Assembly (NCBI RefSeq): GCF_001412595.2
Contig: NZ_CP012640.2
Coordinates: forward strand, 4,836,001-4,900,000
Length of the DNA: 64,000 nucleotides
Reading direction: 5' to 3'
From: Massilia sp. WG5
Lineage (GTDB): Bacteria; Pseudomonadota; Gammaproteobacteria; Burkholderiales; Burkholderiaceae_D
Below the pieces are notes generated by a model, which was not told where the DNA came from, searched no databases, and was given only the letters and a program-made list of their open reading frames with translations. This document shows, in pieces, positions 1 to 64,000 of this stretch. Each line of letters opens with the position of its first letter. Positions within the stretch are counted from its first letter, which is position 1. Both the position numbers and the translations under genes were made by a program.

Positions 1-84
1 ACAAAGCCCGCATGGCGGCGTTGCATCGTCTCGCCGTACCTCTTGTACTGTCTTCGACGATGCGCCTTGCCCTACGTGCTTTGT
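1..84. repeat. Palindromic intergenic repeat (family 2)
   Basis: Nested inverted repeats: ACAAAGC (1-7) with GCTTTGT (78-84), GCATCGTC (23-30) with GACGATGC (56-63), and a central GTAC (36-39) with GTAC (45-48). It lies just past the 3' end of the TPM gene. It may fold as a long imperfect hairpin and help end transcription, but it looks like a dispersed REP-like element rather than a simple terminator. The window starts inside or at its edge, so its left limit is unknown. Confidence 0.6.
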
Positions 85-92
85 TGAGCGCT

Positions 93-596
93 CTATAGCA
101 TGAGCGGCTTGTCCGGCAGCTCATTCGGCCGCGATCCGTTCGAGGGAAAATGCTGGCGCAGCAGCATATTGACCTGACCGACGGCGTCCAGCGTGGCCTC
201 GTGGAAGCGGCCCTGGGCAAAGCCCGCCGTCATCGTGTTGCAGATCGCCTGCCAGGTGGCGGCGTCGATCCTGCGGTTGATGCCGCGGTCGGCCACGATA
301 TCGACCTTGCGGTCGGCCAGGTTGACGTAGACGAGTACGCCGCAATTGTCCTCGGTGTCCCAGATGCCGTAGTCGGCGAACAGCGAGATCGCGCGCTGGC
401 GGTTGCTGACGTCTTCCCACACGGCCGACAGGGGCAGGGATTTTTCGACCACCAGCCGGACTTCGCCGCGGTGGGTCTGTTCGCCCGCCGTGATCGCTTC
501 GGCGATGGCGGCCAGGGTCGCGGCCGGAAAGGCGCGCTCGGCCTCGGTCCGGGTGCTGAACAGGTGGCGCAGCGCGCGCTTGAGCTTGCCACCCAT
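93..596 (-). CDS. TPM-domain protein, soluble
   Basis: A 167-residue protein with a TPM fold (the domain of the Psb32/YgcG family). There is no signal peptide and no clear membrane segment, so it is probably cytosolic. The core motif region DNCGVLVYVNLADRKVDIVAD near residues 82-102 is typical of the family. It is the last gene of a lemA-TPM-TPM operon: its ATG overlaps the stop of the preceding gene by one base (TAATG), so the two are translationally coupled. The LemA/TPM pairing is common in proteobacteria, but the biochemical role is not settled. The exact function is unknown. Confidence 0.85.
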   Translation of the reverse strand: MGGKLKRALRHLFSTRTEAERAFPAATLAAIAEAITAGEQTHRGEVRLVVEKSLPLSAVWEDVSNRQRAISLFADYGIWDTEDNCGVLVYVNLADRKVDIVADRGINRRIDAATWQAICNTMTAGFAQGRFHEATLDAVGQVNMLLRQHFPSNGSRPNELPDKPLML

Positions 597-1450
597 TACC
601 AGTCTCCCGAGGCGCCGCCGCCGTCGAAGCTGCCGCCGCCGCCCGAAAAACCGCCGCCGCCGGAAAAGCCGCCGCCACCCGAGAAGCCGCCGCCGCCGTC
701 ATGGCGCCTGTTGTTCATATTGCTGAGGATGCTGCCGAGGATGAAGCCGGTGCTGGCGTTGTTCCAGCCGCCGGTCTGGCGCCCGCCGAAGCCCGGCGTC
801 AGCCTGGCGCGGCGCGGACGGAACAGCGAGCGCAGCACCATGAAGCCGACGACGATGAAGAAGATGCTCATGATAATGCCCGGGCCGCCATCCTCATCCT
901 GGGCCTGCTGCTGCGCCTGTCCCTGCTGGGCCTGCGGAGCGGGAAATTTTTCCTGGTCCAGGAGGGCCGAGATCGCGCCCACGCCGGCGACCAGGCCGCC
1001 GTAGTAATCGTTCTGGCGGAAGTGCGGCGCGATCGTGTCCTGCAGGATGCGCTTGGACTGGGCGTCGGTGAGCACGCCCTGCACCCCGCGCCCGGCTTCG
1101 ATGCGCAGGCGCCGCAGTGAGGAGGGATTGTCGCGCGCGACCAGCAGCAGCACGCCGTCGTCGACGCCCTTGCGGCCCAGCTTCCAGGCGTCGGCCACGC
1201 GAATGCTGTACTGCTCGATGACTTCCGGCTCGGTCGATTTCACCAGCAGCACCGCGATCTGGCTGCCGGTCCGGGCCTGGTAGTCGGCCAGCACGCTCTC
1301 CAGGCGCTGGCGCTGTTCGGGCGTCAGCATCCCGGCCTCGTCGGTGACGCGGGCGTTCAGCGGCGGCACGGGCCTGAGCTGCGCCTGGGCCGTTCCGGCG
1401 AAGAGCAGGGCAAGGGCAAAGCCCCACAGCAGGCGCATCAGCGGGTTCAT
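596..1450 (-). CDS. TPM-domain membrane protein with Gly-rich tail (YgcG-like)
   Basis: 284 residues. A Sec signal peptide is visible at the N-terminus (cleavage likely after TAQA, about residue 23). A TPM domain follows (about 30-150, with the SQIAVLLV and DGVLLLVARD strands). A single transmembrane helix lies near 190-210 (SIFFIVVGFMVL). The C-terminal tail is Gly-rich and repeats GGGGFS before ending in DW. The layout matches YgcG-type proteins, with the TPM domain outside the inner membrane. It sits 12 bp downstream of lemA and is coupled to the following soluble TPM gene. Low-complexity tails like this are normal for the family. Confidence 0.88.
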   Translation of the reverse strand: MNPLMRLLWGFALALLFAGTAQAQLRPVPPLNARVTDEAGMLTPEQRQRLESVLADYQARTGSQIAVLLVKSTEPEVIEQYSIRVADAWKLGRKGVDDGVLLLVARDNPSSLRRLRIEAGRGVQGVLTDAQSKRILQDTIAPHFRQNDYYGGLVAGVGAISALLDQEKFPAPQAQQGQAQQQAQDEDGGPGIIMSIFFIVVGFMVLRSLFRPRRARLTPGFGGRQTGGWNNASTGFILGSILSNMNNRRHDGGGGFSGGGGFSGGGGFSGGGGSFDGGGASGDW

Positions 1451-1462
1451 GTCGGCAGGACC

Positions 1463-2089
1463 TTATTTACCGAAGTCGACTTTCGGCGCGGTCGAGATCG
1501 AACGTTCGTTGTCGACCGTGAACGAGGGCTTGGGCTGGTAGCCGAACATCTTCGCCGTCAGGTTGGTCGGGAAGCTGCGCGCCAGCACGTTATAGTCCTG
1601 GACCGAGGCGATGTAGCGCTGGCGCGCCACCGTGATGCGGTTCTCGGTGCCTTCGAGTTGCGACTGCAGGTCGCGGAACTGGGTGTCCGCCTTCAGGTTC
1701 GGATAGTTCTCGGACACCGCCATCAGGCGCGACAGGGCGCTCGACAGCTCGCCCTGCACCTGCTGGAACTTCTGGAAGGCTTCCGGATTGTTCAGCACCT
1801 CGGGCGTGATCTGGAAACTGGTGGCGGCGGCGCGCGCACGGGTGACGGCTTCCAGGGTTTCGCGTTCGTGGGTAGCATAGCCCTTGACCACATTGACCAG
1901 GTTCGGGATCAGGTCGGCGCGGCGCTGGTACTGGTTGACCACTTCGCTCCAGGCGGCCTTGGTCGCCTCGTCCTTGGCCTGGAATTCGTTGTAGCCGCAG
2001 CCCGACAGCAGCGAGCCGGCCAGGATCGCGGTGAACAGCATCGCGGCCCAGCGCGTGAACAGGGAAGGCGTCGAAGAGGTCTGCTTCAT
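1463..2089 (-). CDS. lemA: LemA family lipoprotein
   Basis: 208 residues from the ATG at 2089. An N-terminal membrane segment ends in a lipobox-like LLSGC, then the LemA domain: long helices with the RRADLIPNLVNVVKGYA signature and the ARQRYIASVQDYN motif before the C-terminal end. It is the first gene of the lemA-TPM-TPM operon. An in-frame ATG 12 bp upstream (2101) is also possible; the later one places the positive residues just before the hydrophobic segment and has a weak GGAA in front. Family membership is clear. Its molecular role is not established. Confidence 0.9.
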   Translation of the reverse strand: MKQTSSTPSLFTRWAAMLFTAILAGSLLSGCGYNEFQAKDEATKAAWSEVVNQYQRRADLIPNLVNVVKGYATHERETLEAVTRARAAATSFQITPEVLNNPEAFQKFQQVQGELSSALSRLMAVSENYPNLKADTQFRDLQSQLEGTENRITVARQRYIASVQDYNVLARSFPTNLTAKMFGYQPKPSFTVDNERSISTAPKVDFGK

Positions 2090-2209
2090 TATGTATTCCA
2101 TCGCAAGTTGTCGAATGACTAAAAATATACCGCAATTGGCGGTGCAGCGGCGTCCTGCGCATGCTCCGCGGTACAATAATGGGTTTGCAACAAGAGATTA
2201 GGGCCAGCC

Positions 2210-3031
2210 ATGAACTTCATCGACAAGTTGAACGCCGTCTGGCGCAGCAACGATTCCCTGCTGTGCGTCGGACTCGATCCGGACCTCGAGCGCCTGCCGG
2301 CGCACCTGCGCGCGCACCCGGAAGGCATCGCCGAATTCTGCAAGGCCATCATCGACGCGACCGCCGACCTGGCCTGCGCCTTCAAGCCGCAGATCGCCTA
2401 TTTCGCCGCACTGGGCGCGGAAGACCAGCTCGAGACGGTGTGCCGCTACCTGAAAGACCGTTATCCGCACATCCCGCTGATCCTGGACGCCAAGCGCGGC
2501 GACATCGGCGCCACCGCGCGCCAGTACGCGCGCGAAGCCTTCGACCGCTACGGCGCGGATGCCGTCACCGTGAACCCCTACATGGGCTTCGATTCGGTGG
2601 AGCCGTACATGGAGTGGCCGGACCGCGGCGTGATCGTGCTGTGCCGCACCTCGAATGCGGGCGGCTCGGACCTGCAGTTCCTCGACGTGGGCGGCCGGCC
2701 GCTGTACCAGCATGTGGCGCAGCTGGTGGCCGAGAAGTGGAACCGCAACGGCCAGTGCGCACTGGTGGTCGGCGCCACCTTCCCGCAGGAGCTGGCCCAG
2801 GTGCGCGCCCTGATCGGCGACATGCCGCTGCTGGTGCCGGGCGTCGGCGCCCAGGGCGGCGACATCGAGGCGACCGTCAAGGCGGGCCGCACCGCGAACG
2901 GCGCCGGCATGATGATCAACTCGTCGCGCGCCATCATCTACGCGCAGCCGCAGGGCGACGAGGATTTCGCAGCGGCCGCGCGCCGCGTGGCGATCGAGAC
3001 GCGCGACGCGATCAACCAGTACCGCGCGTAA
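2210..3031 (+). CDS. pyrF: Orotidine-5'-phosphate decarboxylase (type 2)
   Basis: 273 residues, the length of the longer type-2 enzymes. It converts OMP to UMP, the last step of de novo pyrimidine synthesis, in the cytosol. The catalytic [10 protein letters not shown] motif lies at about residues 94-103, with LCVGLDPD near the start and a glycine-rich phosphate-binding loop (PGVGAQGGD) toward the end. It is divergent from lemA, with about 120 bp between the two starts, and convergent with sbcB, whose stop is only 36 bp away. Confidence 0.95.
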
Positions 3032-3067
3032 GGATATCCGCGTGGGCACGGGATGCCCACGCGTACC

Positions 3068-4534
3068 TCAGTACCGCTGCGGCGCAATCGACTCCGCGTA
3101 GTCGTACAGCGCGCCCAGGATCTCCTCGGCGCGCTCGTCCGCCGTCTCCGACAGCGCATCGATCTCGGCAAACAGTTGTTCGACGGTGCGGGCGCCGCCC
3201 AGGCCGTCGAACAGGCGCGCCGCACGGTGCGCTTCCCAGCTTTCCAGCTCCTGCTCCTGCAGGGTATGCGGGAAGTTGCGGCAGCGGTAGCGGAACAGGA
3301 TCTGCGCCAGCCGCTCGTCCTCGAAGCTCGGCTGCCGGTCCGCCAGGCGCGTGGGGTGCTCCGAGCGCAGGCTTTCGAGCTGGCGCCGGTCGCCCTGCGA
3401 GACGAAGCCGTTGTACAGGTCCTCGTCGACGTCCACCCCGGCGCCGGACCCGGTCCCGGTGCGCTGGAACACCTTCTGCCACACCGCGCTCATGTCCGGC
3501 CCGCCGGCCGCGATGCGCGCGTGCGCCAGGCACTGCTCGATGTCCAGCTCCCATTTCGCCGCCAGCGACGAATCCAGCGTGCGCAGGTTCCCGACCAGCA
3601 TCGGCGACTTGTTCAGGTGCACGCTCTTGATCGGCAGGCGCGTCATTCCTTCCGGCATCTCGGCGGCGCGCGTGAACAGGCGTTCGCGGATCACGTCCAC
3701 GCTCAGCGCGAACAGTTCGGACGGGTCGTGGCGGCAGTCCCAGACCAGCACCTCGTTCTTGTTGGTCGGGTGCGACGCCAGTGGATACACCAGGCCCAGG
3801 CAGCCGCGCTCGGCCGGGAACATGCCGGACACGTGCAGGACGGGCCGGCGCTGGCTGCGGTCCAGGTGCAGGCCCATCTCGCTGGCCACCTTGTCCTTGC
3901 GGCGCAGTTCCAGGCAGAAGTCGAACAGCTTCGGGTGCTTGCTGCGGATCAGGCGCGCCATCGCGATGGTGGCGCGCACGTCGGACAGCGCATCGTGGGC
4001 CGCCTCGTGCACCAGGCCGTTGGCGCGCGTCAGGTCTTCCAGCCGGAAGCTGGGCTTGCCGTCTTCCTTCATCGGCCAGCTGATGCCGTCCGGGCGCAGG
4101 GCGTAGGTCATGCGCACCACGTCCAGCAGATCCCAGCGGCCGCAGCCGTTCTGCCATTCGCGCGCGTACGGGTCGATCATGTTACGCCAGAACAGGAAGC
4201 GCGTGACCTCGTCGTCGAAGCGGATGGTGTTGTAGCCGACCCCGACCGTACCCGGCTCGCTGAAGGCTTCGCAGACGCGCTTCGCGAACTCGTGTTCCGG
4301 CACGCCGTGCGCCAGGCAATGCTGGGGCGTGATGCCGGTGATCAGGCAGGCCTGCGGGTCCGGCAGGTAGTCGGGCGCCGGCTGGCAGTACAGCATGACC
4401 GGCTCGCCGATCTCGTTCAGCTCGGCATCCGTGCGGATTGCCGCGAACTGGGCCGGGCGGTCGCGCCGCGGGACCGCGCCGAAGGTTTCGTAGTCGTGCC
4501 AGAGGAAGGTGTGGTTGCTCACGGGGTTACTCAT
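3068..4534 (-). CDS. sbcB: Exodeoxyribonuclease I
   Basis: 488 residues. A 3'-5' single-strand DNA exonuclease used in recombination and mismatch repair. The DEDD exonuclease domain starts with WHDYETFG (acidic pair of motif I, about residues 13-20), has VGYNTIRFDD (motif II) and HDALSDVRAT (motif III). The remainder matches the SH3-like and helical C-terminal domains of E. coli ExoI. The length is normal. It is convergent with pyrF and upstream of the GGDEF gene in the same direction, 73 bp away. Confidence 0.95.
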   Translation of the reverse strand: MSNPVSNHTFLWHDYETFGAVPRRDRPAQFAAIRTDAELNEIGEPVMLYCQPAPDYLPDPQACLITGITPQHCLAHGVPEHEFAKRVCEAFSEPGTVGVGYNTIRFDDEVTRFLFWRNMIDPYAREWQNGCGRWDLLDVVRMTYALRPDGISWPMKEDGKPSFRLEDLTRANGLVHEAAHDALSDVRATIAMARLIRSKHPKLFDFCLELRRKDKVASEMGLHLDRSQRRPVLHVSGMFPAERGCLGLVYPLASHPTNKNEVLVWDCRHDPSELFALSVDVIRERLFTRAAEMPEGMTRLPIKSVHLNKSPMLVGNLRTLDSSLAAKWELDIEQCLAHARIAAGGPDMSAVWQKVFQRTGTGSGAGVDVDEDLYNGFVSQGDRRQLESLRSEHPTRLADRQPSFEDERLAQILFRYRCRNFPHTLQEQELESWEAHRAARLFDGLGGARTVEQLFAEIDALSETADERAEEILGALYDYAESIAPQRY

Positions 4535-4607
4535 GAATTGCGACGTGTCATTCTAACGTGCCGGTGTGTTCCTTCCCAGCCCGGCCGCAAGCGGCGGCAG
4601 GGAACCT

Positions 4608-5561
4608 TCAGGTGCAGATACGGTCCCGGCCGGCTTCCTTGGCGCGGTACAGGGCCGCGTCGGCGGCCGCGACCAGCGCGCGTTCGTCCTGGCCGCGCGC
4701 CAGGCTGGCGACGCCGAAGGAACCGGTAATGTGGGGCAGGGCGATGCGCAGGTCGTCGAAGACCACCGCCTCGCGCAGGCGCCCGCACAGGCGCTCGGCG
4801 ACCATCACCGCCAGCAGGCGGTTGGTGTTCGGCAGGATCGCCATCAGCTCCTCGCCGCCGTAGCGCACCGCGAAGTCGGAGGGGCGCAGGGCGTTGCGGA
4901 TCACGGCGGCGGCGGTGGCCAGGGCGGTGTCGCCGGCCATGTGGCCGTGGGTATCGTTGAAGCGCTTGAAGTGGTCGAGGTCGATCATCACCAGCGACAG
5001 CGGGCTGCCGTCCTGGCGGCTGCGCGCGACCAGCTTGGGCAGCATGTCGTTCAGCCAGGCTCGGTTGTAGAGCCCGGTCAGGCCGTCGTTCATCGACAGC
5101 TGGCGGTAGAACTCGCCCAGCTTCTGGCGCCGCCGCAGCAGGGCGTTGGCGGCGCGGATGCGAAAGGACAGCAGGCGCAGCAGGTTGCGCGCGACGCCGT
5201 TGGCTTCGTCGATCAGGCGCCACAGCACGTCGGGCTCGATCACCAGCAGCTCGCTCTCTTCGAGCGCCGTGATGGCGTCGAGGTTGGCGGCATCGTCCAG
5301 TACCGACTGCTCGCCCACGCTCTCGCCGGGCAGGATGCGCTGGATCTCGCCGGCGCCCGCCGCGGTGGCCGGCTGCACGCCGAGGGCGCCGGACAGCACG
5401 ATGTAGAGGCGGGCCCGCAGGCCGTCCTCGACCGGCTCGCCTGCCGTCACCCGGACGATCGGACAGGCGGCCAGCAGCGCCGCCACGGCCGGGGTGTCGG
5501 CGTCGCGGAACAACTGCAGGTCGCGGATCGCGTAGCGGGAAGCGCCGAAGGCGCCGATCAT
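4608..5561 (-). CDS. Diguanylate cyclase with cyclic-nucleotide-binding domain
   Basis: 317 residues. The N-terminal half looks like a cNMP-binding (Crp-type) domain (ILPGESVGEQSVLDD, about 85-100), followed by a helix and a GGDEF domain with an intact GGEEL active-site motif (about 225) after LTGLYNRAWLND. It probably makes c-di-GMP under control of a ligand bound at the N-terminus. No EAL domain is present. The start used is the ATG at 5561; a TTG two codons earlier is possible. The cNMP ligand cannot be told from sequence. Confidence 0.88.
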   Translation of the reverse strand: MIGAFGASRYAIRDLQLFRDADTPAVAALLAACPIVRVTAGEPVEDGLRARLYIVLSGALGVQPATAAGAGEIQRILPGESVGEQSVLDDAANLDAITALEESELLVIEPDVLWRLIDEANGVARNLLRLLSFRIRAANALLRRRQKLGEFYRQLSMNDGLTGLYNRAWLNDMLPKLVARSRQDGSPLSLVMIDLDHFKRFNDTHGHMAGDTALATAAAVIRNALRPSDFAVRYGGEELMAILPNTNRLLAVMVAERLCGRLREAVVFDDLRIALPHITGSFGVASLARGQDERALVAAADAALYRAKEAGRDRICT

Positions 5562-5681
5562 GTTCAAGTGCTGCCTCGGGTGGTCGGTAAAGACAAGTCT
5601 GACAAGCTCGGAATCATAACCTATTGCAATTCCAACGCGAGACCTGGCGCTGGATAAACAACAATGTGTTTCAATAGCGGC

Positions 5682-6488
5682 ATGAATCCTTCCGATCCCC
5701 TCATCGACGCGCTCGGACAGCGCCATGCGCCGGCCCCGGACGCCCGCATCGTCTGCCTGGTGCCCTCGATTACCGAACTGCTGTGCGAGCTCGGCCTGGC
5801 CGGCCAACTGGTCGGGCGCACCGGCTTCTGCATCCACCCGAAGGACGTGGTCGCCGCCATTCCCAAGGTGGGCGGCACCAAGGACGTCAACATCGAGAAG
5901 ATCCGCAAGCTGGCGCCGACCCATGTGGTGCTCAACATCGACGAGAACGAAAAGCCGACCGCGGAGCGCCTGGCCGGGTTCGTGCCGAACGTGGTGGTCA
6001 CGCATCCGAACACGCCGCGCGACAACCTGGCGCTGGCGCGCCTGATGGGCGGGATCTTCGGCGCCGAAGCCGCGGCCGAGCGCTGGTGCGAGGCCTTCGA
6101 AGCCGAGTATGCGGCCCTGCATGCGCTGGCCCGCGGACCGCAGCGCACCGTGCTGTACTGCATCTGGCAGGATCCGTGGATGACGGTGTCGAACGAGACC
6201 TATATCGCCAGCATGCTGGCCGAGCTGGGCTGGAAGCTGCCGGTGCTGGGGGAAGAGCGCTATCCGCGCTTCGAATGGTCGCAGGCGCTGGTGGACGGGC
6301 TCGATGCGGTATTGCTGTCGACCGAGCCCTACCGCTTCACGGAGGCGCATGCCGATGCGCTCGAAAAGCAGATCGGCATTCCCGTGTTCCTGGTCGACGG
6401 CGAAATGATGTCGTGGTACGGCAGCCGCGCCCTCGAGGGCCTGCGCTACCTGCGCAGGCTGAGAGCAATGCTCGAAGGCGGGGAATAA
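5682..6488 (+). CDS. BtuF-like helical-backbone metal/cobalamin-binding protein
   Basis: 268 residues from the ATG at 5682. It belongs to the periplasmic-binding-protein family that includes BtuF (IVCLVPSITELLCELG at the start, VGRTGFCIHP, then VGGTKDVNIEKI). No signal peptide is visible, so it may be cytosolic or the family member may have lost export; no transporter permease or ATPase is adjacent. The usual annotation is cobalamin-binding protein, but the ligand is not shown here. It is divergent from the GGDEF gene with 120 bp between. Confidence 0.8.
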   Translation: MNPSDPLIDALGQRHAPAPDARIVCLVPSITELLCELGLAGQLVGRTGFCIHPKDVVAAIPKVGGTKDVNIEKIRKLAPTHVVLNIDENEKPTAERLAGFVPNVVVTHPNTPRDNLALARLMGGIFGAEAAAERWCEAFEAEYAALHALARGPQRTVLYCIWQDPWMTVSNETYIASMLAELGWKLPVLGEERYPRFEWSQALVDGLDAVLLSTEPYRFTEAHADALEKQIGIPVFLVDGEMMSWYGSRALEGLRYLRRLRAMLEGGE

Positions 6489-6491
6489 GCC

Positions 6492-6875
6492 CTACTGGTT
6501 GTCCGTCAGGCCCTTGTAGGACTCGGCGGGGACGTCTTCGTCCATCGGCAGCGGCTCGCGCTTGTTCTTGTCGTTGAGGCGGCCCAGGGCGCTGTCCAGT
6601 GCGCGCTTGAGCTTGCTGGCGGCGCCGTTGATCGACAGGTGCAGGTCGGCGGCATGGGCATGCACGACCACCGGCTCGTAGCCGGCCACGCGCGCTTCCA
6701 TCATGCAGTAGTTGTCGCCGTCTTCGTGCTTCTGGCCGTTCTGGTTGCTCAGGTGGACGTCGACGCGGCGGACCTGCTCGAAACGGCCGATGCTCGATTC
6801 GACGACATCGCGCACGCGTTCGTCGAGGCCCTGGTGGCGGTCGATGGTGTTGTCGGTATTAACGTTAATTTCCAT
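6492..6875 (-). CDS. HPF/RaiA-like ribosome-associated protein
   Basis: 127 residues from the ATG at 6875, which has GGAG seven bases upstream. The fold is S30EA/HPF-like: N-terminal INVNTDNTIDRH, then beta strands (VDVHLSNQNG) and a C-terminal helix rich in Lys (KLKRALDSALGRL). The tail after about residue 105 is acidic and not part of the usual domain. Homologues bind the ribosome in stationary phase; this one is a divergent short form, so that role is inferred. It faces the BtuF-like gene with convergent stops 3 bp apart. Confidence 0.75.
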   Translation of the reverse strand: MEINVNTDNTIDRHQGLDERVRDVVESSIGRFEQVRRVDVHLSNQNGQKHEDGDNYCMMEARVAGYEPVVVHAHAADLHLSINGAASKLKRALDSALGRLNDKNKREPLPMDEDVPAESYKGLTDNQ

Positions 6876-6951
6876 AAATTGCTCCAATAGTTGACACTGT
6901 TGAAACGATCTTACACCGTCCCGCGAATTCGCCGCGCCCAGATGAAAGCGT

Positions 6952-7635
6952 TCACGAGTTCACCAGGCTGGCCGCGATGTTCACCGACAGCCCCAGGATC
7001 AGCACGTTGAAGAAAAACGCCAGTACCGAATGGCCGACCACCAGCTTGCGCATCGTGCGCGAGGTCACGGACACGTCCGAGGTCTGGACCGCGACCGCGA
7101 TCGTGAACGAGAAGTACAGGAAATCCCAGTAATCCGGTTCCAGCCCCTCGTCGGGGAAGCGCAGCGGTCGCTGCTTGTCGGACGCGCGGTAGTACAGGTG
7201 CGCATAGTGGAAGCAGAACAGCACGCCGACCAACAGCCAGGAGCCGATCACGGTCAGGCCGGTGAAGGCATAGTGCAGCGCGACCTGCTTGGCCGGCATA
7301 TGGCCCATGCGCGCCAGTTCGGAAACGATGGCGTACAGGCTCAGCAGGGTGCCGACGATCAGGATGAACAGCACCACGCCGGCATTTTCGTCCTCCCTGC
7401 CGGCGATCGCCCGCACCTTGCGATGGTCGGCCCGCATCATCATCCAGCCCATGCCGATCAGGTAGCTCCAGACCCCCGCATTCCAGCCGACCAGGGCGCG
7501 CCGCATCCACGGGTGGGAATCCGGCCACAGCACGCCGACGGCGACGCCGAGCGCGATCGCCATCGTCAGGTGGGGACGGTTGCGGATGATGTGGTGCAGC
7601 ATGCGCTTGTCCTGCCAGAAGGGTGTCTTGCTCAT
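6952..7635 (-). CDS. DUF1345 inner-membrane protein
   Basis: 227 residues with about five hydrophobic helices (near 24-40, 52-68, 88-110, 125-145, 200-222) and the family motif DYWDFLYFSFTIAVA near residue 170. The function of DUF1345 proteins is unknown. Its ATG overlaps the stop of the upstream MFS gene (ATGA), so the two are probably co-translated. Confidence 0.85.
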   Translation of the reverse strand: MSKTPFWQDKRMLHHIIRNRPHLTMAIALGVAVGVLWPDSHPWMRRALVGWNAGVWSYLIGMGWMMMRADHRKVRAIAGREDENAGVVLFILIVGTLLSLYAIVSELARMGHMPAKQVALHYAFTGLTVIGSWLLVGVLFCFHYAHLYYRASDKQRPLRFPDEGLEPDYWDFLYFSFTIAVAVQTSDVSVTSRTMRKLVVGHSVLAFFFNVLILGLSVNIAASLVNS

Positions 7636-8894
7636 CGTCCGGCCTTTTGCGCGGCGACTTCCGCTTCGTGGTGCGGGAACCGGTCCATGCGCGACAGCAC
7701 CGGGAACAGCTTCATCCAGGTGCCGGTGACGACCAGGGTGGCGGCGCCGCCGAAGACGATCGCGCGCACCAGGCCGAACCAGCTTGCGGTCAGGCCGGAT
7801 TCGAATTCGCCCAGTTCGTTCGAAGCGCCGATGAAGACGGAGTTGACGGCGCTGACCCGGCCGCGGATCTCGTCCGGGGTCTCGTACTGCACCAGCAGGT
7901 GGCGGATGTAGACGCTGACCATGTCGCCGGTGCCGAGCAGGAACAGGGCGACCAGGGCGACGCCGAAGCTGTGGGACAGGCCCATGGTGACGGTGGCCGC
8001 GCCGAACAGCGCGACGCCGCCGAACATCCAGGCGCCGACATTGCGCGTGATCGGCCAGAACGCCAGTGCGATCGAGCACAGCGCCGCGCCCGCGCCCGGG
8101 GCCGTGCGCAGCAGGCCGAGGCTGGTCGGGCCGGCGGCAAGCACGTCGTGGGCGTAGGCGGGCAGCAGGGCGGTGGCGCCGCCGAACAGCACGGCGAACA
8201 GGTCGAGCGAGATCGCACCCAGCACGATCGGGCGGGTCCAGACGAAGCGCAGGCCCTCGAGCAGGGTATGCCAGCTCACCGGCGCTTTATTCATCGCCTG
8301 CGGCGCGCTCGTGGTGCCTTTCATCAGCAGCACGGACAGGGCCAGCAGCGTGCTCGACACGGCGTACACGACGTTCGGCCCGAACACGTACAGCAGGCCG
8401 CCCAGCACCGGGCCGAGGATGATCGCCACCTGCATGTTCGAGGAACTCAGCGCGACCGCCTGCGAGAACTCCTGGGTCGACACCAGGTTGCGCAGCACGG
8501 CCTGCTGGGCCGGCATCATGAAGGCGCGCGCGCTGCCGTACAGCACCAGGATGGCGTACACCGGCCACACGACCGTGCTGCCGGACAGGGTGAAGCCCAC
8601 CAGCAGCAGGCTGCACAGCAGCTGCGTGCAGAGGCACAGCAGGACGATGGTGCGGCGGTTGTGGGTGTCGGCGACATGGCCGGCCCACAGGATCAGCACC
8701 AGGAAGGGCGCGAACTGGGCCAGGCCGATCAGGCCGAGGTCGAACAGGCTGTGGGTGATCTGGTAGACCTGCCAGCCGACCGCCACGCTCTGCATCTGGA
8801 CGGCCAGGGTGCCCAGGAAGCGGGCGGACAAATAGAAGGAGAGATTACGGTTGCGCAGGACGCCAAGGCGGCCTGTGGGGGAAATCAGCGGCAT
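7632..8894 (-). CDS. MFS transporter, EntS-type
   Basis: 420 residues with twelve predicted helices, of the MFS_3/EntS type (N-terminal SFYLSARFLGTLAVQMQSVA; DTHNRRTIVLLC in the loop after helix 2). Members export siderophores or drugs, but no siderophore genes lie near, so the substrate is unknown. It is first in a two-gene unit with the DUF1345 gene (4-bp stop/start overlap). Confidence 0.85.
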   Translation of the reverse strand: MPLISPTGRLGVLRNRNLSFYLSARFLGTLAVQMQSVAVGWQVYQITHSLFDLGLIGLAQFAPFLVLILWAGHVADTHNRRTIVLLCLCTQLLCSLLLVGFTLSGSTVVWPVYAILVLYGSARAFMMPAQQAVLRNLVSTQEFSQAVALSSSNMQVAIILGPVLGGLLYVFGPNVVYAVSSTLLALSVLLMKGTTSAPQAMNKAPVSWHTLLEGLRFVWTRPIVLGAISLDLFAVLFGGATALLPAYAHDVLAAGPTSLGLLRTAPGAGAALCSIALAFWPITRNVGAWMFGGVALFGAATVTMGLSHSFGVALVALFLLGTGDMVSVYIRHLLVQYETPDEIRGRVSAVNSVFIGASNELGEFESGLTASWFGLVRAIVFGGAATLVVTGTWMKLFPVLSRMDRFPHHEAEVAAQKAGR

Positions 8895-8914
8895 AAGGTG
8901 GAAAGAGAAATTGC

Positions 8915-8942
8915 CGTCGTCCCCGCGCAGGCGGGGACGACG
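8915..8942. repeat. Perfect inverted repeat, REP/terminator-like
   Basis: CGTCGTCCCCGC (8915-8926) pairs exactly with GCGGGGACGACG (8931-8942) around a GCAG loop. It lies between the methyltransferase stop and the MFS start, both on the minus strand. On the minus strand there is no T-run after it, so it is better seen as a REP-like unit that may still stall transcription or protect the mRNA end. Confidence 0.6.
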
Positions 8943-8948
8943 TCGATA

Positions 8949-9686
8949 TTATTTTTTGAATCTCAAGGCGAACTTGTCGTCCGGCGTATCCATCTTGAAG
9001 AAGGGCTGCTCGCGCGGATCCGAGGCCACGTGCAGGTAGTCGCTGCGGGAATCGAGCTTGAAGCCGGCCTTCGTGACTTCCTGGACCACCGTGTCCTCGT
9101 CGATGCGGTGCAGGGTCTTGGTGGCCGACAGCCCGCTGCCCTTCTTGGCCGCGTTGTCGATGATGACCAGCAGGCCGCCGGGCTTGAGCGCGTCGTACAG
9201 GCGCTTGTTCATCGCCGCGCGGTCGGCCGGGGTGTTCGCGATGTCGTGGTAGGACATGTTGATGGTGATGAGGTCGAGCGGCGGCGTGCCTTTCGGGATC
9301 GGATCCGTGAAGTCGGCGACCACCGCGTGCAGGTTGGGTAGGGTGGCCCCGCCCACGCGCTCCTGCAGCTTGGGGTTCGGCTTCGGGTTCTGCGCCCACA
9401 CTTCGCCCTTGCTGCCGACCGCCGCCGTCAGCAGCGACGCGGTGGCGCCGCCGCCGGACGCGATGTCGAAGGCCTTCATGCCGGGCCGCACTTCCGCAAA
9501 GGCGAGGAACTCGGCCGGCTTGCGCTTGGCGTCGGTCTTGCGGTCGTCGTCGGTGCGGATCGGGCTGGCGATCGCGGCCTGGTAGCCGGCGCCGGCCGGC
9601 TGGCCGGCGGCCTGCGCGAAGCCGCCGGCCAGCAGCGCGGCGGACAATGCGGAAAAGGCGAGGGCGGAGCGAAGCGAAGTACGCAT
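8949..9686 (-). CDS. Exported class I SAM methyltransferase-like protein
   Basis: 245 residues from the ATG at 9686 (an ATG five codons earlier, 9701, is an alternative). The N-terminus is a clear Sec signal peptide (SALAFSALSAALLAGG, cleavage near AQA). Behind it is a Rossmann methyltransferase domain with motif I DIASGGGATAS (about 74-84) and LDLITINMSYHDI. Proteins of this kind are annotated as SAM-dependent methyltransferases, yet SAM is cytosolic, so an exported form is odd. The substrate is unknown. Confidence 0.8.
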   Translation of the reverse strand: MRTSLRSALAFSALSAALLAGGFAQAAGQPAGAGYQAAIASPIRTDDDRKTDAKRKPAEFLAFAEVRPGMKAFDIASGGGATASLLTAAVGSKGEVWAQNPKPNPKLQERVGGATLPNLHAVVADFTDPIPKGTPPLDLITINMSYHDIANTPADRAAMNKRLYDALKPGGLLVIIDNAAKKGSGLSATKTLHRIDEDTVVQEVTKAGFKLDSRSDYLHVASDPREQPFFKMDTPDDKFALRFKK

Positions 9687-9731
9687 GGTTGGACCCTTCA
9701 TCGAAGTTGAGACATCATCGGAACGGCGCTC

Positions 9732-10760
9732 TCAGGACTGCGCCAGGTCGGCCTCCGTCGTGAATGCGTCGGCATAGAACTCATCGGGCGGCAGGCCGCA
9801 TTGCGCCACGTAGTCGCGGCGCGCCGAGTCGACCATGACCGGCGCACCGCAAGCATACACCTGGTAGCCCGACAGGTCGGGAATATCCTGCATCACGGCC
9901 GCGTGCACGTAGCCGCTGCGGCCGCTCCAGTTGTCCTCCGGCAGGGCGTCCGAGATCACCGGCACGTAGCGGAAGTGCGGCAGCTCGCGCGCCCACTGTT
10001 CGCACAGTTCGTGCATGTACAGGTCCTGCGGACGGCGGCCGCCCCAGTACAGGTGGACCGGACGTTCCGACTTCAGGTGGATCATGTGCTCGACCAGGGC
10101 CTTGACCGGCGCGAAGCCGGTGCCCGAGGCCAGCAGGACGATCGGCTTGTTCGATTCTTCGCGCAGGAAGAAGGTGCCGAGCGGGCCTTCGAAGCGCAGG
10201 ATGTCGCGTTCCTTCATGGTCGAGAACACGTGGTCGGTGAACAGGCCGCCCGGCAGGTGGCGGATGTGCAGTTCCAGCGGGCCGCTGAACGAAGGCGCGT
10301 TGGCGATGCTGTAGGCGCGGCGCTTGCCGTCCTTCAGCATGAACTCGACGTACTGGCCGGCGCGGTAGGCGAGGGCTTCGTTGGCGGGCAGCTGCAGGCT
10401 GAGGATGGCGACGTCCGGCGCGGCGCGGCGGATGCCGGTCACCCGGGTCGGCATCTTGCGCACCGGGTAGTCGGTGCTGCCGCCGACTTCACGCGCCTCG
10501 ATCGTCAGGTCGCCCTCGGGGACGGCGCAGCACATCAGTGCATAGCCCTGCAGCTTTTCCTGCTCGGACAGGGCGCGCGGCTGGTGCGGCTTGTGCTGGT
10601 AGCTGCCCTCGACGACCTTGCCCTTGCAGGAGCCGCAGGCGCCGTTCTTGCAGCCGTAGGGCAGGCCGATGCCGGAGCGGATCGCCGCCGCGAGCACGGT
10701 TTCGTCCTGCTCGCATTCGTAGTGGTGGCCGCTGGGCTGGACAGTGATCTGGAACGTCAT
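9732..10760 (-). CDS. Ferredoxin-type NAD(P)H oxidoreductase (CDP-6-deoxy-glucoseen reductase-like)
   Basis: 342 residues with three domains in order: a plant-type [2Fe-2S] ferredoxin (CKNGACGSC at about 37-45, last Cys in LMCCAVP), an FAD-binding domain (RAYSIAN motif) and an NAD(P)-binding domain (GTGFAPVKALVEH). It moves electrons from NAD(P)H to an unknown acceptor. In Burkholderiales this gene is usually named CDP-6-deoxy-delta-3,4-glucoseen reductase, but no deoxysugar cluster is present here, so a general reductase role is safer. GAGGA precedes the ATG. The start is only 11 bp from the divergent epimerase start. Confidence 0.88.
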   Translation of the reverse strand: MTFQITVQPSGHHYECEQDETVLAAAIRSGIGLPYGCKNGACGSCKGKVVEGSYQHKPHQPRALSEQEKLQGYALMCCAVPEGDLTIEAREVGGSTDYPVRKMPTRVTGIRRAAPDVAILSLQLPANEALAYRAGQYVEFMLKDGKRRAYSIANAPSFSGPLELHIRHLPGGLFTDHVFSTMKERDILRFEGPLGTFFLREESNKPIVLLASGTGFAPVKALVEHMIHLKSERPVHLYWGGRRPQDLYMHELCEQWARELPHFRYVPVISDALPEDNWSGRSGYVHAAVMQDIPDLSGYQVYACGAPVMVDSARRDYVAQCGLPPDEFYADAFTTEADLAQS

Positions 10761-10771
10761 ACAATCCTCGG

Positions 10772-11677
10772 ATGAATACTCAAAATAATGTTAGGTTCAG
10801 CAAGCCGCGCCTCCTGATCGTGGGCTGCGGCGATGTCGGCATGCGCCTGCTGCCGCAGGTCACCAAGCGCTTTCGCGTGTTCGCGCTCACCAGCCAGCCG
10901 GCGCGCTGCGCGGAACTGCGGGCGGCCGGTGCGATTCCGGTCGTGGCCGATCTCGACCGGCCGGAGACGCTCCGGCGGCTGGGCCGCCTTGCGCCCCGGG
11001 TGCTACACCTGGCGCCGCCGCCGAAGGAGGGGGCACTCGATTTGCGCACGCGCAATTTGACCGCCATTCTACCCGAGGGGGCGCGTGTGGTTTATATCAG
11101 CACCACGGGCGTCTACGGCGACCGGCAGGGCGCCCTGATCGACGAGACCGCGCCGCGCGCGCCGCGCAATGCCCGCGCCCGGCGCCGCGTCGATGCCGAG
11201 CAGGTGCTGCGCGCCTGGGCGGTCGCCGCCGGCGGCAAGGTCGCGATCCTGCGCGCGCCCGGCATCTATGCGCAGGACCGCCTGCCGCTCGAGCGCCTGC
11301 GCCAGGGCACGCCCGCGCTGGCGCCGCAGGACGACGTCTACACCAACCACATCCACGCCGACGACCTGGCGCGCCTGGCGCTGCTGGCCCTGTTCCGCGC
11401 CCGGCCGGGACGCGCCTACAACGCCAGCGACGATACGCACATGAAGATGGGCGACTACTTCGACCTGGTGGCCGACGCCTTCGGCCTGCCGCGCGCCCCG
11501 CGCCTGCCGCGCGCCGAGCTGGCGCGGATCGTGTCGCCGGTCCAGCTGTCCTTCATGTCGGAATCGCGGCGGCTCGGCAACCGCCGCATCAAGGATGAGC
11601 TGCGCGCCAGACTGCGGCATCCGCGGGTCGAGGAGGCGGTGAGGGCGATGGCGCAGGCGCAGGCATCGGCGGAATAG
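10772..11677 (+). CDS. NAD-dependent epimerase/dehydratase family protein (YeeZ-like)
   Basis: 301 residues. An extended SDR Rossmann domain starts with LLIVGCGDVGMRL (about 14-26) and has ISTTGVYGDRQG (about 108-119). Residues normally forming YxxxK are not obvious, so catalysis may differ from classic epimerases. The ATG has no clear ribosome-binding site and is 11 bp from the divergent reductase start, so both promoters must overlap the neighbouring coding ends. Substrate unknown. Confidence 0.8.
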   Translation: MNTQNNVRFSKPRLLIVGCGDVGMRLLPQVTKRFRVFALTSQPARCAELRAAGAIPVVADLDRPETLRRLGRLAPRVLHLAPPPKEGALDLRTRNLTAILPEGARVVYISTTGVYGDRQGALIDETAPRAPRNARARRRVDAEQVLRAWAVAAGGKVAILRAPGIYAQDRLPLERLRQGTPALAPQDDVYTNHIHADDLARLALLALFRARPGRAYNASDDTHMKMGDYFDLVADAFGLPRAPRLPRAELARIVSPVQLSFMSESRRLGNRRIKDELRARLRHPRVEEAVRAMAQAQASAE

Positions 11678-11835
11678 AGGGGCTTGAGCAAACGATAACA
11701 GGTCCGTGTATGATTCGGGGTTGCTACTCTGCAGCCATATAAATACTACAAATACCCCAAAACTAGCCTTATTTTTCACGATCCCAAGAGGAATGTGAAG
11801 AATAAGTCACGGATTGTTAATTTCGAAGGAAGACC

Positions 11836-12111
11836 ATGCCCATCAGAAGGATGCCGGAGGGTGCCGTCTATGACCCCAACCGGGTTCTCGACGCCATCAT
11901 CAACAAACTCATGCTGAAAAACGACGCCGCCCTGTCGCGCGTGCTCGAAGTCGCGCCGCCGGTGATCAGCAAGATCCGCCACAACACGCTGCCGATCGGC
12001 GCCACCATCCTGCTGCGCATGCATGAGGTATCGGATTTCAGCATCCGCGAATTGCGGGCGCTGATGGTGCGGACCGATGCGCGGGAGGATGCGAGGGCCT
12101 TGACGGCCTGA
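11836..12111 (+). CDS. Small helix-turn-helix (XRE-like) protein
   Basis: 91 residues. The middle (DAALSRVLEVAPPVISKIRH, about 36-55) reads as a Cro/XRE-type helix-turn-helix, followed by helix RMHEVSDFSIRELRALM. GGAAG lies ahead of the ATG. It probably binds DNA; the target is unknown. It is convergent with the first AYCAGPE-repeat gene (12 bp between stops), which makes that pair a possible but unproven target. Confidence 0.7.
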   Translation: MPIRRMPEGAVYDPNRVLDAIINKLMLKNDAALSRVLEVAPPVISKIRHNTLPIGATILLRMHEVSDFSIRELRALMVRTDAREDARALTA

Positions 12112-12123
12112 GCTTGCCGCAGC

Positions 12124-12738
12124 TTAACAAGCCCTGACGGCGGCTTCCGGCGCGGCGCAGGACGGGGTCCGGAGCTCGATCGGCGCCTCGGGGCCGGCGC
12201 AATAGGCCGTGCGATTCTTGATGGCGGCCTTGGCGCCGCCGCAAAAGGCGGCCTGGGCCTTGACGGCCGCCTCGGGGCCGGCGCAATAGGCTGCCGGGGT
12301 CGCGCGCTCGGCCGCGCAATCGACGCAGGCTTCGCCGAAGCTTGCTTCGTACAGGATACGCGTGCGTTCGCCGCTGTCGAGGCGGACCTGCGCATCCTGT
12401 TCGCCGTCGCCCATGCCGACGTAGGGATAGTGATGCAGGAAATAGCCGAAAGCCCGCTCGCAGTCCTTGGCGTATTTCATCGTATCGAGAATGTGGTAAT
12501 GCCAGAAGGTATCCACGTCGACCTGTGGCGCCAGGGTCTCGTTCGGGTACATCTTCATCAGGCACAGGAAGCGCCGGTATTCCAGTTCGACCGCATCCGC
12601 TTTTTGCTGGCTCCACCCTTCGCCGGACTCTACATGCATCAGCTTGTGCTTGATCCGGTCGAGATTCAGTTCGGTTTCTGTTATTTCTTTCAGCAAGCCT
12701 CTCATTTCTTGCGAATCCTCATCCATTTCATGATTCAT
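12124..12738 (-). CDS. GRDP-like protein with C-terminal Cys repeats (AYCAGPE), copy 1
   Basis: 204 residues from the ATG at 12738 (a GTG two codons earlier is possible). The N-terminal about 140 residues resemble the glycine-rich-domain-containing protein (PF07173) region: VDVDTFWHYHILDT and DCERAFGYFLHHYPYVG, with conserved His/Asp/Cys. The C-terminal about 60 residues are four Cys-centred units of 14 residues (AYCAGPE, AFCGGAK, AYCAGPE, PSCAAPE), ending in a C-terminal Cys. The leader-plus-repeat form recalls multi-core peptide precursors, but no maturation enzyme is adjacent. It is paralogous to the next gene upstream. Function unknown. Confidence 0.75.
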   Translation of the reverse strand: MNHEMDEDSQEMRGLLKEITETELNLDRIKHKLMHVESGEGWSQQKADAVELEYRRFLCLMKMYPNETLAPQVDVDTFWHYHILDTMKYAKDCERAFGYFLHHYPYVGMGDGEQDAQVRLDSGERTRILYEASFGEACVDCAAERATPAAYCAGPEAAVKAQAAFCGGAKAAIKNRTAYCAGPEAPIELRTPSCAAPEAAVRAC

Positions 12739-12840
12739 TTGCACTGCTCATTGTTGTTGAGCAGCAAGTAAAACATTGACATAAAGCAATATAGGTGAAT
12801 CAAGAGCAGACACGCACCTAGTCGAATAAATAGTTGTAAT

Positions 12841-12868
12841 AAAAGTCCGTCCCGGGACGGGGACGGAC
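12841..12868 (-). terminator. Rho-independent terminator of AYCAGPE copy 2
   Basis: On the plus strand GTCCGTCCC (12845-12853) pairs with GGGACGGAC (12860-12868). Read on the minus strand the hairpin is followed by TTTTATT. It lies 33 bp past the stop of copy 2, so copies 1 and 2 are probably separate transcripts and copy 1 should have its own promoter between 12745 and 12840. Confidence 0.75.
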
Positions 12869-12901
12869 CATGGGAAGGCTTGCCGCCGTGACGGCGCGTG
12901 C

Positions 12902-13642
12902 TCAGGCTGCCACAGCCTTGTCGCTGGCCAGGCCGTTGCGGTAGTCCCCATTCCGGCTTTCCGGGCCGGCGCAGTAGGCGGTGTTGGCGCTGATGCTGCC
13001 GGCACGGCCATGGACCTTGTTTTCCGGACCGGCGCAGTAGGCGACCTTGGCGCTGATGGTGCCGGCACGGGCGTAGGCCGGGCTCTCCGGACCGGCGCAG
13101 TAGGCGGTATTGGCGCTGAGGCCGCCGGCACGGGCGTAGAACTTGCTCTCAGGACCGGCACAATAAGCCATGTTGGGGCTGACAATGCCGGCACGGGCGA
13201 AGATCTTGCCCTCGGGGCCGGCGCAGTAGGCCACCTGGCCGGCAACTGCAGCTACCGTGACCGGGTAGGATTCGCCGAAGGTGTCCTCGTAAAGCGTGCG
13301 CATGCGCTCGCCGCTGTCGATCCGGAACTGTTCATCGTTCGCCCCGCGCAGGCCGACATAGGGGTAGTGATGCAGGAAGTAGCCGAACAGGCGGTGGCAA
13401 TCCTCCGCGTACTTCACGGTATCGAGGATATGGTAGTGCCAGAAAGTGTCGACGTCTTCCAGCGGGGCGGTATTTTCGTTCGGCTAGAGTTTCATCAGGC
13501 AAAGGAAGCGGCGGTACTCCTTTTCGACCAGGTCCGCCTTTCCTTCACTCCAGCCTTCGCCGGACTCGACGTGCATCAGTTTCGTTTTGATGGGATCAAG
13601 ATCAAGCTCGAATACTGCATTAAACAAGTCGTTCGCATTCAT
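12902..13642 (-). pseudogene. GRDP-like protein with AYCAGPE repeats, copy 2, interrupted by an amber codon
   Basis: Read from the ATG at 13642, the frame gives an N-terminus homologous to copy 1 (KLMHVESGEGW, EYRRFLCLMK), then a TAG at 13484-13486 exactly where copy 1 has Tyr in the motif K-[ML]-Y-PNE. After the TAG the frame continues unbroken (PNENTAP, VDTFWHYHILDT) to 12902. The C-terminal part has five AYCAGPE motifs spaced 21 residues apart. A GTG at 13417 could start a 171-residue remainder with the repeats. It could be a recent pseudogene, a sequencing error (TAC/TAT to TAG), or a truncated protein still in use. Confidence 0.75.
12955..13245 (-). repeat. 63-bp tandem repeat within AYCAGPE copy 2
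   Basis: The block CCGGCGCAGTAGGC and near variants start at 12966, 13029, 13092, 13155 and 13218, exactly 63 bp apart. Each unit encodes 21 residues: AYCAGPE, then a variable triplet, then an [YF]-A-R-A-G-like segment and S-A-N. Variation is mostly between the motifs, which suggests the Cys motif is under selection. Confidence 0.9.
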
Positions 13643-13918
13643 GGTAGTCCTCATCATGTAATAGTTTTGAACTGCTTCCCTAGTATTTGCATTCGGACAA
13701 CTCGTGAGTCATGTGCGGCCACATCCGATTACCCGCTCTTCAGTGCTGGCGATATACCTCATTTCTCGGTTTTCCCTACAGGAGGTCGAGAATTTTTCGT
13801 TGATGTACATTGCCTGTACTCAATGTAGTTTAGGCATTGCGAGGAGGAGTTGCGATTGCTCAAAAAGTCGGAGCATATTGCAAAAAACGACACAAACTCT
13901 GCTTGCTAGACTTGATTT
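13643..13918. other. Gap with no gene recognised
   Basis: About 276 bp between the kinase stop and the start of AYCAGPE copy 2. It is AT-richer than its surroundings. No tRNA, convincing ORF or strong hairpin was seen. It should hold the promoter for copy 2. Confidence 0.5.
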
Positions 13919-15769
13919 CTAGATAACAGCAGAATTGGATGGATGGTGGTGCTGGATGCCTGGCGGGTTTTCTGGCGTCGTATAGATCGGCGCCGACACC
14001 GTGACCTTGGTGCCGCCTTCCGGTTCGTTGACCACGGTGCAGGTGCCGCCGAGGATGATGATGCGTTCCTCGATGCCGACCAGGCCGAACGAGCCGTGTT
14101 TGTTGCGTCCGCCTGGAGGCAGGCCGCAGCCATTGTCCTTGACGGTGAGCGTCAGCCAGCCGTCGTTGAGCTGCAGATGGACCACCGCCCTGGTCGCGTC
14201 GGCATGGCGGACGATATTGGTCAGCGATTCCTGGAGGATGCGGAAGAAGGCAGTCGCAGTGCTGTCGGATACCGAGATATCGCCATGGTCGTCGTGTACC
14301 TCGCACTGGATGCCCGTGCGCTGCTGGAACTGGTTGACCTGCCATTCGACCGCGGCGGACAGGCCCAGGTCGAGCACGGTCGGGCGCAGGTCGTTGATGA
14401 TCTGGCGTACGCTTTTTATCGTGGCATCGATTTGCTGCAGGGTGGCCTGGACGCGTTTGTGCAGGTGGCCGTGGGCGGGCCTGGTGCGCCCTGCAAGCAG
14501 TTCGGCGTCGATACGCAGCGCCAGCAGGCTCTGCCCAAGGTCGTCGTGGATCTCGCGCGCGATCCGTTTGCGTTCCAGTTCCTTGATCTGGTACGCATGG
14601 TCGGCCAGGCGGCGCAGCTTCTGGTGCGACAGCTGCAGCTTGTGCTGGCTTTCGCGCAGCTCGGTGGTCATTTCCTGGGCCAGCGCGAGCGCGGCGCGGC
14701 GGGACGACGTCAACATGTGCAGCAGGGCGTACAGCATCATCGAGCCGAGAAAGCCGAAGGCCAGCATCAGTCTCGGATAGTAGCGGTCGCCGCCCGTGTA
14801 GAGCTCGTCCTTGGGGACGCTGAATACCGTTTTCCAGGGACGGCCGTTGAAATCGAGCGGCAGGGTCGTGGTAAATATCTCGCTGCCCGCGGCGAGCGGT
14901 GGCGCAGGAATGCCGGCGCTGCCCTGGCTATCGAACAGGGTCACTCTCTTGGGCGGGGCCGGGCGTCCCGTGCCGTCGAAGCGTGGACCCATGTCGTACA
15001 GCGTCATGCGCATGCGCGACACCGGCAGCTCGTCCAGGACGCCGTGGAGCAGCCTCGGCAGGCTGAAGGCGATGCCCAGGGAGCCGACGTAGGCGGCGCG
15101 GCGCTGTTCGACCGTCTCGACTGGCGCACCTTTCCGATAGATCGGCATGCGCATTCCCAAATGCGCGTTGTTCGGCCCGGACAGCGCAGGAATCCGTGAG
15201 CCGGAAGCGGACAAGGATCCATCGTCGCGCGCAGCGGCCAACTGCTTCGTGAAATAGGGATTCGCCATCAGGTCGGTGCCGTAATGGCCGGGACTGGACA
15301 AGTCGGGCTCGATGTACGCGACGATCAGGTAGGACGGGCGCTCGCCCGGCGGCGAGATGTTGATCGGGGTTTGCGGACCAACATAGTCCAGCAACTCCTT
15401 TCGCAGCTTGTCGACAAAGACCTTGCTGTTGCTGTTCGGGACATACAGCGCCAGATTGATGGAATCGACTGCGGGATAGTTCTTGCTCAACTCCACGCCA
15501 CTTACGAAGCCGTGAAGGTGGTCATGGGTAATTTCTGCGCTCTGCAACAAACTGCCGGTCGCCCGCAACAGGTCGGTATACGATTTGATCCGCACGCCGA
15601 TGACGCTTTGTGCATATTTGGCGTGATTGAGGAAGCGTTCCTGCGCATCCGACTCGATCGTGCGCATCGTGTTCACATAGAGCAGGCCGCCCACCATGGC
15701 TGACGCCAGTGTGCCTGTCCAGAATGAAATCCGGGTAACCGAAAAAGCGTCTTTCAGTACCGTCACCAT
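13919..15769 (-). CDS. CHASE-domain sensor histidine kinase (NarL-type partner expected)
   Basis: 616 residues: transmembrane helix near 17-30, periplasmic CHASE domain (about 50-290), second transmembrane helix near 340, then HisKA_3 dimerisation domain with KRIAREIHDDLGQSL (phospho-His in the IHDD motif, about 410) and a HATPase domain (RILQESLTNIVRHADA, KDNGCGLPP, GLVGIEERI). This type normally pairs with a NarL/LuxR response regulator, but none is beside it, so it is an orphan here. The ligand sensed by the CHASE domain is unknown. Confidence 0.9.
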   Translation of the reverse strand: MVTVLKDAFSVTRISFWTGTLASAMVGGLLYVNTMRTIESDAQERFLNHAKYAQSVIGVRIKSYTDLLRATGSLLQSAEITHDHLHGFVSGVELSKNYPAVDSINLALYVPNSNSKVFVDKLRKELLDYVGPQTPINISPPGERPSYLIVAYIEPDLSSPGHYGTDLMANPYFTKQLAAARDDGSLSASGSRIPALSGPNNAHLGMRMPIYRKGAPVETVEQRRAAYVGSLGIAFSLPRLLHGVLDELPVSRMRMTLYDMGPRFDGTGRPAPPKRVTLFDSQGSAGIPAPPLAAGSEIFTTTLPLDFNGRPWKTVFSVPKDELYTGGDRYYPRLMLAFGFLGSMMLYALLHMLTSSRRAALALAQEMTTELRESQHKLQLSHQKLRRLADHAYQIKELERKRIAREIHDDLGQSLLALRIDAELLAGRTRPAHGHLHKRVQATLQQIDATIKSVRQIINDLRPTVLDLGLSAAVEWQVNQFQQRTGIQCEVHDDHGDISVSDSTATAFFRILQESLTNIVRHADATRAVVHLQLNDGWLTLTVKDNGCGLPPGGRNKHGSFGLVGIEERIIILGGTCTVVNEPEGGTKVTVSAPIYTTPENPPGIQHHHPSNSAVI

Positions 15770-15889
15770 GCCAGCTCCCCGATGCTTTGCCCAGCCTCAT
15801 GCCGGCTTTTGCGTTTTATCAGAGCAACTTACTTATTTCGCATCGACAGCGAACCTAGCAGGTTTGAGAGTTGTCTGTTTGGCTGGCAT

Positions 15890-15919
15890 AAAAAAAGACC
15901 GGCAAAGGCGCCGGTCTTT
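15890..15919 (-). terminator. Rho-independent terminator of glnS
   Basis: AAAGACCGGC (15894-15903) pairs perfectly with GCCGGTCTTT (15910-15919). On the minus strand the hairpin runs into a T-tract (TTTTTTTAT). It sits about 25 bp past the glnS stop. Confidence 0.9.
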
Positions 15920-15943
15920 CGATCGAGGAAGCGCTGCGAGCCC

Positions 15944-17701
15944 TTACTTGCCCCAGCTATCCTTCAGCGTGGTCACACGGTTGAACACCGGCTTGCCCGG
16001 CTGCGAATCGACGCGGTCGGCCACGAAATAGCCGTGGCGCTCGAACTGGAAGCGCTGGTCGGGCTCGGCCGCCTTCAGGCCCGGCTCGAGGAAGGCGGTG
16101 ACGGTTTCCAGCGCGTTCGGATTCAGCAGTTCCTTGAAGTCGCGACCGCCGGCGTCCGGGTTCGGGTCGCTGAACAGGCGGTCGTACAGGCGCACCTCGG
16201 CGGCAAAGCCGTGCGAGGCGCTGACCCAGGTGATGTTGCCCTTGACCTTGTAGTTGTCGGCGCCCGGGGTGCCCGATTTCGAGTCTTCGAAATAGTTCAC
16301 GTGGACCGCGGTCACCTTGCCGTCGGCGTCCTTGTCATAGCCCGTGCACTCGACCACGAAGCCGTACTTCAGGCGCACGCGCGCACCCGGCTTGCCGTCG
16401 ACAGGCGGCGTGAAGCGGTGGTAGCCCTTGGTCGGGGTTTCCATGAAGTCTTCCTGCTCGATCCACAGTTCTTTCGTGAACGGGAAGGAGCGGGCGCCCA
16501 TCTCCGGGTGGTGCGGATGGACCGGGGCGCTGCATTCCACCAGTCCGCCTTCCGGGAAATTGTCGACGATCAGCTTCAGCGGACGCAGCACCGCGATCGC
16601 GCGCGGGGCCTTCGGGTCGAGGTCGTCGCGCAGCGCGCCTTCCAGCGTGCTCATGTCGATCCAGCCGTCGGCCTTGCTGACGCCGATGCGTTCGCAGAAC
16701 AGCTGGATCGATTCCGGCGTGTAGCCGCGGCGGCGCAGGCCGACGATGGTGGGCATGCGCGGGTCGTCCCAGCCGCTGACGATGTTCTCGTCGACCAGCT
16801 GGCGCAGCTTGCGCTTGGACATCACCACATAGGTCAGGTTCAGGCGCGAGAATTCGTACTGGCGCGGCACCGGACGCTGGAAGAAGCCGCCTTCGGCCAG
16901 GGTATCGACCAGCCAGTCGTAGAACGGGCGGTGATCCTGGAATTCCAGCGTGCACAGCGAATGGGTAATGTTTTCCAGCGCATCCGAGATCGGGTGCGTG
17001 TAGTCGTACATCGGGTAGATGCACCATGCGTCGCCGGTGCGGTGGTGGTGCGCGTGGCGGATGCGGTACAGGGCCGGGTCGCGGTTGGTCATGATGGGCG
17101 AGGACATCGCATCCTCGCTCATCTTGGCGCGCAGCACGTGTTCGCCGTCCTTGTACTTGCCGGCCTTCATGTCACGCAAGATTTGCAGCGATTCTTCGAC
17201 CGGGCGGTTGCGGAACGGCGAGTTGGTGCCCGGCGTACCGAAGTTGCCGCGATTGCGCGACATGTCCTCGGCGCTCTGGCTGTCGACGTAGGCCTTGCCC
17301 TCCTTGATCAGGTACTCGGCCATCTCGTACAGCTTGTCGAAGTAGTCGCTGGCGTAGTGCAGGTGCTCCTGGCCGCCTTGCTCCCAGGAGAAGCCCAGCC
17401 ACTTGACGCTGTCCATGATGGTGTCGACGTATTCCTGGTCTTCCTTTTCCGGATTGGTATCGTCGAAGCGCAGGTTGCAGCGGCCCTGGTAGTCGCGCGC
17501 CAGGCCGAAGTTCAGGCAGATCGACTTCGCATGGCCCACATGCAGGTAGCCGTTCGGCTCCGGCGGGAAGCGGGTGATCACCGAAGGCAGGCCTTCGCGC
17601 TGGTGGGCGCCCGATGCAAGGTCGGATTCGACGATCGCGCGCACAAAATTCGACGACGGCGCAGGCGTTGCTGCCGCCGCGGAGTTCTTTTCGTTGCTCA
17701 T
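15944..17701 (-). CDS. glnS: Glutaminyl-tRNA synthetase
   Basis: 585 residues. It charges tRNA-Gln with glutamine. The class I signature PPEPNGYLHVGHAKS (HIGH-like HVGH, about 46-60) and the KMSKS-like VMSKRKL (about 295) are both present, followed by the two C-terminal anticodon-binding beta-barrels. The N-terminal about 25 residues (Ala/Ser/Asn-rich) extend beyond the E. coli enzyme. It is monocistronic, with its own terminator. Confidence 0.97.
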   Translation of the reverse strand: MSNEKNSAAAATPAPSSNFVRAIVESDLASGAHQREGLPSVITRFPPEPNGYLHVGHAKSICLNFGLARDYQGRCNLRFDDTNPEKEDQEYVDTIMDSVKWLGFSWEQGGQEHLHYASDYFDKLYEMAEYLIKEGKAYVDSQSAEDMSRNRGNFGTPGTNSPFRNRPVEESLQILRDMKAGKYKDGEHVLRAKMSEDAMSSPIMTNRDPALYRIRHAHHHRTGDAWCIYPMYDYTHPISDALENITHSLCTLEFQDHRPFYDWLVDTLAEGGFFQRPVPRQYEFSRLNLTYVVMSKRKLRQLVDENIVSGWDDPRMPTIVGLRRRGYTPESIQLFCERIGVSKADGWIDMSTLEGALRDDLDPKAPRAIAVLRPLKLIVDNFPEGGLVECSAPVHPHHPEMGARSFPFTKELWIEQEDFMETPTKGYHRFTPPVDGKPGARVRLKYGFVVECTGYDKDADGKVTAVHVNYFEDSKSGTPGADNYKVKGNITWVSASHGFAAEVRLYDRLFSDPNPDAGGRDFKELLNPNALETVTAFLEPGLKAAEPDQRFQFERHGYFVADRVDSQPGKPVFNRVTTLKDSWGK

Positions 17702-17890
17702 GAAGATGTGTTCTGGATGGGTAAGATTGCAGGCATTTTACCGTAGCTATGTGGTCAAGCGCACGGTTTGACGAGGAGGGCCTTGGGCATACTGGGAGAT
17801 ATTGCCTCGCTGGCCTGCCTGTCAAGATGGCGGTTTCTATAGGATAATCTCGGTTTGCATTTTTTCGGGCACCCGCCGGAGAGTTCCAAA

Positions 17891-18181
17891 GTGGAAAATT
17901 TATACGCGATCCTCGGCGTCGCGCCGAATGCGACGGACGACGACATCAAGAAAGTCTATCGCTCGCTGGCGATGCGCTACCACCCGGACCGCAACCAGGC
18001 TCCGGGCGCCGAAGCGCGCTTCAAGGCCGTCTCCAAGGCCTACGAGGTCCTGTCGGACCCGGTCAAGCGCGCCGAATATAACCAGAGCGTCAACCACCGC
18101 ATCGTGCTGGATGCCGAAGGCGAGGCCTTCGAGCTGTGGCGCTCGGTGTTCGCGCTGAACGGCGTGAACTTGCCGCATTAA
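17891..18181 (+). CDS. J-domain protein (DnaJ-like)
   Basis: 96 residues, from a GTG with GGAGAG seven bases upstream (17878-17883); a TTG at 17855 would add 12 residues but has no such site. Residues 3-65 form a J domain: [21 protein letters not shown], the HPD motif in YHPDRN, then [16 protein letters not shown]. There is no Gly/Phe or zinc-finger region, so it should act as a specialised DnaK co-chaperone. It heads a four-gene unit with three uncharacterised genes. Confidence 0.88.
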
Positions 18182-18200
18182 TTTACAGATTGAAGCAACC

Positions 18201-18728
18201 ATGAAAAAAGTACACCCGGAATTCGCCTTCCAGTCGCGCGAACTGGAAGGGCAGATCGAAGGCACGCTGGGCGATCCGCCGAATCGCAAGAATTACAACA
18301 TGATGGTGCAGGCGCTGGTGTCGGAGTACGCCAACGGCGATGGCCTGGACGACGTCAACATGATGGCCTTCGCCCTGGTCGACCGCATCCGCTTCAGCGA
18401 CCCGAAGGGCCTGATCCGCGAAGCCATGGATTATGAAAGCGACGACCCGGCCAAGGTCTTCGCGATGGCGAACTGCGACGGCGCCGATGGTAACGATGAG
18501 GAAGGCAAGGCGATGTACGCCGCGGTCTGCGAGAATCACCCGGAACTGGCGCGCCAGGCGATCGTCACCGCGTTCCTGTACAAGAACCAGGCGCGCTGGG
18601 AAGACGACGACCAGTCGCTCGACCAGCTGGCGCGCGACGACGAGGGCGACGACGATGAACTCGACGAAACCGCGGCCGGCGATGACTTCATGCAGATCTT
18701 CGACCAGGAAGGGGGTGACCGCGAATGA
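18201..18728 (+). CDS. Hypothetical acidic protein of the J-domain operon
   Basis: 175 residues, no signal peptide or membrane segment. Mostly helical, with a very acidic C-terminus (DDEGDDDELDE near 150-162). 19 bp downstream of the J-domain gene and overlapping the next gene's start by 4 bp (ATGA), so it is in the same operon. I do not recognise the family. It may be a client or partner of the J-domain protein, which is inference from position only. Confidence 0.8.
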   Translation: MKKVHPEFAFQSRELEGQIEGTLGDPPNRKNYNMMVQALVSEYANGDGLDDVNMMAFALVDRIRFSDPKGLIREAMDYESDDPAKVFAMANCDGADGNDEEGKAMYAAVCENHPELARQAIVTAFLYKNQARWEDDDQSLDQLARDDEGDDDELDETAAGDDFMQIFDQEGGDRE

Positions 18729-19507
18729 GCGACGATACCAAATCGAACCTGCCCGCACTGACCCGGCAGGTCAATGAACTCGTGCTGGCCGGCTCGCTGC
18801 AGCATGCCGAAGAGGCCCTGTCGAAAGCCGCCGACGAGCACGGCGACTATGCCGTGGCCGAGGTGCTGTCGACCCTGCCGCCGCAGGTGACGGCCCTGCA
18901 CCTGGCCGGCTTCGACGGCGCCAAGACCTCGCTGGCGACGCTGCTGGTGCCGCCCAAGGCCTGGGCCGAAAGCCTGGCCTACCTGGCCGCCACTTGGCCG
19001 GACGACATGATCGAGGACGATCCCGAACGGATCGCCGAGAACCTGTTCAACCACATCCACGGCGTGGTCTACGCCACCGACGACGAAGACCGCCGCCACG
19101 AGCTGCTGAGCGAGGCGTCGAGCTCCGACTGGGGCGCGACCGCCTTCGCCATCGTCTGGTCGCTGGCGCCGAAGGAGATCCTCGAAGTGGCCGGCGAGAT
19201 CGCCAGCAAGGGCCGCTACGTGACCGGCCAGACCACCTCCGACAGCGACATCGTGCCGCTGGCGATCGACCTGGCCAGGGCCAGCGAGGATGGCTGGGAG
19301 CGTTCGCTGCTGGAGCTGTTCCCGGAATTCCGCAACAGCGCCGACCTGGCCGACGTCCAGCTGCCGGAAGACGAGGACGAAGAAAGCGAGTTCCCGCACC
19401 GGACCACCCGCGAACTGCTGTACCGCCTGCGCAAGCAGGTGCCGTCGGTGCGCAGCACGCCCAAGCGCAGCAGCCGCCGCAGCATGGGCACGGACATCTT
19501 CTCGTGA
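18725..19507 (+). CDS. Hypothetical protein of the J-domain operon (HEAT-like helical)
   Basis: 260 residues, soluble, helical; acidic stretch EDEDEESE near 220 followed by a basic Arg/Ser-rich tail. It overlaps the previous gene (ATGA) and the next one (GTGA). No catalytic motif recognised. The three proteins after the J-domain gene share a similar low-complexity style, suggesting a complex, but this is inferred. Confidence 0.8.
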   Translation: MSDDTKSNLPALTRQVNELVLAGSLQHAEEALSKAADEHGDYAVAEVLSTLPPQVTALHLAGFDGAKTSLATLLVPPKAWAESLAYLAATWPDDMIEDDPERIAENLFNHIHGVVYATDDEDRRHELLSEASSSDWGATAFAIVWSLAPKEILEVAGEIASKGRYVTGQTTSDSDIVPLAIDLARASEDGWERSLLELFPEFRNSADLADVQLPEDEDEESEFPHRTTRELLYRLRKQVPSVRSTPKRSSRRSMGTDIFS

Positions 19508-20409
19508 GCGGGGGCGCCCCAGCGATGCTGCCTGCGATCGTCATCGAGAAGCTGCCGCGCCTGATCCGCGCGATCAGGCACCTGCCCGGCACGGCCACGC
19601 CGGACGAAGCGGTGGGCCTGGCCGACGAACTGGCCGGGATCACCGCGATGGTGGCCGAGAAGTTCACCAACGACCGCACCGCCGAAGGCATCCAGCGCGC
19701 GCAGTTGCTGACCATCGGCGGCGTGTCGCTGGGCCTGGAGTACCTGCTCGAGGACGAAACCGACGACGAGGTCGGCGACAAGGCCGCGGCCGGGATCCTG
19801 GTCTCGGAAGGTCCGGAACTCGTGTTCCAGCAGGGCTTCCGCCTGATCCGCGAACTGGCCGCGCTGCCGGAAGACACCCTGGTCGGCGAATACGACACCG
19901 ACCCGGTGTACTCCCAGCGCCGCCTGAAGGAACTGTTCGTCGACATCTGCACCGCCGATCCGGGCGAGACCTGGTCGGGCTACGAACGCTACCTGGGCCA
20001 GCTCAAGCAGCGCCAGGGCGTGCAGGCGATCGTGCGCGCGGCCCAGTGGCTGCGCCGCCATCACGTCGAGGGCCCGGTCCAGGATCCGGACCTGAACGCC
20101 GAGGGCGTGATCGCGCTGGCGATCGTGTTCGCGATCGAAGGGGGAGGGCGGATCGTGGCGCGCACCGGCCACAAGGAGTTCGAGCGCTTCGTGAAGGCGG
20201 TGCGCAAGAACAAGCCGAACCATGAGACCGGCTGGGCCGAGCTGCTGGAGAACATCCCGGCGCCGCACCATGCCATCATCGCCGAGCGCATCGCCACCTA
20301 TCGCAACAGCATGCTGCTGGAGCACATCGGCGGGAGCATGCCGCTCAAGCAGCTGTTCGTCGAGCTGGAAAACTTTGCGGGTTCGGAGATCGACGCCGAG
20401 TATCCGTAG
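19504..20409 (+). CDS. Hypothetical protein of the J-domain operon, last gene
   Basis: 301 residues if the GTG at 19504 is used; it overlaps the preceding stop (GTGA), which favours it over the ATG at 19525. Soluble and helical (e.g. LPRLIRAIRHLPG at the start, LLTIGGVSLGLEYLLED). No domain recognised. It ends one base before a likely GTG start of the MFS gene, so that gene may be read-through co-expressed. Confidence 0.78.
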   Translation: MSGGAPAMLPAIVIEKLPRLIRAIRHLPGTATPDEAVGLADELAGITAMVAEKFTNDRTAEGIQRAQLLTIGGVSLGLEYLLEDETDDEVGDKAAAGILVSEGPELVFQQGFRLIRELAALPEDTLVGEYDTDPVYSQRRLKELFVDICTADPGETWSGYERYLGQLKQRQGVQAIVRAAQWLRRHHVEGPVQDPDLNAEGVIALAIVFAIEGGGRIVARTGHKEFERFVKAVRKNKPNHETGWAELLENIPAPHHAIIAERIATYRNSMLLEHIGGSMPLKQLFVELENFAGSEIDAEYP

Positions 20410-20410
20410 C

Positions 20411-21625
20411 GTGGGCACGTCCCATCCCCCGATCGCCGCCGGCAGCCCCGAATTCAGGCGCATCAACCGCGCCATGGTGTTCGGCGGCTTCTCGACTTTC
20501 GCTCTCCTGTACTGCGTGCAGCCGCTGATGCCGCTGCTGGCCCGCGATTTCAGGCTCACGCCGGCGCAGAGCAGCCTGGCGGTGTCGATGGCCACCGGCG
20601 CGCTCGCGGTATCGCTGCTGGCGTCCAGCGTGTTGTCGGAGCGTTATGGCCGCAAGCCGCTGATGGCCGGCTCGATGTTCTGCGGCGGCGTGCTGACCCT
20701 GCTGGCGGCGTTCGCCCACGGCTATGGCCAGCTGCTGGTCCTGCGTGCGCTGCTCGGGCTGCTGCTGGGCGGGATGCCGGCGCTGGCCATGGCCTACCTG
20801 AGCGAGGAGATCGCCGCTCCCTCGCTGGGCCACTCGATGGGCCTGTACATCGGCGGCAGCGCCTTCGGCGGCATGAGCGGACGGGTGCTGGCCTCCGTGA
20901 TCAGCGACTTCTACGACTGGCGCATCGCGCTCGGGATCATGGGCGCGGCGGGGCTGTACGCGGCCTGGGAGTTCAAGCGCAGCCTGCCGGCTTCCCGAAA
21001 CTTCCGCGGCGGCCAAGGGGGCTGGCGCGCGCTGTTCAGCGGCACGGCCAGACACATGGGCGATGCCGGGCTGCCCTGGCTGTTCTCGCTCGCCTTCCTG
21101 CTGATGGGCGCCTTCATCAGCATGTACAACTACATCGGCTACCGCCTGCTGGCGCCAGCCTACGGCCTGAGCCAGAGCGCGGTCGGGGCGCTGTCGATCC
21201 TGTACCTGCTGGGCATCTTCAGCTCGGTCTGGGCCGGCAAGCTGGCCGACCGCCTGGGCCGGCGCAACGTCCTGTGGCTGGTCATGCTGGTGATGCTCGG
21301 CGGCCTGCTGCTGACCCTGGCCGGTCCGGTGCTGCTCATCGTGCTCGGCATGGGACTGTTCACCTTCGGCTTCTTCGCCTCGCATTCCGTGTGCAGCAGC
21401 TGGGTCGGACGGCGCGCGCGGCCGCCGCAGGCGCTGGCGTCGGCGCTCTACCTGTTCTTTTATTACCTGGGGTCGAGCGTGGTCGGCTGGCTGTCGGGCA
21501 TCGTCCTCGCCCACGCCGGCTGGCCGGGCTTCGTCGGCACGCTCGGCGCGATCCTGCTGGCGGCGCTGGCGGTGGCCTTGAAGCTGCGCGGCCTGGCGCC
21601 GCTGGAACCGGCCCGCGCTGCCTGA
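20411..21625 (+). CDS. MFS transporter, YnfM-like
   Basis: 404 residues from the GTG at 20411, one base past the preceding stop. Twelve helices; the loop after helix 2 has ERYGRKPLM and the second half has DRLGRRN, as in YnfM-type exporters. Substrate unknown. Alternative later start: ATG in AMVFGG (20474), which would remove part of the N-terminal tail only. Confidence 0.85.
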   Translation: MGTSHPPIAAGSPEFRRINRAMVFGGFSTFALLYCVQPLMPLLARDFRLTPAQSSLAVSMATGALAVSLLASSVLSERYGRKPLMAGSMFCGGVLTLLAAFAHGYGQLLVLRALLGLLLGGMPALAMAYLSEEIAAPSLGHSMGLYIGGSAFGGMSGRVLASVISDFYDWRIALGIMGAAGLYAAWEFKRSLPASRNFRGGQGGWRALFSGTARHMGDAGLPWLFSLAFLLMGAFISMYNYIGYRLLAPAYGLSQSAVGALSILYLLGIFSSVWAGKLADRLGRRNVLWLVMLVMLGGLLLTLAGPVLLIVLGMGLFTFGFFASHSVCSSWVGRRARPPQALASALYLFFYYLGSSVVGWLSGIVLAHAGWPGFVGTLGAILLAALAVALKLRGLAPLEPARAA

Positions 21626-21659
21626 GCTGCTCCGCTCGTTCGCAATCGGCCAGAAACAA

Positions 21660-21690
21660 AAAGCCCCGGGCCATTGCGGCGCCGGGGATC
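21660..21690 (-). terminator. Rho-independent terminator, minus strand
   Basis: On the minus strand CCCCGG-C-GCC, loop GCAAT, GGC-CCGGGG, followed by TTTTTGTTT. It fits as the end of the minus-strand remnant that stops at 21731. It may also serve the MFS gene from the other side. Confidence 0.65.
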
Positions 21691-21730
21691 GGGGTCACCC
21701 GGCAGCGGCTGCCGGGAACGTCTTCAGGTT

Positions 21731-21961
21731 TTAACCGTGCACCGGGACAGGGGTGCCCACCACTGCGACGGTGGCAGCCGTCGCCAGCGTGATCGTTCCG
21801 GTGGTCGGATCGACATGCAGCACCGGCGCGGTCGTGCCAAAATTTTCCACCACGATGCTGTTGTTTGCGGCAATCTGGGCACGCCAAGCTATTGCTCGGT
21901 ACTCGCGTATGGGTTCCCGATTCCATTCCTTGCCGATAGTCAGGCTACCTCGCCAGTCGGC
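21731..21961 (-). pseudogene. C-terminal gene remnant
   Basis: An open frame of about 76 codons on the minus strand without a plausible start; it runs from a TGA at 21962-21964 to the TAA at 21731-21733. The end reads VLHVDPTTGTITLATAATV and is followed by a good terminator, so it looks like the surviving 3' end of a deleted gene. The upstream half (GKEWNREPIREYRA) may belong to something else joined at the deletion point. Family unknown. Confidence 0.45.
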
Positions 21962-22483
21962 TCAGTGGCCAGAGACCTTCTTTCGATAGCGATAGGTATG
22001 GATGAGCTCCTGTGGCCACGACTTGGTCTTGCGGTCTTGCTCTGGATGGTCGCGGTATCAATCAGCGCATCGGCGTGGCGGCGTTGGACGCGCGGACGAA
22101 AAAGCGCTACCAGTACGTCGTAGGGGAGATAAATAATGGGGCGGGCCACGCAGGACAGACTACGAGACAGCGTCTCGCTCAGCGCGATCCGACTGTCATC
22201 GACGCAGCGCTCATTGCATCGATGGGCAAGTCGATTCCAAAGATGGTACACGAGCGTCGAGGGCGGCGTCGCTCAAAGGCCCTGCTCGGGAGCGCTGCCA
22301 GCAGTGAGAGGAGGCCACACGATGACAACGAAGATGGCGCGCTGTCGTAAGCGAAGCCGCTCTTGCGCGACCTCTTCTCCGACAGCCCTAGCGCAAACAG
22401 GAAGATCAAAGCCGAGGCAGATCGTACCAGGTATTCGTGAATGCCGGTCTGCCGCGTGGCTTCGTCTTGCTGCGGATTCGGCG
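21962..22483. other. Degenerate region, no gene supported
   Basis: About 520 bp with several short overlapping open frames on both strands, none with a good start, conserved motif or codon pattern. It contains a small hairpin (CGAGAC-AGC-GTCTCG, about 22163). It probably results from past insertions and deletions. Confidence 0.5.
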
Positions 22484-22756
22484 CTATTGCGCTGCCGTGA
22501 GCTTGAGTCCGGACCGCAGTGCCTGAGAAGCTTCCTGTTGGCGTTTGCGCTGGTCAGATACCTGCTCGATTCCCTTCTTTGTCACTTCTTCCAGGAAAGC
22601 GATACGAGCCCGGTAGTAATCTGCACGTAACTGCATTTCCATTAGATGTTGCTCGGACTGATACAACTCCATGCGCAGGTCGTTGAGCGACCGTTTTGCG
22701 TGTTTCTCAGGCGTAGGAGCGTTATGAGAAATCAAGTTTGCAACCCACCGTAGCAT
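22484..22756 (-). CDS. Small coiled-coil protein, hypothetical
   Basis: 90 residues. A long charged helix from about residue 20 to 75 (DLRMELYQSEQHLMEMQLRA) suggests a coiled coil. The start is well supported: AGGAGG lies seven bases before the ATG. No signal peptide. I do not recognise a family. It is isolated in a poorly coding region. Confidence 0.65.
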   Translation of the reverse strand: MLRWVANLISHNAPTPEKHAKRSLNDLRMELYQSEQHLMEMQLRADYYRARIAFLEEVTKKGIEQVSDQRKRQQEASQALRSGLKLTAAQ

Positions 22757-23016
22757 GATGAAGCCCTCCTGTCGTCAGGTGCTCTGCTGCTGGTATCAAA
22801 CGGAAATCACGCCACTGCCACACAAGGGCACAATCCGATTTCCAGCTAGACACAGTCTATCAAACATATGTGCAACACCTCTGCACGGTTCGCAATATGT
22901 TGTTAAAAAGACACTCGAACCCTGTCCGCCCTCGATTTTTCACGGGCCACCGGCTTTAAGGAGGGGATGATGCGATTGCTGCGCAACGGCAGCATGCGGC
23001 CGGGCGCGGACCTGTC

Positions 23017-23622
23017 TTACTGCGTTTCGGTGCTGTCCCGGGAAGTCCAGCGACGGATCAGCTGCTCGGCAGGGCCGTAGCGGTCGGCAAGCGAAATAAT
23101 GCCCTTTGCCAGCGACAAGACGATGAGAATGCCGGTCGTGTCGCCAACGATCATCGCCGTCAGTCCAGTCCAGTCCACACGCCCGGTCAACACCCACAGG
23201 AACGTGTGGTGAAAGACAGGACTCATGAACCCGCACAGCACGCCGGTGAAGAGCAGCCGGTGTGCGGTCAGGCCCTTGAGCCGCGGCTCCAGGACGAACC
23301 AGTGCTTGACCAGCAGGGATGCGAGATACGGCCCCAGTGAGCCCGACAAGGCTCCGCTCCATATGCGAAAGTCGCTATGGAACGCGAAGTGGAAGTTGTT
23401 GAGATAGATGCCTGCCAGGAGCAGGCCTTCGAAACCGGCGAGCCCGAAAAACATCGTTGAAAGCAGGCGGATACCGGCCGGAATAAACACCCAGGTGATC
23501 CCGACGCTCTGGTCGATCTGGGAAAATACCAGTTCATTGATCCAGTTGAGGCCAAGGAAAGCAAACAGTGTGATGCCGACTTTTCCAAGATGCCTTGCCG
23601 GCGCTGTTTCCAATATCTTCAT
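23017..23622 (-). CDS. Integral membrane protein, MASE1-like
   Basis: 201 residues from the ATG at 23622 (a GTG at 23658 would add 12). Five or six hydrophobic helices: ITLFAFLGLNWINEL, TWVFIPAGIRLLSTMFFG, EGLLLAGIYL, HRLLFTGVLCGFMSP, MIVGDTTGILIVLSLAKG. The order and the WVFIPAGIRLL and GD-GI pattern are like MASE1 sensor regions, but there is no signalling domain attached. It could be a stand-alone relative or a truncated sensor. Confidence 0.65.
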   Translation of the reverse strand: MKILETAPARHLGKVGITLFAFLGLNWINELVFSQIDQSVGITWVFIPAGIRLLSTMFFGLAGFEGLLLAGIYLNNFHFAFHSDFRIWSGALSGSLGPYLASLLVKHWFVLEPRLKGLTAHRLLFTGVLCGFMSPVFHHTFLWVLTGRVDWTGLTAMIVGDTTGILIVLSLAKGIISLADRYGPAEQLIRRWTSRDSTETQ

Positions 23623-23942
23623 CTTGCTGGGTGAACGGCTTATATTTCGTAATGACACCGATATTGTAACCGTGCGCCCGTCGCTCGCAGTCGGACGACA
23701 GCTGAAATGCCTTGCGATGACAACGGTATGGCGCTGCCGCGCGCTTGTTTTTCGTCCCTTTGCGAAGATGCCTGAATTCGGTAAATTTTTTCTTTGAAAA
23801 CAGCGCCGTAGAGTCTATAAATACACAAATCCGTCATATTTCATGGCCGGGTTTGCCAACTCAGCCGTCCCGTTCGTGCGCCATGGCCCGGTCATCAGGG
23901 CTACCATGCAGGTCCTGTTCCAACAACTGCAAGGAGTACGTC
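23623..23942. other. Gap with no gene recognised
   Basis: 320 bp between the divergent MASE1-like and helical-protein genes. Low-complexity AT-rich stretches around 23765-23840 may hold both promoters. No ORF, tRNA or hairpin of note. Confidence 0.5.
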
Positions 23943-24266
23943 ATGTTGCAAGCACGCGAAATCCAGCAGCGCTTTTCCCACATCCAGCAAACCATTCAAC
24001 AGGCCGAGCAGGCCTGCCGTTCGCATGACGCGCCGGACGACCTGAAGAACTGTATCGAGAAGATGGCCCGCGAATCCCAGCAGGCCCAGCAGGTCATGCA
24101 GTCGAGCGACCAGCAGCGCATGGTCGAATGCGTCGACAACCTGGAGTCGATGGGCGACGAAGCCAAGCGCATCAGCCGCTCGGCTTCGAGCATGTCGCCG
24201 GAGCTGGAAACGGCGGTGACCAAGGTCCACGCCGAACTCTCCAACCTGAAGCACCAGCTACACTGA
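23943..24266 (+). CDS. Small helical hypothetical protein
   Basis: 107 residues, start supported by AAGGAG seven bases upstream. Gln/Glu/Ser-rich helices (QQRFSHIQQTIQQAEQAC, then KMARESQQAQQVMQ), no signal peptide, two or three Cys. The pattern suggests a helical bundle. Similar small Gln-rich proteins are common in Oxalobacteraceae without a known role. Confidence 0.75.
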   Translation: MLQAREIQQRFSHIQQTIQQAEQACRSHDAPDDLKNCIEKMARESQQAQQVMQSSDQQRMVECVDNLESMGDEAKRISRSASSMSPELETAVTKVHAELSNLKHQLH

Positions 24267-24269
24267 TAA

Positions 24270-24363
24270 GGGCCTCGTAAACCTACTGCGCGTTGCAGTG
24301 GCGGTCTGCGATGCTGCGCTTCTCGACCGCCACTGCGGCCGCTCGCTACGGTTTCCGAGACCC
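24270..24363. repeat. Palindromic intergenic repeat (family 1, copy B)
   Basis: Outer arms GGGCCTCGTAAACC (24270-24283) and GGTTTCCGAGACCC (24350-24363) pair in 12 of 14 positions; inner arms GCAGTGGCGGTC (24295-24306) and GACCGCCACTGC (24325-24336) pair perfectly. It shares CTGCGCGTTGCA and GCCGCTCGCTACGGTTT exactly (on the opposite strand) with the element at 58883-58999, so both belong to one dispersed family. It lies between convergent genes. Confidence 0.8.
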
Positions 24364-24371
24364 TCGATACG

Positions 24372-25592
24372 CTAAAGGATCTTCTTTACTTTCAAGGCGG
24401 CGATTTCTTCGCTGCTCTTGCCCAGGATCTCGGCCAGCACCTCGTCGGTATGCTGGCCGAGCAGCGGCGGCGCCTTGTCGCTCGTGGCCGGCGTCGCCGA
24501 CATCCGCATCGGGCTGCGCACCAGCTTCACCTCGCCGGCGGTCGGGTGGGGCAGGGCGATCTCGATGCCGCGCGCCTTGACCTGCTCGTTCGCGAACACC
24601 TCGTCCAGGTTGTTGATCGGCCCGCAGGGCACGCCCACGTCTTCCAGCATCGCGATCCACTCGTCGCGTCCACGTTCCCGCACCATCCCGGCCAGCAGCG
24701 GCACCAGCACCTCGCGGTTCTTCACGCGCAGCGGGTTGGTGGCGAAGCGCTCGTCTTCCGCCAGCTCGGGACGGCCGCCCGCTTCCACGAATTTCCGGTA
24801 CTGGCCGTCGTTGCCGGCGGCGACGATGATGTGGCCGTCCGCGCAGGCGAAGGTCTGGTAGGGCACGATGTTGGCGTGCGCATTGCCCCAGCGTTTAGGC
24901 CGCTTGCCGCTGTTCAGGTAGTTGCTGCCGACGTTCGCCAGCATCGCCACCTGGGTGTCGAGCAGGGACATGTCGATGTACTGGCCTTCGCCCGTACGGT
25001 CGCGGTGGGTCAGCGCGGCCAGCACGGCGATGCTCGCGTACATCCCGGTCATCAGGTCGGTCAGGGCCACGCCGGCCTTCTGCGGGCCGCCGCCCGGCAG
25101 CTCGTCGCGTTCGCCCGTGACCGACATCAGGCCGCCCATGCCCTGGATCAGGAAGTCGTAGCCGGCGCGGTGCGCATAAGGGCCGTCCTGGCCGAAGCCG
25201 GTGATCGAGCAGTACACGATGTCCGGCTTGACGGCCTTCAGGGACTCGTAATCCAGGCCGTAGCGTTTCAGCTGGCCAACCTTGAAGTTCTCCAGCACGA
25301 CGTCGCAGTGGCGCGCCAGTTCGCGCAGCAGCGCCTGGCCGTCCGGGCTGGCGATATCGACCGTGACCGAGCGCTTGCCGCGGTTCGCCGACAGGTAATA
25401 GGCCGATTCGCCGGTCGCCTTGCCCTCGGCATCCGGCGCGTAGGGCGGACCCCAGGCGCGGGTATCGTCGCCGCTGTCGGGGCGCTCGATCTTGATCACG
25501 TCGGCGCCGAGGTCGGCCAGGTTCTGCGAGCACCAGGGCCCGGCCAGCACGCGCGAGAGGTCGAGCACGCGGATATGACTCAGTGATGCCAT
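24372..25592 (-). CDS. CoA-transferase family III (CaiB/BaiF)
   Basis: 406 residues from the ATG at 25592. Family III CoA-transferases move CoA between carboxylic acids through a catalytic Asp. The N-terminus (IRVLDLSRVLAGPWC), GADVIKIERP and LTDLMTGMYAS (catalytic-Asp region, about 170) are typical. The substrate cannot be told; succinyl-CoA:dicarboxylate types look like this. It lies in the same direction as, and 46 bp after, the antiporter gene. Confidence 0.9.
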   Translation of the reverse strand: MASLSHIRVLDLSRVLAGPWCSQNLADLGADVIKIERPDSGDDTRAWGPPYAPDAEGKATGESAYYLSANRGKRSVTVDIASPDGQALLRELARHCDVVLENFKVGQLKRYGLDYESLKAVKPDIVYCSITGFGQDGPYAHRAGYDFLIQGMGGLMSVTGERDELPGGGPQKAGVALTDLMTGMYASIAVLAALTHRDRTGEGQYIDMSLLDTQVAMLANVGSNYLNSGKRPKRWGNAHANIVPYQTFACADGHIIVAAGNDGQYRKFVEAGGRPELAEDERFATNPLRVKNREVLVPLLAGMVRERGRDEWIAMLEDVGVPCGPINNLDEVFANEQVKARGIEIALPHPTAGEVKLVRSPMRMSATPATSDKAPPLLGQHTDEVLAEILGKSSEEIAALKVKKIL

Positions 25593-25638
25593 CTTGTCTC
25601 CATGGATGTTTGTTATCGACCGGATTATATCCAGCAAA

Positions 25639-27405
25639 CTACGGGCTGACGCCCGGCGCCGTCAGCGCCTGCGCAAACTGGTCGCGCTCGCGGTCGACGA
25701 TGTTGTCGACCAGGCGCTCGTCCAGGCCCATCGATTCCAGCACGAAGGCCGACAACTGCAGGCTGGCCTCCAGCGTCTCCGGCACCACCACGCTGGCGCC
25801 GGCCAGCTTCAGGGCGCGCGCATGCTTCTCGTCGCGCGAGCGCGCGAACAGGCGCGCGTGCGGGAACTCGCGCCGGATCCCGCGCACCGCCTGCAGGGCC
25901 GAGGACGGGTGGTCCATGGTCAGCACGATGACGGGGGCCTCGTCGGCGTGCACGCGGCGCAGCAGCTCCGGGCGCGAGGCATTGCCGAAGTAAACGGGGA
26001 TACCCTCGGCATGCAGCTTCGACACCAGCTTGGCGTCGTTCTCGAAGGCGACGTAGGGGATGCCCTGGCTTGCGAGCAGCTTGGCCAGTTGCTGGCCGAC
26101 GCGGCCGAAGCCGGCGATGATCACGCGTCCGCGCGCGTCTTCGAGCTCGGCCTGCGCCTGCTGCGTTTCCTGTTCGCGCGCCTGGCTTTCGGCACGCTCG
26201 CCGATCGTGCGCCCGATCCGCGCCAGCAGCGGCGTCAGGAACAGCGACAGGCCGACCGCCAGCATGACGCGTCCGCCCAGGCCAGGATCGAGCAGCTTCG
26301 AGCCGACCGCATAGCCGATCACGATGAAGGCGAATTCGCCGCCCTGGCCCAGCAGCAGCGCGCCCTCGACGGCGCGACCCCAGGGCAGGCCGCCCAGGCG
26401 CAGCACCGGCGCGATCACGAGCGCCTTGAGCAGCACCAGCAGGGCGACCGCGCAGGCCAGCCACAGCGGCGCGTGGACGATCTGCAGCGGGTCCATGCCC
26501 ATCCCGACCGTCATGAAGAACAGGCCCATCAGCAGGCCCTTGAAGGGCTCGACCATCAGCTCGACCTCATGCTTGAACTCGGTCTCGGCCAGCAGCAGGC
26601 CGGCGATCAGGGCGCCCAGCGCCATCGACAATCCGGCCATTTGCGACAGGCTGGCGATGCCGAAGGTCGACAGCAGGATCAGGGCCATGAACACGTCCGG
26701 CTGGCGGTGCCGGGCGAAGGCGCGGAACAGCGGATGGACCACGCGTCCGCCGACCAGGTAGATCAGGGCGATCGCCAGCGCCGCCTTGCCCATCGCCAGC
26801 AGCGCGATGAGGGCCACGTTCCCGCCGCCGCCGCTTCCGTTCCCACCCAGGGCGCCGATCAGGATCAGGATCGGCACCACGGCCAGGTCTTGCAGCATCA
26901 GCACCGCGAACGCCGCCTGGCCCAGCGGCGTGCCGGTGGTCTGGCGCTCGCTCAGGAGCTGCATCACGACCGCGGTGGAAGACAGCGACAGCACCAGGCC
27001 CAGCACCATCGACGCCGCCATCGACTGCCCCAGCAGCAGGAACACCGCGCCGCCGATCAGCAGCGCGCACAGCGCCACCGACGCCGAGCCGGCGCCGAAC
27101 ACCCAGCGCCGCATCGCCCACAGGCGTGCCGCCGACAGCTCCAGGCCGATCATGAACATCAGGAACAGCACCCCGAGTTCGGCCAGCATGGCGACGTCTT
27201 CGTTGTTGGGGAAGGTCAGCCAGGCCAGTATCGGCACGTCCCGCGCCATGCGCCCCAGGCCGAAGGGCCCGAACAGCGTGCCGACCGCCAGGAAGCCCAG
27301 CACCTGGTTGATGCGCAGGCGCTGCAAGGTCGGAATCAGGATCCCGGCGAGGCTGAGGAACAGCAGGATTTCGCGCAGAAAGGGGAAGGGGTGTTGCTCT
27401 TGCAC
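25639..27405 (-). CDS. CPA2-family cation:proton antiporter (KefB/YbaL-like)
   Basis: 588 residues from a GTG at 27405 (AAAGG ahead of it); the longer open frame upstream lacks a good start. About twelve helices in the N-terminal 390 residues (ILIPTLQRLRINQVLGFLAVG; LMFMIGLELS), then a TrkA-N Rossmann domain with VIIAGFGRVGQQLA (about 415-428) that senses nucleotide. Likely K+/H+ or Na+/H+ exchange in the inner membrane. No KefG-type ancillary protein is next to it. Confidence 0.88.
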   Translation of the reverse strand: MQEQHPFPFLREILLFLSLAGILIPTLQRLRINQVLGFLAVGTLFGPFGLGRMARDVPILAWLTFPNNEDVAMLAELGVLFLMFMIGLELSAARLWAMRRWVFGAGSASVALCALLIGGAVFLLLGQSMAASMVLGLVLSLSSTAVVMQLLSERQTTGTPLGQAAFAVLMLQDLAVVPILILIGALGGNGSGGGGNVALIALLAMGKAALAIALIYLVGGRVVHPLFRAFARHRQPDVFMALILLSTFGIASLSQMAGLSMALGALIAGLLLAETEFKHEVELMVEPFKGLLMGLFFMTVGMGMDPLQIVHAPLWLACAVALLVLLKALVIAPVLRLGGLPWGRAVEGALLLGQGGEFAFIVIGYAVGSKLLDPGLGGRVMLAVGLSLFLTPLLARIGRTIGERAESQAREQETQQAQAELEDARGRVIIAGFGRVGQQLAKLLASQGIPYVAFENDAKLVSKLHAEGIPVYFGNASRPELLRRVHADEAPVIVLTMDHPSSALQAVRGIRREFPHARLFARSRDEKHARALKLAGASVVVPETLEASLQLSAFVLESMGLDERLVDNIVDRERDQFAQALTAPGVSP

Positions 27406-27553
27406 GGGATACGGCCTTTCATGGAAGACAATCCGGACGATTGTATAACGTGCATCGGCGTGACCGGAACAAGCCTTGCCTGCCGTGCTGGCGATGGTCG
27501 TCGGGCGCTGAACCGGGCAGTCGAAGGCAGCGGCTTGTGAACCGCTTCCAGCT

Positions 27554-29008
27554 TCAGCGTCGGTATGCGATTTCCGAGAGTCGTTTGACGGCGCCGTCGA
27601 TGCTCTCGGCCGGCACCTGGCTGTAGCCAAGCAGAAGACCATTCCACCCGGTCTTTCGCAAGCCGGTTTCATGCCTGGTCATGCAATGCACGGCGATGCC
27701 GGCAGCATGGGCAGCGTCGCTGATCCGGTCGTCGCGCCAGTCCGGATCGGCAAACCGGAGCGACAAGTGCATGCCCGTGCCCGCGCCGTGGACGGTCGCC
27801 GCGTCGCCGAAGTGCCGGCCCAGCGCATCGACCAGGGCATCGCGCCGCTCGCGGTACAGGCGCCGCATCCGGCGCAGGTGCTGTACGAACTGCCCATCGC
27901 CCAGGAAGGCCGCCAGCGCGCGCTGTTCCGGGACACGCCCATGCATGGGCAGGCGGGCCAGCGCCGGACGCGCGGCCTCGGCCAGGCCGGGCGGCAGCAC
28001 CATGAATCCGGTGCGCATGGCCGGGAACATGGTCTTGCTGAAGGTCCCGAGATAAATCACCGGCGCGGATGGGATGAGGCCTTGCATTGCCGGCAGCGGC
28101 GGGCCGTCGTGCCTGAACTCGCTGTCGTAATCGTCTTCGATGATCAGGGCGCCGGCGCGGACCGCACTGTCCAGGAGCGCAAGCCGGCGGCGCATGCCCA
28201 GCACCCCGCCGCTCGGGTACTGGTGCGACGGGCAGGCATAGATGAGCCGGGGCGGGGTGCGTCGCCAGTCGTCGGCGTTCGGGGCGATACCCTCGTCGTC
28301 CACCGCAATGCCCACCGTGCGCAACTGGCCGCCGCGGAACGCCGACAAGGCCCCGAGGTAGCCGGGATTCTCGATCCATGCCGTGTCGCCGGCATCGGTG
28401 AACAGCTGGACGCACAACTCCAGGCTCGCCTGGGTGCCATTCGTGACCACGACTTGCGCGGCGTCGCAGCGCACGCCGCGCGCAGCCTGCAGGTAGTCCG
28501 CGATCGCCTTGCGCAGGACCGGCAGGCCGGCAGGGTCGCAGTAATCGAACTCGAATGGACCGGTATCGCGCCAGGCGCGGTCCAGCGCGCGGCGCCAGGC
28601 CGCCATCGGAAAGGCGTCCAGCGCCGGCACGCCGAGGGCGAAGGCGCTGGCCAGCACGCCGGGCAGCGCCATGCCGCTCAGGGCCTGCGCGCGGCGGGAC
28701 AGGATCGACGACCGCCGGTCGGCGCTGCTGTCATTGGGCGCGGCGACAGCCACCTGCGCCACCACCGTGCCGCCCCTGGACGTGAACAGGAAGCCTTCCG
28801 CCATCAGTTGTTCATAGGCGTACAGGACCGTGTTGCGGGCGATCCCCAGCTCGCGCGCCAAGGCCCTCGTGGACAGCAGGCGGTGGCCGGCCGCCAGGCG
28901 TCCACCGAGGATGGCCGCGCGGAGGCTGGCATGGACCGTGCGCTGGCGCGGCCAGCCACTGACGTCATGGTGGCGCTCGAAATCGGCGATCAGCAGACGA
29001 TAGTCCAC
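27554..29008 (-). CDS. MocR/PdxR-type transcription regulator (GntR + aminotransferase)
   Basis: 484 residues from the GTG at 29008, with AGGA seven bases upstream; a TTG at 29023 is possible. N-terminal winged helix (RTVHASLRAAILGGRL, LARELGIARNTVLYAYEQL), then a type I aminotransferase-fold domain with the PLP lysine in GTFSKTMFPAMR and IIEDDYDSEFR. MocR proteins use PLP or an amine ligand to control genes, often the divergent neighbour. Here that is the NIPSNAP gene, and direct repeats lie in between. Confidence 0.9.
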   Translation of the reverse strand: MDYRLLIADFERHHDVSGWPRQRTVHASLRAAILGGRLAAGHRLLSTRALARELGIARNTVLYAYEQLMAEGFLFTSRGGTVVAQVAVAAPNDSSADRRSSILSRRAQALSGMALPGVLASAFALGVPALDAFPMAAWRRALDRAWRDTGPFEFDYCDPAGLPVLRKAIADYLQAARGVRCDAAQVVVTNGTQASLELCVQLFTDAGDTAWIENPGYLGALSAFRGGQLRTVGIAVDDEGIAPNADDWRRTPPRLIYACPSHQYPSGGVLGMRRRLALLDSAVRAGALIIEDDYDSEFRHDGPPLPAMQGLIPSAPVIYLGTFSKTMFPAMRTGFMVLPPGLAEAARPALARLPMHGRVPEQRALAAFLGDGQFVQHLRRMRRLYRERRDALVDALGRHFGDAATVHGAGTGMHLSLRFADPDWRDDRISDAAHAAGIAVHCMTRHETGLRKTGWNGLLLGYSQVPAESIDGAVKRLSEIAYRR

Positions 29009-29049
29009 ATGTAGTCCTATCAAATGAGCATCGGCTGGCTCTTACGTGG

Positions 29050-29080
29050 TGCCAGTACGCTGATTATAGTCTGCCAATAC
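29050..29080. promoter_or_regulatory. Direct repeats, candidate MocR operator
   Basis: TGCCAGTAC (29050-29058) and TGCCAATAC (29072-29080) are 22 bp apart start to start, two helical turns, in the short space between the MocR gene and the divergent NIPSNAP gene. MocR regulators commonly bind direct repeats at such places. The site assignment is inference. Confidence 0.55.
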
Positions 29081-29094
29081 CACCTGGAGCAGAC

Positions 29095-29907
29095 ATGAAA
29101 ATGAAACCTGGTCGCCGAGTCCTGGCACTATCCGCCATGCTGGCGGCACAAGCGCCGAATGCCGCGGCAGCGCCGCCGGCGTCCGCATGCTGCCCGGTGC
29201 TCGAGCTGCGCCAATACGTCACCTATCCCGGCACCCGCGACACGCTGATCCACCTGTTCGAAGAGCGCTTCATCGAGTCGCAGGAGGCGGTCGGCATCAA
29301 GGTGGTCGGCCAGTTCCGCGACGTGAACGATCCGGACCACTTCACGTGGGTGCGCGGTTTCACGGGAATGGAGGCGCGCAGGAAGGCCCTCGGCGACTTC
29401 TATTACGGCGCCTTGTGGGGCGCCAACCGCGATGCCGCGAATGCCACGCTGTATGACAACGACAATGTCCTGCTGTTGCGGCCGGCCGCGCCAGGCGCGG
29501 GTTTCGGCTACGACCCGGGCCGGCGGCCAGCCCTCGACGCCAGGGCGCCCGACAGTTTCATCGTCGCCCAGATCTACTATTTCAAGGACCAGGTCACGCC
29601 TGACTTCACGCGCTTCTTCGACCGCGATCTCATGCCGATGTTCGAGCGCCATGGCGCCCGGGTGCTGGCGCGACTGGTGTCGGAAAAGAGCGTCAACACC
29701 TTCGAGCGTCTGCCGGTGCGGGAAGATGTCAACGTATTCGTCTGGTTCGCCGGCTTTCCCGACCGCGCCGCCTACGACAGCTATCTCGGCAGCCTGGGCC
29801 AGGATGCGCGCTGGCGCGGCGAATGGTTCGCTCGGTTGCGCAAGTCCCTCGCGCGGCCGCCCGAGCTGCTGATGCTGGCGCCGACGAGCAGGTCCTTGCT
29901 GCGCTGA
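29095..29907 (+). CDS. NIPSNAP-family protein, exported
   Basis: 270 residues. Signal peptide at the N-terminus (VLALSAMLAAQAPNAAAA), then two NIPSNAP-like ferredoxin-fold repeats: VLELRQYVTYPGTRDTLIHLF and, near 160, SFIVAQIYYFKDQV. Function of bacterial NIPSNAP proteins is poorly known. It is divergent from a MocR regulator that probably controls it. Confidence 0.82.
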   Translation: MKMKPGRRVLALSAMLAAQAPNAAAAPPASACCPVLELRQYVTYPGTRDTLIHLFEERFIESQEAVGIKVVGQFRDVNDPDHFTWVRGFTGMEARRKALGDFYYGALWGANRDAANATLYDNDNVLLLRPAAPGAGFGYDPGRRPALDARAPDSFIVAQIYYFKDQVTPDFTRFFDRDLMPMFERHGARVLARLVSEKSVNTFERLPVREDVNVFVWFAGFPDRAAYDSYLGSLGQDARWRGEWFARLRKSLARPPELLMLAPTSRSLLR

Positions 29908-30005
29908 GGCGTACCTGATTTTTCATGGCATGTCGAAATCCGTTTCCTCGTTCGTCGATAAGGAATCGAGCCACTCACCGGCTTACCCCATCATCCGACA
30001 GGACT

Positions 30006-30590
30006 ATGAAAACGCAGATTGCAGCAATATTGCTTGGGCTTGGCCTGCATGGGGCCGCGAACGCGGGTTTCGCCGAAGGTGCGCGGGCCTATCGCGACCA
30101 CGATTACGCCTTGACCCTGAAGGAAATCACGCCGCTTGCCTCAGCCGGCAACGCGGAGGCGGAGCATTTGCTGGGCCTGATGTACTACATGGGCCGCGGC
30201 GTGCAGCGCGATGTCAAGCTGGCCTTCGAATGGCACCACAAGGCGGCGCTCCAGGGCTTGCCTGCCGCCGAGTACGTGATCGCTGCGATGTACTACACAG
30301 GCAATGCCGTGCCCCGGGACGAGAAGCTGGCGGTGTCGTGGTTCCGCAAGGCCGCCGGGCATGGCCAGCCGGATGCCCAGTACGCTCTTGGCCTCATGTA
30401 TCGCTACCATGTCGCCGGGGTGCCGGAAGATGCGGTCATCGCTTACATGCTGTGGAATCTTGCCGCCGCCAGCGGCCAGCGCAACGCCGCCGAGCAGCGC
30501 GACGACCTGGCGCTGCGGATGAGCGGGCGGCAAATCCAGGAGGCACAAGAACTGTCCCGCAATTGGCGACCGGGCATGCCCTTGCCATGA
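30006..30590 (+). CDS. Sel1-repeat protein, exported
   Basis: 194 residues. Signal peptide (IAAILLGLGLHGAANA), then three Sel1/TPR-like repeats: AEAEHLLGLMYYMGRGV, AAEYVIAAMYYTGNAV and PDAQYALGLMYRYHVAG, each about 36 residues. Such solenoids mediate protein contacts in the periplasm. The partner is unknown. The start lacks a strong ribosome-binding site (GACT ahead). Confidence 0.85.
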   Translation: MKTQIAAILLGLGLHGAANAGFAEGARAYRDHDYALTLKEITPLASAGNAEAEHLLGLMYYMGRGVQRDVKLAFEWHHKAALQGLPAAEYVIAAMYYTGNAVPRDEKLAVSWFRKAAGHGQPDAQYALGLMYRYHVAGVPEDAVIAYMLWNLAAASGQRNAAEQRDDLALRMSGRQIQEAQELSRNWRPGMPLP

Positions 30591-30632
30591 CGCGGCATTC
30601 CAACGCATTTCCCACTTCGCCAGCGAGCGCAC

Positions 30633-32045
<1,413 letters not shown>

Positions 32046-32052
32046 AAACGAT

Positions 32053-32448
32053 ATGAAAGTCACCGTCTCGATCGACGTGCCGTCCATTGAAGAAGGCCTG
32101 AAGTTTTTCGGCGACGTTTTTGGCTTTGTCGAAACCTCCCGGCCCCATCCCGGCTATGCGATGCTCAACGCCGGCGAATCGACGCTCGGCCTCCTCGCCA
32201 AGCCGGCGGGAACCCATCCTGCGAAAGGAAGCAGCGAGGTGCGCAGATACGAGCGGCACTGGACACCGGTGCATATCGATTTTCGTGTCGAGGATTTCGA
32301 GGCAACGCTCGCCAAAGCCCTGGCCGCCGGCGCGATATCCGAACAGGTGCACCGCGTGCCCGGCTATCCGCCTGTCGCCTTCTGCAGCGACCCGTTCGGG
32401 CATGGTTTCTGTATCGTCGGGCTTCGAAAGCTGGATGTCCCTCAATAA
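32053..32448 (+). CDS. VOC-family (glyoxalase/bleomycin resistance-like) protein
   Basis: 131 residues, two betaalphabetabetabeta units: VTVSIDVPSIEEGLKFFGDVFGF and VHIDFRVEDFEATLAKALAAG, closing with DPFGHGFCIVG. Members bind a metal and act as dioxygenases, isomerases or binding proteins. Enzyme or ligand not known. It lies between the permease and the first DHFR-like gene. Confidence 0.85.
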   Translation: MKVTVSIDVPSIEEGLKFFGDVFGFVETSRPHPGYAMLNAGESTLGLLAKPAGTHPAKGSSEVRRYERHWTPVHIDFRVEDFEATLAKALAAGAISEQVHRVPGYPPVAFCSDPFGHGFCIVGLRKLDVPQ

Positions 32449-32461
32449 TCAAGGAGATAGA

Positions 32462-33109
32462 ATGTCCGAATTAAAAGTAAGAAGCTTTGCCGTGTCGCTC
32501 GATGGCTTTGGCGCGGGTCCGAACCAGAGCCTGGAGAATCCCATGGGGGAGGGCGGCGGCGGGCTGCACCAGTGGTTTCGCGGCACCCGTACTTTCCAGC
32601 GAATGATAGGCAACGAAGGAAAAGGCGAGGATGGTCCGGACGACGACTTTGCCGCCCGCGGCTTCGAGAACGTCGGGGCCTGGATCCTGGGCAGGAACAT
32701 GTTTGGCCCGGTTCGCGGGGCATGGCTGGACGACGAGTGGAAAGGCTGGTGGGGCGATGAGCCCCCGTACCACGTTCCGGTCTTCGTGTTGACCCACCAT
32801 CCCCGTCCGCCATTGGAGATGAAGGGCGGCACGACCTTCCATTTCGTCACCGACGGCATCGAGTCCGCGTACGAGCAAGCGCACCACGCCGCCAAGGGCA
32901 AGGACATGCGCCTGGGCGGCGGCGTCGCAACCGTGCGCGAATACCTGCAGGCCGGCCTGGTCGACGAGATGCATCTGGCGATCGCACCGGTGCTGCTGGG
33001 ATCCGGCGAAAACCTGTTCACGGGCCTCGACCTTCGGGCCCTGGGTTTCCGCTGTGTCGAGCATGTGCCGACGCAAGCCGCGACGCATATCGTGCTGCGC
33101 AAGGACTGA
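32462..33109 (+). CDS. RibD-C/dihydrofolate reductase-fold protein 1
   Basis: 215 residues, start supported by AGGAG just upstream. DHFR-fold of the RibD C-terminal type: VRSFAVSLDGFGAG at the start, GAWILGRNMFG, GGGVATVREYLQAGL and IAPVLLGSGENLF. Likely an NADPH-dependent reductase; these proteins are not true folate reductases. It lies 55 bp before a second, shorter member. Confidence 0.88.
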   Translation: MSELKVRSFAVSLDGFGAGPNQSLENPMGEGGGGLHQWFRGTRTFQRMIGNEGKGEDGPDDDFAARGFENVGAWILGRNMFGPVRGAWLDDEWKGWWGDEPPYHVPVFVLTHHPRPPLEMKGGTTFHFVTDGIESAYEQAHHAAKGKDMRLGGGVATVREYLQAGLVDEMHLAIAPVLLGSGENLFTGLDLRALGFRCVEHVPTQAATHIVLRKD

Positions 33110-33164
33110 GCCTTCCGCCAGCGGCGCATGGCATATTCATGGCATAGACGAGGCGAAAGGTGTT

Positions 33165-33722
33165 ATGGGACTCCTGACTTTCAGTATCAACGTCAGCTTG
33201 GACGGCTGTATCGACCATGAAGTGGGCATCGCCGACGACGAGACCCACGCCTTCTTTACCCACCTCATGGACGAAGCCGGGGCGATGCTATGGGGCCGCC
33301 TTACTTACGAAATGATGGAGCGTTACTGGCCAGCGGTCGCCTGCGGCGCCGTGGACGCGCCGCCGGCAATGCGGGAGTGGGCCGTCAAGCTGGAGGCCAA
33401 GCCAAAGTACGTGGTGTCGTCGACACGAACGGACTTCCCATGGACCAACAGCCACCACATCGCCGGCGATTTACGCTCGGGCGTCCAAAAGCTCAAGGAC
33501 GCAACCCCGAACGGCGTGCTGCTCGGCAGCGGCAAACTGGCGACCGCATTGGAGCGGCTGGATTTGATTGACGAGTACCGGTTTCTCGTCCACCCCAGGC
33601 TTGCCGGCCACGGCCCGACCCTGTACGGGAGCGGACTGCCCGGCACGCGACGGCTCGCGTTGATCTCCGCGCAGCCGCTCCACAATGGCACGGTCGCCAT
33701 GCACTACCGGCGCGCACCCTGA
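33165..33722 (+). CDS. RibD-C/dihydrofolate reductase-fold protein 2
   Basis: 185 residues, paralogous in fold to the previous gene: FSINVSLDGCIDHE at the start, AMLWGRLTYEMM, LGSGKLATALERLDLIDEY and VHPRLAGHGPTLY. Start ATG at 33165 follows AAAGG. NADPH-dependent reductase of unknown substrate. The two are diverged, so not a recent duplication. Confidence 0.88.
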   Translation: MGLLTFSINVSLDGCIDHEVGIADDETHAFFTHLMDEAGAMLWGRLTYEMMERYWPAVACGAVDAPPAMREWAVKLEAKPKYVVSSTRTDFPWTNSHHIAGDLRSGVQKLKDATPNGVLLGSGKLATALERLDLIDEYRFLVHPRLAGHGPTLYGSGLPGTRRLALISAQPLHNGTVAMHYRRAP

Positions 33723-34125
33723 GGGCTGTTTTGATCGGAGCGCTTCCAACCCGGGCCGGTCATTAGCCTATGCCATCGCCTACAAGGATATCGTCGACTT
33801 GCTTGCTGCAAAGCTGTCGCAAGAACAGCTTGAATGGGCTAAGGCCTCTGCAGCCGCTATCGTTGCGGCGAGGGCGAAGAAAATGGCATCGAGCAGTCGA
33901 TAAGAATAGGGCCCCGAACATGTTTTCCTGATCGGATCGGTGGCACTCGCTTAGGTAAGTCAGCAGCCCGCCAAGAGCATACGTTCGTGCTTCCGCTCGC
34001 CTACCAGGCGATCCACGCGCGGTTTGGCGTGGATGATGGGCGTGATAATCCACGTATTTTGACCGGGTTGCGTTGCTGTATTCTGGGCAGGATAAACTCG
34101 ACTACGGCTTTGGAAAGGAAACGAA
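33723..34125. other. Gap with a probable C-terminal gene remnant
   Basis: 403 bp. About 33763-33903 (+ strand) holds a helical stretch reading LAAKLSQEQLEWAKASAAAI and ending at TAA; the LSQEQLEWA pattern resembles tails of Sel1 proteins. No proper start is present, so it is likely a leftover. The rest (33904-34125) shows no gene; it contains the 14-mer CATGTTTTCCTGAT that recurs at 35218. Confidence 0.4.
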
Positions 34126-34650
34126 ATGGGTGCTCGCGGCGCGGTGATCATGGCCTTCTTCGGTGCGGTGTTCGCTGCGCTGACAATGCGATTGCAGTGG
34201 CAGCTCGGGGCCACCATGCTGGCTTTGCCTTTCATCGTCTTCCTGACCATCGGGGCGGCCGCCATCCATGCAATGGGCCTTCAGGGCAATGGCATCGTCC
34301 TTTCCGAGCGAACCAAAAAGGCGCTGATGTGGAGCAGCATTGGTGAGGGAATCGGCATCTTTCTCGCATCGAACATCGTCACCAACATGCATCGTCCCGA
34401 CCTGCTGCTGCCAGCCATTGCGCTTGTCGTCGGCCTGCATTTCCTCCCGATCGCCCACGCTGCATCGTTTCGCGCTTTTTATTTGCTCGGCGCATTCCTG
34501 CTGCTGTCCGCTGCCATCGGCTTCCTGGTGGCCGCGCCGGCGGGCGGCGGCATTGCCGGCATCGCGGCAGCCCTGGGCCTGTGGTTCGCGTCGACCGCAG
34601 CCATCAGTCGAGAACGGCAGGCGAAACGTGCGTCGGTGGTATGCGGTTAA
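34126..34650 (+). CDS. Small integral membrane protein, hypothetical
   Basis: 174 residues with about six hydrophobic helices (MAFFGAVFAALTMRL, TMLALPFIVFLTIGAAA, LLLPAIALVVGLHFLP, AFYLLGAFLLLSAAIGFLV). AAGGAAA precedes the ATG. No known motif; similar DUF-type membrane proteins exist in many soil bacteria. Role unknown. Confidence 0.75.
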   Translation: MGARGAVIMAFFGAVFAALTMRLQWQLGATMLALPFIVFLTIGAAAIHAMGLQGNGIVLSERTKKALMWSSIGEGIGIFLASNIVTNMHRPDLLLPAIALVVGLHFLPIAHAASFRAFYLLGAFLLLSAAIGFLVAAPAGGGIAGIAAALGLWFASTAAISRERQAKRASVVCG

Positions 34651-34760
34651 TGCACCGCAGTCGAAATTGAACTAGTTCGGCAGCTTGTTTACGGCCAGAA
34701 GAGCAGACGTTCGACCTAAACCGTTGCCGACATACTGTGCGGCTAACCTGAACAACGATC

Positions 34761-35204
34761 GTGACTCGAGTGACTCAATACGCTACTCATGAGGAATATG
34801 CTCGGTCAGTACGCCTACAGGTCGTTTCAACAGCACAGGCGATGCTCGACGGACAGTTGAGCTTTCTGATCGGTTCACGACGCCTGGCTGCTCTGCGTTA
34901 TGAAGCTGATGCAGCTGCCGACGACGCAGACTTTATGATTTTCGTTGCTATCGACTCAGAAACCGATGCGTTACCGCTTGGTGCCGTTCGAGAGCACTGG
35001 GATCAAGATGCCTTAGCCCGGCTTGAGCCGGAGATTGAAGAGGCTGAACACTGGGCCGCTACTGCCGGTGCCGATGCGTGCAGATCGCTGATTACGAGGT
35101 TTGGCGAGCAAGACCCGAATTGGCGAGCAAGACCCGAACACATGAACGTCTGCTGCGAGTCGAGTCCTGACGTTCAGCAACCGGCGCCATCCAGGCAAGA
35201 ATGA
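34761..35204 (+). CDS. DUF2489-like protein with an altered C-terminus
   Basis: 147 residues from a GTG. The core matches DUF2489: MLDGQLSFLIGSRRLAALRYE and then FMIFVAIDSETDALPLGAVR, function unknown. The last about 22 residues are an artefact of a tandem duplication of 19 bp (35101-35119 and 35120-35138): without one copy the frame would meet TGA at 35143-35145 right after FGEQDPNT. The duplication shifts the frame past that stop. The folded core should be intact. Confidence 0.75.
   Translation: MTRVTQYATHEEYARSVRLQVVSTAQAMLDGQLSFLIGSRRLAALRYEADAAADDADFMIFVAIDSETDALPLGAVREHWDQDALARLEPEIEEAEHWAATAGADACRSLITRFGEQDPNWRARPEHMNVCCESSPDVQQPAPSRQE
35101..35138 (+). repeat. 19-bp tandem duplication in a coding 3' end
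   Basis: TTGGCGAGCAAGACCCGAA occurs twice with no gap. Since 19 is not a multiple of three it shifts the frame and replaces the short natural C-terminus of the DUF2489-like protein. Confidence 0.95.
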
Positions 35205-35285
35205 TCATTGCTCCCACCATGTTTTCCTGATGGCGCTTCACGCGCCGTAGAATGCTGGTTTGCTCTACAAATATGGAGTTTTACC

Positions 35286-35534
35286 ATGGAAACAATCGAC
35301 CAGCGTTACCTCGTCCAGCAAAACAAGCGAACTGGCGATGGCAAGACGGCGCCCGTCTTTGCCAGAGTCATGCGCAGCAAGGAAGGGAAGTTCGAAGGCG
35401 TGTCATTTATTAAAAATAAAGAGAAAGCAACTGTCATGACCGCCGCTGAAGCTCAGGAAGTGGTCACGTGGGCCGCAAAGAAAAAAGAAAATGCCCACCA
35501 GTATGAAACTAAAGTTATTTGTGTGGGCCAGTAG
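35286..35534 (+). CDS. Small hypothetical protein
   Basis: 82 residues, basic in the middle (KNKEKATVMTAAEAQEV), no signal peptide or membrane helix. Codon use is less GC-biased than the neighbours. ATG start has GGAG about ten bases upstream. I do not recognise it. Confidence 0.65.
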   Translation: METIDQRYLVQQNKRTGDGKTAPVFARVMRSKEGKFEGVSFIKNKEKATVMTAAEAQEVVTWAAKKKENAHQYETKVICVGQ

Positions 35535-35625
35535 TGGCATGTAGATTCTTGTTGGGTCTGAGCGTTCATGGTCGGCCGGGTTCGGCCAAAAGCAGACCTG
35601 AGCGCGAGTCCCTTTTCTACCTGGA

Positions 35626-35907
35626 ATGCAAATCGTGAAGCAGATTCTCCCCTACATCAGCGTTGGGCTAGACGACGAAAACCGGTGCATTGTCGTTGTT
35701 GAAGACTACGAGCTTTTTGACTTCCTTGACGACTTTCTTGGCGATGAATGCGATTTGCAGTATGAGTTTCTAGGGAGAAAAGAACGACAAGGGGGCCAAA
35801 TTATCACCATGTACTTCCCGCTTTCTGTCACACCTGAGGTCATTGAACGAAACTTGTTGAAGCTGTCCCCTGAAGAGATCGAGCGAATCTACAGGCTCAA
35901 CAATTAA
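35626..35907 (+). CDS. Small hypothetical acidic protein
   Basis: 93 residues: acidic (DFLDDFLGDECDL), predicted alpha/beta, no signal peptide. Lower GC than the window average, so it may be acquired. No family recognised; could be an immunity-type or regulatory protein, but nothing shows that. Confidence 0.6.
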   Translation: MQIVKQILPYISVGLDDENRCIVVVEDYELFDFLDDFLGDECDLQYEFLGRKERQGGQIITMYFPLSVTPEVIERNLLKLSPEEIERIYRLNN

Positions 35908-36125
35908 GACGCTCGCACAGCCGTGCCTACTGCCGCTTCGGTCAGTTGCAGCCGTTCGTAACACTGCTGACTTTCTCATCGTGACAAGCGGCTATTCTCA
36001 GCCGACCGAGCAGCAGGACGCTTCCCATAGAACCTTGTCCCATTGAACCGGCATTAACTAGGGAACATTTATTGTTCTCGGTAGCGCCATTGGCGGCGCG
36101 CCGGCAGCTGGGATGGAGGTTCAAC

Positions 36126-36398
36126 ATGCGTACGACAATGGCATTAACGCTGGTCCTGCTCGTGGGCGGCTGTACAACGCAAGCGGAGCGGGCGGCGCAG
36201 CAAGAGCGCGAAGTGGACGACATGATCGCAGTGTACGGCCCGGCATGCGAACGTTTGGGAAATACGCGGGACTCGGAACAGTGGCGCTCGTGTATCCTTT
36301 CCATGGACACCAAGAACGCGATCGAGCGCTATCGGACTTCGCCAACGACAACGACCTGCTTCGGCCATCGCGGTTTCTTCAACTGTTCTACCTTCTGA
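36126..36398 (+). CDS. Small putative lipoprotein
   Basis: 90 residues. N-terminal signal with lipobox LLVGGC (Cys about 16), then a helical region and two more Cys pairs near the end (CFGHRGFFNC). Probably membrane-anchored in the periplasm. Function unknown. It lies 20 bp ahead of the hydrolase gene. Confidence 0.7.
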   Translation: MRTTMALTLVLLVGGCTTQAERAAQQEREVDDMIAVYGPACERLGNTRDSEQWRSCILSMDTKNAIERYRTSPTTTTCFGHRGFFNCSTF

Positions 36399-36417
36399 AG
36401 GCGGCTATATTCCATCG

Positions 36418-37059
36418 ATGCAAAGCCCATCCCGACTTCTTTTCCTCCCTGGCGCCCTCGGCCGTACGGAATTCTGGCGCCCCGCTGCCGACCTGCTGAG
36501 CTGCCCGGCCCAGAAAGAGCATGTCGCCTGGCCCGGCTTCGGCGGCATCCCGCCCGATCCGGCCATCCAGAACCTCGACGACCTGGCCGAAAGGCTGGTG
36601 ACCGCCATCGACCGGCCCGTCGCCCTGATCGCCCAGTCGATGGGCGGGGTGGTCGCCATGCTGGCGGCGCTGCGCAAGCCGGAGCTGGTCACGCACCTGG
36701 TGCTGTCGGCGACATCGGGCGGGATGCGCATGGACGACCTCGATGCGGAAGACTGGCGGCCGGCCGTCCGGGCGGAGCATCCCGGCTTGCCGGACTGGTT
36801 CATCCGGCATCGGGAAGACCTGACGCCGAAGTGTTCTGCGCTGCGCATCCCGACGCTGCTGCTGTGGGGCGACGCGGACCCGATCAGCCCCGTGAAGGCC
36901 GGCCGGCGCCTGGCGGCCGTGCTGCCGCGGGCGGCATTGCACGTCATCCCGGGCGGCGGGCACGATGTCGCCTGTGCTTTCGCGAGCCGGGTGGCGCCGC
37001 TCATCGATCGGCACCTCAGCGATCGGCACCTCAGCGACCGCCAGCTGTCCGCGCACTGA
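36418..37059 (+). CDS. Alpha/beta hydrolase
   Basis: 213 residues, cytosolic. Nucleophile elbow AQSMGGV (Ser about 80) and late His in GGGHDVA (about 182); the acid is probably in LLWGDADPI. Substrate unknown. The C-terminus carries a 15-bp tandem repeat (GATCGGCACCTCAGC at 37006 and 37021) that encodes RHLSD twice. Its stop abuts the convergent fusion gene at 37060. Confidence 0.85.
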   Translation: MQSPSRLLFLPGALGRTEFWRPAADLLSCPAQKEHVAWPGFGGIPPDPAIQNLDDLAERLVTAIDRPVALIAQSMGGVVAMLAALRKPELVTHLVLSATSGGMRMDDLDAEDWRPAVRAEHPGLPDWFIRHREDLTPKCSALRIPTLLLWGDADPISPVKAGRRLAAVLPRAALHVIPGGGHDVACAFASRVAPLIDRHLSDRHLSDRQLSAH

Positions 37060-39384
37060 TCAGAAGCGCTGTACCTGGAAGGCCTCCGCCGGCGTTTCTT
37101 CCATCTGGCGCTGTTCGCCGGCCAGCGGCTGGCGCGTTTCCATCGACTTGATCAGCTCTTCCATCTCCGGATCGCCCTGCTTGCGCAGCTCGAGGTAGCG
37201 GGCCAGGGCGTTGTCCAGCGCCGGCAGCAGGATGCTGCGCTCGCTGCTCAGGGCCGCGCAAGCCGGGCGCGCCGCCGTGAAGCCGCAGCCTGCTGCCGGT
37301 TTCGCCTCCAGGCGGCTGGCGTCGATGCCGGCTGCCTCGGCGGCCTTGCGCGCCAGCTCCGCCCAGCTCACGCTGCCGGCGTTGTTCAGGTGCCAGATGC
37401 CGGACTCGCCGTCGATGGCGAGGTCGAGGCAGGCGTGCACCAGGTCCGGCACATAGGTCGGCGAGACCCTCAGGTCGCTGGCCGCCGTGAACGCCTCGCC
37501 GCGTTCGAGCGCCTGCAGGGCGAGCGTCACGAAGTTGTGCTTGTCCCAGGGGCCGAAGAAGGCGCTGGTGCGCACTACCAGCGCACCGGGATGCTTGTCC
37601 AGCACGCGCTGCTCGGCTTCCGCCTTGCTGCGGCCGTACACGTTCAGCGGCGCGACGGCGCTGCTCTCGACATACGGGCTGTGCTGCGCGCCGTCGAACA
37701 CCAGGTCGCTGGAGAAGGTCGTCAGGTGGACGCCGTGGCGGGCGCAGGCGGCGGCCAGGATCGCCGGGCCGATCGCGTTCTCGCGCATGCAGCGCTCGAC
37801 GTCGTTCTCGGCCTCGTCCACGCGCACGTAGCCGGCGGTATTGATCACCGCCCAGGGCTTGTGCTGCGCCAGCGCGCGCTCGACCGAGTCGGCGTCGGTG
37901 ATGTCCATCTCCCGGCGCGACAGCAGGCGGAAGGCCAGGTGGCGCTTGCGGCACAGGTGGGCGAAGGCGCGGCCCAGGGTGCCGCTGGCGCCCGTGATCA
38001 GGATCGGGCGGCTGGCGGTGCCGACCAGGGTGTGGCCGTCGGCCGTGATCGAGGTGACGGCGGCGGGCGTCGCCACCGGCGGGCACAGGAAGCGCCCCGG
38101 ACGGCGCCACCAGCCCTGGCCGCGCAGCACCGGATGCGACAGCGGGCTGCCCGACGAGAGCTCGCGCATCATGCGCGCCAGCGCGGTCGGGCGCGGCTCG
38201 GGCGCACGCACGTCGAAGGGGCCGGGCTCGTAGTAGCCGCGGTTCTGGGTCACCAGGCTGTTCCAGTCGAAGGAGCCGAGCAGCGACCACACCGTGACCG
38301 CGCGCAGGTCGACCCCGTTGCTGCGCACTTCCTTGGCCGCTTCCCAGATCTCCAGCAGCCAGCGCAGCTGGTCTTCGCGGTTGGCGTCGATGTGGGCTTC
38401 GGTGACGGCCAGCGGAATGCGGTAGCGTTCCCAGACTTCGGACAGCAGCGGGGCGATGCCGGCGGTCGGCGTCGCCAGCGCGCGCGAGGCTTCGATGTCG
38501 GCGCAGGGAATGCCGTCGGCCGTGCCGCGATGGTGCGGCGGGTAGCGGTCCGGGCGGTGATCGAGCCAGCGCTCGCTGGTCACGTAGTAGTTGACGCCGA
38601 TGATGTCGGGCGGGCAGGGGTTGTCGCGGAACCACAGGAACTCGTCGTCGGCGATGCCGGTGCCGGTCAGGTAGCTCCACAGCGGGTGCTCGGGGCCGAC
38701 CATGCCGCACAGCAGGTCCCAGGCCAGCCAGCGGCGCTCGTTGTAGAACTCGGCGACATGGGCCAGTTCCGGCGTGCTGTAGGTCTTGCCGAGGTCGTCC
38801 GTCTGCACCAGCTTGGCGTCCGGGTTGACGGCGCGGATCGCGCGCATCGACAGCACCACCGCGCGGCACTGGTTCAGCAGGGCCTGGATGAAGGTGCGGT
38901 CGTCGCGTCCATGCGGATACCAGACGCCGTACAGGCCGGCGAAGCGGGCCGTGGTGCAGGGTTCGTTGACCGGCGTGTAGTACTCGAGCCAGGGGTAGCG
39001 GGCGGCCACGGCGCCGGCATACTCGGCCAGCTGGTCGGCAAAGGCCGGATCGACCAGGCTGGTGTGGCGCGGACCGCTGCCGTGGTGGATCAGGCCGGCG
39101 ATCGGGGTGACGCCGGCCTCGCGCAGGGCGTTCAGGCGCTCGTCGGACCAGGTCCAGTCGGCGCGCTCGATGCCGTCCGGGGCGGTGCGCTCCCAGATCA
39201 CGGGGTAGCGGATCGCGCGGATGCCGAGCGAAGCAAAACGGTCGATGTCGGCCGGGCGGGTCGCGTGGCCGTTGCGATCGAGCTGGTGGAAATAGTCATC
39301 GCGGACGCGATTGACGGTGCATTCGAGACCGCCCCAGAGTTCAAGTGGTCGGTGTTGGCTGTTCGTGCTCTTCGTAGAATCCAT
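37060..39384 (-). CDS. GH1-like glycosidase fused to RmlD-type dTDP-sugar reductase
   Basis: 774 residues, two enzymes in one chain. Residues about 15-415 look like a glycoside hydrolase family 1 beta-glycosidase: acid/base in TPVNEP (E141) and a candidate nucleophile in IPLAVTEAH (E329). Residues about 458-740 are an extended SDR of the RmlD type: TGASGTLGRAF (Rossmann), YGRSK (Y583, K587), TFSSDLVFDG. The join is near 440-455. No rml genes are adjacent. It might couple glycoside turnover and sugar modification in an envelope glycan path, which is inference. Confidence 0.87.
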   Translation of the reverse strand: MDSTKSTNSQHRPLELWGGLECTVNRVRDDYFHQLDRNGHATRPADIDRFASLGIRAIRYPVIWERTAPDGIERADWTWSDERLNALREAGVTPIAGLIHHGSGPRHTSLVDPAFADQLAEYAGAVAARYPWLEYYTPVNEPCTTARFAGLYGVWYPHGRDDRTFIQALLNQCRAVVLSMRAIRAVNPDAKLVQTDDLGKTYSTPELAHVAEFYNERRWLAWDLLCGMVGPEHPLWSYLTGTGIADDEFLWFRDNPCPPDIIGVNYYVTSERWLDHRPDRYPPHHRGTADGIPCADIEASRALATPTAGIAPLLSEVWERYRIPLAVTEAHIDANREDQLRWLLEIWEAAKEVRSNGVDLRAVTVWSLLGSFDWNSLVTQNRGYYEPGPFDVRAPEPRPTALARMMRELSSGSPLSHPVLRGQGWWRRPGRFLCPPVATPAAVTSITADGHTLVGTASRPILITGASGTLGRAFAHLCRKRHLAFRLLSRREMDITDADSVERALAQHKPWAVINTAGYVRVDEAENDVERCMRENAIGPAILAAACARHGVHLTTFSSDLVFDGAQHSPYVESSAVAPLNVYGRSKAEAEQRVLDKHPGALVVRTSAFFGPWDKHNFVTLALQALERGEAFTAASDLRVSPTYVPDLVHACLDLAIDGESGIWHLNNAGSVSWAELARKAAEAAGIDASRLEAKPAAGCGFTAARPACAALSSERSILLPALDNALARYLELRKQGDPEMEELIKSMETRQPLAGEQRQMEETPAEAFQVQRF

Positions 39385-39511
39385 AATTCACCAATCTATT
39401 AATTTTATGACAACAAAAAATTCATGGCGGTCCCTGCCAGTCCATATGTCGGGGAGCATCGGCGTGTGTTCGCGGTTGACAGCGATGCGGCAACCTGCAA
39501 CCATGCCATCC

Positions 39512-39562
39512 ATGAATTTTTCGAATACACATTTCATCCTCGTTTCCTGGTGGCGCCGCTAG
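39512..39562 (+). CDS. trpS leader peptide with WW
   Basis: ATG at 39512 gives MNFSNTHFILVSWWRR and stops at TAG 39560-39562. The two TGG codons (39548-39553) are side by side and near the stop, as in leader peptides of attenuated trp genes. An in-frame ATG three codons earlier (39503) is possible. No strong ribosome-binding site is visible, which is a weak point. It should act in cis by stalling ribosomes when charged tRNA-Trp is low. Confidence 0.7.
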   Translation: MNFSNTHFILVSWWRR

Positions 39563-39599
39563 CAGCGCGCGGCCGGAGAGTTGAATGTGAATCACTAAG

Positions 39600-39626
39600 C
39601 GCCGCCTCGATTCAGGCGGCGTTTTT
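39600..39626 (+). terminator. Attenuator-like terminator before trpS
   Basis: CGCCGCCT (39600-39607) pairs perfectly with AGGCGGCG (39614-39621), loop CGATTC, then TTTTT. There is no plus-strand gene upstream except the leader peptide, so this hairpin is best explained as an attenuator. GCGGC (39569-39573) could pair with GCCGC (39601-39605) as an antiterminator. Confidence 0.8.
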
Positions 39627-39668
39627 GTTGGCGCGGCAGGATCGGGGCAAGGATAAAAAAGGAATCCC

Positions 39669-40709
39669 ATGAGCCTGCAAACCCCCGTCAGTACCGCTTC
39701 GCCTGCCAACGCCGTCATCCTGACCGGCGACCGTCCTACCGGACCGCTGCACCTCGGCCACTTCGTCGGTAGCCTGCGCAATCGGGTAACTTATCAGGAT
39801 CAATATCGCCAGTTCATCATGCTCGCGGACGCCCAGGCGCTCACCGACAACATGGATGACATAGGTAAGGTACACCGGAACGTCATCGAGGTGGCGCTCG
39901 ATTACCTTGCCGTAGGGATTGATCCGGCCAAGTCGACCATCCTGATCCAGTCGCAGATCCCGGAACTGGCCGAGCTGACCTTCTATTACCTGAACCTGGT
40001 GACGGTCGCGCGCCTGGAGCGCAACCCGACGGTGAAGGCGGAAATCGTGCAGCGCGGCTTTGAGCGCGACATCCCGGCCGGCTTCCTGACCTATCCCGCC
40101 AGCCAGGCCGCCGACATCACCGCCTTCAAGGCCGGCATCGTGCCGGTCGGCGACGACCAGATCCCGATGATCGAGCAGTGCAACGAGATCGTGCGCAAGT
40201 TCAACCGCACCTACGGCGGGGACAAGGACATCCTGGTCGAGTGCAAGGCGATCGTGCCGAAAGTGGGCCGCCTGCCGGGCATCGACGGCCGCGCCAAGAT
40301 GAGCAAGTCGCTGGGCAACACCATCAACCTGGGCGCCAGCGCCGACGAGATCCGCGCCGCCGTCAAGCAGGTCTACACCGACCCGCTGCACCTGAAGGTG
40401 TCCGATCCCGGCCACCTGGAAGGCAACGTCGCCTTCATCTACCTCGACGCCTTCGACACCGACAAGGAAGGCCTGGCCGAGATGAAGGCCCACTACGTGC
40501 GCGGCGGCCTGGGCGACTCGGTCGTCAAGAAGCGCCTGGAAGGCATCCTGCAGGAGATGCTGGCGCCGATCCGCGCGCGCCGCGAGGAATTCGCCAAGGA
40601 CCGCGGCCAGGTCCTGCAGATCCTGAAGGAAGGCACCGGCAAGGCGCGCGAAGTGGCGGCCCAGACGATGGACGAGGTGCGCAAGGCGCTGGGTCTCAGT
40701 TACTTCTGA
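39669..40709 (+). CDS. trpS: Tryptophanyl-tRNA synthetase
   Basis: 346 residues. It charges tRNA-Trp. The HIGH-like motif is in [12 protein letters not shown] (about 20-31) and KMSKSLGNT lies near residue 215. Length and motifs are normal. Expression is probably set by the leader peptide and terminator upstream, so low charged tRNA-Trp should raise its own synthetase. Confidence 0.96.
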
Positions 40710-40847
40710 TCCGCTTCCGGGCGCCAGGCGGTAGCGCGATCCGCTACCCCCGGTAGCGCCGGGCGGTCGGCCCGGCTTTGTCCTGGCACACATTCTCCGC
40801 CGATGGCAATCTGCATTGGTCGCCATCAAGGCAAAGGAGATCCTGCC

Positions 40848-41897
40848 ATGAACAAGGGTGTGCGCTTGACCGAAACCTGGATGCACCGCGCGCTGTGGCT
40901 GGTCGCGCTCATCTTCGCCGGTTTCTTGATCGGTCTCGGCGGAAAGGTGATCGACAGCCTCGGCGGACTCGATCCGGCGCCGACTGCACTGGCCATGATC
41001 GATCCGGACGCCGCCGCGCAATACCGCGCCGAGATGGCGCGCGCCAGCAAGGCGGCGCAGGAGGCCGACGAGGCGCTCGAACAGGCCCGGCACCGGCACG
41101 AGGCGGCCCAGGCCAACACGCGCAGCGCGCGCGCAAGTTTCGACAACTGGATCGCGACCCGCCAGGCCACCGTGCGTCCCGAGCAGGATGCCGAGCTGGT
41201 CGCGCGTACCCGCGCGCTCGACGGCCTGGCGCGCGAAGAACGCGCCGCGCTGGCCGCGGTGGAGGCGCAGCAGCAGGCCCGGCTGGATGCCGACCAGGCC
41301 GCGCAGAAGGCGCAGCGGGATCATGCGGCGCTGCTGGTGCCGGCGCAGGGCCAGGCCGAGGAGGCCGCGCGCCGCGCCGAACTGCACGTGTTCCTGTACC
41401 GGCTGGCGCTGACCCTGCCGCTGCTGGCAGGCGCGGGCTGCTTGTTCAAGTACAAGCGTAACGGCGCCTACTGGCCCTTCGCCTGGGGTTTCATCCTCTT
41501 TGCGCTGGTCGCCTTCTTCTTCGAGCTGCTGCCCTACCTGCCCAGCTACGGCGGCTATGTGCGCTACGTGGTCGGCATCGTGCTGACGGTGCTGTGCGGA
41601 CGCTGGGCGATCCTGTGGCTGCAGGCTTACCTGGCGCGCCAGAAAACCATCGAGACGCTGCCGGAACCGCAGCGCAAGACCGGGATGCGCTACGACCTCG
41701 TGCTGGCGCGCATCGGCAAGGGCGTGTGTCCGTCCTGCGAGCGCGGCACCAACTACCAGGACGCGACCCTGTCCCATTGCCCGCACTGCGGCTTCTGCCT
41801 GTTCGACCGCTGTCCGGCCTGCTCGGTGCGCAAGAACGCGCTGATGCGCTTCTGCTTCTCCTGCGGCACGCCTGCCAACGTCAGCTTGGCGGATTGA
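40848..41897 (+). CDS. Membrane protein with coiled coil and C-terminal zinc ribbons
   Basis: 349 residues from the ATG at 40848 (AAGGAGA upstream). Helix near 15-35, a long Ala/Glu/Arg-rich coiled coil (about 55-175), then two or three helices (about 185-260), and a C-terminus with two CxxC-based zinc ribbons (CPSC..CPHCG and CPACS..CFSCG). Some databases call relatives serine endopeptidase, without motif support here. Function unknown. The 3' end overlaps the convergent kinase by 17 bp. Confidence 0.8.
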   Translation: MNKGVRLTETWMHRALWLVALIFAGFLIGLGGKVIDSLGGLDPAPTALAMIDPDAAAQYRAEMARASKAAQEADEALEQARHRHEAAQANTRSARASFDNWIATRQATVRPEQDAELVARTRALDGLAREERAALAAVEAQQQARLDADQAAQKAQRDHAALLVPAQGQAEEAARRAELHVFLYRLALTLPLLAGAGCLFKYKRNGAYWPFAWGFILFALVAFFFELLPYLPSYGGYVRYVVGIVLTVLCGRWAILWLQAYLARQKTIETLPEPQRKTGMRYDLVLARIGKGVCPSCERGTNYQDATLSHCPHCGFCLFDRCPACSVRKNALMRFCFSCGTPANVSLAD

Positions 41898-43002
41898 ATG
41901 CGCGCCCGTCGATCGGGATGTCGATGGTAAAGGTAGTGCCGGACTGGGCCGAGCTGTCGAGCACCACGGTGCCGCCGTGGCGCTTCGCGACTTCCTGAAC
42001 GAAGGGCAGGCCGATGCCCCAGCCGATCTTGTCGGTGTGCTGGCCGCGGTTCAGGTATTCGAAGATGTTCTTGCGCTGCTCGTCCGGGATCGGATTGCCG
42101 CAGTTGTGGACCGATAGGATCACGCGGCCGTGGGTCTGGGCCACGTTCAGGCGGACCTGCTGTCCGTCGCCGTACTTGGCCGCGTTCGAGGCCAGGTTCT
42201 CGAGGGCGCGCCGCAGCGCGCTTTCGTCCCACCAGCCGACCACGGACTCGCCGCCGGCTTCGCAATGGGCCGGCGTCGTGTCGTTCACGTGCTCGGCGAC
42301 TTCGCGCGCCAGCTGCAAGGCGTCCAGCGACACCATGGCCAGGGGCGGGCTCTGCGCCGCCGGCTTGCTGATGGCGTCGAGCTGTTCCTGGATCATCTGT
42401 TCCAGGCGCAGGCCGTTTTCCAGGATCTTCTGGAGGATCTTTGTCGACTTGCCCGGATCGGTCGCCAGCAGCAGTTCCGCCCCCGAAACGATCACCGACA
42501 GGGGACTGCGCATATCGTGCGTGAGCGAGGCGGCGACGCGTTGGCGGAAGGCCCGCTGCAGGGCGGTGAATTCTTCGATGGCGTCGCGGATCGCCTGGTC
42601 GAAGGACGAGCCGATGATGCCGGCTTCCTCGGCCGTGAAGCGGATGCCGTGGCGCCCGGCGACGTGCAGCAGGGCGTCGCGCAGCAACTGGTATTCGTAG
42701 ACGATTTCGACGGCCTTGTATTCCGTCGTGCGCGCGCGTTCGCTGCCATGGCCGGTGGCGGCGGTCGAATCGCTGGCCGCGTTTTCCCTGTCGAATCCCG
42801 GGCTCAGCGCTTCCGCGATATTCCCGTAGAACAAGGGTAGGGTATCGAGCAGGACCGGATGGCTGACCTCATCCGCACCCGGAATCAGGCTGCGGACACG
42901 TTTTTCCCATTCTGCAAAAACTTCGTCGCGGATGGACAGCACTTTCCTGGATTGTTCGGATAGGTCCTTGGTGCTGGATTGTTGGTTTGTCGAAAGCATC
43001 AT
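41881..43002 (-). CDS. Sensor histidine kinase with RsbRD-like N-terminus, cytosolic
   Basis: 373 residues from the ATG at 43002. No transmembrane helix. N-terminal part (RDEVFAEWEKRVRSLIPGA) resembles the RsbRD N-terminal sensor domain, followed by HisKA (ASLTHDMRSPLSV, phospho-His near 164) and HATPase (ALENLASNAAKYGDG; GWGIGLPFVQEVAKRHGG). No response regulator lies next to it. Its 3' end overlaps the convergent neighbour (41881-41897). Confidence 0.88.
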   Translation of the reverse strand: MMLSTNQQSSTKDLSEQSRKVLSIRDEVFAEWEKRVRSLIPGADEVSHPVLLDTLPLFYGNIAEALSPGFDRENAASDSTAATGHGSERARTTEYKAVEIVYEYQLLRDALLHVAGRHGIRFTAEEAGIIGSSFDQAIRDAIEEFTALQRAFRQRVAASLTHDMRSPLSVIVSGAELLLATDPGKSTKILQKILENGLRLEQMIQEQLDAISKPAAQSPPLAMVSLDALQLAREVAEHVNDTTPAHCEAGGESVVGWWDESALRRALENLASNAAKYGDGQQVRLNVAQTHGRVILSVHNCGNPIPDEQRKNIFEYLNRGQHTDKIGWGIGLPFVQEVAKRHGGTVVLDSSAQSGTTFTIDIPIDGRAFNPPS

Positions 43003-43109
43003 CACTTTGTGCGGCGGGCCGATGTCTCGATCTTAACAAAATTGCTTCATGCGGGGCGTGCCGTTGCCATCCCGGCGTGGCGACGCGCCCCCTAGCGCCC
43101 GGGCGCCGC

Positions 43110-43559
43110 TCAATCCTGCAGGTCGGCCGGCACCTTGCCGCCGTTCTGGGCCAGCTTGGTCATCACCTGCTTGTGCAGCCAGATGTTCATGCTGGCCGAA
43201 TCGTTGGTGTCGCCGGTGTAGTGCAGCTCGGCCGCCAGGTCCTTGCGCGCCTGCAGGCTGCTGTCCAGGTTCAGCAGCTTCAGCAGGTCGACGATCGAGG
43301 TGCGCCAGTTCAGCTGCTGGCCCGACTGCTTCTGCATGTTCGTCAGGACCTCTTCGACGTCGACCTGCTGGTTCAGGGTGGCGGCGGGAGCGGCGGCGGC
43401 GCCGGCCGTGCCCGTCGTCCCGGCGGAGGGCGCCGGCGCCTGTGGGGCAGCAGCCGGCGCCTGGGCCGGGGCTTGCGGCGCGGGCGTGGCCTGCGCTTGC
43501 GTATTGGCCGGATGATGGCCTGGGAAGATCTTGTGGAAAATGTCGCCGAGGATACCCAT
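43110..43559 (-). CDS. DUF3597-family protein
   Basis: 149 residues; AAGGAG upstream of the ATG. N-terminal helix (GILGDIFHKIFPG), long Ala/Pro/Gln linker (about 20-65), and a C-terminal DUF3597 domain (VDVEEVLTNMQKQSGQQLNW, then WRTSIVDLLKLLNLDS). Function unknown. It is 12 bp downstream of another small-protein gene and co-transcribed. Confidence 0.85.
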   Translation of the reverse strand: MGILGDIFHKIFPGHHPANTQAQATPAPQAPAQAPAAAPQAPAPSAGTTGTAGAAAAPAATLNQQVDVEEVLTNMQKQSGQQLNWRTSIVDLLKLLNLDSSLQARKDLAAELHYTGDTNDSASMNIWLHKQVMTKLAQNGGKVPADLQD

Positions 43560-43572
43560 ATCGTTCTCCTTG

Positions 43573-44088
43573 TTAGTTGTTACGTTGCATGCCCTGCGCC
43601 ATATGGCCCAGCGCGATCGCGAGCGCGGCGCCGCCCAGGGCTTTCACCAGGGTCGGATGCTGCGAATAGAAATTGCCCATCTGGTCGACGACGCCCGGGT
43701 TCTGCTGTTCCGCGTGGGCGGCGATCTCGCGCACCTGGTCGGGCGACACCTGCGATGCCTGTTCCGGCGTCACGCGGTTCTGGCCGCCGCCGAGGATGTT
43801 GCCGAGGGCGCCGCCGGCCACCGAGGACAGCAGTTGCGGGCCGAGGCTGGCGATCAGCTGGTTGAGCATGCCGGCGCGCTGGTCCGGGTTGCTGTTGCCG
43901 AACAGATTGGCTGCCATCTGCGGGAACGGCGGGGTCTGGTCCGAGCGCAGCGCCTGGGTCACGCCACGCGCCACCTCTTCACGCGGCGCCTGTTGCGCCA
44001 CCCGGTCGAAGTCGTCCTCCGCCTGTGCATGGTTGGCGTTGGCGCCGCCCAGGTATTGCTGCAGCAGGTTGCCTAAATCGAAACCCAT
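43573..44088 (-). CDS. DUF937-like hypothetical protein
   Basis: 171 residues with GGAGGAA before the ATG. Starts MGFDLGNLLQQYLGGA and has Gly/Ala-rich helices (LGPQLLSSVAGGALGNILGGG) like DUF937/YidB proteins, with a hydrophobic C-terminal helix (KALGGAALAIALGHMA). First gene of a two-gene unit with the DUF3597 protein. Function unknown. Confidence 0.8.
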   Translation of the reverse strand: MGFDLGNLLQQYLGGANANHAQAEDDFDRVAQQAPREEVARGVTQALRSDQTPPFPQMAANLFGNSNPDQRAGMLNQLIASLGPQLLSSVAGGALGNILGGGQNRVTPEQASQVSPDQVREIAAHAEQQNPGVVDQMGNFYSQHPTLVKALGGAALAIALGHMAQGMQRNN

Positions 44089-44219
44089 GATTTCCTCCGA
44101 TGTTGGGACAGTCGAAGGACGAGCGTAGGCCCTTCGGCCGGATTCCTCCGTACGTTCATTAACGGACAGTGCGGACAGTCCGGACAGCAGGGGGGCTTCG
44201 CCGGCATGCTGATCCTCTC

Positions 44220-44235
44220 TATAATTACGTAATTA
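44220..44235 (+). promoter_or_regulatory. -10 box overlapped by a perfect palindrome
   Basis: TATAAT (44220-44225) overlaps TAATTACGTAATTA (44222-44235), a 14-bp perfect palindrome, 22 bp before the hydrolase ATG. A regulator bound there would block the promoter. Function is inference. Confidence 0.5.
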
Positions 44236-44257
44236 CAACAACAAAGAGACCCGAGAG

Positions 44258-45223
44258 ATGATGCGTTCCAGCCTGATCCTGGCAGCGGCCCTGATGGCCG
44301 GCGCCTGCCTTCCCGCCGCCCGTGCGGCTTCCCTGCAGCCCGGCGAGCACCAGGCCGTGGTCAACGGCGTGCGCCTCTGGTACAAGGTCGCCGGGCAGGC
44401 GCCCGCCGGCACGCCGCCGCTGCTGTTCCTGCATGGCGGGCCGGGCTACAACAGCTACAGCTTCGAGGCCCAGGCCGGCAAGGCGCTGGAAGGCAAGCTG
44501 CAGATGATCTACCTGGACCAGCGCGGCAGCGGTCGTTCCGAGCGTCCGTGGACCGGCGACTACTCGCTGCCGCTCATGGTCGAGGACATCGAAGCGCTGC
44601 GCAGGCAGCTCGGGGTGCCGAAGCTGGCGCTGATGGGCCATTCCTTCGGCGGCGCGCTGGCGCTCGAGTATGCCGCCGCCTATCCGCAGCACGTGGCGAA
44701 GCTGGTGCTGGTCAGCGCCGCCTCGAGTATCCCGGATGCCTGTGCGGCGCGCGTCGCCTTCCTCGCGCAGCGCTACCCGGCCGAGCTGGCGAAGGCGCGC
44801 GCCGCCGCCGTCGAGCGCAAGGAAACCCCCGACGAATGCTTCTTCGCTTTCAATGCCGTGCCCGACGAGATCCGCGAACGCGTCAACGACGAGACCATGT
44901 TCCCGGACATGAAGCGGGTCGCGGAACAGCGCGCCGTCGATGCGAAGAGCGGCCTGCGCAATACCGGCGAGCTGGGCGGGACCCTGTGGAACAATGGTTT
45001 CCTGTCTTACCGCTTCGGCCGCTTCGAGCGCCTGACGATGCCGGTCCTGGTGCTGGCCGGCGCCGAAGATCATGCGATCGGCCTGCCGGCCCAGCGCGCC
45101 CTGGGCCAGGCGCTGCCGAAGGCGAAGCTGGTCGAGTATGCCGGCGCCGGCCATTTTCCCTACCTGGACGCGCCGCAGCGCTTCAGCGCGGACGTGACGG
45201 ACTTTGTGCGGTCTGCGCGCTGA
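44258..45223 (+). CDS. Exported alpha/beta hydrolase (proline iminopeptidase-like)
   Basis: 321 residues. Signal peptide (SLILAAALMAGACLPAARA, with a Cys that could also make it a lipoprotein). The catalytic domain has HGGPG (about 67, oxyanion loop), DQRGSGRS and GHSFGG (Ser about 128) with a late His in GAGHFPYLD. The motif set fits proline iminopeptidase, but an exported form could act on other esters or peptides. Its stop overlaps the convergent cupin gene by 41 bp. Confidence 0.85.
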   Translation: MMRSSLILAAALMAGACLPAARAASLQPGEHQAVVNGVRLWYKVAGQAPAGTPPLLFLHGGPGYNSYSFEAQAGKALEGKLQMIYLDQRGSGRSERPWTGDYSLPLMVEDIEALRRQLGVPKLALMGHSFGGALALEYAAAYPQHVAKLVLVSAASSIPDACAARVAFLAQRYPAELAKARAAAVERKETPDECFFAFNAVPDEIRERVNDETMFPDMKRVAEQRAVDAKSGLRNTGELGGTLWNNGFLSYRFGRFERLTMPVLVLAGAEDHAIGLPAQRALGQALPKAKLVEYAGAGHFPYLDAPQRFSADVTDFVRSAR

Positions 45224-45866
45224 GGTGCCCGGTCTTCAGATAGACGGTCGCGCCCTGCGGACCGGCGCGTAGGTCCGGACCGTCTCCGGGCGGCAGCCGG
45301 ATCCAGGCGCCGCGCCCGCAAGCACGCTCGCCGGCGGCGATCCCGCCGTCCAGCACCAGCAGTTCGGCGCCGTCCGCAGCCCCGTCCGGGACGGCCTGGC
45401 CCGGGGACAGGCGCTGCAGGCAGACCTGCTCGGCAGGGCTCGAAAACAGCGGACACACCATGCGCTCGCCGCGGCGCTGCCAGGAAGCGGGATCGCGGGT
45501 GTCGATCCGCACGGTCCGGTCCTCTCCCTGCGCCATCTGGCGCAGCTTGACGAAGATCAGCGCGCCTTCCTCGCTGGACGGCTGGTGCGAGGAATCCGGC
45601 GGGTTGCGCAGATACCAGCCCGCCGGGAAGTCACCGTATTCGTCGGAAAAGGTGCCGGACAGGACCAGGATCTCTTCGCCGTCCGGATGCGCATGGCGCG
45701 GGAAGCGCGAATCCGGCGCGTAGCGCACGATGCTGGTCGCGCGCGCCTGCTCCTCGCCGATCCGGTCCAGCATCATCCGTTCGACGCCGCCCTGGGGCGA
45801 GGCGACCCAGCGGTACTGGTCGGGCGTGACGATGACGGGCTGCGAGAAATCCGCGTTGATGTGCAT
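45183..45866 (-). CDS. ChrR-like cupin protein
   Basis: 227 residues from the ATG at 45866. Cupin domain 1 has FPRHAHPDGEEILVLSGTF (His/Glu metal ligands, about 54-72) and ADEYGDFPAG-like loop; a second cupin fold follows. It resembles the C-terminal domain of ChrR anti-sigma factors, without the zinc-binding N-terminus and without a sigma gene nearby. Likely a metal-binding enzyme or sensor of unknown substrate. It overlaps the hydrolase 3' end. Confidence 0.8.
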   Translation of the reverse strand: MHINADFSQPVIVTPDQYRWVASPQGGVERMMLDRIGEEQARATSIVRYAPDSRFPRHAHPDGEEILVLSGTFSDEYGDFPAGWYLRNPPDSSHQPSSEEGALIFVKLRQMAQGEDRTVRIDTRDPASWQRRGERMVCPLFSSPAEQVCLQRLSPGQAVPDGAADGAELLVLDGGIAAGERACGRGAWIRLPPGDGPDLRAGPQGATVYLKTGHLSAQTAQSPSRPR

Positions 45867-45921
45867 GGGCGCTCCTGTTTTCCAAGTGGACACGTATTGC
45901 GGCAGGACGTAAGCTGCCGCC

Positions 45922-46269
45922 ATGCTCCCGTACCTGCCGATCCTCCTGTCTTCCATTTTATACGCCGGCGCCACCATCGCCCGGCAGCTGCCGCCGGCGG
46001 TCGGCGCAGTCTACCTGCTGCTGAGCGTGCTGTGCTTCGCCAGCTATGCGCTCGACAAATCGGCGGCGCGGCGCGGCGCCCGGCGCACGCCCGAGAGCCG
46101 GCTGCTGGTGCTGGGCCTGGTGGGCGGCTGGCCGGGCGCCGTGCTGGCCCAGCAGTGGCTGCGCCACAAGACCGTCAAGCAGCCGTTCAGGAAGCTGTTC
46201 TGGCTGACGGTGGCGGCGAACCTGGCGGCGCAGGTGGCGCTTGTCCTGTGGCTGTACCAAGGCAGATAG
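45922..46269 (+). CDS. DUF1294 membrane protein
   Basis: 115 residues, three to four helices, with the DUF1294 signatures YALDKSAARRGARRTPE and GGWPGAVLAQQWLRHKT. Function unknown. It lies 13 bp before the GDPD gene and is probably cotranscribed. Confidence 0.88.
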   Translation: MLPYLPILLSSILYAGATIARQLPPAVGAVYLLLSVLCFASYALDKSAARRGARRTPESRLLVLGLVGGWPGAVLAQQWLRHKTVKQPFRKLFWLTVAANLAAQVALVLWLYQGR

Positions 46270-46282
46270 GAGAGAAGTCGAT

Positions 46283-47044
46283 ATGTGGCCCTACCCGAAA
46301 GTCCTGGCCCACCGCGGCGGCGGCACCCTGGCGCCGGAAAACACCATGGCCGGCCTGCGCTGCGGCATGCAGGCGGGCTTTCGCGCGATCGAGTACGACG
46401 TCATGCTGGCGCGCGACGGCGTGCCGGTCGTGATGCACGATCCCTTCCTGGGCCGCACCGTCGCCGGCTCCGGCCATGTCTACGACTACGACGCGCTGGA
46501 GCTGGCCGGAATGGACGCCGGCGGCTGGTTCGGCCGCGCCTTCGAGGGCGAGCCGGTGCCGCTGTTCGTCGAGTTCGCGCAGGTCTGCCGCGCGCATGGA
46601 ATATGGATGAACATCGAGCTCAAGCCGGCGCCGGGCCATGAGAGCGAAACCGGCCGCGTGGTCGCGCGCATCGCCGCCGCCATGTTCGCCGACGAGATCG
46701 CGGCCGGGCGACGGGAAGCGGCGCCGCTGCTGTCCTCGTTCAGCCAGCAGGCGCTCGAAGCCGCGCGCGAGGCGGCGCCGCAACTGCCGCGCGCGTGCCT
46801 GATGAGCGAACTGCCGCCCGACTGGGAGCGCCGCGCGCGCGCGGTGGAGGCGGTCGCGATCCACGCCAACCACCGCCACCTGACGCCGCGCCTGGCGGCG
46901 CAGGTCAAGGCGGCCGGCTTCGGCCTGTTCTGCTACACCGTCAACGAGCCGGCCCGCGCCCGCGAACTGCTGGGCTGGGGCGTGGACGCTTTCTGCACGG
47001 ACCGGATCGACCTGATCGGCCCGGATTTCAGCGCTGCCGCTTAA
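46283..47044 (+). CDS. Glycerophosphodiester phosphodiesterase (UgpQ-like)
   Basis: 253 residues, no signal peptide, cytosolic. Hydrolyses glycerophosphodiesters to glycerol 3-phosphate and an alcohol. Signature HRGGGTLAPENTMAG (about 9-23), EYDVMLARDG and VMHDP with metal-binding Glu/Asp/His. Fits UgpQ, but no ugp transport genes are near. Ribosome-binding site AGGAGAG upstream. Confidence 0.92.
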   Translation: MWPYPKVLAHRGGGTLAPENTMAGLRCGMQAGFRAIEYDVMLARDGVPVVMHDPFLGRTVAGSGHVYDYDALELAGMDAGGWFGRAFEGEPVPLFVEFAQVCRAHGIWMNIELKPAPGHESETGRVVARIAAAMFADEIAAGRREAAPLLSSFSQQALEAAREAAPQLPRACLMSELPPDWERRARAVEAVAIHANHRHLTPRLAAQVKAAGFGLFCYTVNEPARARELLGWGVDAFCTDRIDLIGPDFSAAA

Positions 47045-47121
47045 ATAAACACCCATCGACCTTCAGATTCGTAAGAGCTTGTCGTTAAGGACAGACTACT
47101 GCCCTTCGGCCCACGAGCTCC

Positions 47122-47352
47122 ATGTCCCTGTCGATCAATAACAATTCATTATCGCTGAACGCCCAGCGGCGGCTCGCCGAGCATACGGCCGACGTGTCGC
47201 AGGCGATCGCGAAGATGAATTCGGGCGCGCGCATCGACGGCACCAGTTCCACGGTCAAGCTCACGCGCGCCCAGATCCTGCAGCAGGCGGCATCGGCCAT
47301 GCTGACGCAGGCGAACGGGCAGGCGAGTGCGGTGCTGGCCCTTTTACGCTAA
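47122..47352 (+). CDS. Mini-flagellin: flagellin N- and C-terminal segments joined
   Basis: 76 residues. The first about 38 (INNNSLSLNAQRRL... KMNSGARI) match the start of flagellin D0 (NTNVxSLNAQRNL...LSSGLRI), and the last about 30 (LTRAQILQQAASAMLTQANG ...VLALLR) match the flagellin C-terminal D0 helix. The D1-D3 middle is absent. It is an intact ORF with no frameshift. It may cap, seed or modulate a filament, or be a relic of an internal deletion. No other flagellar gene is in the window. No sigma-28 promoter found by eye. Confidence 0.75.
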   Translation: MSLSINNNSLSLNAQRRLAEHTADVSQAIAKMNSGARIDGTSSTVKLTRAQILQQAASAMLTQANGQASAVLALLR

Positions 47353-47384
47353 TTCGCAATCCCAATTCCTTGCGACAGCTACGC

Positions 47385-47390
47385 TATAAT
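47385..47390 (+). promoter_or_regulatory. Probable alaS promoter -10 box
   Basis: TATAAT at 47385-47390 lies 43 bp before the alaS ATG. The -35 region is weak (CCAATT at 47362). Call rests on the perfect -10. Confidence 0.5.
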
Positions 47391-47432
47391 CATTTTTTTA
47401 TATAGCATGCTGCCTTCACTCGCCCCTACGAC

Positions 47433-50054
<2,622 letters not shown>

Positions 50055-50061
50055 AGGCCTA

Positions 50062-50106
50062 GGGTAGGGCGGTAAATCAGTCTCCGGACTGATTTACCGT
50101 CTACCC
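50062..50106 (+). terminator. Strong hairpin after alaS
   Basis: CGGTAAATCAGTC (50070-50082) pairs perfectly with GACTGATTTACCG (50087-50099), loop TCCG; an outer stem GGGTAG (50062-50067) pairs with CTACCC (50101-50106). No long T-run, so it may stabilise the 3' end or need Rho-type help. Confidence 0.7.
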
Positions 50107-50246
50107 GATTTGAGTAGGCATGAATTAATTGCTGTCAACATATTGCTGTTGTTACAACGCAACATGGATACCAAACTTTGGTGCGGCGCGTCATAATCCC
50201 GCAATTGGAGTACTATGCGGGCATCTGCCCCTACATCCGCAGGCAA

Positions 50247-50507
50247 ATGATGAGCGAAACCATACTCGATACCGGCACGATCGAAATCCAGAAGGATCTC
50301 GATGCGCGAGGCTTGAACTGCCCTCTGCCGATTCTGAAGGCCAAGAAGGCCCTTGCCGAACTGGCGAGCGGCGAAGTGCTGCGCATCGTCGCGACCGACA
50401 CCGGTTCGGTGCGCGACTTCCAGGCCTTCGCCAAGCAGACCGGCAATGCGCTGCTGGCGCATACCCACATCAACGGCGAATTCACCTTCTGGCTTCGCCG
50501 CAAGTAA
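50247..50507 (+). CDS. tusA: TusA-family sulfurtransferase
   Basis: 86 residues from the ATG at 50247 (second ATG at 50250). Carries persulfide sulfur in relay reactions such as tRNA thiolation. Signature CPLPILKAKKAL with the active Cys near residue 25, after LDARGLN. Short, cytosolic. Followed by a good terminator. Confidence 0.9.
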   Translation: MMSETILDTGTIEIQKDLDARGLNCPLPILKAKKALAELASGEVLRIVATDTGSVRDFQAFAKQTGNALLAHTHINGEFTFWLRRK

Positions 50508-50531
50508 GACCGACGACACCGATTGCCATGA

Positions 50532-50561
50532 ACGGGGCAGGCAAGAGCAGCCCCGTTTTTT
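50532..50561 (+). terminator. Rho-independent terminator of tusA
   Basis: ACGGGGC (50532-50538) pairs with GCCCCGT (50550-50556), followed by TTTTTT. Confidence 0.85.
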
Positions 50562-50619
50562 CTCAAGCCGACAAATCAAGCTTTCTTCAGAATTAGTAAC
50601 TTCCCTCTAAGCTAAAAAC

Positions 50620-50631
50620 GCACGATCGTGC
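50620..50631. promoter_or_regulatory. 12-bp palindrome upstream of etfBA
   Basis: GCACGATCGTGC is a perfect palindrome about 80 bp before the etfB ATG and close to a TATAAT (50662). It fits an operator for a dimeric (TetR-like) regulator. Protein unknown. Confidence 0.5.
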
Positions 50632-50713
50632 TTTAATTCTGTGTTGAAGCAGTTTTGCTCTTATAATTCGGATCATTTTTAGTCAGTCTCATTCCATTTT
50701 CCAAAGGCCCACT

Positions 50714-51463
50714 ATGAAAGTCCTGGTACCCGTCAAACGCGTGGTCGACTACAACGTCAAGGTCCGCGTCAAGTCCGACGGCAGCGGCGTCGATATCGCC
50801 AACGTCAAAATGTCGATGAACCCGTTCGATGAGATCGCGCTGGAAGAGGCGACCCGCCTGAAGGAAGCCGGCAAGGTTACCGAGATCGTGGCCGTGACCT
50901 GCGGCGTGACCCAGGCCCAGGAAACCCTGCGTACCGGCATGGCGATCGGCGCCGATCGCGGCATCCTGGTCGAGACCGGCGCCGAGATCGAGCCGCTGGG
51001 TGTGGCCAAGGTACTGAAGGCCCTGGCCGACAAGGAGCAGCCGCAGCTGATCATCCTGGGCAAGCAGGCGATCGACGACGATTCGAACCAGACCGGCCAG
51101 ATGCTGGCGGCCCTGCTGGGCTGGCCGCAGGCGACCTTCGCCTCGAAGGTCGTGCTGGAAGACGGCAAGGTCACCGTGACCCGCGAAGTGGACGGCGGCC
51201 TGGAAACCGTGGCCCTGAGCCTGCCGGCCATCGTCACCACCGACCTGCGCCTGAACGAACCGCGCTACGTGACGCTGCCGAACATCATGAAGGCCAAGAA
51301 GAAGCCGCTCGAGACCATCAAGCCGGAAGAGCTGGGTGTGGACGTGACCCCGCGCCTGAAGACGCTGAAAGTGTCGGAGCCGGCCAAGCGTTCGGCCGGC
51401 ATCATCGTGCCGGACGTGGCGACCCTGGTGTCGAAACTGCGCACCGAAGCCAAAGTCATCTAA
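50714..51463 (+). CDS. etfB: Electron transfer flavoprotein, beta subunit
   Basis: 249 residues. With EtfA it carries electrons from acyl-CoA dehydrogenases to the quinone pool. N-terminal [19 protein letters not shown] and the AMP-binding [18 protein letters not shown] region are typical. Start of an etfB-etfA unit (13 bp gap), followed by an acyl-CoA dehydrogenase that likely uses it. Confidence 0.96.
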
Positions 51464-51476
51464 TTAAAGGATTATC

Positions 51477-52415
51477 ATGGTCGCACTCGTTATTGCTGAA
51501 CACGACAACGCCTCGCTGAAGGCCGTCACCCTGAACACCGTCACCGCCGCTTCGCAATGCGGTGGTGAAGTGCACATCCTGGTCGCCGGCGCCGGCGCCG
51601 GCTGCGGCGCCGTCGCGGAAGCGGCCGCCAAGGTCGCGGGCGTCTCGAAAGTGCTGGTCGCCGACGCGCCGCAGTTCGCCGATGGCCTGGCCGAGAACGT
51701 CGCCGAGCAGATCCTGGCAGTCGCCGCCCCGTACTCGCACATCCTGGCCCCGGCTTCGGCCTTCGGCAAGAACGTGCTGCCGCGCGTGGCCGCCAAGCTG
51801 GACGTGGCCCAGATCTCGGAAATCACCAGGGTCGATGCGCCGGACACCTTCGAGCGTCCGATCTACGCGGGTAACGCCATCGCCACCGTGCAGTCGGGCG
51901 ACAAGGTCAAGGTCATCACCGTGCGCGGCACCGGTTTCGATGCCGCGGCTGCCGAAGGCGGTTCCGCTGCGGTCGAGAGCGTGGCGGCCGTCGCCGATTC
52001 GGGCAAGTCGAGCTTCGTGGGCCGCGAGCTGGCCAAGTCGGACCGTCCGGAACTGACCGGCGCCAAGATCGTCGTCTCCGGCGGCCGCGGCATGGGCTCG
52101 GGCGACAACTTCAAGATCCTGGAGCCGCTGGCCGACAAGCTGGGCGCCGCCATGGGCGCCTCGCGCGCGGCAGTCGACGCCGGCTACGTGCCGAACGATT
52201 GGCAGGTCGGCCAGACCGGCAAGATCGTCGCCCCGACCCTGTACATCGCGGTCGGCATCTCGGGCGCGATCCAGCATCTGGCCGGCATGAAGGACTCGAA
52301 GACCATCGTCGCTATCAACAAGGATCCGGAAGCGCCGATCTTCTCGGTGGCCGACTACGGCCTGGTCGGCGACCTGTTCGAAGTCGTGCCGGCGCTGGTG
52401 AAAGAGCTGGGCTAA
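51477..52415 (+). CDS. etfA: Electron transfer flavoprotein, alpha subunit
   Basis: 312 residues. FAD-binding C-terminal domain: [50 protein letters not shown]. Partner of EtfB; the pair sits ahead of an acyl-CoA dehydrogenase gene in the same direction. Confidence 0.96.
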
Positions 52416-52499
52416 ATCTATCGCACCCGCACGGGCGGGAATCCATACCGGGCTTTACCGCCACATGGGTTCTCGCCTTTTTTGCAAGCGACGTTTGAC

Positions 52500-52511
52500 G
52501 TTTACGTAAAC
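52500..52511. promoter_or_regulatory. Palindrome before the acyl-CoA dehydrogenase gene
   Basis: GTTTACGTAAAC is a perfect palindrome 20 bp before the GTG start. It resembles operators of LiuR-like (MerR) regulators of acyl-CoA catabolism (TTTACGTxxACGTAAA style), though only part of that motif is present. Regulator not known. Confidence 0.5.
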
Positions 52512-52531
52512 GAAAGAACTAGGAGACTACG

Positions 52532-54334
52532 GTGAGCTATAACGCCCCCCTGAAAGACATGCTGTTCGTCGTGAACGAACTGGCCAACCTGGCCGAGATC
52601 AACCAGCTGCCCGGCTGCGAAGACGCGACCCCGGACACCGTCGAAGCGGTGCTGGAAGAGAGCGCGAAATTCTGCGGCGGCGTGGTCGCGCCGCTGAACC
52701 ATGCGGGCGACAAGGAGCCCAGCTTCTGGAAGGACGGCAGCGTCACCACCTCGAAGGGTTTCCGCGAAGCCTTCAACGCCTTCGCCGAAGCCGGCTGGCA
52801 GGGCGTGCAGCACCCGGCGGAGTACGGCGGCCAGGGCCTGCCGAAGCTGGTCGCCACGCCCTGCGTGGAGATGCTGCACGGCGCCAACCTGGCGTTCGCG
52901 CTGGTCGCCCTGCTGACCGACGGCGCCATCGAGGCGCTGCTGACCGCCGGCACCGAGGAGCAGAAGGCCCGCTTCATCGAGCCGCTCATCAGCGGCAAGT
53001 GGACCGGCACCATGAACCTCACCGAGCCGCAGGCCGGCTCCGACCTGGCCGCCGTGCGCACCCGCGCCGTGCCGCAGGGCGACGGCACCTACAAGATCCA
53101 CGGCACCAAGATCTTCATCACCTACGGCGAGCACGACATGGCCGAGAACATCGTCCACCTGGTCCTGGCGCGTACGCCGGACGCGCCCCCGGGCGTGAAG
53201 GGGATCTCGCTGTTCATCGTGCCGAAGTTCCTGGTCAACGCCGATGGCTCGCTGGGCGAGCGGAACGACGTGCACTGCGTCTCGATCGAGCACAAGCTGG
53301 GCATCAAGGCCAGCCCCACGGCGGTCCTGCAGTTCGGCGACCACGGCGGTGCGATCGGCACCCTGGTGGGCGAAGAGAACCGCGGCCTCGAATACATGTT
53401 CATCATGATGAACGCGGCCCGCTTCGGCGTCGGCATGCAGGGCGTCGGCCTGGCCGAGCATGCCTACCAGCAGGCGGTCGCGTTCGCGAAGGAGCGCGTC
53501 CAGTCGCGCGCCGTGGAAGGCTCGAGCGGCCCGGTCGCGATCATCAACCACCCGGACGTGCGCCGCATGCTGATGTCGATGCGTGCGCAGACCGAGGCGG
53601 CGCGCGCGCTGGCTTATGTGGGCGCGGCCCACAGCGACCTGGCCCACAGCCATCCCGACGAAGCCACCCGTAAAGCCCAGCTGGCGATCTACGAATACCT
53701 GGTCCCGATTATCAAGGGCTGGTCGACCGAGATGTCCGAGAACGTCGCGCGCGACGGCGTGCAGGTGCATGGCGGCATGGGCTTCATCGAGGAAACCGGC
53801 GCCGCCCAGCACTACCGCGACGCCAAGATCCTGACCATCTACGAGGGCACGACCGCGATCCAGGCCAACGACCTGGTCGGCCGCAAGACCGTGCGCGACG
53901 GCGGCGCGATCGCCAAATCGATCATCGCCCAGGTGCGTGCGACGGAAAGTGCGCTGGCCGAGCAGCAGAGTGCGGCCCATGGCGCCGATTTCGCGGCGAT
54001 CCGTTCGCAGCTGGCGGCCGGCAGCACGGCGCTGGAGCAGGTGGTGGAGTTCGTGGTCGCCAACACCAGGAGCGATCCGCGCGCCGTGTTCGCCGGCAGC
54101 GTGCCCTACCTGAAGCTGGCCGGCATCGTGCTGGGCGGCTGGCAAATGGCGCGCGCGGCCCTGGTGGCGCAGCGCAAGCTGGATGCGGGCGAGGGCGACG
54201 CCGCCTTCTACCGCGCCAAGATCGCCACCTCGCGCTTCTTCGCCGACCATATCCTGTCGCAGGCTACCGGCCTGCGCCATGCGATCGTCGAAGGCAGCGC
54301 CGGCGTGCTGGCGCTGGAGATCGAGCAGTTCTGA
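52532..54334 (+). CDS. Acyl-CoA dehydrogenase with C-terminal extension
   Basis: 600 residues from a GTG (GGAG upstream). FAD enzyme that makes the 2,3-double bond in acyl-CoA. EPQAGSDLAAVRTRAV (about 165) and YEGTTAIQANDLVGRK (about 440) are signatures; the last about 150 residues form the extra C-terminal domain of the long acyl-CoA dehydrogenase type. It would hand electrons to the EtfAB encoded just before. Chain-length preference unknown. Confidence 0.93.
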   Translation: MSYNAPLKDMLFVVNELANLAEINQLPGCEDATPDTVEAVLEESAKFCGGVVAPLNHAGDKEPSFWKDGSVTTSKGFREAFNAFAEAGWQGVQHPAEYGGQGLPKLVATPCVEMLHGANLAFALVALLTDGAIEALLTAGTEEQKARFIEPLISGKWTGTMNLTEPQAGSDLAAVRTRAVPQGDGTYKIHGTKIFITYGEHDMAENIVHLVLARTPDAPPGVKGISLFIVPKFLVNADGSLGERNDVHCVSIEHKLGIKASPTAVLQFGDHGGAIGTLVGEENRGLEYMFIMMNAARFGVGMQGVGLAEHAYQQAVAFAKERVQSRAVEGSSGPVAIINHPDVRRMLMSMRAQTEAARALAYVGAAHSDLAHSHPDEATRKAQLAIYEYLVPIIKGWSTEMSENVARDGVQVHGGMGFIEETGAAQHYRDAKILTIYEGTTAIQANDLVGRKTVRDGGAIAKSIIAQVRATESALAEQQSAAHGADFAAIRSQLAAGSTALEQVVEFVVANTRSDPRAVFAGSVPYLKLAGIVLGGWQMARAALVAQRKLDAGEGDAAFYRAKIATSRFFADHILSQATGLRHAIVEGSAGVLALEIEQF

Positions 54335-54364
54335 ACGCTGCGTCCGGCGCATGCGTTCACACGG

Positions 54365-54386
54365 GCGGCCCATCGGGCCGCTTTTT
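54365..54386 (+). terminator. Rho-independent terminator of the acyl-CoA dehydrogenase gene
   Basis: GCGGCCC (54365-54371), loop ATC, GGGCCGC (54375-54381), then TTTTT. Confidence 0.85.
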
Positions 54387-54579
54387 CATTTCCAGACGCC
54401 GCGCCGCGGCTTTCACCTATCGATTCTCGTCAAAATTGTTGTGCTGCGCAGACCCTCATGCGCGTATCCCGCAGCACTTGAGCCTTCTTAAACTTCCGGT
54501 TGATGCACGCCGCATAAAATCGTCCAGTCCGTACCGATTCTACGTTTCCCACGCATGGCCTAACAACGAAGGAGTGACC

Positions 54580-55299
54580 ATGTTCACCATGAAGCCAGGA
54601 AGAGTGTTACAGATGACGATCAGCCTTGCGCTGCTGTCCGCGCTGGGCGCCTGCGGTGGCGGCAGCGGCGACACATCCCATTCGCCCCCGCCCGTGGCCC
54701 AGGATCCGCCGCCCACCACGACCCCCGCACCGCCGACCACACCGCCGGCCGATCCTTCGCCGCCGCCGCCGCCGCCGACCGACCCGGCGCCGCCCGAGCT
54801 GCGCCTGGCGGCGGGCTATACCGAGGTCCAGGCGGCCGAGGGACTGAGCACCCCCTACTGGCCGGACTGGAACTATACCGGGACCGATCCGATCGACGGC
54901 GTGACCTGCGCCACCAGCGAGGCCTATCACATCCATGCGATGATCTCGATCTACCGGAACGGCACGCGCCTGGCGCTGCCGAAGAACATCGGCCGCAGCG
55001 CCTGCAACTACGACCTCCACACCCACGACGGCACCGGCGTGATCCACGTCGAAACCGCCACCCCCAAGGCCTTCACGCTCGGGCAGTTCTTCTCCGTATG
55101 GGGGCAGACCCTGAACCCGGGCGAAGTGGCCGGGCTGGTCGGCGCGCCGACCTTCTACGTGGTCCAGAACGAGCAGATCACGAAAATCACGGAGAACCCC
55201 GACGACATTCCCCTCGAAGGCCACAAGGAGATCGTGATCGTGGTCGGCACGCCGCCCACCGAGATCCCGCGCTACAACTGGGGCGCCAGCGGGCTGTGA
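54580..55299 (+). CDS. Putative lipoprotein with Pro-rich linker
   Basis: 239 residues from the ATG at 54580, with GAAGGAG upstream. Signal peptide with lipobox LSALGAC (Cys about 24), a Gly-Gly-Gly-Ser then Pro/Thr-rich stretch (about 30-75), and a beta-rich domain (CATSEAYHIHAMISIYRNG, HDGTGVIHVE). His and Asp residues suggest metal binding, but no family recognised. Likely on the cell surface or outer-membrane inner face. Confidence 0.75.
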   Translation: MFTMKPGRVLQMTISLALLSALGACGGGSGDTSHSPPPVAQDPPPTTTPAPPTTPPADPSPPPPPPTDPAPPELRLAAGYTEVQAAEGLSTPYWPDWNYTGTDPIDGVTCATSEAYHIHAMISIYRNGTRLALPKNIGRSACNYDLHTHDGTGVIHVETATPKAFTLGQFFSVWGQTLNPGEVAGLVGAPTFYVVQNEQITKITENPDDIPLEGHKEIVIVVGTPPTEIPRYNWGASGL

Positions 55300-55320
55300 C
55301 GGCGCCGGCGTGCCGGGTCT

Positions 55321-55734
55321 TCAGCCGTAGGCGCCGCCCGTGTAGAGCAGGTCGAACAGGCGCGAAATCGTCGCGATCACGGTGGTGGCGCCGACCAGCA
55401 CGGTCAGCACCAGCAGCACCGCGAGCACCCAGTTCGAGCGCGACGGGCGGGCGGATGCCGGCTTGAACCTGGCATCCCATTGCTCGTCCGGCGTCAGGCC
55501 GATGACCAGCGCCTCGATGAAACCGGCGCTGCAGGAAATCAGGAGCGGCAGCAGCACCCAGAAGGGATTCGGCGCATGGCCCAGGCTGTAGACCAGGCCG
55601 GCTGCCGGCAGGCTGCAGACATGCAGCAGGCCGAGCCGGTCGACGCTGCCTTTCAGGTAGAAGCGGTGCACACCGAGGCCGCCGAGCAGGAAGGCGAGGG
55701 CGGTGGCGAGGGTCTTGTTCTTGTGGGGCGACAT
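55321..55734 (-). CDS. TM2-domain membrane protein
   Basis: 137 residues from the ATG at 55734. TM2 domain at the start (NKTLATALAFLLGGLGVHRFYLKGS) and hydrophobic helices further on (WVLAVLLVLTVLVGATTVIAT). Function unknown. Confidence 0.82.
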   Translation of the reverse strand: MSPHKNKTLATALAFLLGGLGVHRFYLKGSVDRLGLLHVCSLPAAGLVYSLGHAPNPFWVLLPLLISCSAGFIEALVIGLTPDEQWDARFKPASARPSRSNWVLAVLLVLTVLVGATTVIATISRLFDLLYTGGAYG

Positions 55735-55909
55735 CGAGGCCAAGGCTTGCCGTTGTAAAAAGGAAAGATTGAAGTATCGTCCAAAACGGCTGGCAGCGCC
55801 ACCAGCGCCTCGGCGGGGATCAGCCGATGGTAGCGCTGGCGGGAAAAATAAGCGATAATGCTGGATTCGGCCGGTCTGCGCGCCGGGTATTTGTTTTTTA
55901 TACAAACGC

Positions 55910-55939
55910 TTGCTGAGGCACGGCGCGGCGCGCTATAAT
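55910..55939 (+). promoter_or_regulatory. rpsP operon promoter
   Basis: TTGCTG (55910-55915), 18-bp spacer, TATAAT (55934-55939), about 40 bp before the rpsP ATG. Confidence 0.75.
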
Positions 55940-55979
55940 CGTCGGCTTTCTCCGTCCAGCACAATTTTTTGGAAATATT

Positions 55980-56228
55980 ATGGTCGTTATTCGTTTAGCT
56001 CGTGGTGGTGCCAAGAAGCGCCCGTTCTACAACATCGTTGCAACCGATTCGCGCAACCGTCGCGATGGCCGTTTCATCGAGCGCATCGGCTTCTACAATC
56101 CGATGGCTTCGGGCAAAGAAGTCGGCCTGAACATCACCGCTGACCGTCTGGCCTACTGGCAAGGCGTTGGCGCGCAACTGTCGCCGACCGTTGCTCGTCT
56201 GGTCGCTGGCCAGCAAGTCGCTGCTTAA
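55980..56228 (+). CDS. rpsP: Ribosomal protein S16
   Basis: 82 residues, start [20 protein letters not shown], typical S16. First gene of the rpsP-rimM-trmD-rplS operon. Confidence 0.98.
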
Positions 56229-56257
56229 GTCTCGCGAGTAGCAAAGGTTTTACTGGT

Positions 56258-56815
56258 TTGACCGATTCGGCAGCAGCAGGGGACCAAGTTCCCGACGACC
56301 TGGTTCAGGTCGGACATATCACCGGCGCCTACGGGATCCGGGGCGGCATCCGTGTTTCGCCGTATTCGGCGGATGCCGATGCGCTGCTGAACGTGAAAAC
56401 CTGGTGGCTCGACAAGCCGGCGCTGCGACCCGTCCAGGTGCGCAGCGCGAAGTACCATAGTGGCGATGTCACTGCCACGCTGGTCGATGTCTCCGACCGC
56501 AGCATGGCCGAGGCGCTCAAGGGCGCGGCGGTGCAGGTGTCGCGGGCGGACTTTCCGGAATTACCGGAAGATGAATATTACTGGTCGGACCTGATCGGCC
56601 TCGATACCGTGAACCTGCAGGGCGAAGCCCTCGGGAAGGTCGCCGACATGATGAGCAACGGTCCGCAATCGATCCTGCGCATCGTTCCTCCCCTTGACCC
56701 GAATGCGCCCGACGCCAAGCCTGACGAACGCCTGATCCCCTTCGTGGACCAGTACGTCAAGAGCGTCGACCTGAAGGCAAGACTGATTACCCTGGACTGG
56801 GGCCTGGATTATTGA
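56258..56815 (+). CDS. rimM: Ribosome maturation factor RimM
   Basis: 185 residues. Assists 30S assembly by binding S19. GHITGAYGIRGGIRVSPYS at about 25-43 and a C-terminal PRC-barrel (EDEYYWSDLIGL). The start is taken as TTG at 56258 with AAAGG upstream. Second gene of the operon. Confidence 0.93.
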   Translation: MTDSAAAGDQVPDDLVQVGHITGAYGIRGGIRVSPYSADADALLNVKTWWLDKPALRPVQVRSAKYHSGDVTATLVDVSDRSMAEALKGAAVQVSRADFPELPEDEYYWSDLIGLDTVNLQGEALGKVADMMSNGPQSILRIVPPLDPNAPDAKPDERLIPFVDQYVKSVDLKARLITLDWGLDY

Positions 56816-56841
56816 CCCCATCCTACTGAAGCGAGGTCCCG

Positions 56842-57603
56842 ATGCAGTTTGACGTCGTGAGCTTGTTTCCCGAGATGTTTGCCGCACTCACGCAGTCGGG
56901 CGTGACCCGGCGTGCGCATGAGCAGGGCTTGTGGAATCTGTCGGTCTGGAATCCGCGCGATTTCACGCAGGACCGCCACCGCACCGTCGACGATCGCCCC
57001 TATGGCGGCGGTCCCGGCATGGTGATGCTGGCCAGGCCCCTCGAAGCGACGATCGCTGCGGCCAAGCAGCGCCAGGTGGACCTCGGTCTGCCGGCCCCGC
57101 GCGTGGTGTTCATGTCGCCGCAGGGCAAGCCGCTGACGCACGAACGCGTGATGGCGCTGAAGAACGAGCCTGGACTGGTCGTGTTGTGTGGACGCTACGA
57201 AGCGGTCGACCAGCGCCTGCTGGACCGCTGCGTCGACGAGGAGATTTCCCTCGGCGATTTCGTGCTGTCCGGCGGCGAGTTGCCGGCGATGGCGCTGATG
57301 GATGCCGTGGTGCGGCAGTTGCCGGGCGTGCTGGGCGACGATGCCTCGGCGGTCGAAGACAGCTTCGTCAACGGCTTGCTGGATTCGCCGCATTACACGC
57401 GTCCGGAAGTCTATGAAGGCGAGGCGGTGCCGTCGGTGCTGATGGGCGGGAACCACGCCGAGATCATGAAGTGGCGCCGCCAGCGCATGCTGGAAGCGAC
57501 CGCGAAGAAACGGCCCGATCTGCTGGACAAGGCGCGCAGCGCCGGTCAGCTGAGCAAGGCCGATGAAAAGTTTCTGGCAAGCCTGGAGCGGGCGGCCGAC
57601 TGA
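56842..57603 (+). CDS. trmD: tRNA (guanine-37-N1)-methyltransferase
   Basis: 253 residues. Methylates G37 of tRNA and keeps reading frame. Knotted SPOUT fold: [13 protein letters not shown] start, [13 protein letters not shown], and the SAM-binding [18 protein letters not shown] (about 137-155). Third gene of the operon. Confidence 0.96.
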
Positions 57604-57713
57604 GATTTGCACCATGTTGGTGTAAAGGCGGGGGTAACAGCCCGCATGTTTTAATTCCATCCTCTACTGGGCAATAGTACAGCGCCAGCAAGATGGTCAT
57701 TGGAGTGTTAAAA

Positions 57714-58094
57714 ATGGATCTGATCCAGCAACTCGAGCAAGAAGAAATTGCGCGCCTCGGCCGCAATATCCCTGATTTCGCACCGGGCGACACCGTTGTC
57801 GTCAGCGTCAACGTCGTCGAAGGCAACCGCAAGCGCGCCCAGGCATACGAAGGCGTGGTCATCTCGCGTCGTAACCGCGGCCTGAACTCGAACTTCATCG
57901 TTCGTAAGATCTCGTCGGGCGAAGGCGTCGAGCGTACCTTCCAGCTGTACTCGCCGCTGATCGCTTCGATCGAAGTGAAGCGTCGTGGTGATGTGCGCCG
58001 TGCGAAGCTGTACTACCTGCGTGAGCGTTCGGGCAAATCGGCACGTATCAAAGAGAAACTGCCGACCCGCAAGACCGCCGCTGCCGCTAAGTAA
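57714..58094 (+). CDS. rplS: Ribosomal protein L19
   Basis: 126 residues. [20 protein letters not shown] and [15 protein letters not shown] are typical of L19. Last gene of the operon, with a terminator after it. Confidence 0.98.
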
Positions 58095-58111
58095 TAGCGC
58101 TAGTAGCATGG

Positions 58112-58138
58112 AAAAGGCATCCGCTTGGATGCCTTTTT
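58112..58138 (+). terminator. Rho-independent terminator of the rpsP-rplS operon
   Basis: AAAAGGCATCC (58112-58122), loop GCTT, GGATGCCTTTTT (58127-58138), then CTTTT. It sits just before the Nudix gene start. Confidence 0.9.
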
Positions 58139-58155
58139 CTTTTCTGGAGTCCGTT

Positions 58156-58821
58156 TTGGTAAAACTGCATCTCGATCCCCAGCGTTTGCCCGTCGATGCG
58201 ATCGCCGGCGAAGCCGCCTTGCCGCCCGAGCGCCTGCAGGCCGCCTGGCTGCGCCGGCGCCTGGCCCATCCGCCCGCCTGGGAGCCCGAGCTGCCGCAAG
58301 ACTTGCGCGAGCGCCTGCCAAAGCTGCGCCGCGCCGCGGTGCTGGTGCCGATCGTCCAGCGCCCCGAAGGCCTGACGATCCTGCTGACCCAGCGCACCGC
58401 CCACCTGAACAATCACGCCGGCCAGGTCAGCTTCCCCGGCGGCAGCGCCGAAGAGCTGGATTCCTCGGCGATCGAAACCGCCCTCCGTGAAACCGAGGAA
58501 GAGATCGGTCTGAACCGCCGCCACGTCGAGATCGTCGGCGTGCTGCCCGACCACATCACCGCATCGAGCTACCTGGTCACGCCGGTGGTCGGCCTGGTTA
58601 CGCCGCCCTTCGACCTGGTGGCCGAATCGAACGAGGTCGCCGAGATCTTCGAAGTGCCGCTGGCCTTCCTGATGAACGGCTTGCACCACCAGCGCATGTC
58701 CTTCGACCTGCCGGAAGGGACAGGGCGGCGCAGCTTCTACGCCATGCCCTACGAGCGCTTCTTCATCTGGGGCGCGACGGCAGGGATGCTGCGAAACCTG
58801 TTTCACTTGTTGAGAGCCTAA
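58156..58821 (+). CDS. Nudix hydrolase (CoA pyrophosphatase type)
   Basis: 221 residues from a TTG at 58156 with GGAG six bases upstream; no ATG fits as well. Nudix box GGSAEELDSSAIETALRETE plus EEIGL is complete (about 95-120). The sequence around LTQRTAHLNNHAGQVSFPGG is typical of NudL-type CoA pyrophosphatases. Cytosolic. Confidence 0.9.
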   Translation: MVKLHLDPQRLPVDAIAGEAALPPERLQAAWLRRRLAHPPAWEPELPQDLRERLPKLRRAAVLVPIVQRPEGLTILLTQRTAHLNNHAGQVSFPGGSAEELDSSAIETALRETEEEIGLNRRHVEIVGVLPDHITASSYLVTPVVGLVTPPFDLVAESNEVAEIFEVPLAFLMNGLHHQRMSFDLPEGTGRRSFYAMPYERFFIWGATAGMLRNLFHLLRA

Positions 58822-58882
58822 TAATTGAATAAAACGGTCCTCTGCGCTATCGTAGCGGGCAATGAACTGTGGCAACAACAAA

Positions 58883-58999
58883 GGGCTTCGCAAAACCGTA
58901 GCGAGCGGCAGCGATGTTGGCCGAGAAACGCAGCTGTACGGGTAGTACAGCGAGCGTCGCAGGCCGACAGTGCAACGCGCAGCAGGTTTGGCGAAGCCC
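58883..58999. repeat. Palindromic intergenic repeat (family 1, copy A)
   Basis: Outer arms GGGCTTCGCAAAACC (58883-58897) and GGTTTGGCGAAGCCC (58985-58999) pair in 14 of 15 positions. A central hairpin GCTGTAC-GGGTA-GTACAGC spans 58933-58951. It shares TGCAACGCGCAG and AAACCGTAGCGAGCGGC with copy B at 24270-24363 (opposite strand). Confidence 0.82.
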
Positions 59000-59016
59000 T
59001 ACGACAAGGACCGTGA

Positions 59017-59976
59017 ATGACATTCTTTTCCATTCTGTGCGCACTGCTCATCGAGCAGTTGAAACCCCTGCGCGCAGATAACCAGATCTACGCCGAGATC
59101 AAGCGCTTCGCCATGCGCATCGAGTCCTGGTTCAATGCGGGCCAGGTGAGCCATGGCCGGCTGGGCTGGTTCCTGATGATGGGCAGCCTGATGCTGCCGA
59201 CGGCGGTCGTGTACTGGGTGCTGATGTACTACGGTTTCGTGTTCGCGGCCTTTGCCTGGAACATCCTGATCGTCTACCTGACCCTCGGTTTCCGCCATTA
59301 CAGTCATTACTTCACCTCGATCCAGTTCGCCCTGAACGCCGGCGACGAGGCGACCGCGCGCACCCTGCTGGCCGAGTGGACCAAAACCGACACGATCGGC
59401 ATGGACGGCACCGAGATCGCCCGCCTGGCGGTCGAGAAATCGCTGATCACCACCCACCGCAACGTCTTCGGCGTGTTCTTCTGGTTCCTGATGCCGCTGG
59501 GTCCGGCCTGCGCCGTGATGTATCGCGTGTCCGAATACCTGGCGCGCGCCTGGAACGAGCCGGATCACATGCGCAACGAAGCCTTCGGCCAGTTCGCCGC
59601 GCGCGCCTTCTACTGGATCGACTGGATTCCGGTGCGCCTGACGGCGATCGCCTTCGCCGTGGTCGGCAATTTCGAGGATGCGATCTACGCCTGGCGCAAC
59701 TTCGCCGGCCGCTGGGCCGACGAGTCGAAGGGCATCATCCTGGCGGCCGGCGGCGGCGCCATGGGCGTGCGTCTCGGTTCGCCGCTGGAAACCGCGCCGC
59801 GCGTCACGCCGCTGGATGCGGCCACCGCCGACCTTGCCGACAGCGAGGCCGACGTGCTGCCGGGCGAGGAGCCGAATGTGCGCGCACTCCAGAGCACCGT
59901 CGGCCTGGTCTGGCGCGCGCTGTTATTATGGATGCTGCTCCTGCTCCTGCTTTCCGGCGCGGTATTGCTGGGTTGA
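59017..59976 (+). CDS. CobD/CbiB-family membrane protein
   Basis: 319 residues, several helices (MTFFSILCALLIEQLKPL, LMLPTAVVYWVLMYYGFVFAAF, GVFFWFLMPLGPACAVM, LWMLLLLLLSGAVLLG). Related to CobD/CbiB and AmpE. In betaproteobacteria this gene stands alone and its role in cobalamin synthesis is doubtful, since no other cob genes are near. A repeat precedes it. Confidence 0.85.
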   Translation: MTFFSILCALLIEQLKPLRADNQIYAEIKRFAMRIESWFNAGQVSHGRLGWFLMMGSLMLPTAVVYWVLMYYGFVFAAFAWNILIVYLTLGFRHYSHYFTSIQFALNAGDEATARTLLAEWTKTDTIGMDGTEIARLAVEKSLITTHRNVFGVFFWFLMPLGPACAVMYRVSEYLARAWNEPDHMRNEAFGQFAARAFYWIDWIPVRLTAIAFAVVGNFEDAIYAWRNFAGRWADESKGIILAAGGGAMGVRLGSPLETAPRVTPLDAATADLADSEADVLPGEEPNVRALQSTVGLVWRALLLWMLLLLLLSGAVLLG

Positions 59977-60043
59977 TCACTCCCGGAGAAGGACGAGTCG
60001 CAGGCTGATCCAGTAAGGGCTCGTCCGCAGGTCTTCTATAAGA

Positions 60044-60049
60044 TATAAT
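60044..60049 (+). promoter_or_regulatory. Probable -10 box for the DUF3579 gene
   Basis: TATAAT at 60044-60049, 46 bp before the ATG at 60096. No clear -35 box. Confidence 0.4.
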
Positions 60050-60095
60050 ACTGGGGTTGTTCTCATCCACGCCTCATGTTTCAGTAAGCAGCACT

Positions 60096-60446
60096 ATGGC
60101 CGATTTACCGCAAACCGGGAAAGAACTCGCCGATGAATTCTTCATTCTCGGCCTTACGAGCAAGGGTCGGCAGTTCCGTCCAAGCGACTGGGCCGAGCGT
60201 CTGTGCGGAGTCATGTCCTGCTTCCGCCCGGCGGGCAGCGGCGGACCCAACGCCCACCTGAAGTTTTCCCCCTACGTCCACCCGACCGTCGTCAACGGCG
60301 TCAAGTCCGTGGTGGTCAACAATGCCCTCAAAAATGTCGAGCCCCTGGCTTACCACTTCGTGGTGAATTTCGCCAAGGACAACGACCTGCAAGTGGTCGA
60401 CGCCTGCTACGTTCCGCCGCCGGGCGAAAAGAAACCGGTCCCCTGA
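60096..60446 (+). CDS. DUF3579-family protein
   Basis: 116 residues, small alpha/beta protein without signal: FFILGLTSKGRQFRPSDWAE, then VVNGVKSVVVNNALK. DUF3579 is largely limited to betaproteobacteria; function unknown. Confidence 0.88.
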   Translation: MADLPQTGKELADEFFILGLTSKGRQFRPSDWAERLCGVMSCFRPAGSGGPNAHLKFSPYVHPTVVNGVKSVVVNNALKNVEPLAYHFVVNFAKDNDLQVVDACYVPPPGEKKPVP

Positions 60447-60499
60447 TCTTCCATCGCAGCTTGGCTTGTCTATACTGAAAGCTGCAAATGGAGGACGCC

Positions 60500-60949
60500 A
60501 TGGAAGTTGGCAAGCTCAGCACCACGGATACCATCTGCTGCTCCCGCGATGAAAGCGTGCAGGGCGCAGCTTTTCTCATGCGCAAACACCATGTCGGTGA
60601 CCTGATCGTGGTCGAAGAGCCGGACGGCGAACGCATTCCCGTCGGCATCGTCACCGACCGCGACATCGTGGTGTCCGTCATCGCGCTCGGCCTCGATCCG
60701 CTCGGCCTGCAGGTGGGCGACATCATGAGCGACGACCTGCTCACGGCGGGCGAGAACGACGACGTCTACGCCACCATCGAGCGCATGCGCCTGCGCGGCA
60801 TCCGGCGCGTGCCGGTCGTGTCCGACAGCGGGGCACTGGTCGGCATCGTCAGCGCCGACGATCTCCTGACCTTCCTGGCCGAGGAGATGGAAGAGCTGTC
60901 GCGGATCAGTCCCTACCAGCAGAAGCACGAAAGGCGGGCCCGGCAGTAA
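60500..60949 (+). CDS. CBS-domain protein
   Basis: 149 residues from the ATG at 60500; an earlier ATG at 60488 overlaps the GGAGG that serves the later one, so the later start is favoured. Two CBS motifs: VQGAAFLMRKHHVGDLIVVE and YATIERMRLRGIRRVPVV. Likely binds an adenine nucleotide and regulates an unknown partner. Confidence 0.88.
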   Translation: MEVGKLSTTDTICCSRDESVQGAAFLMRKHHVGDLIVVEEPDGERIPVGIVTDRDIVVSVIALGLDPLGLQVGDIMSDDLLTAGENDDVYATIERMRLRGIRRVPVVSDSGALVGIVSADDLLTFLAEEMEELSRISPYQQKHERRARQ

Positions 60950-61020
60950 ATCCCGGCGCGGCCGCGCGCATTTCCTATTAATTGCAACTAACCGACATAA
61001 GCTTGCAGGTTGACAAGCGG

Positions 61021-61041
61021 TAAGCCAGCCCTAAGCCAGCC
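61021..61041. repeat. Short direct repeat before the M16 gene
   Basis: TAAGCCAGCC occurs at 61021 and 61032. It sits next to TTGACA (61010), about 80 bp before the M16 start, and could be a regulatory pair or chance. Confidence 0.4.
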
Positions 61042-61103
61042 TCTGTTACCATGCTGCGCTATCGTGCAAGTTTGCACGGCAGATACGACAGAATTGGGGT
61101 GAT

Positions 61104-63881
<2,778 letters not shown>

Positions 63882-64000
63882 ATGCAACACTCAGCAGTTC
63901 ATATTTGAAGAAATGGCTGAGAAACTTGGTTAATGCCCGGTGCGGGCGCTATGATGTTGCTTATCGGAAGTATTGCTAAGAAGCAGCAAACATTGCGCTT
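63882..64000. other. Window end, no gene seen
   Basis: 119 bp past the M16 stop. No clear ORF, hairpin or repeat was seen; the next gene may start beyond the window. Confidence 0.4.

Follow-up and report, generated by a model that had tools for sequence, protein, structure and literature searches.

A GRDP-like repeat protein and an adjacent CHASE sensor form a candidate signal-receptor module in Massilia and related bacteria

Introduction

Two adjacent genes in a 64,000-nucleotide stretch of the 6.2-Mb genome of Massilia sp. WG5 (the window, C1:4836001-4900000) encode proteins in which a GRDP-like domain precedes a tail of regularly spaced Cys repeats, raising the question of what such tails are for. 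A preliminary description of the locus suggested either multi-core peptide precursors or a metal/thiol-binding tail. Multi-copy precursors are known, as in yeast alpha-factor, and no study of bacterial GRDP proteins was present among the literature matches listed. Here, we report that the repeat proteins are paired with a sensor gene carrying a CHASE domain, and that sensor domain and repeats have diversified together in tandem paralogues. According to the available text of a 2007 paper, bacteria contain numerous orphan CHASE receptors, with ligands known in few cases (PMC1863423).

Results

Both GRDP-like genes are real, with the repeat spacings of 14 and 21 residues given in the preliminary description. 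Copy 1 (12124..12744, minus strand) is an open frame of 206 aa, with a GRDP-like leader of about residues 1-140 followed by a tail of four Cys repeats at 14-residue spacing (12148..12291, minus strand, coordinates derived from residue numbers). It passes the PF07173 (GRDP-like) cut-off of 22.7 bits (E 2.5e-5, 25.4 bits), matching only profile positions 100-143. The GRDP protein of locus L044 is also above the gathering threshold (23.1 bits), and those of L132, L088, L109 and L119 score under it. Copy 2 (12902..13642, minus strand) is a paralogue of copy 1 that adjoins the sensor gene and carries five AYCAGPE repeats at approximately 12960..13235 (minus strand), their 21-residue spacing computed on a near-identical database relative, P0033. 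The preliminary count of four and five repeats near AYCAGPE is accurate for copy 2, but in copy 1 just two of the four are canonical, the others being AFCGGAK and PSCAAPE. Copy 2 is moreover disrupted in this assembly by an in-frame TAG at codon 53 that had been overlooked. This stop is absent from P0033, which agrees with copy 2 at 243 of 246 positions. A whole-genome search found no third GRDP copy, returning at E ≤ 10 three other matches, all with E > 0.09 and one inside copy 2. With the canonical precursor interrupted and the sole open copy degenerate, the putative circuit may be weakened in this strain. Stops also occur within GRDP matches elsewhere (G1260:C46:208353-208910, G1227:C1:283332-283886 and G106:C1:5101396-5101944), and given these, single-copy loss of GRDP genes may recur across genomes. 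An NCBIfam scan of the two window proteins gave no match to TIGR04222 or to any other NCBIfam entry.

The gene adjoining copy 2 (13919..15769, minus strand) encodes a CHASE sensor histidine kinase of 616 aa, with CHASE at residues 79-260, HisKA_3 at 399-466 and HATPase_c at 506-595. The earlier statement that no modifying enzyme lies beside the repeat genes stands, but this kinase, the real partner, had been passed over. The region between copy 2 and the sensor gene (13643..13918, minus strand) holds TGCAATAT, TACATTGA and ACTAGGGA, which recur upstream of GRDP genes at similar distances in 17, 20 and 16 of 98 regions, respectively, and after shuffling in 0-0.2 per set; shared descent of related loci can explain part of this recurrence. 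On the other side of the pair there is indeed, as first described, a small HTH-like gene (11836..12111, plus strand; HTH by eye, no Pfam match). Because tblastn detected it in 66 of the 77 loci with the glnS arrangement described below and it is absent from the relocated loci L132-L135, it looks like a syntenic neighbour and was judged to lie outside the module.

A homologue search at E ≤ 0.001 returned 2689 homologues, 120 of them among the matches listed. From GTDB contigs, 77 loci were obtained as the best 80 of 140 related places, with close relatives over-represented; these gave 102 GRDP frames, 100 of them without N, and the two N-containing frames of L006 were left out of the repeat composition, codon and distance tests. 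The module occurs in every genome of the window's genus but one (61 of 62), and in the exception, G098, a contig end falls inside the kinase gene. The number of homologues, this prevalence and the selection on the repeats described below argue against a chance occurrence. Across the family, 45 of 145 genomes matched the leader profile at E ≤ 0.001, some weakly and via distant relatives.

The order DnaJ-glnS-CHASE kinase-GRDP-HTH-epimerase is nearly fixed across the 77 loci, with DnaJ present in 71, glnS in 73, the kinase in 75, the HTH-like gene in 66 and the epimerase-like gene in 73; a ferredoxin-type reductase and an MFS gene are further conserved neighbours. The kinase-less loci L021 and L049 begin at a contig end, and in at least seven loci the kinase gene occurs two or three times, in tandem with GRDP genes. 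Among loci of at least 5 kb (L001-L005 and L153 left out), 106 of 111 GRDP frames with repeats have a CHASE gene no more than 1.5 kb away; for frames lacking repeats the figure is 4 of 24. The five repeat-bearing exceptions are L021 and L049 at their contig ends, the second copy in L062 (CHASE at 2.1 kb), L140, and L141, whose repeat GRDP adjoins just a kinase remnant. The repeat-less frames with CHASE are two fragmentary frames in L006 and a degenerate one in L062, all beside intact modules, and a decayed-looking single copy in L136.

The pairing recurs in other surroundings. In L132-L135, from other genera, the repeat GRDP gene is divergent beside a longer related kinase (CHASE, PAS, HisKA_3 and HATPase in the L132 domain scan) and the glnS neighbours are absent. 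On a Cupriavidus pinatubonensis plasmid, a CHASE-GAF-GGDEF-EAL protein, which unlike its Variovorax and Cupriavidus P-10 counterparts was run against Pfam, ends 70 nt upstream of a GRDP gene with AYCAR repeats. Those counterparts are long frames positive with the CHASE HMM, just upstream of the repeat GRDP gene in Variovorax L162 (72 nt from ORF end to ATG) and in Cupriavidus P-10 (L164, frame edges 75 nt apart); the Variovorax output, read by eye, is apparently GGDEF-EAL. The sensor's output part is a histidine kinase, sometimes accompanied by PAS, in the Massilia-Janthinobacterium group and in some other bacteria; Cupriavidus and, apparently, Variovorax have GGDEF-EAL instead. The 77 loci are kin by descent, and independent support for the linkage comes from the three arrangements and the two kinds of output. 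No protease, exporter or modifying enzyme/maturase was recognised beside the repeat GRDP genes in the 77 loci, where part of the neighbouring ORFs were domain-scanned, or by eye in L132-L135; nor was a response regulator noticed by eye near the kinase in the window and in L132-L135.

Among the 100 proteins from the best 80 of 140 places, the tails consist of 2-19 units of Ala-[Phe/Tyr/Trp]-[Cys/Ser]. The units contain only Cys in 54 proteins and only Ser in 46, and no protein is mixed, so that the Cys motif is not kept family-wide as had been supposed. A single aromatic residue is used throughout the tail in 82 proteins, and in the Cys class an aromatic residue precedes 473 of 475 tail Cys. 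Proteins differ in the number and spacing of their repeats, with Cys in close relatives mostly 10-25 residues apart. Identity of units at variable positions is 0.87-1.00 within proteins versus 0.17-0.50 between them, and for positions +1 to +3 the fraction of unit pairs with the same residue is 0.87-0.94 within a protein versus 0.17-0.36 between loci. Synonymous codon mismatch among units of one protein is nevertheless near saturation, at 0.95 of the rate expected from codon usage of same-locus genes, though unevenly by residue (ratios of 0.07 for Ser at +2, 0.55 for Ser at +1 and 0.68 for Ala at +1). Most units are therefore not recent copies of each other, and the combination of near-saturated synonymous sites with near-identical protein units indicates strong selection on the repeats. 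Core Ser codons are TCN in 452 of 452 cases (~233 expected), as if the site were unable to pass via other residues. The motif RPx[LFI] follows the last repeat in 46 of 48 Ser-typed versus 3 of 52 Cys-typed proteins (L006-L082 and others), and resembling ends were seen in stand-alone relatives (QRPKL, KRPSF and RRPSF).

An alignment of 46 leader sequences contains 39 invariant columns, including FWHYHILDT, YxxDC and FGxFxHHxPYxG. In an AF2 model made for one Ser-type protein (alignment of 30 sequences; mean pLDDT 61, pTM 0.54), the leader is helical (pLDDT ~63-90), a C-terminal helix spans 221-229, and the low-confidence tail between them (133-220) is presumably disordered. No convincing solved-structure relative of the leader was found by sequence search. 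No secretion signal is evident, the hydropathy scan being uninformative on this point since its intended positive control, the window kinase, was also without a segment over threshold. With its leader conserved, its tail disordered in this one model, and its repeats uniform within and different between proteins, the family remains compatible with the multi-core precursor first suggested.

Sensor domain and repeats co-diversify in tandem paralogues, and tests over the whole set are weaker or favour the leader. In seven pairs of tandem units from five genomes, nucleotide identity is high for the kinase (0.91-1.00) and for most of the leader (0.82-1.00), and falls to mostly 0.5-0.8 in the CHASE, intergenic and repeat stretches. 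Addition of L167 and L170 gave seven genomes, 16 paralogues and 11 within-genome pairs (L168, L169 and L171-L175, duplicates of genomes in the set, were left out). The CHASE difference (mean 0.42) exceeds that of kinase (0.04) or leader (0.07) in all 11 pairs. The nearest CHASE domain from another genome belongs to a unit with the same repeat aromatic for 16 of 16 paralogues and the same five-residue core for 15 of 16. The kinase N-terminal segment (residues 1-59) predicts the repeats equally well (16/16 and 15/16), followed by the linker (14 and 11.5 of 16 for aromatic and core), the kinase (7.5 and 6.8) and the leader (6.4 and 6.2). Within-genome permutations of the repeats reached the CHASE values in 18 (aromatic) and 3 (core) of 3000 cases. 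This result covers 16 members from seven Massilia-group genomes, among which L009 and L012 seem to be close relatives. Within the two-gene unit CHASE lies at one end and the repeats at the other, so on linkage alone the leader should be the better predictor.

For the whole-set tests, 17 of 98 GRDPs standing second behind the same kinase and then 4 of 81 without glnS were left out, giving 77 pairs. Distance correlation given glnS favours the leader (partial r 0.31 for repeats-leader versus 0.22 for repeats-CHASE), and regression weights for repeat distance are 0.51 for glnS, 0.28 for the leader and 0.16 for CHASE. In a nearest-neighbour contest CHASE beats the kinase by 12 to 3 (p 0.035); its leads over the leader (11 to 4, p 0.12) and glnS (6 to 2, p 0.29) are not significant. 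The CHASE domain nearest to that of the window kinase belongs to a unit whose repeats have the same aromatic and a different full core. Gene conversion of kinase and leader, with the diverged ends escaping it, could produce such a mosaic without binding.

More distant relatives hint that the GRDP-like domain could act as a leader in a broader range of proteins. Several of its stand-alone versions finish with a short Cys tail, and others do not. In three distant genomes (L126:742-7966, L157:217-7183 and L158:4944-10390, the last an Azospirillum ramasamyi plasmid), a GRDP-like protein with a tail of CKSTDCR, NPCAATRCR or GCKSQNCP stands in an operon-like run with a SAM methyltransferase, a TauD dioxygenase and a UvrA-like ATPase, an arrangement suggestive of a hitherto undescribed biosynthetic cluster in which the precursor is GRDP-led. 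The stand-alone proteins of L144 and L147 have the tail end RC..HACH.P.SCACR.PGACK. A pentapeptide-repeat protein occurs near a GRDP-like gene in two unrelated genomes (L122:6793-8139, directly adjacent, and L157:3869-7183), and on a Halomonas plasmid (L163:1987-4387) a GRDP-like gene lies near a LuxR regulator and an acyl-homoserine-lactone synthase. In L092, L094, L097, L098 and L119 a leader-related domain precedes Gly/Cys-rich tails, with L092 and L097 passing the TIGR04222 cut-off; some TIGR04222 proteins are proposed MNIO substrates in the available text of PMC12452194. The single MNIO gene of the window's genome (G000:C1:4923212-4924003, L153) lies next to a small ORF that has a signal-like start and contains Cys, and by eye this looks like a bufferin locus.

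Discussion

For a repeat protein with this anatomy, this partner and this co-diversification in paralogues, a signalling role is the best account we can offer, at about even odds. In the proposed mechanism, the first gene would encode a membrane receptor with a CHASE domain, presumably extracytoplasmic as in other members of its family. The second would encode a multi-copy signal precursor, in which a predicted helical GRDP-like leader of ~130 aa is followed by a putatively disordered array of 2-19 near-identical units. The tail would be cut into units, its aromatic-Cys/Ser pair perhaps modified by the leader domain or by an enzyme whose gene lies elsewhere, and the product would reach the periplasm, where the matching CHASE domain would bind it and switch the kinase or c-di-GMP output. 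That the repeats are multi-copy signal cores read by the adjacent CHASE receptor in an agr-like private circuit has, in our judgement, a one-in-two chance of being correct, with secretion, processing and binding as the steps that we infer. A CHASE protein, DhkA, recognises the small peptide SDF-2 according to the available part of PMC1863423.

Somewhat less probable is the fuller proposal of an undescribed Gram-negative pheromone class, in which a domain-led precursor would release many Ala-aromatic-(Cys/Ser) cores, the adjacent CHASE receptor would read its own variant alone, with a histidine kinase or cyclic di-GMP as output, and tandem duplication with gene conversion would create new private specificities in one genome. 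Like multi-core RiPP precursors, the repeat proteins combine a leader with repeated conserved cores; unlike such precursors, they have no recognised modifying enzyme in the same cluster. Like peptide signal-receptor pairs, the precursor adjoins a sensor, and the two co-diversify in tandem paralogues.

It is possible, though unlikely, that the GRDP-repeat protein stays intact in the cytoplasm, its leader binding the receptor or signalling core and its disordered repeats acting as multivalent docking sites. Exchange of the output between kinase and GGDEF-EAL with the repeat partner retained argues against this, as does the failure of paralogue repeats to track the kinase domain (6.8 of 16). No secretion signal was seen and no adjacent maturase or exporter recognised, both of which would fit a cytoplasmic protein, as would the modelled helical leader, disordered tail and short C-terminal helix, the RPx[LFI] motif as a potential docking end, and the kinase N-terminal/TM1 segment that tracks the repeats as well as CHASE does.

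We consider it distinctly unlikely that the protein is a RiPP-type precursor maturing into something other than a signal (metallophore, toxin or cofactor), with the CHASE sensor regulating production. TIGR04222 proteins, a family partly linked to MNIO enzymes in the available text of PMC12452194, do have a related WHxH domain (E 4e-10 to 2e-8 with the leader profile) in front of their Cys/Gly tails, and stand-alone relatives with short Cys tails head the SAM methyltransferase/TauD dioxygenase/UvrA-like ATPase operons of three genomes, but such enzymes were not recognised beside the repeat class. An MNIO gene is present once in the window's genome, ~74 kb away beside the bufferin-like ORF, and also in G018, G062 and G016; it is missing from G115 and G058, two genomes with the repeat module.

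By analogy with plant BURP domains, the GRDP-like domain might itself be an enzyme acting in cis on the aromatic-Cys/Ser pairs to make a small CHASE ligand. The 39 invariant leader columns, with WHYHILDT, DC and HH among them, would suit a catalytic domain, and the pair stays constant as its surroundings vary between proteins; we regard this as improbable. The metal- or thiol-binding tail of the preliminary description, which would fit the 10-25-residue Cys spacing of close relatives and the short Cys-rich tails of distant ones, is highly improbable, because 46 of 100 proteins carry Ser in place of every Cys, so that Cys is not conserved, and the linkage of repeats to CHASE also speaks against it. 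Neutral low-complexity sequence spread by slippage, the condition under which the preliminary description would have been withdrawn, deserves almost no credence despite the variable repeat number and spacing, since it is contradicted by near-saturated synonymous sites with conserved residues and by the exclusive use of TCN for core Ser.

The module offers a genetically encoded candidate ligand for a CHASE receptor. Natural receptor-ligand variants lie side by side in one genome (three pairs each in L013 and L170), so that specificity is directly testable. If the signalling reading is true, a Gram-negative peptide communication system is shared by nearly the whole genus (61 of 62 sampled genomes), and the GRDP-like domain gains a role as a precursor leader.

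Among known systems, the agr and com pairs of peptide pheromone and histidine kinase resemble the present module in that the precursor adjoins a membrane receptor, and sensor domain and signal diversify together as kinase and common parts stay constant. Unlike them, the module is Gram-negative, with a CHASE receptor, a 130-aa leader, 2-19 cores and a possible GGDEF-EAL output, and no export/processing gene was recognised or response regulator noticed adjacent to it. Burpitide precursors, a working analogy alone, fuse a folded BURP domain, with copper-dependent cross-linking, to aromatic cores. Plant GRDP proteins (PF07173/DUF1399), as far as the available text describes them, share with copy 1 a domain scoring above the Pfam cut-off, whereas here the profile match is partial, the tails carry aromatic-Cys/Ser pairs and the partner is a CHASE sensor. 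TIGR04222/MNIO-modified RiPPs (PMC12452194, available text) likewise have a related WHxH domain before a Cys-rich tail, but the window proteins lack a TIGR04222 match, no MNIO was recognised at the locus, and Ser versions exist. Plant cytokinin receptors and Dictyostelium DhkA, like the present sensors, couple CHASE to histidine kinase or cyclase outputs, and for DhkA a peptide ligand, SDF-2, is stated; the available text (PMC1863423) mentions no adjacent ligand gene for either, whereas here the repeat protein is the constant neighbour of the receptor.
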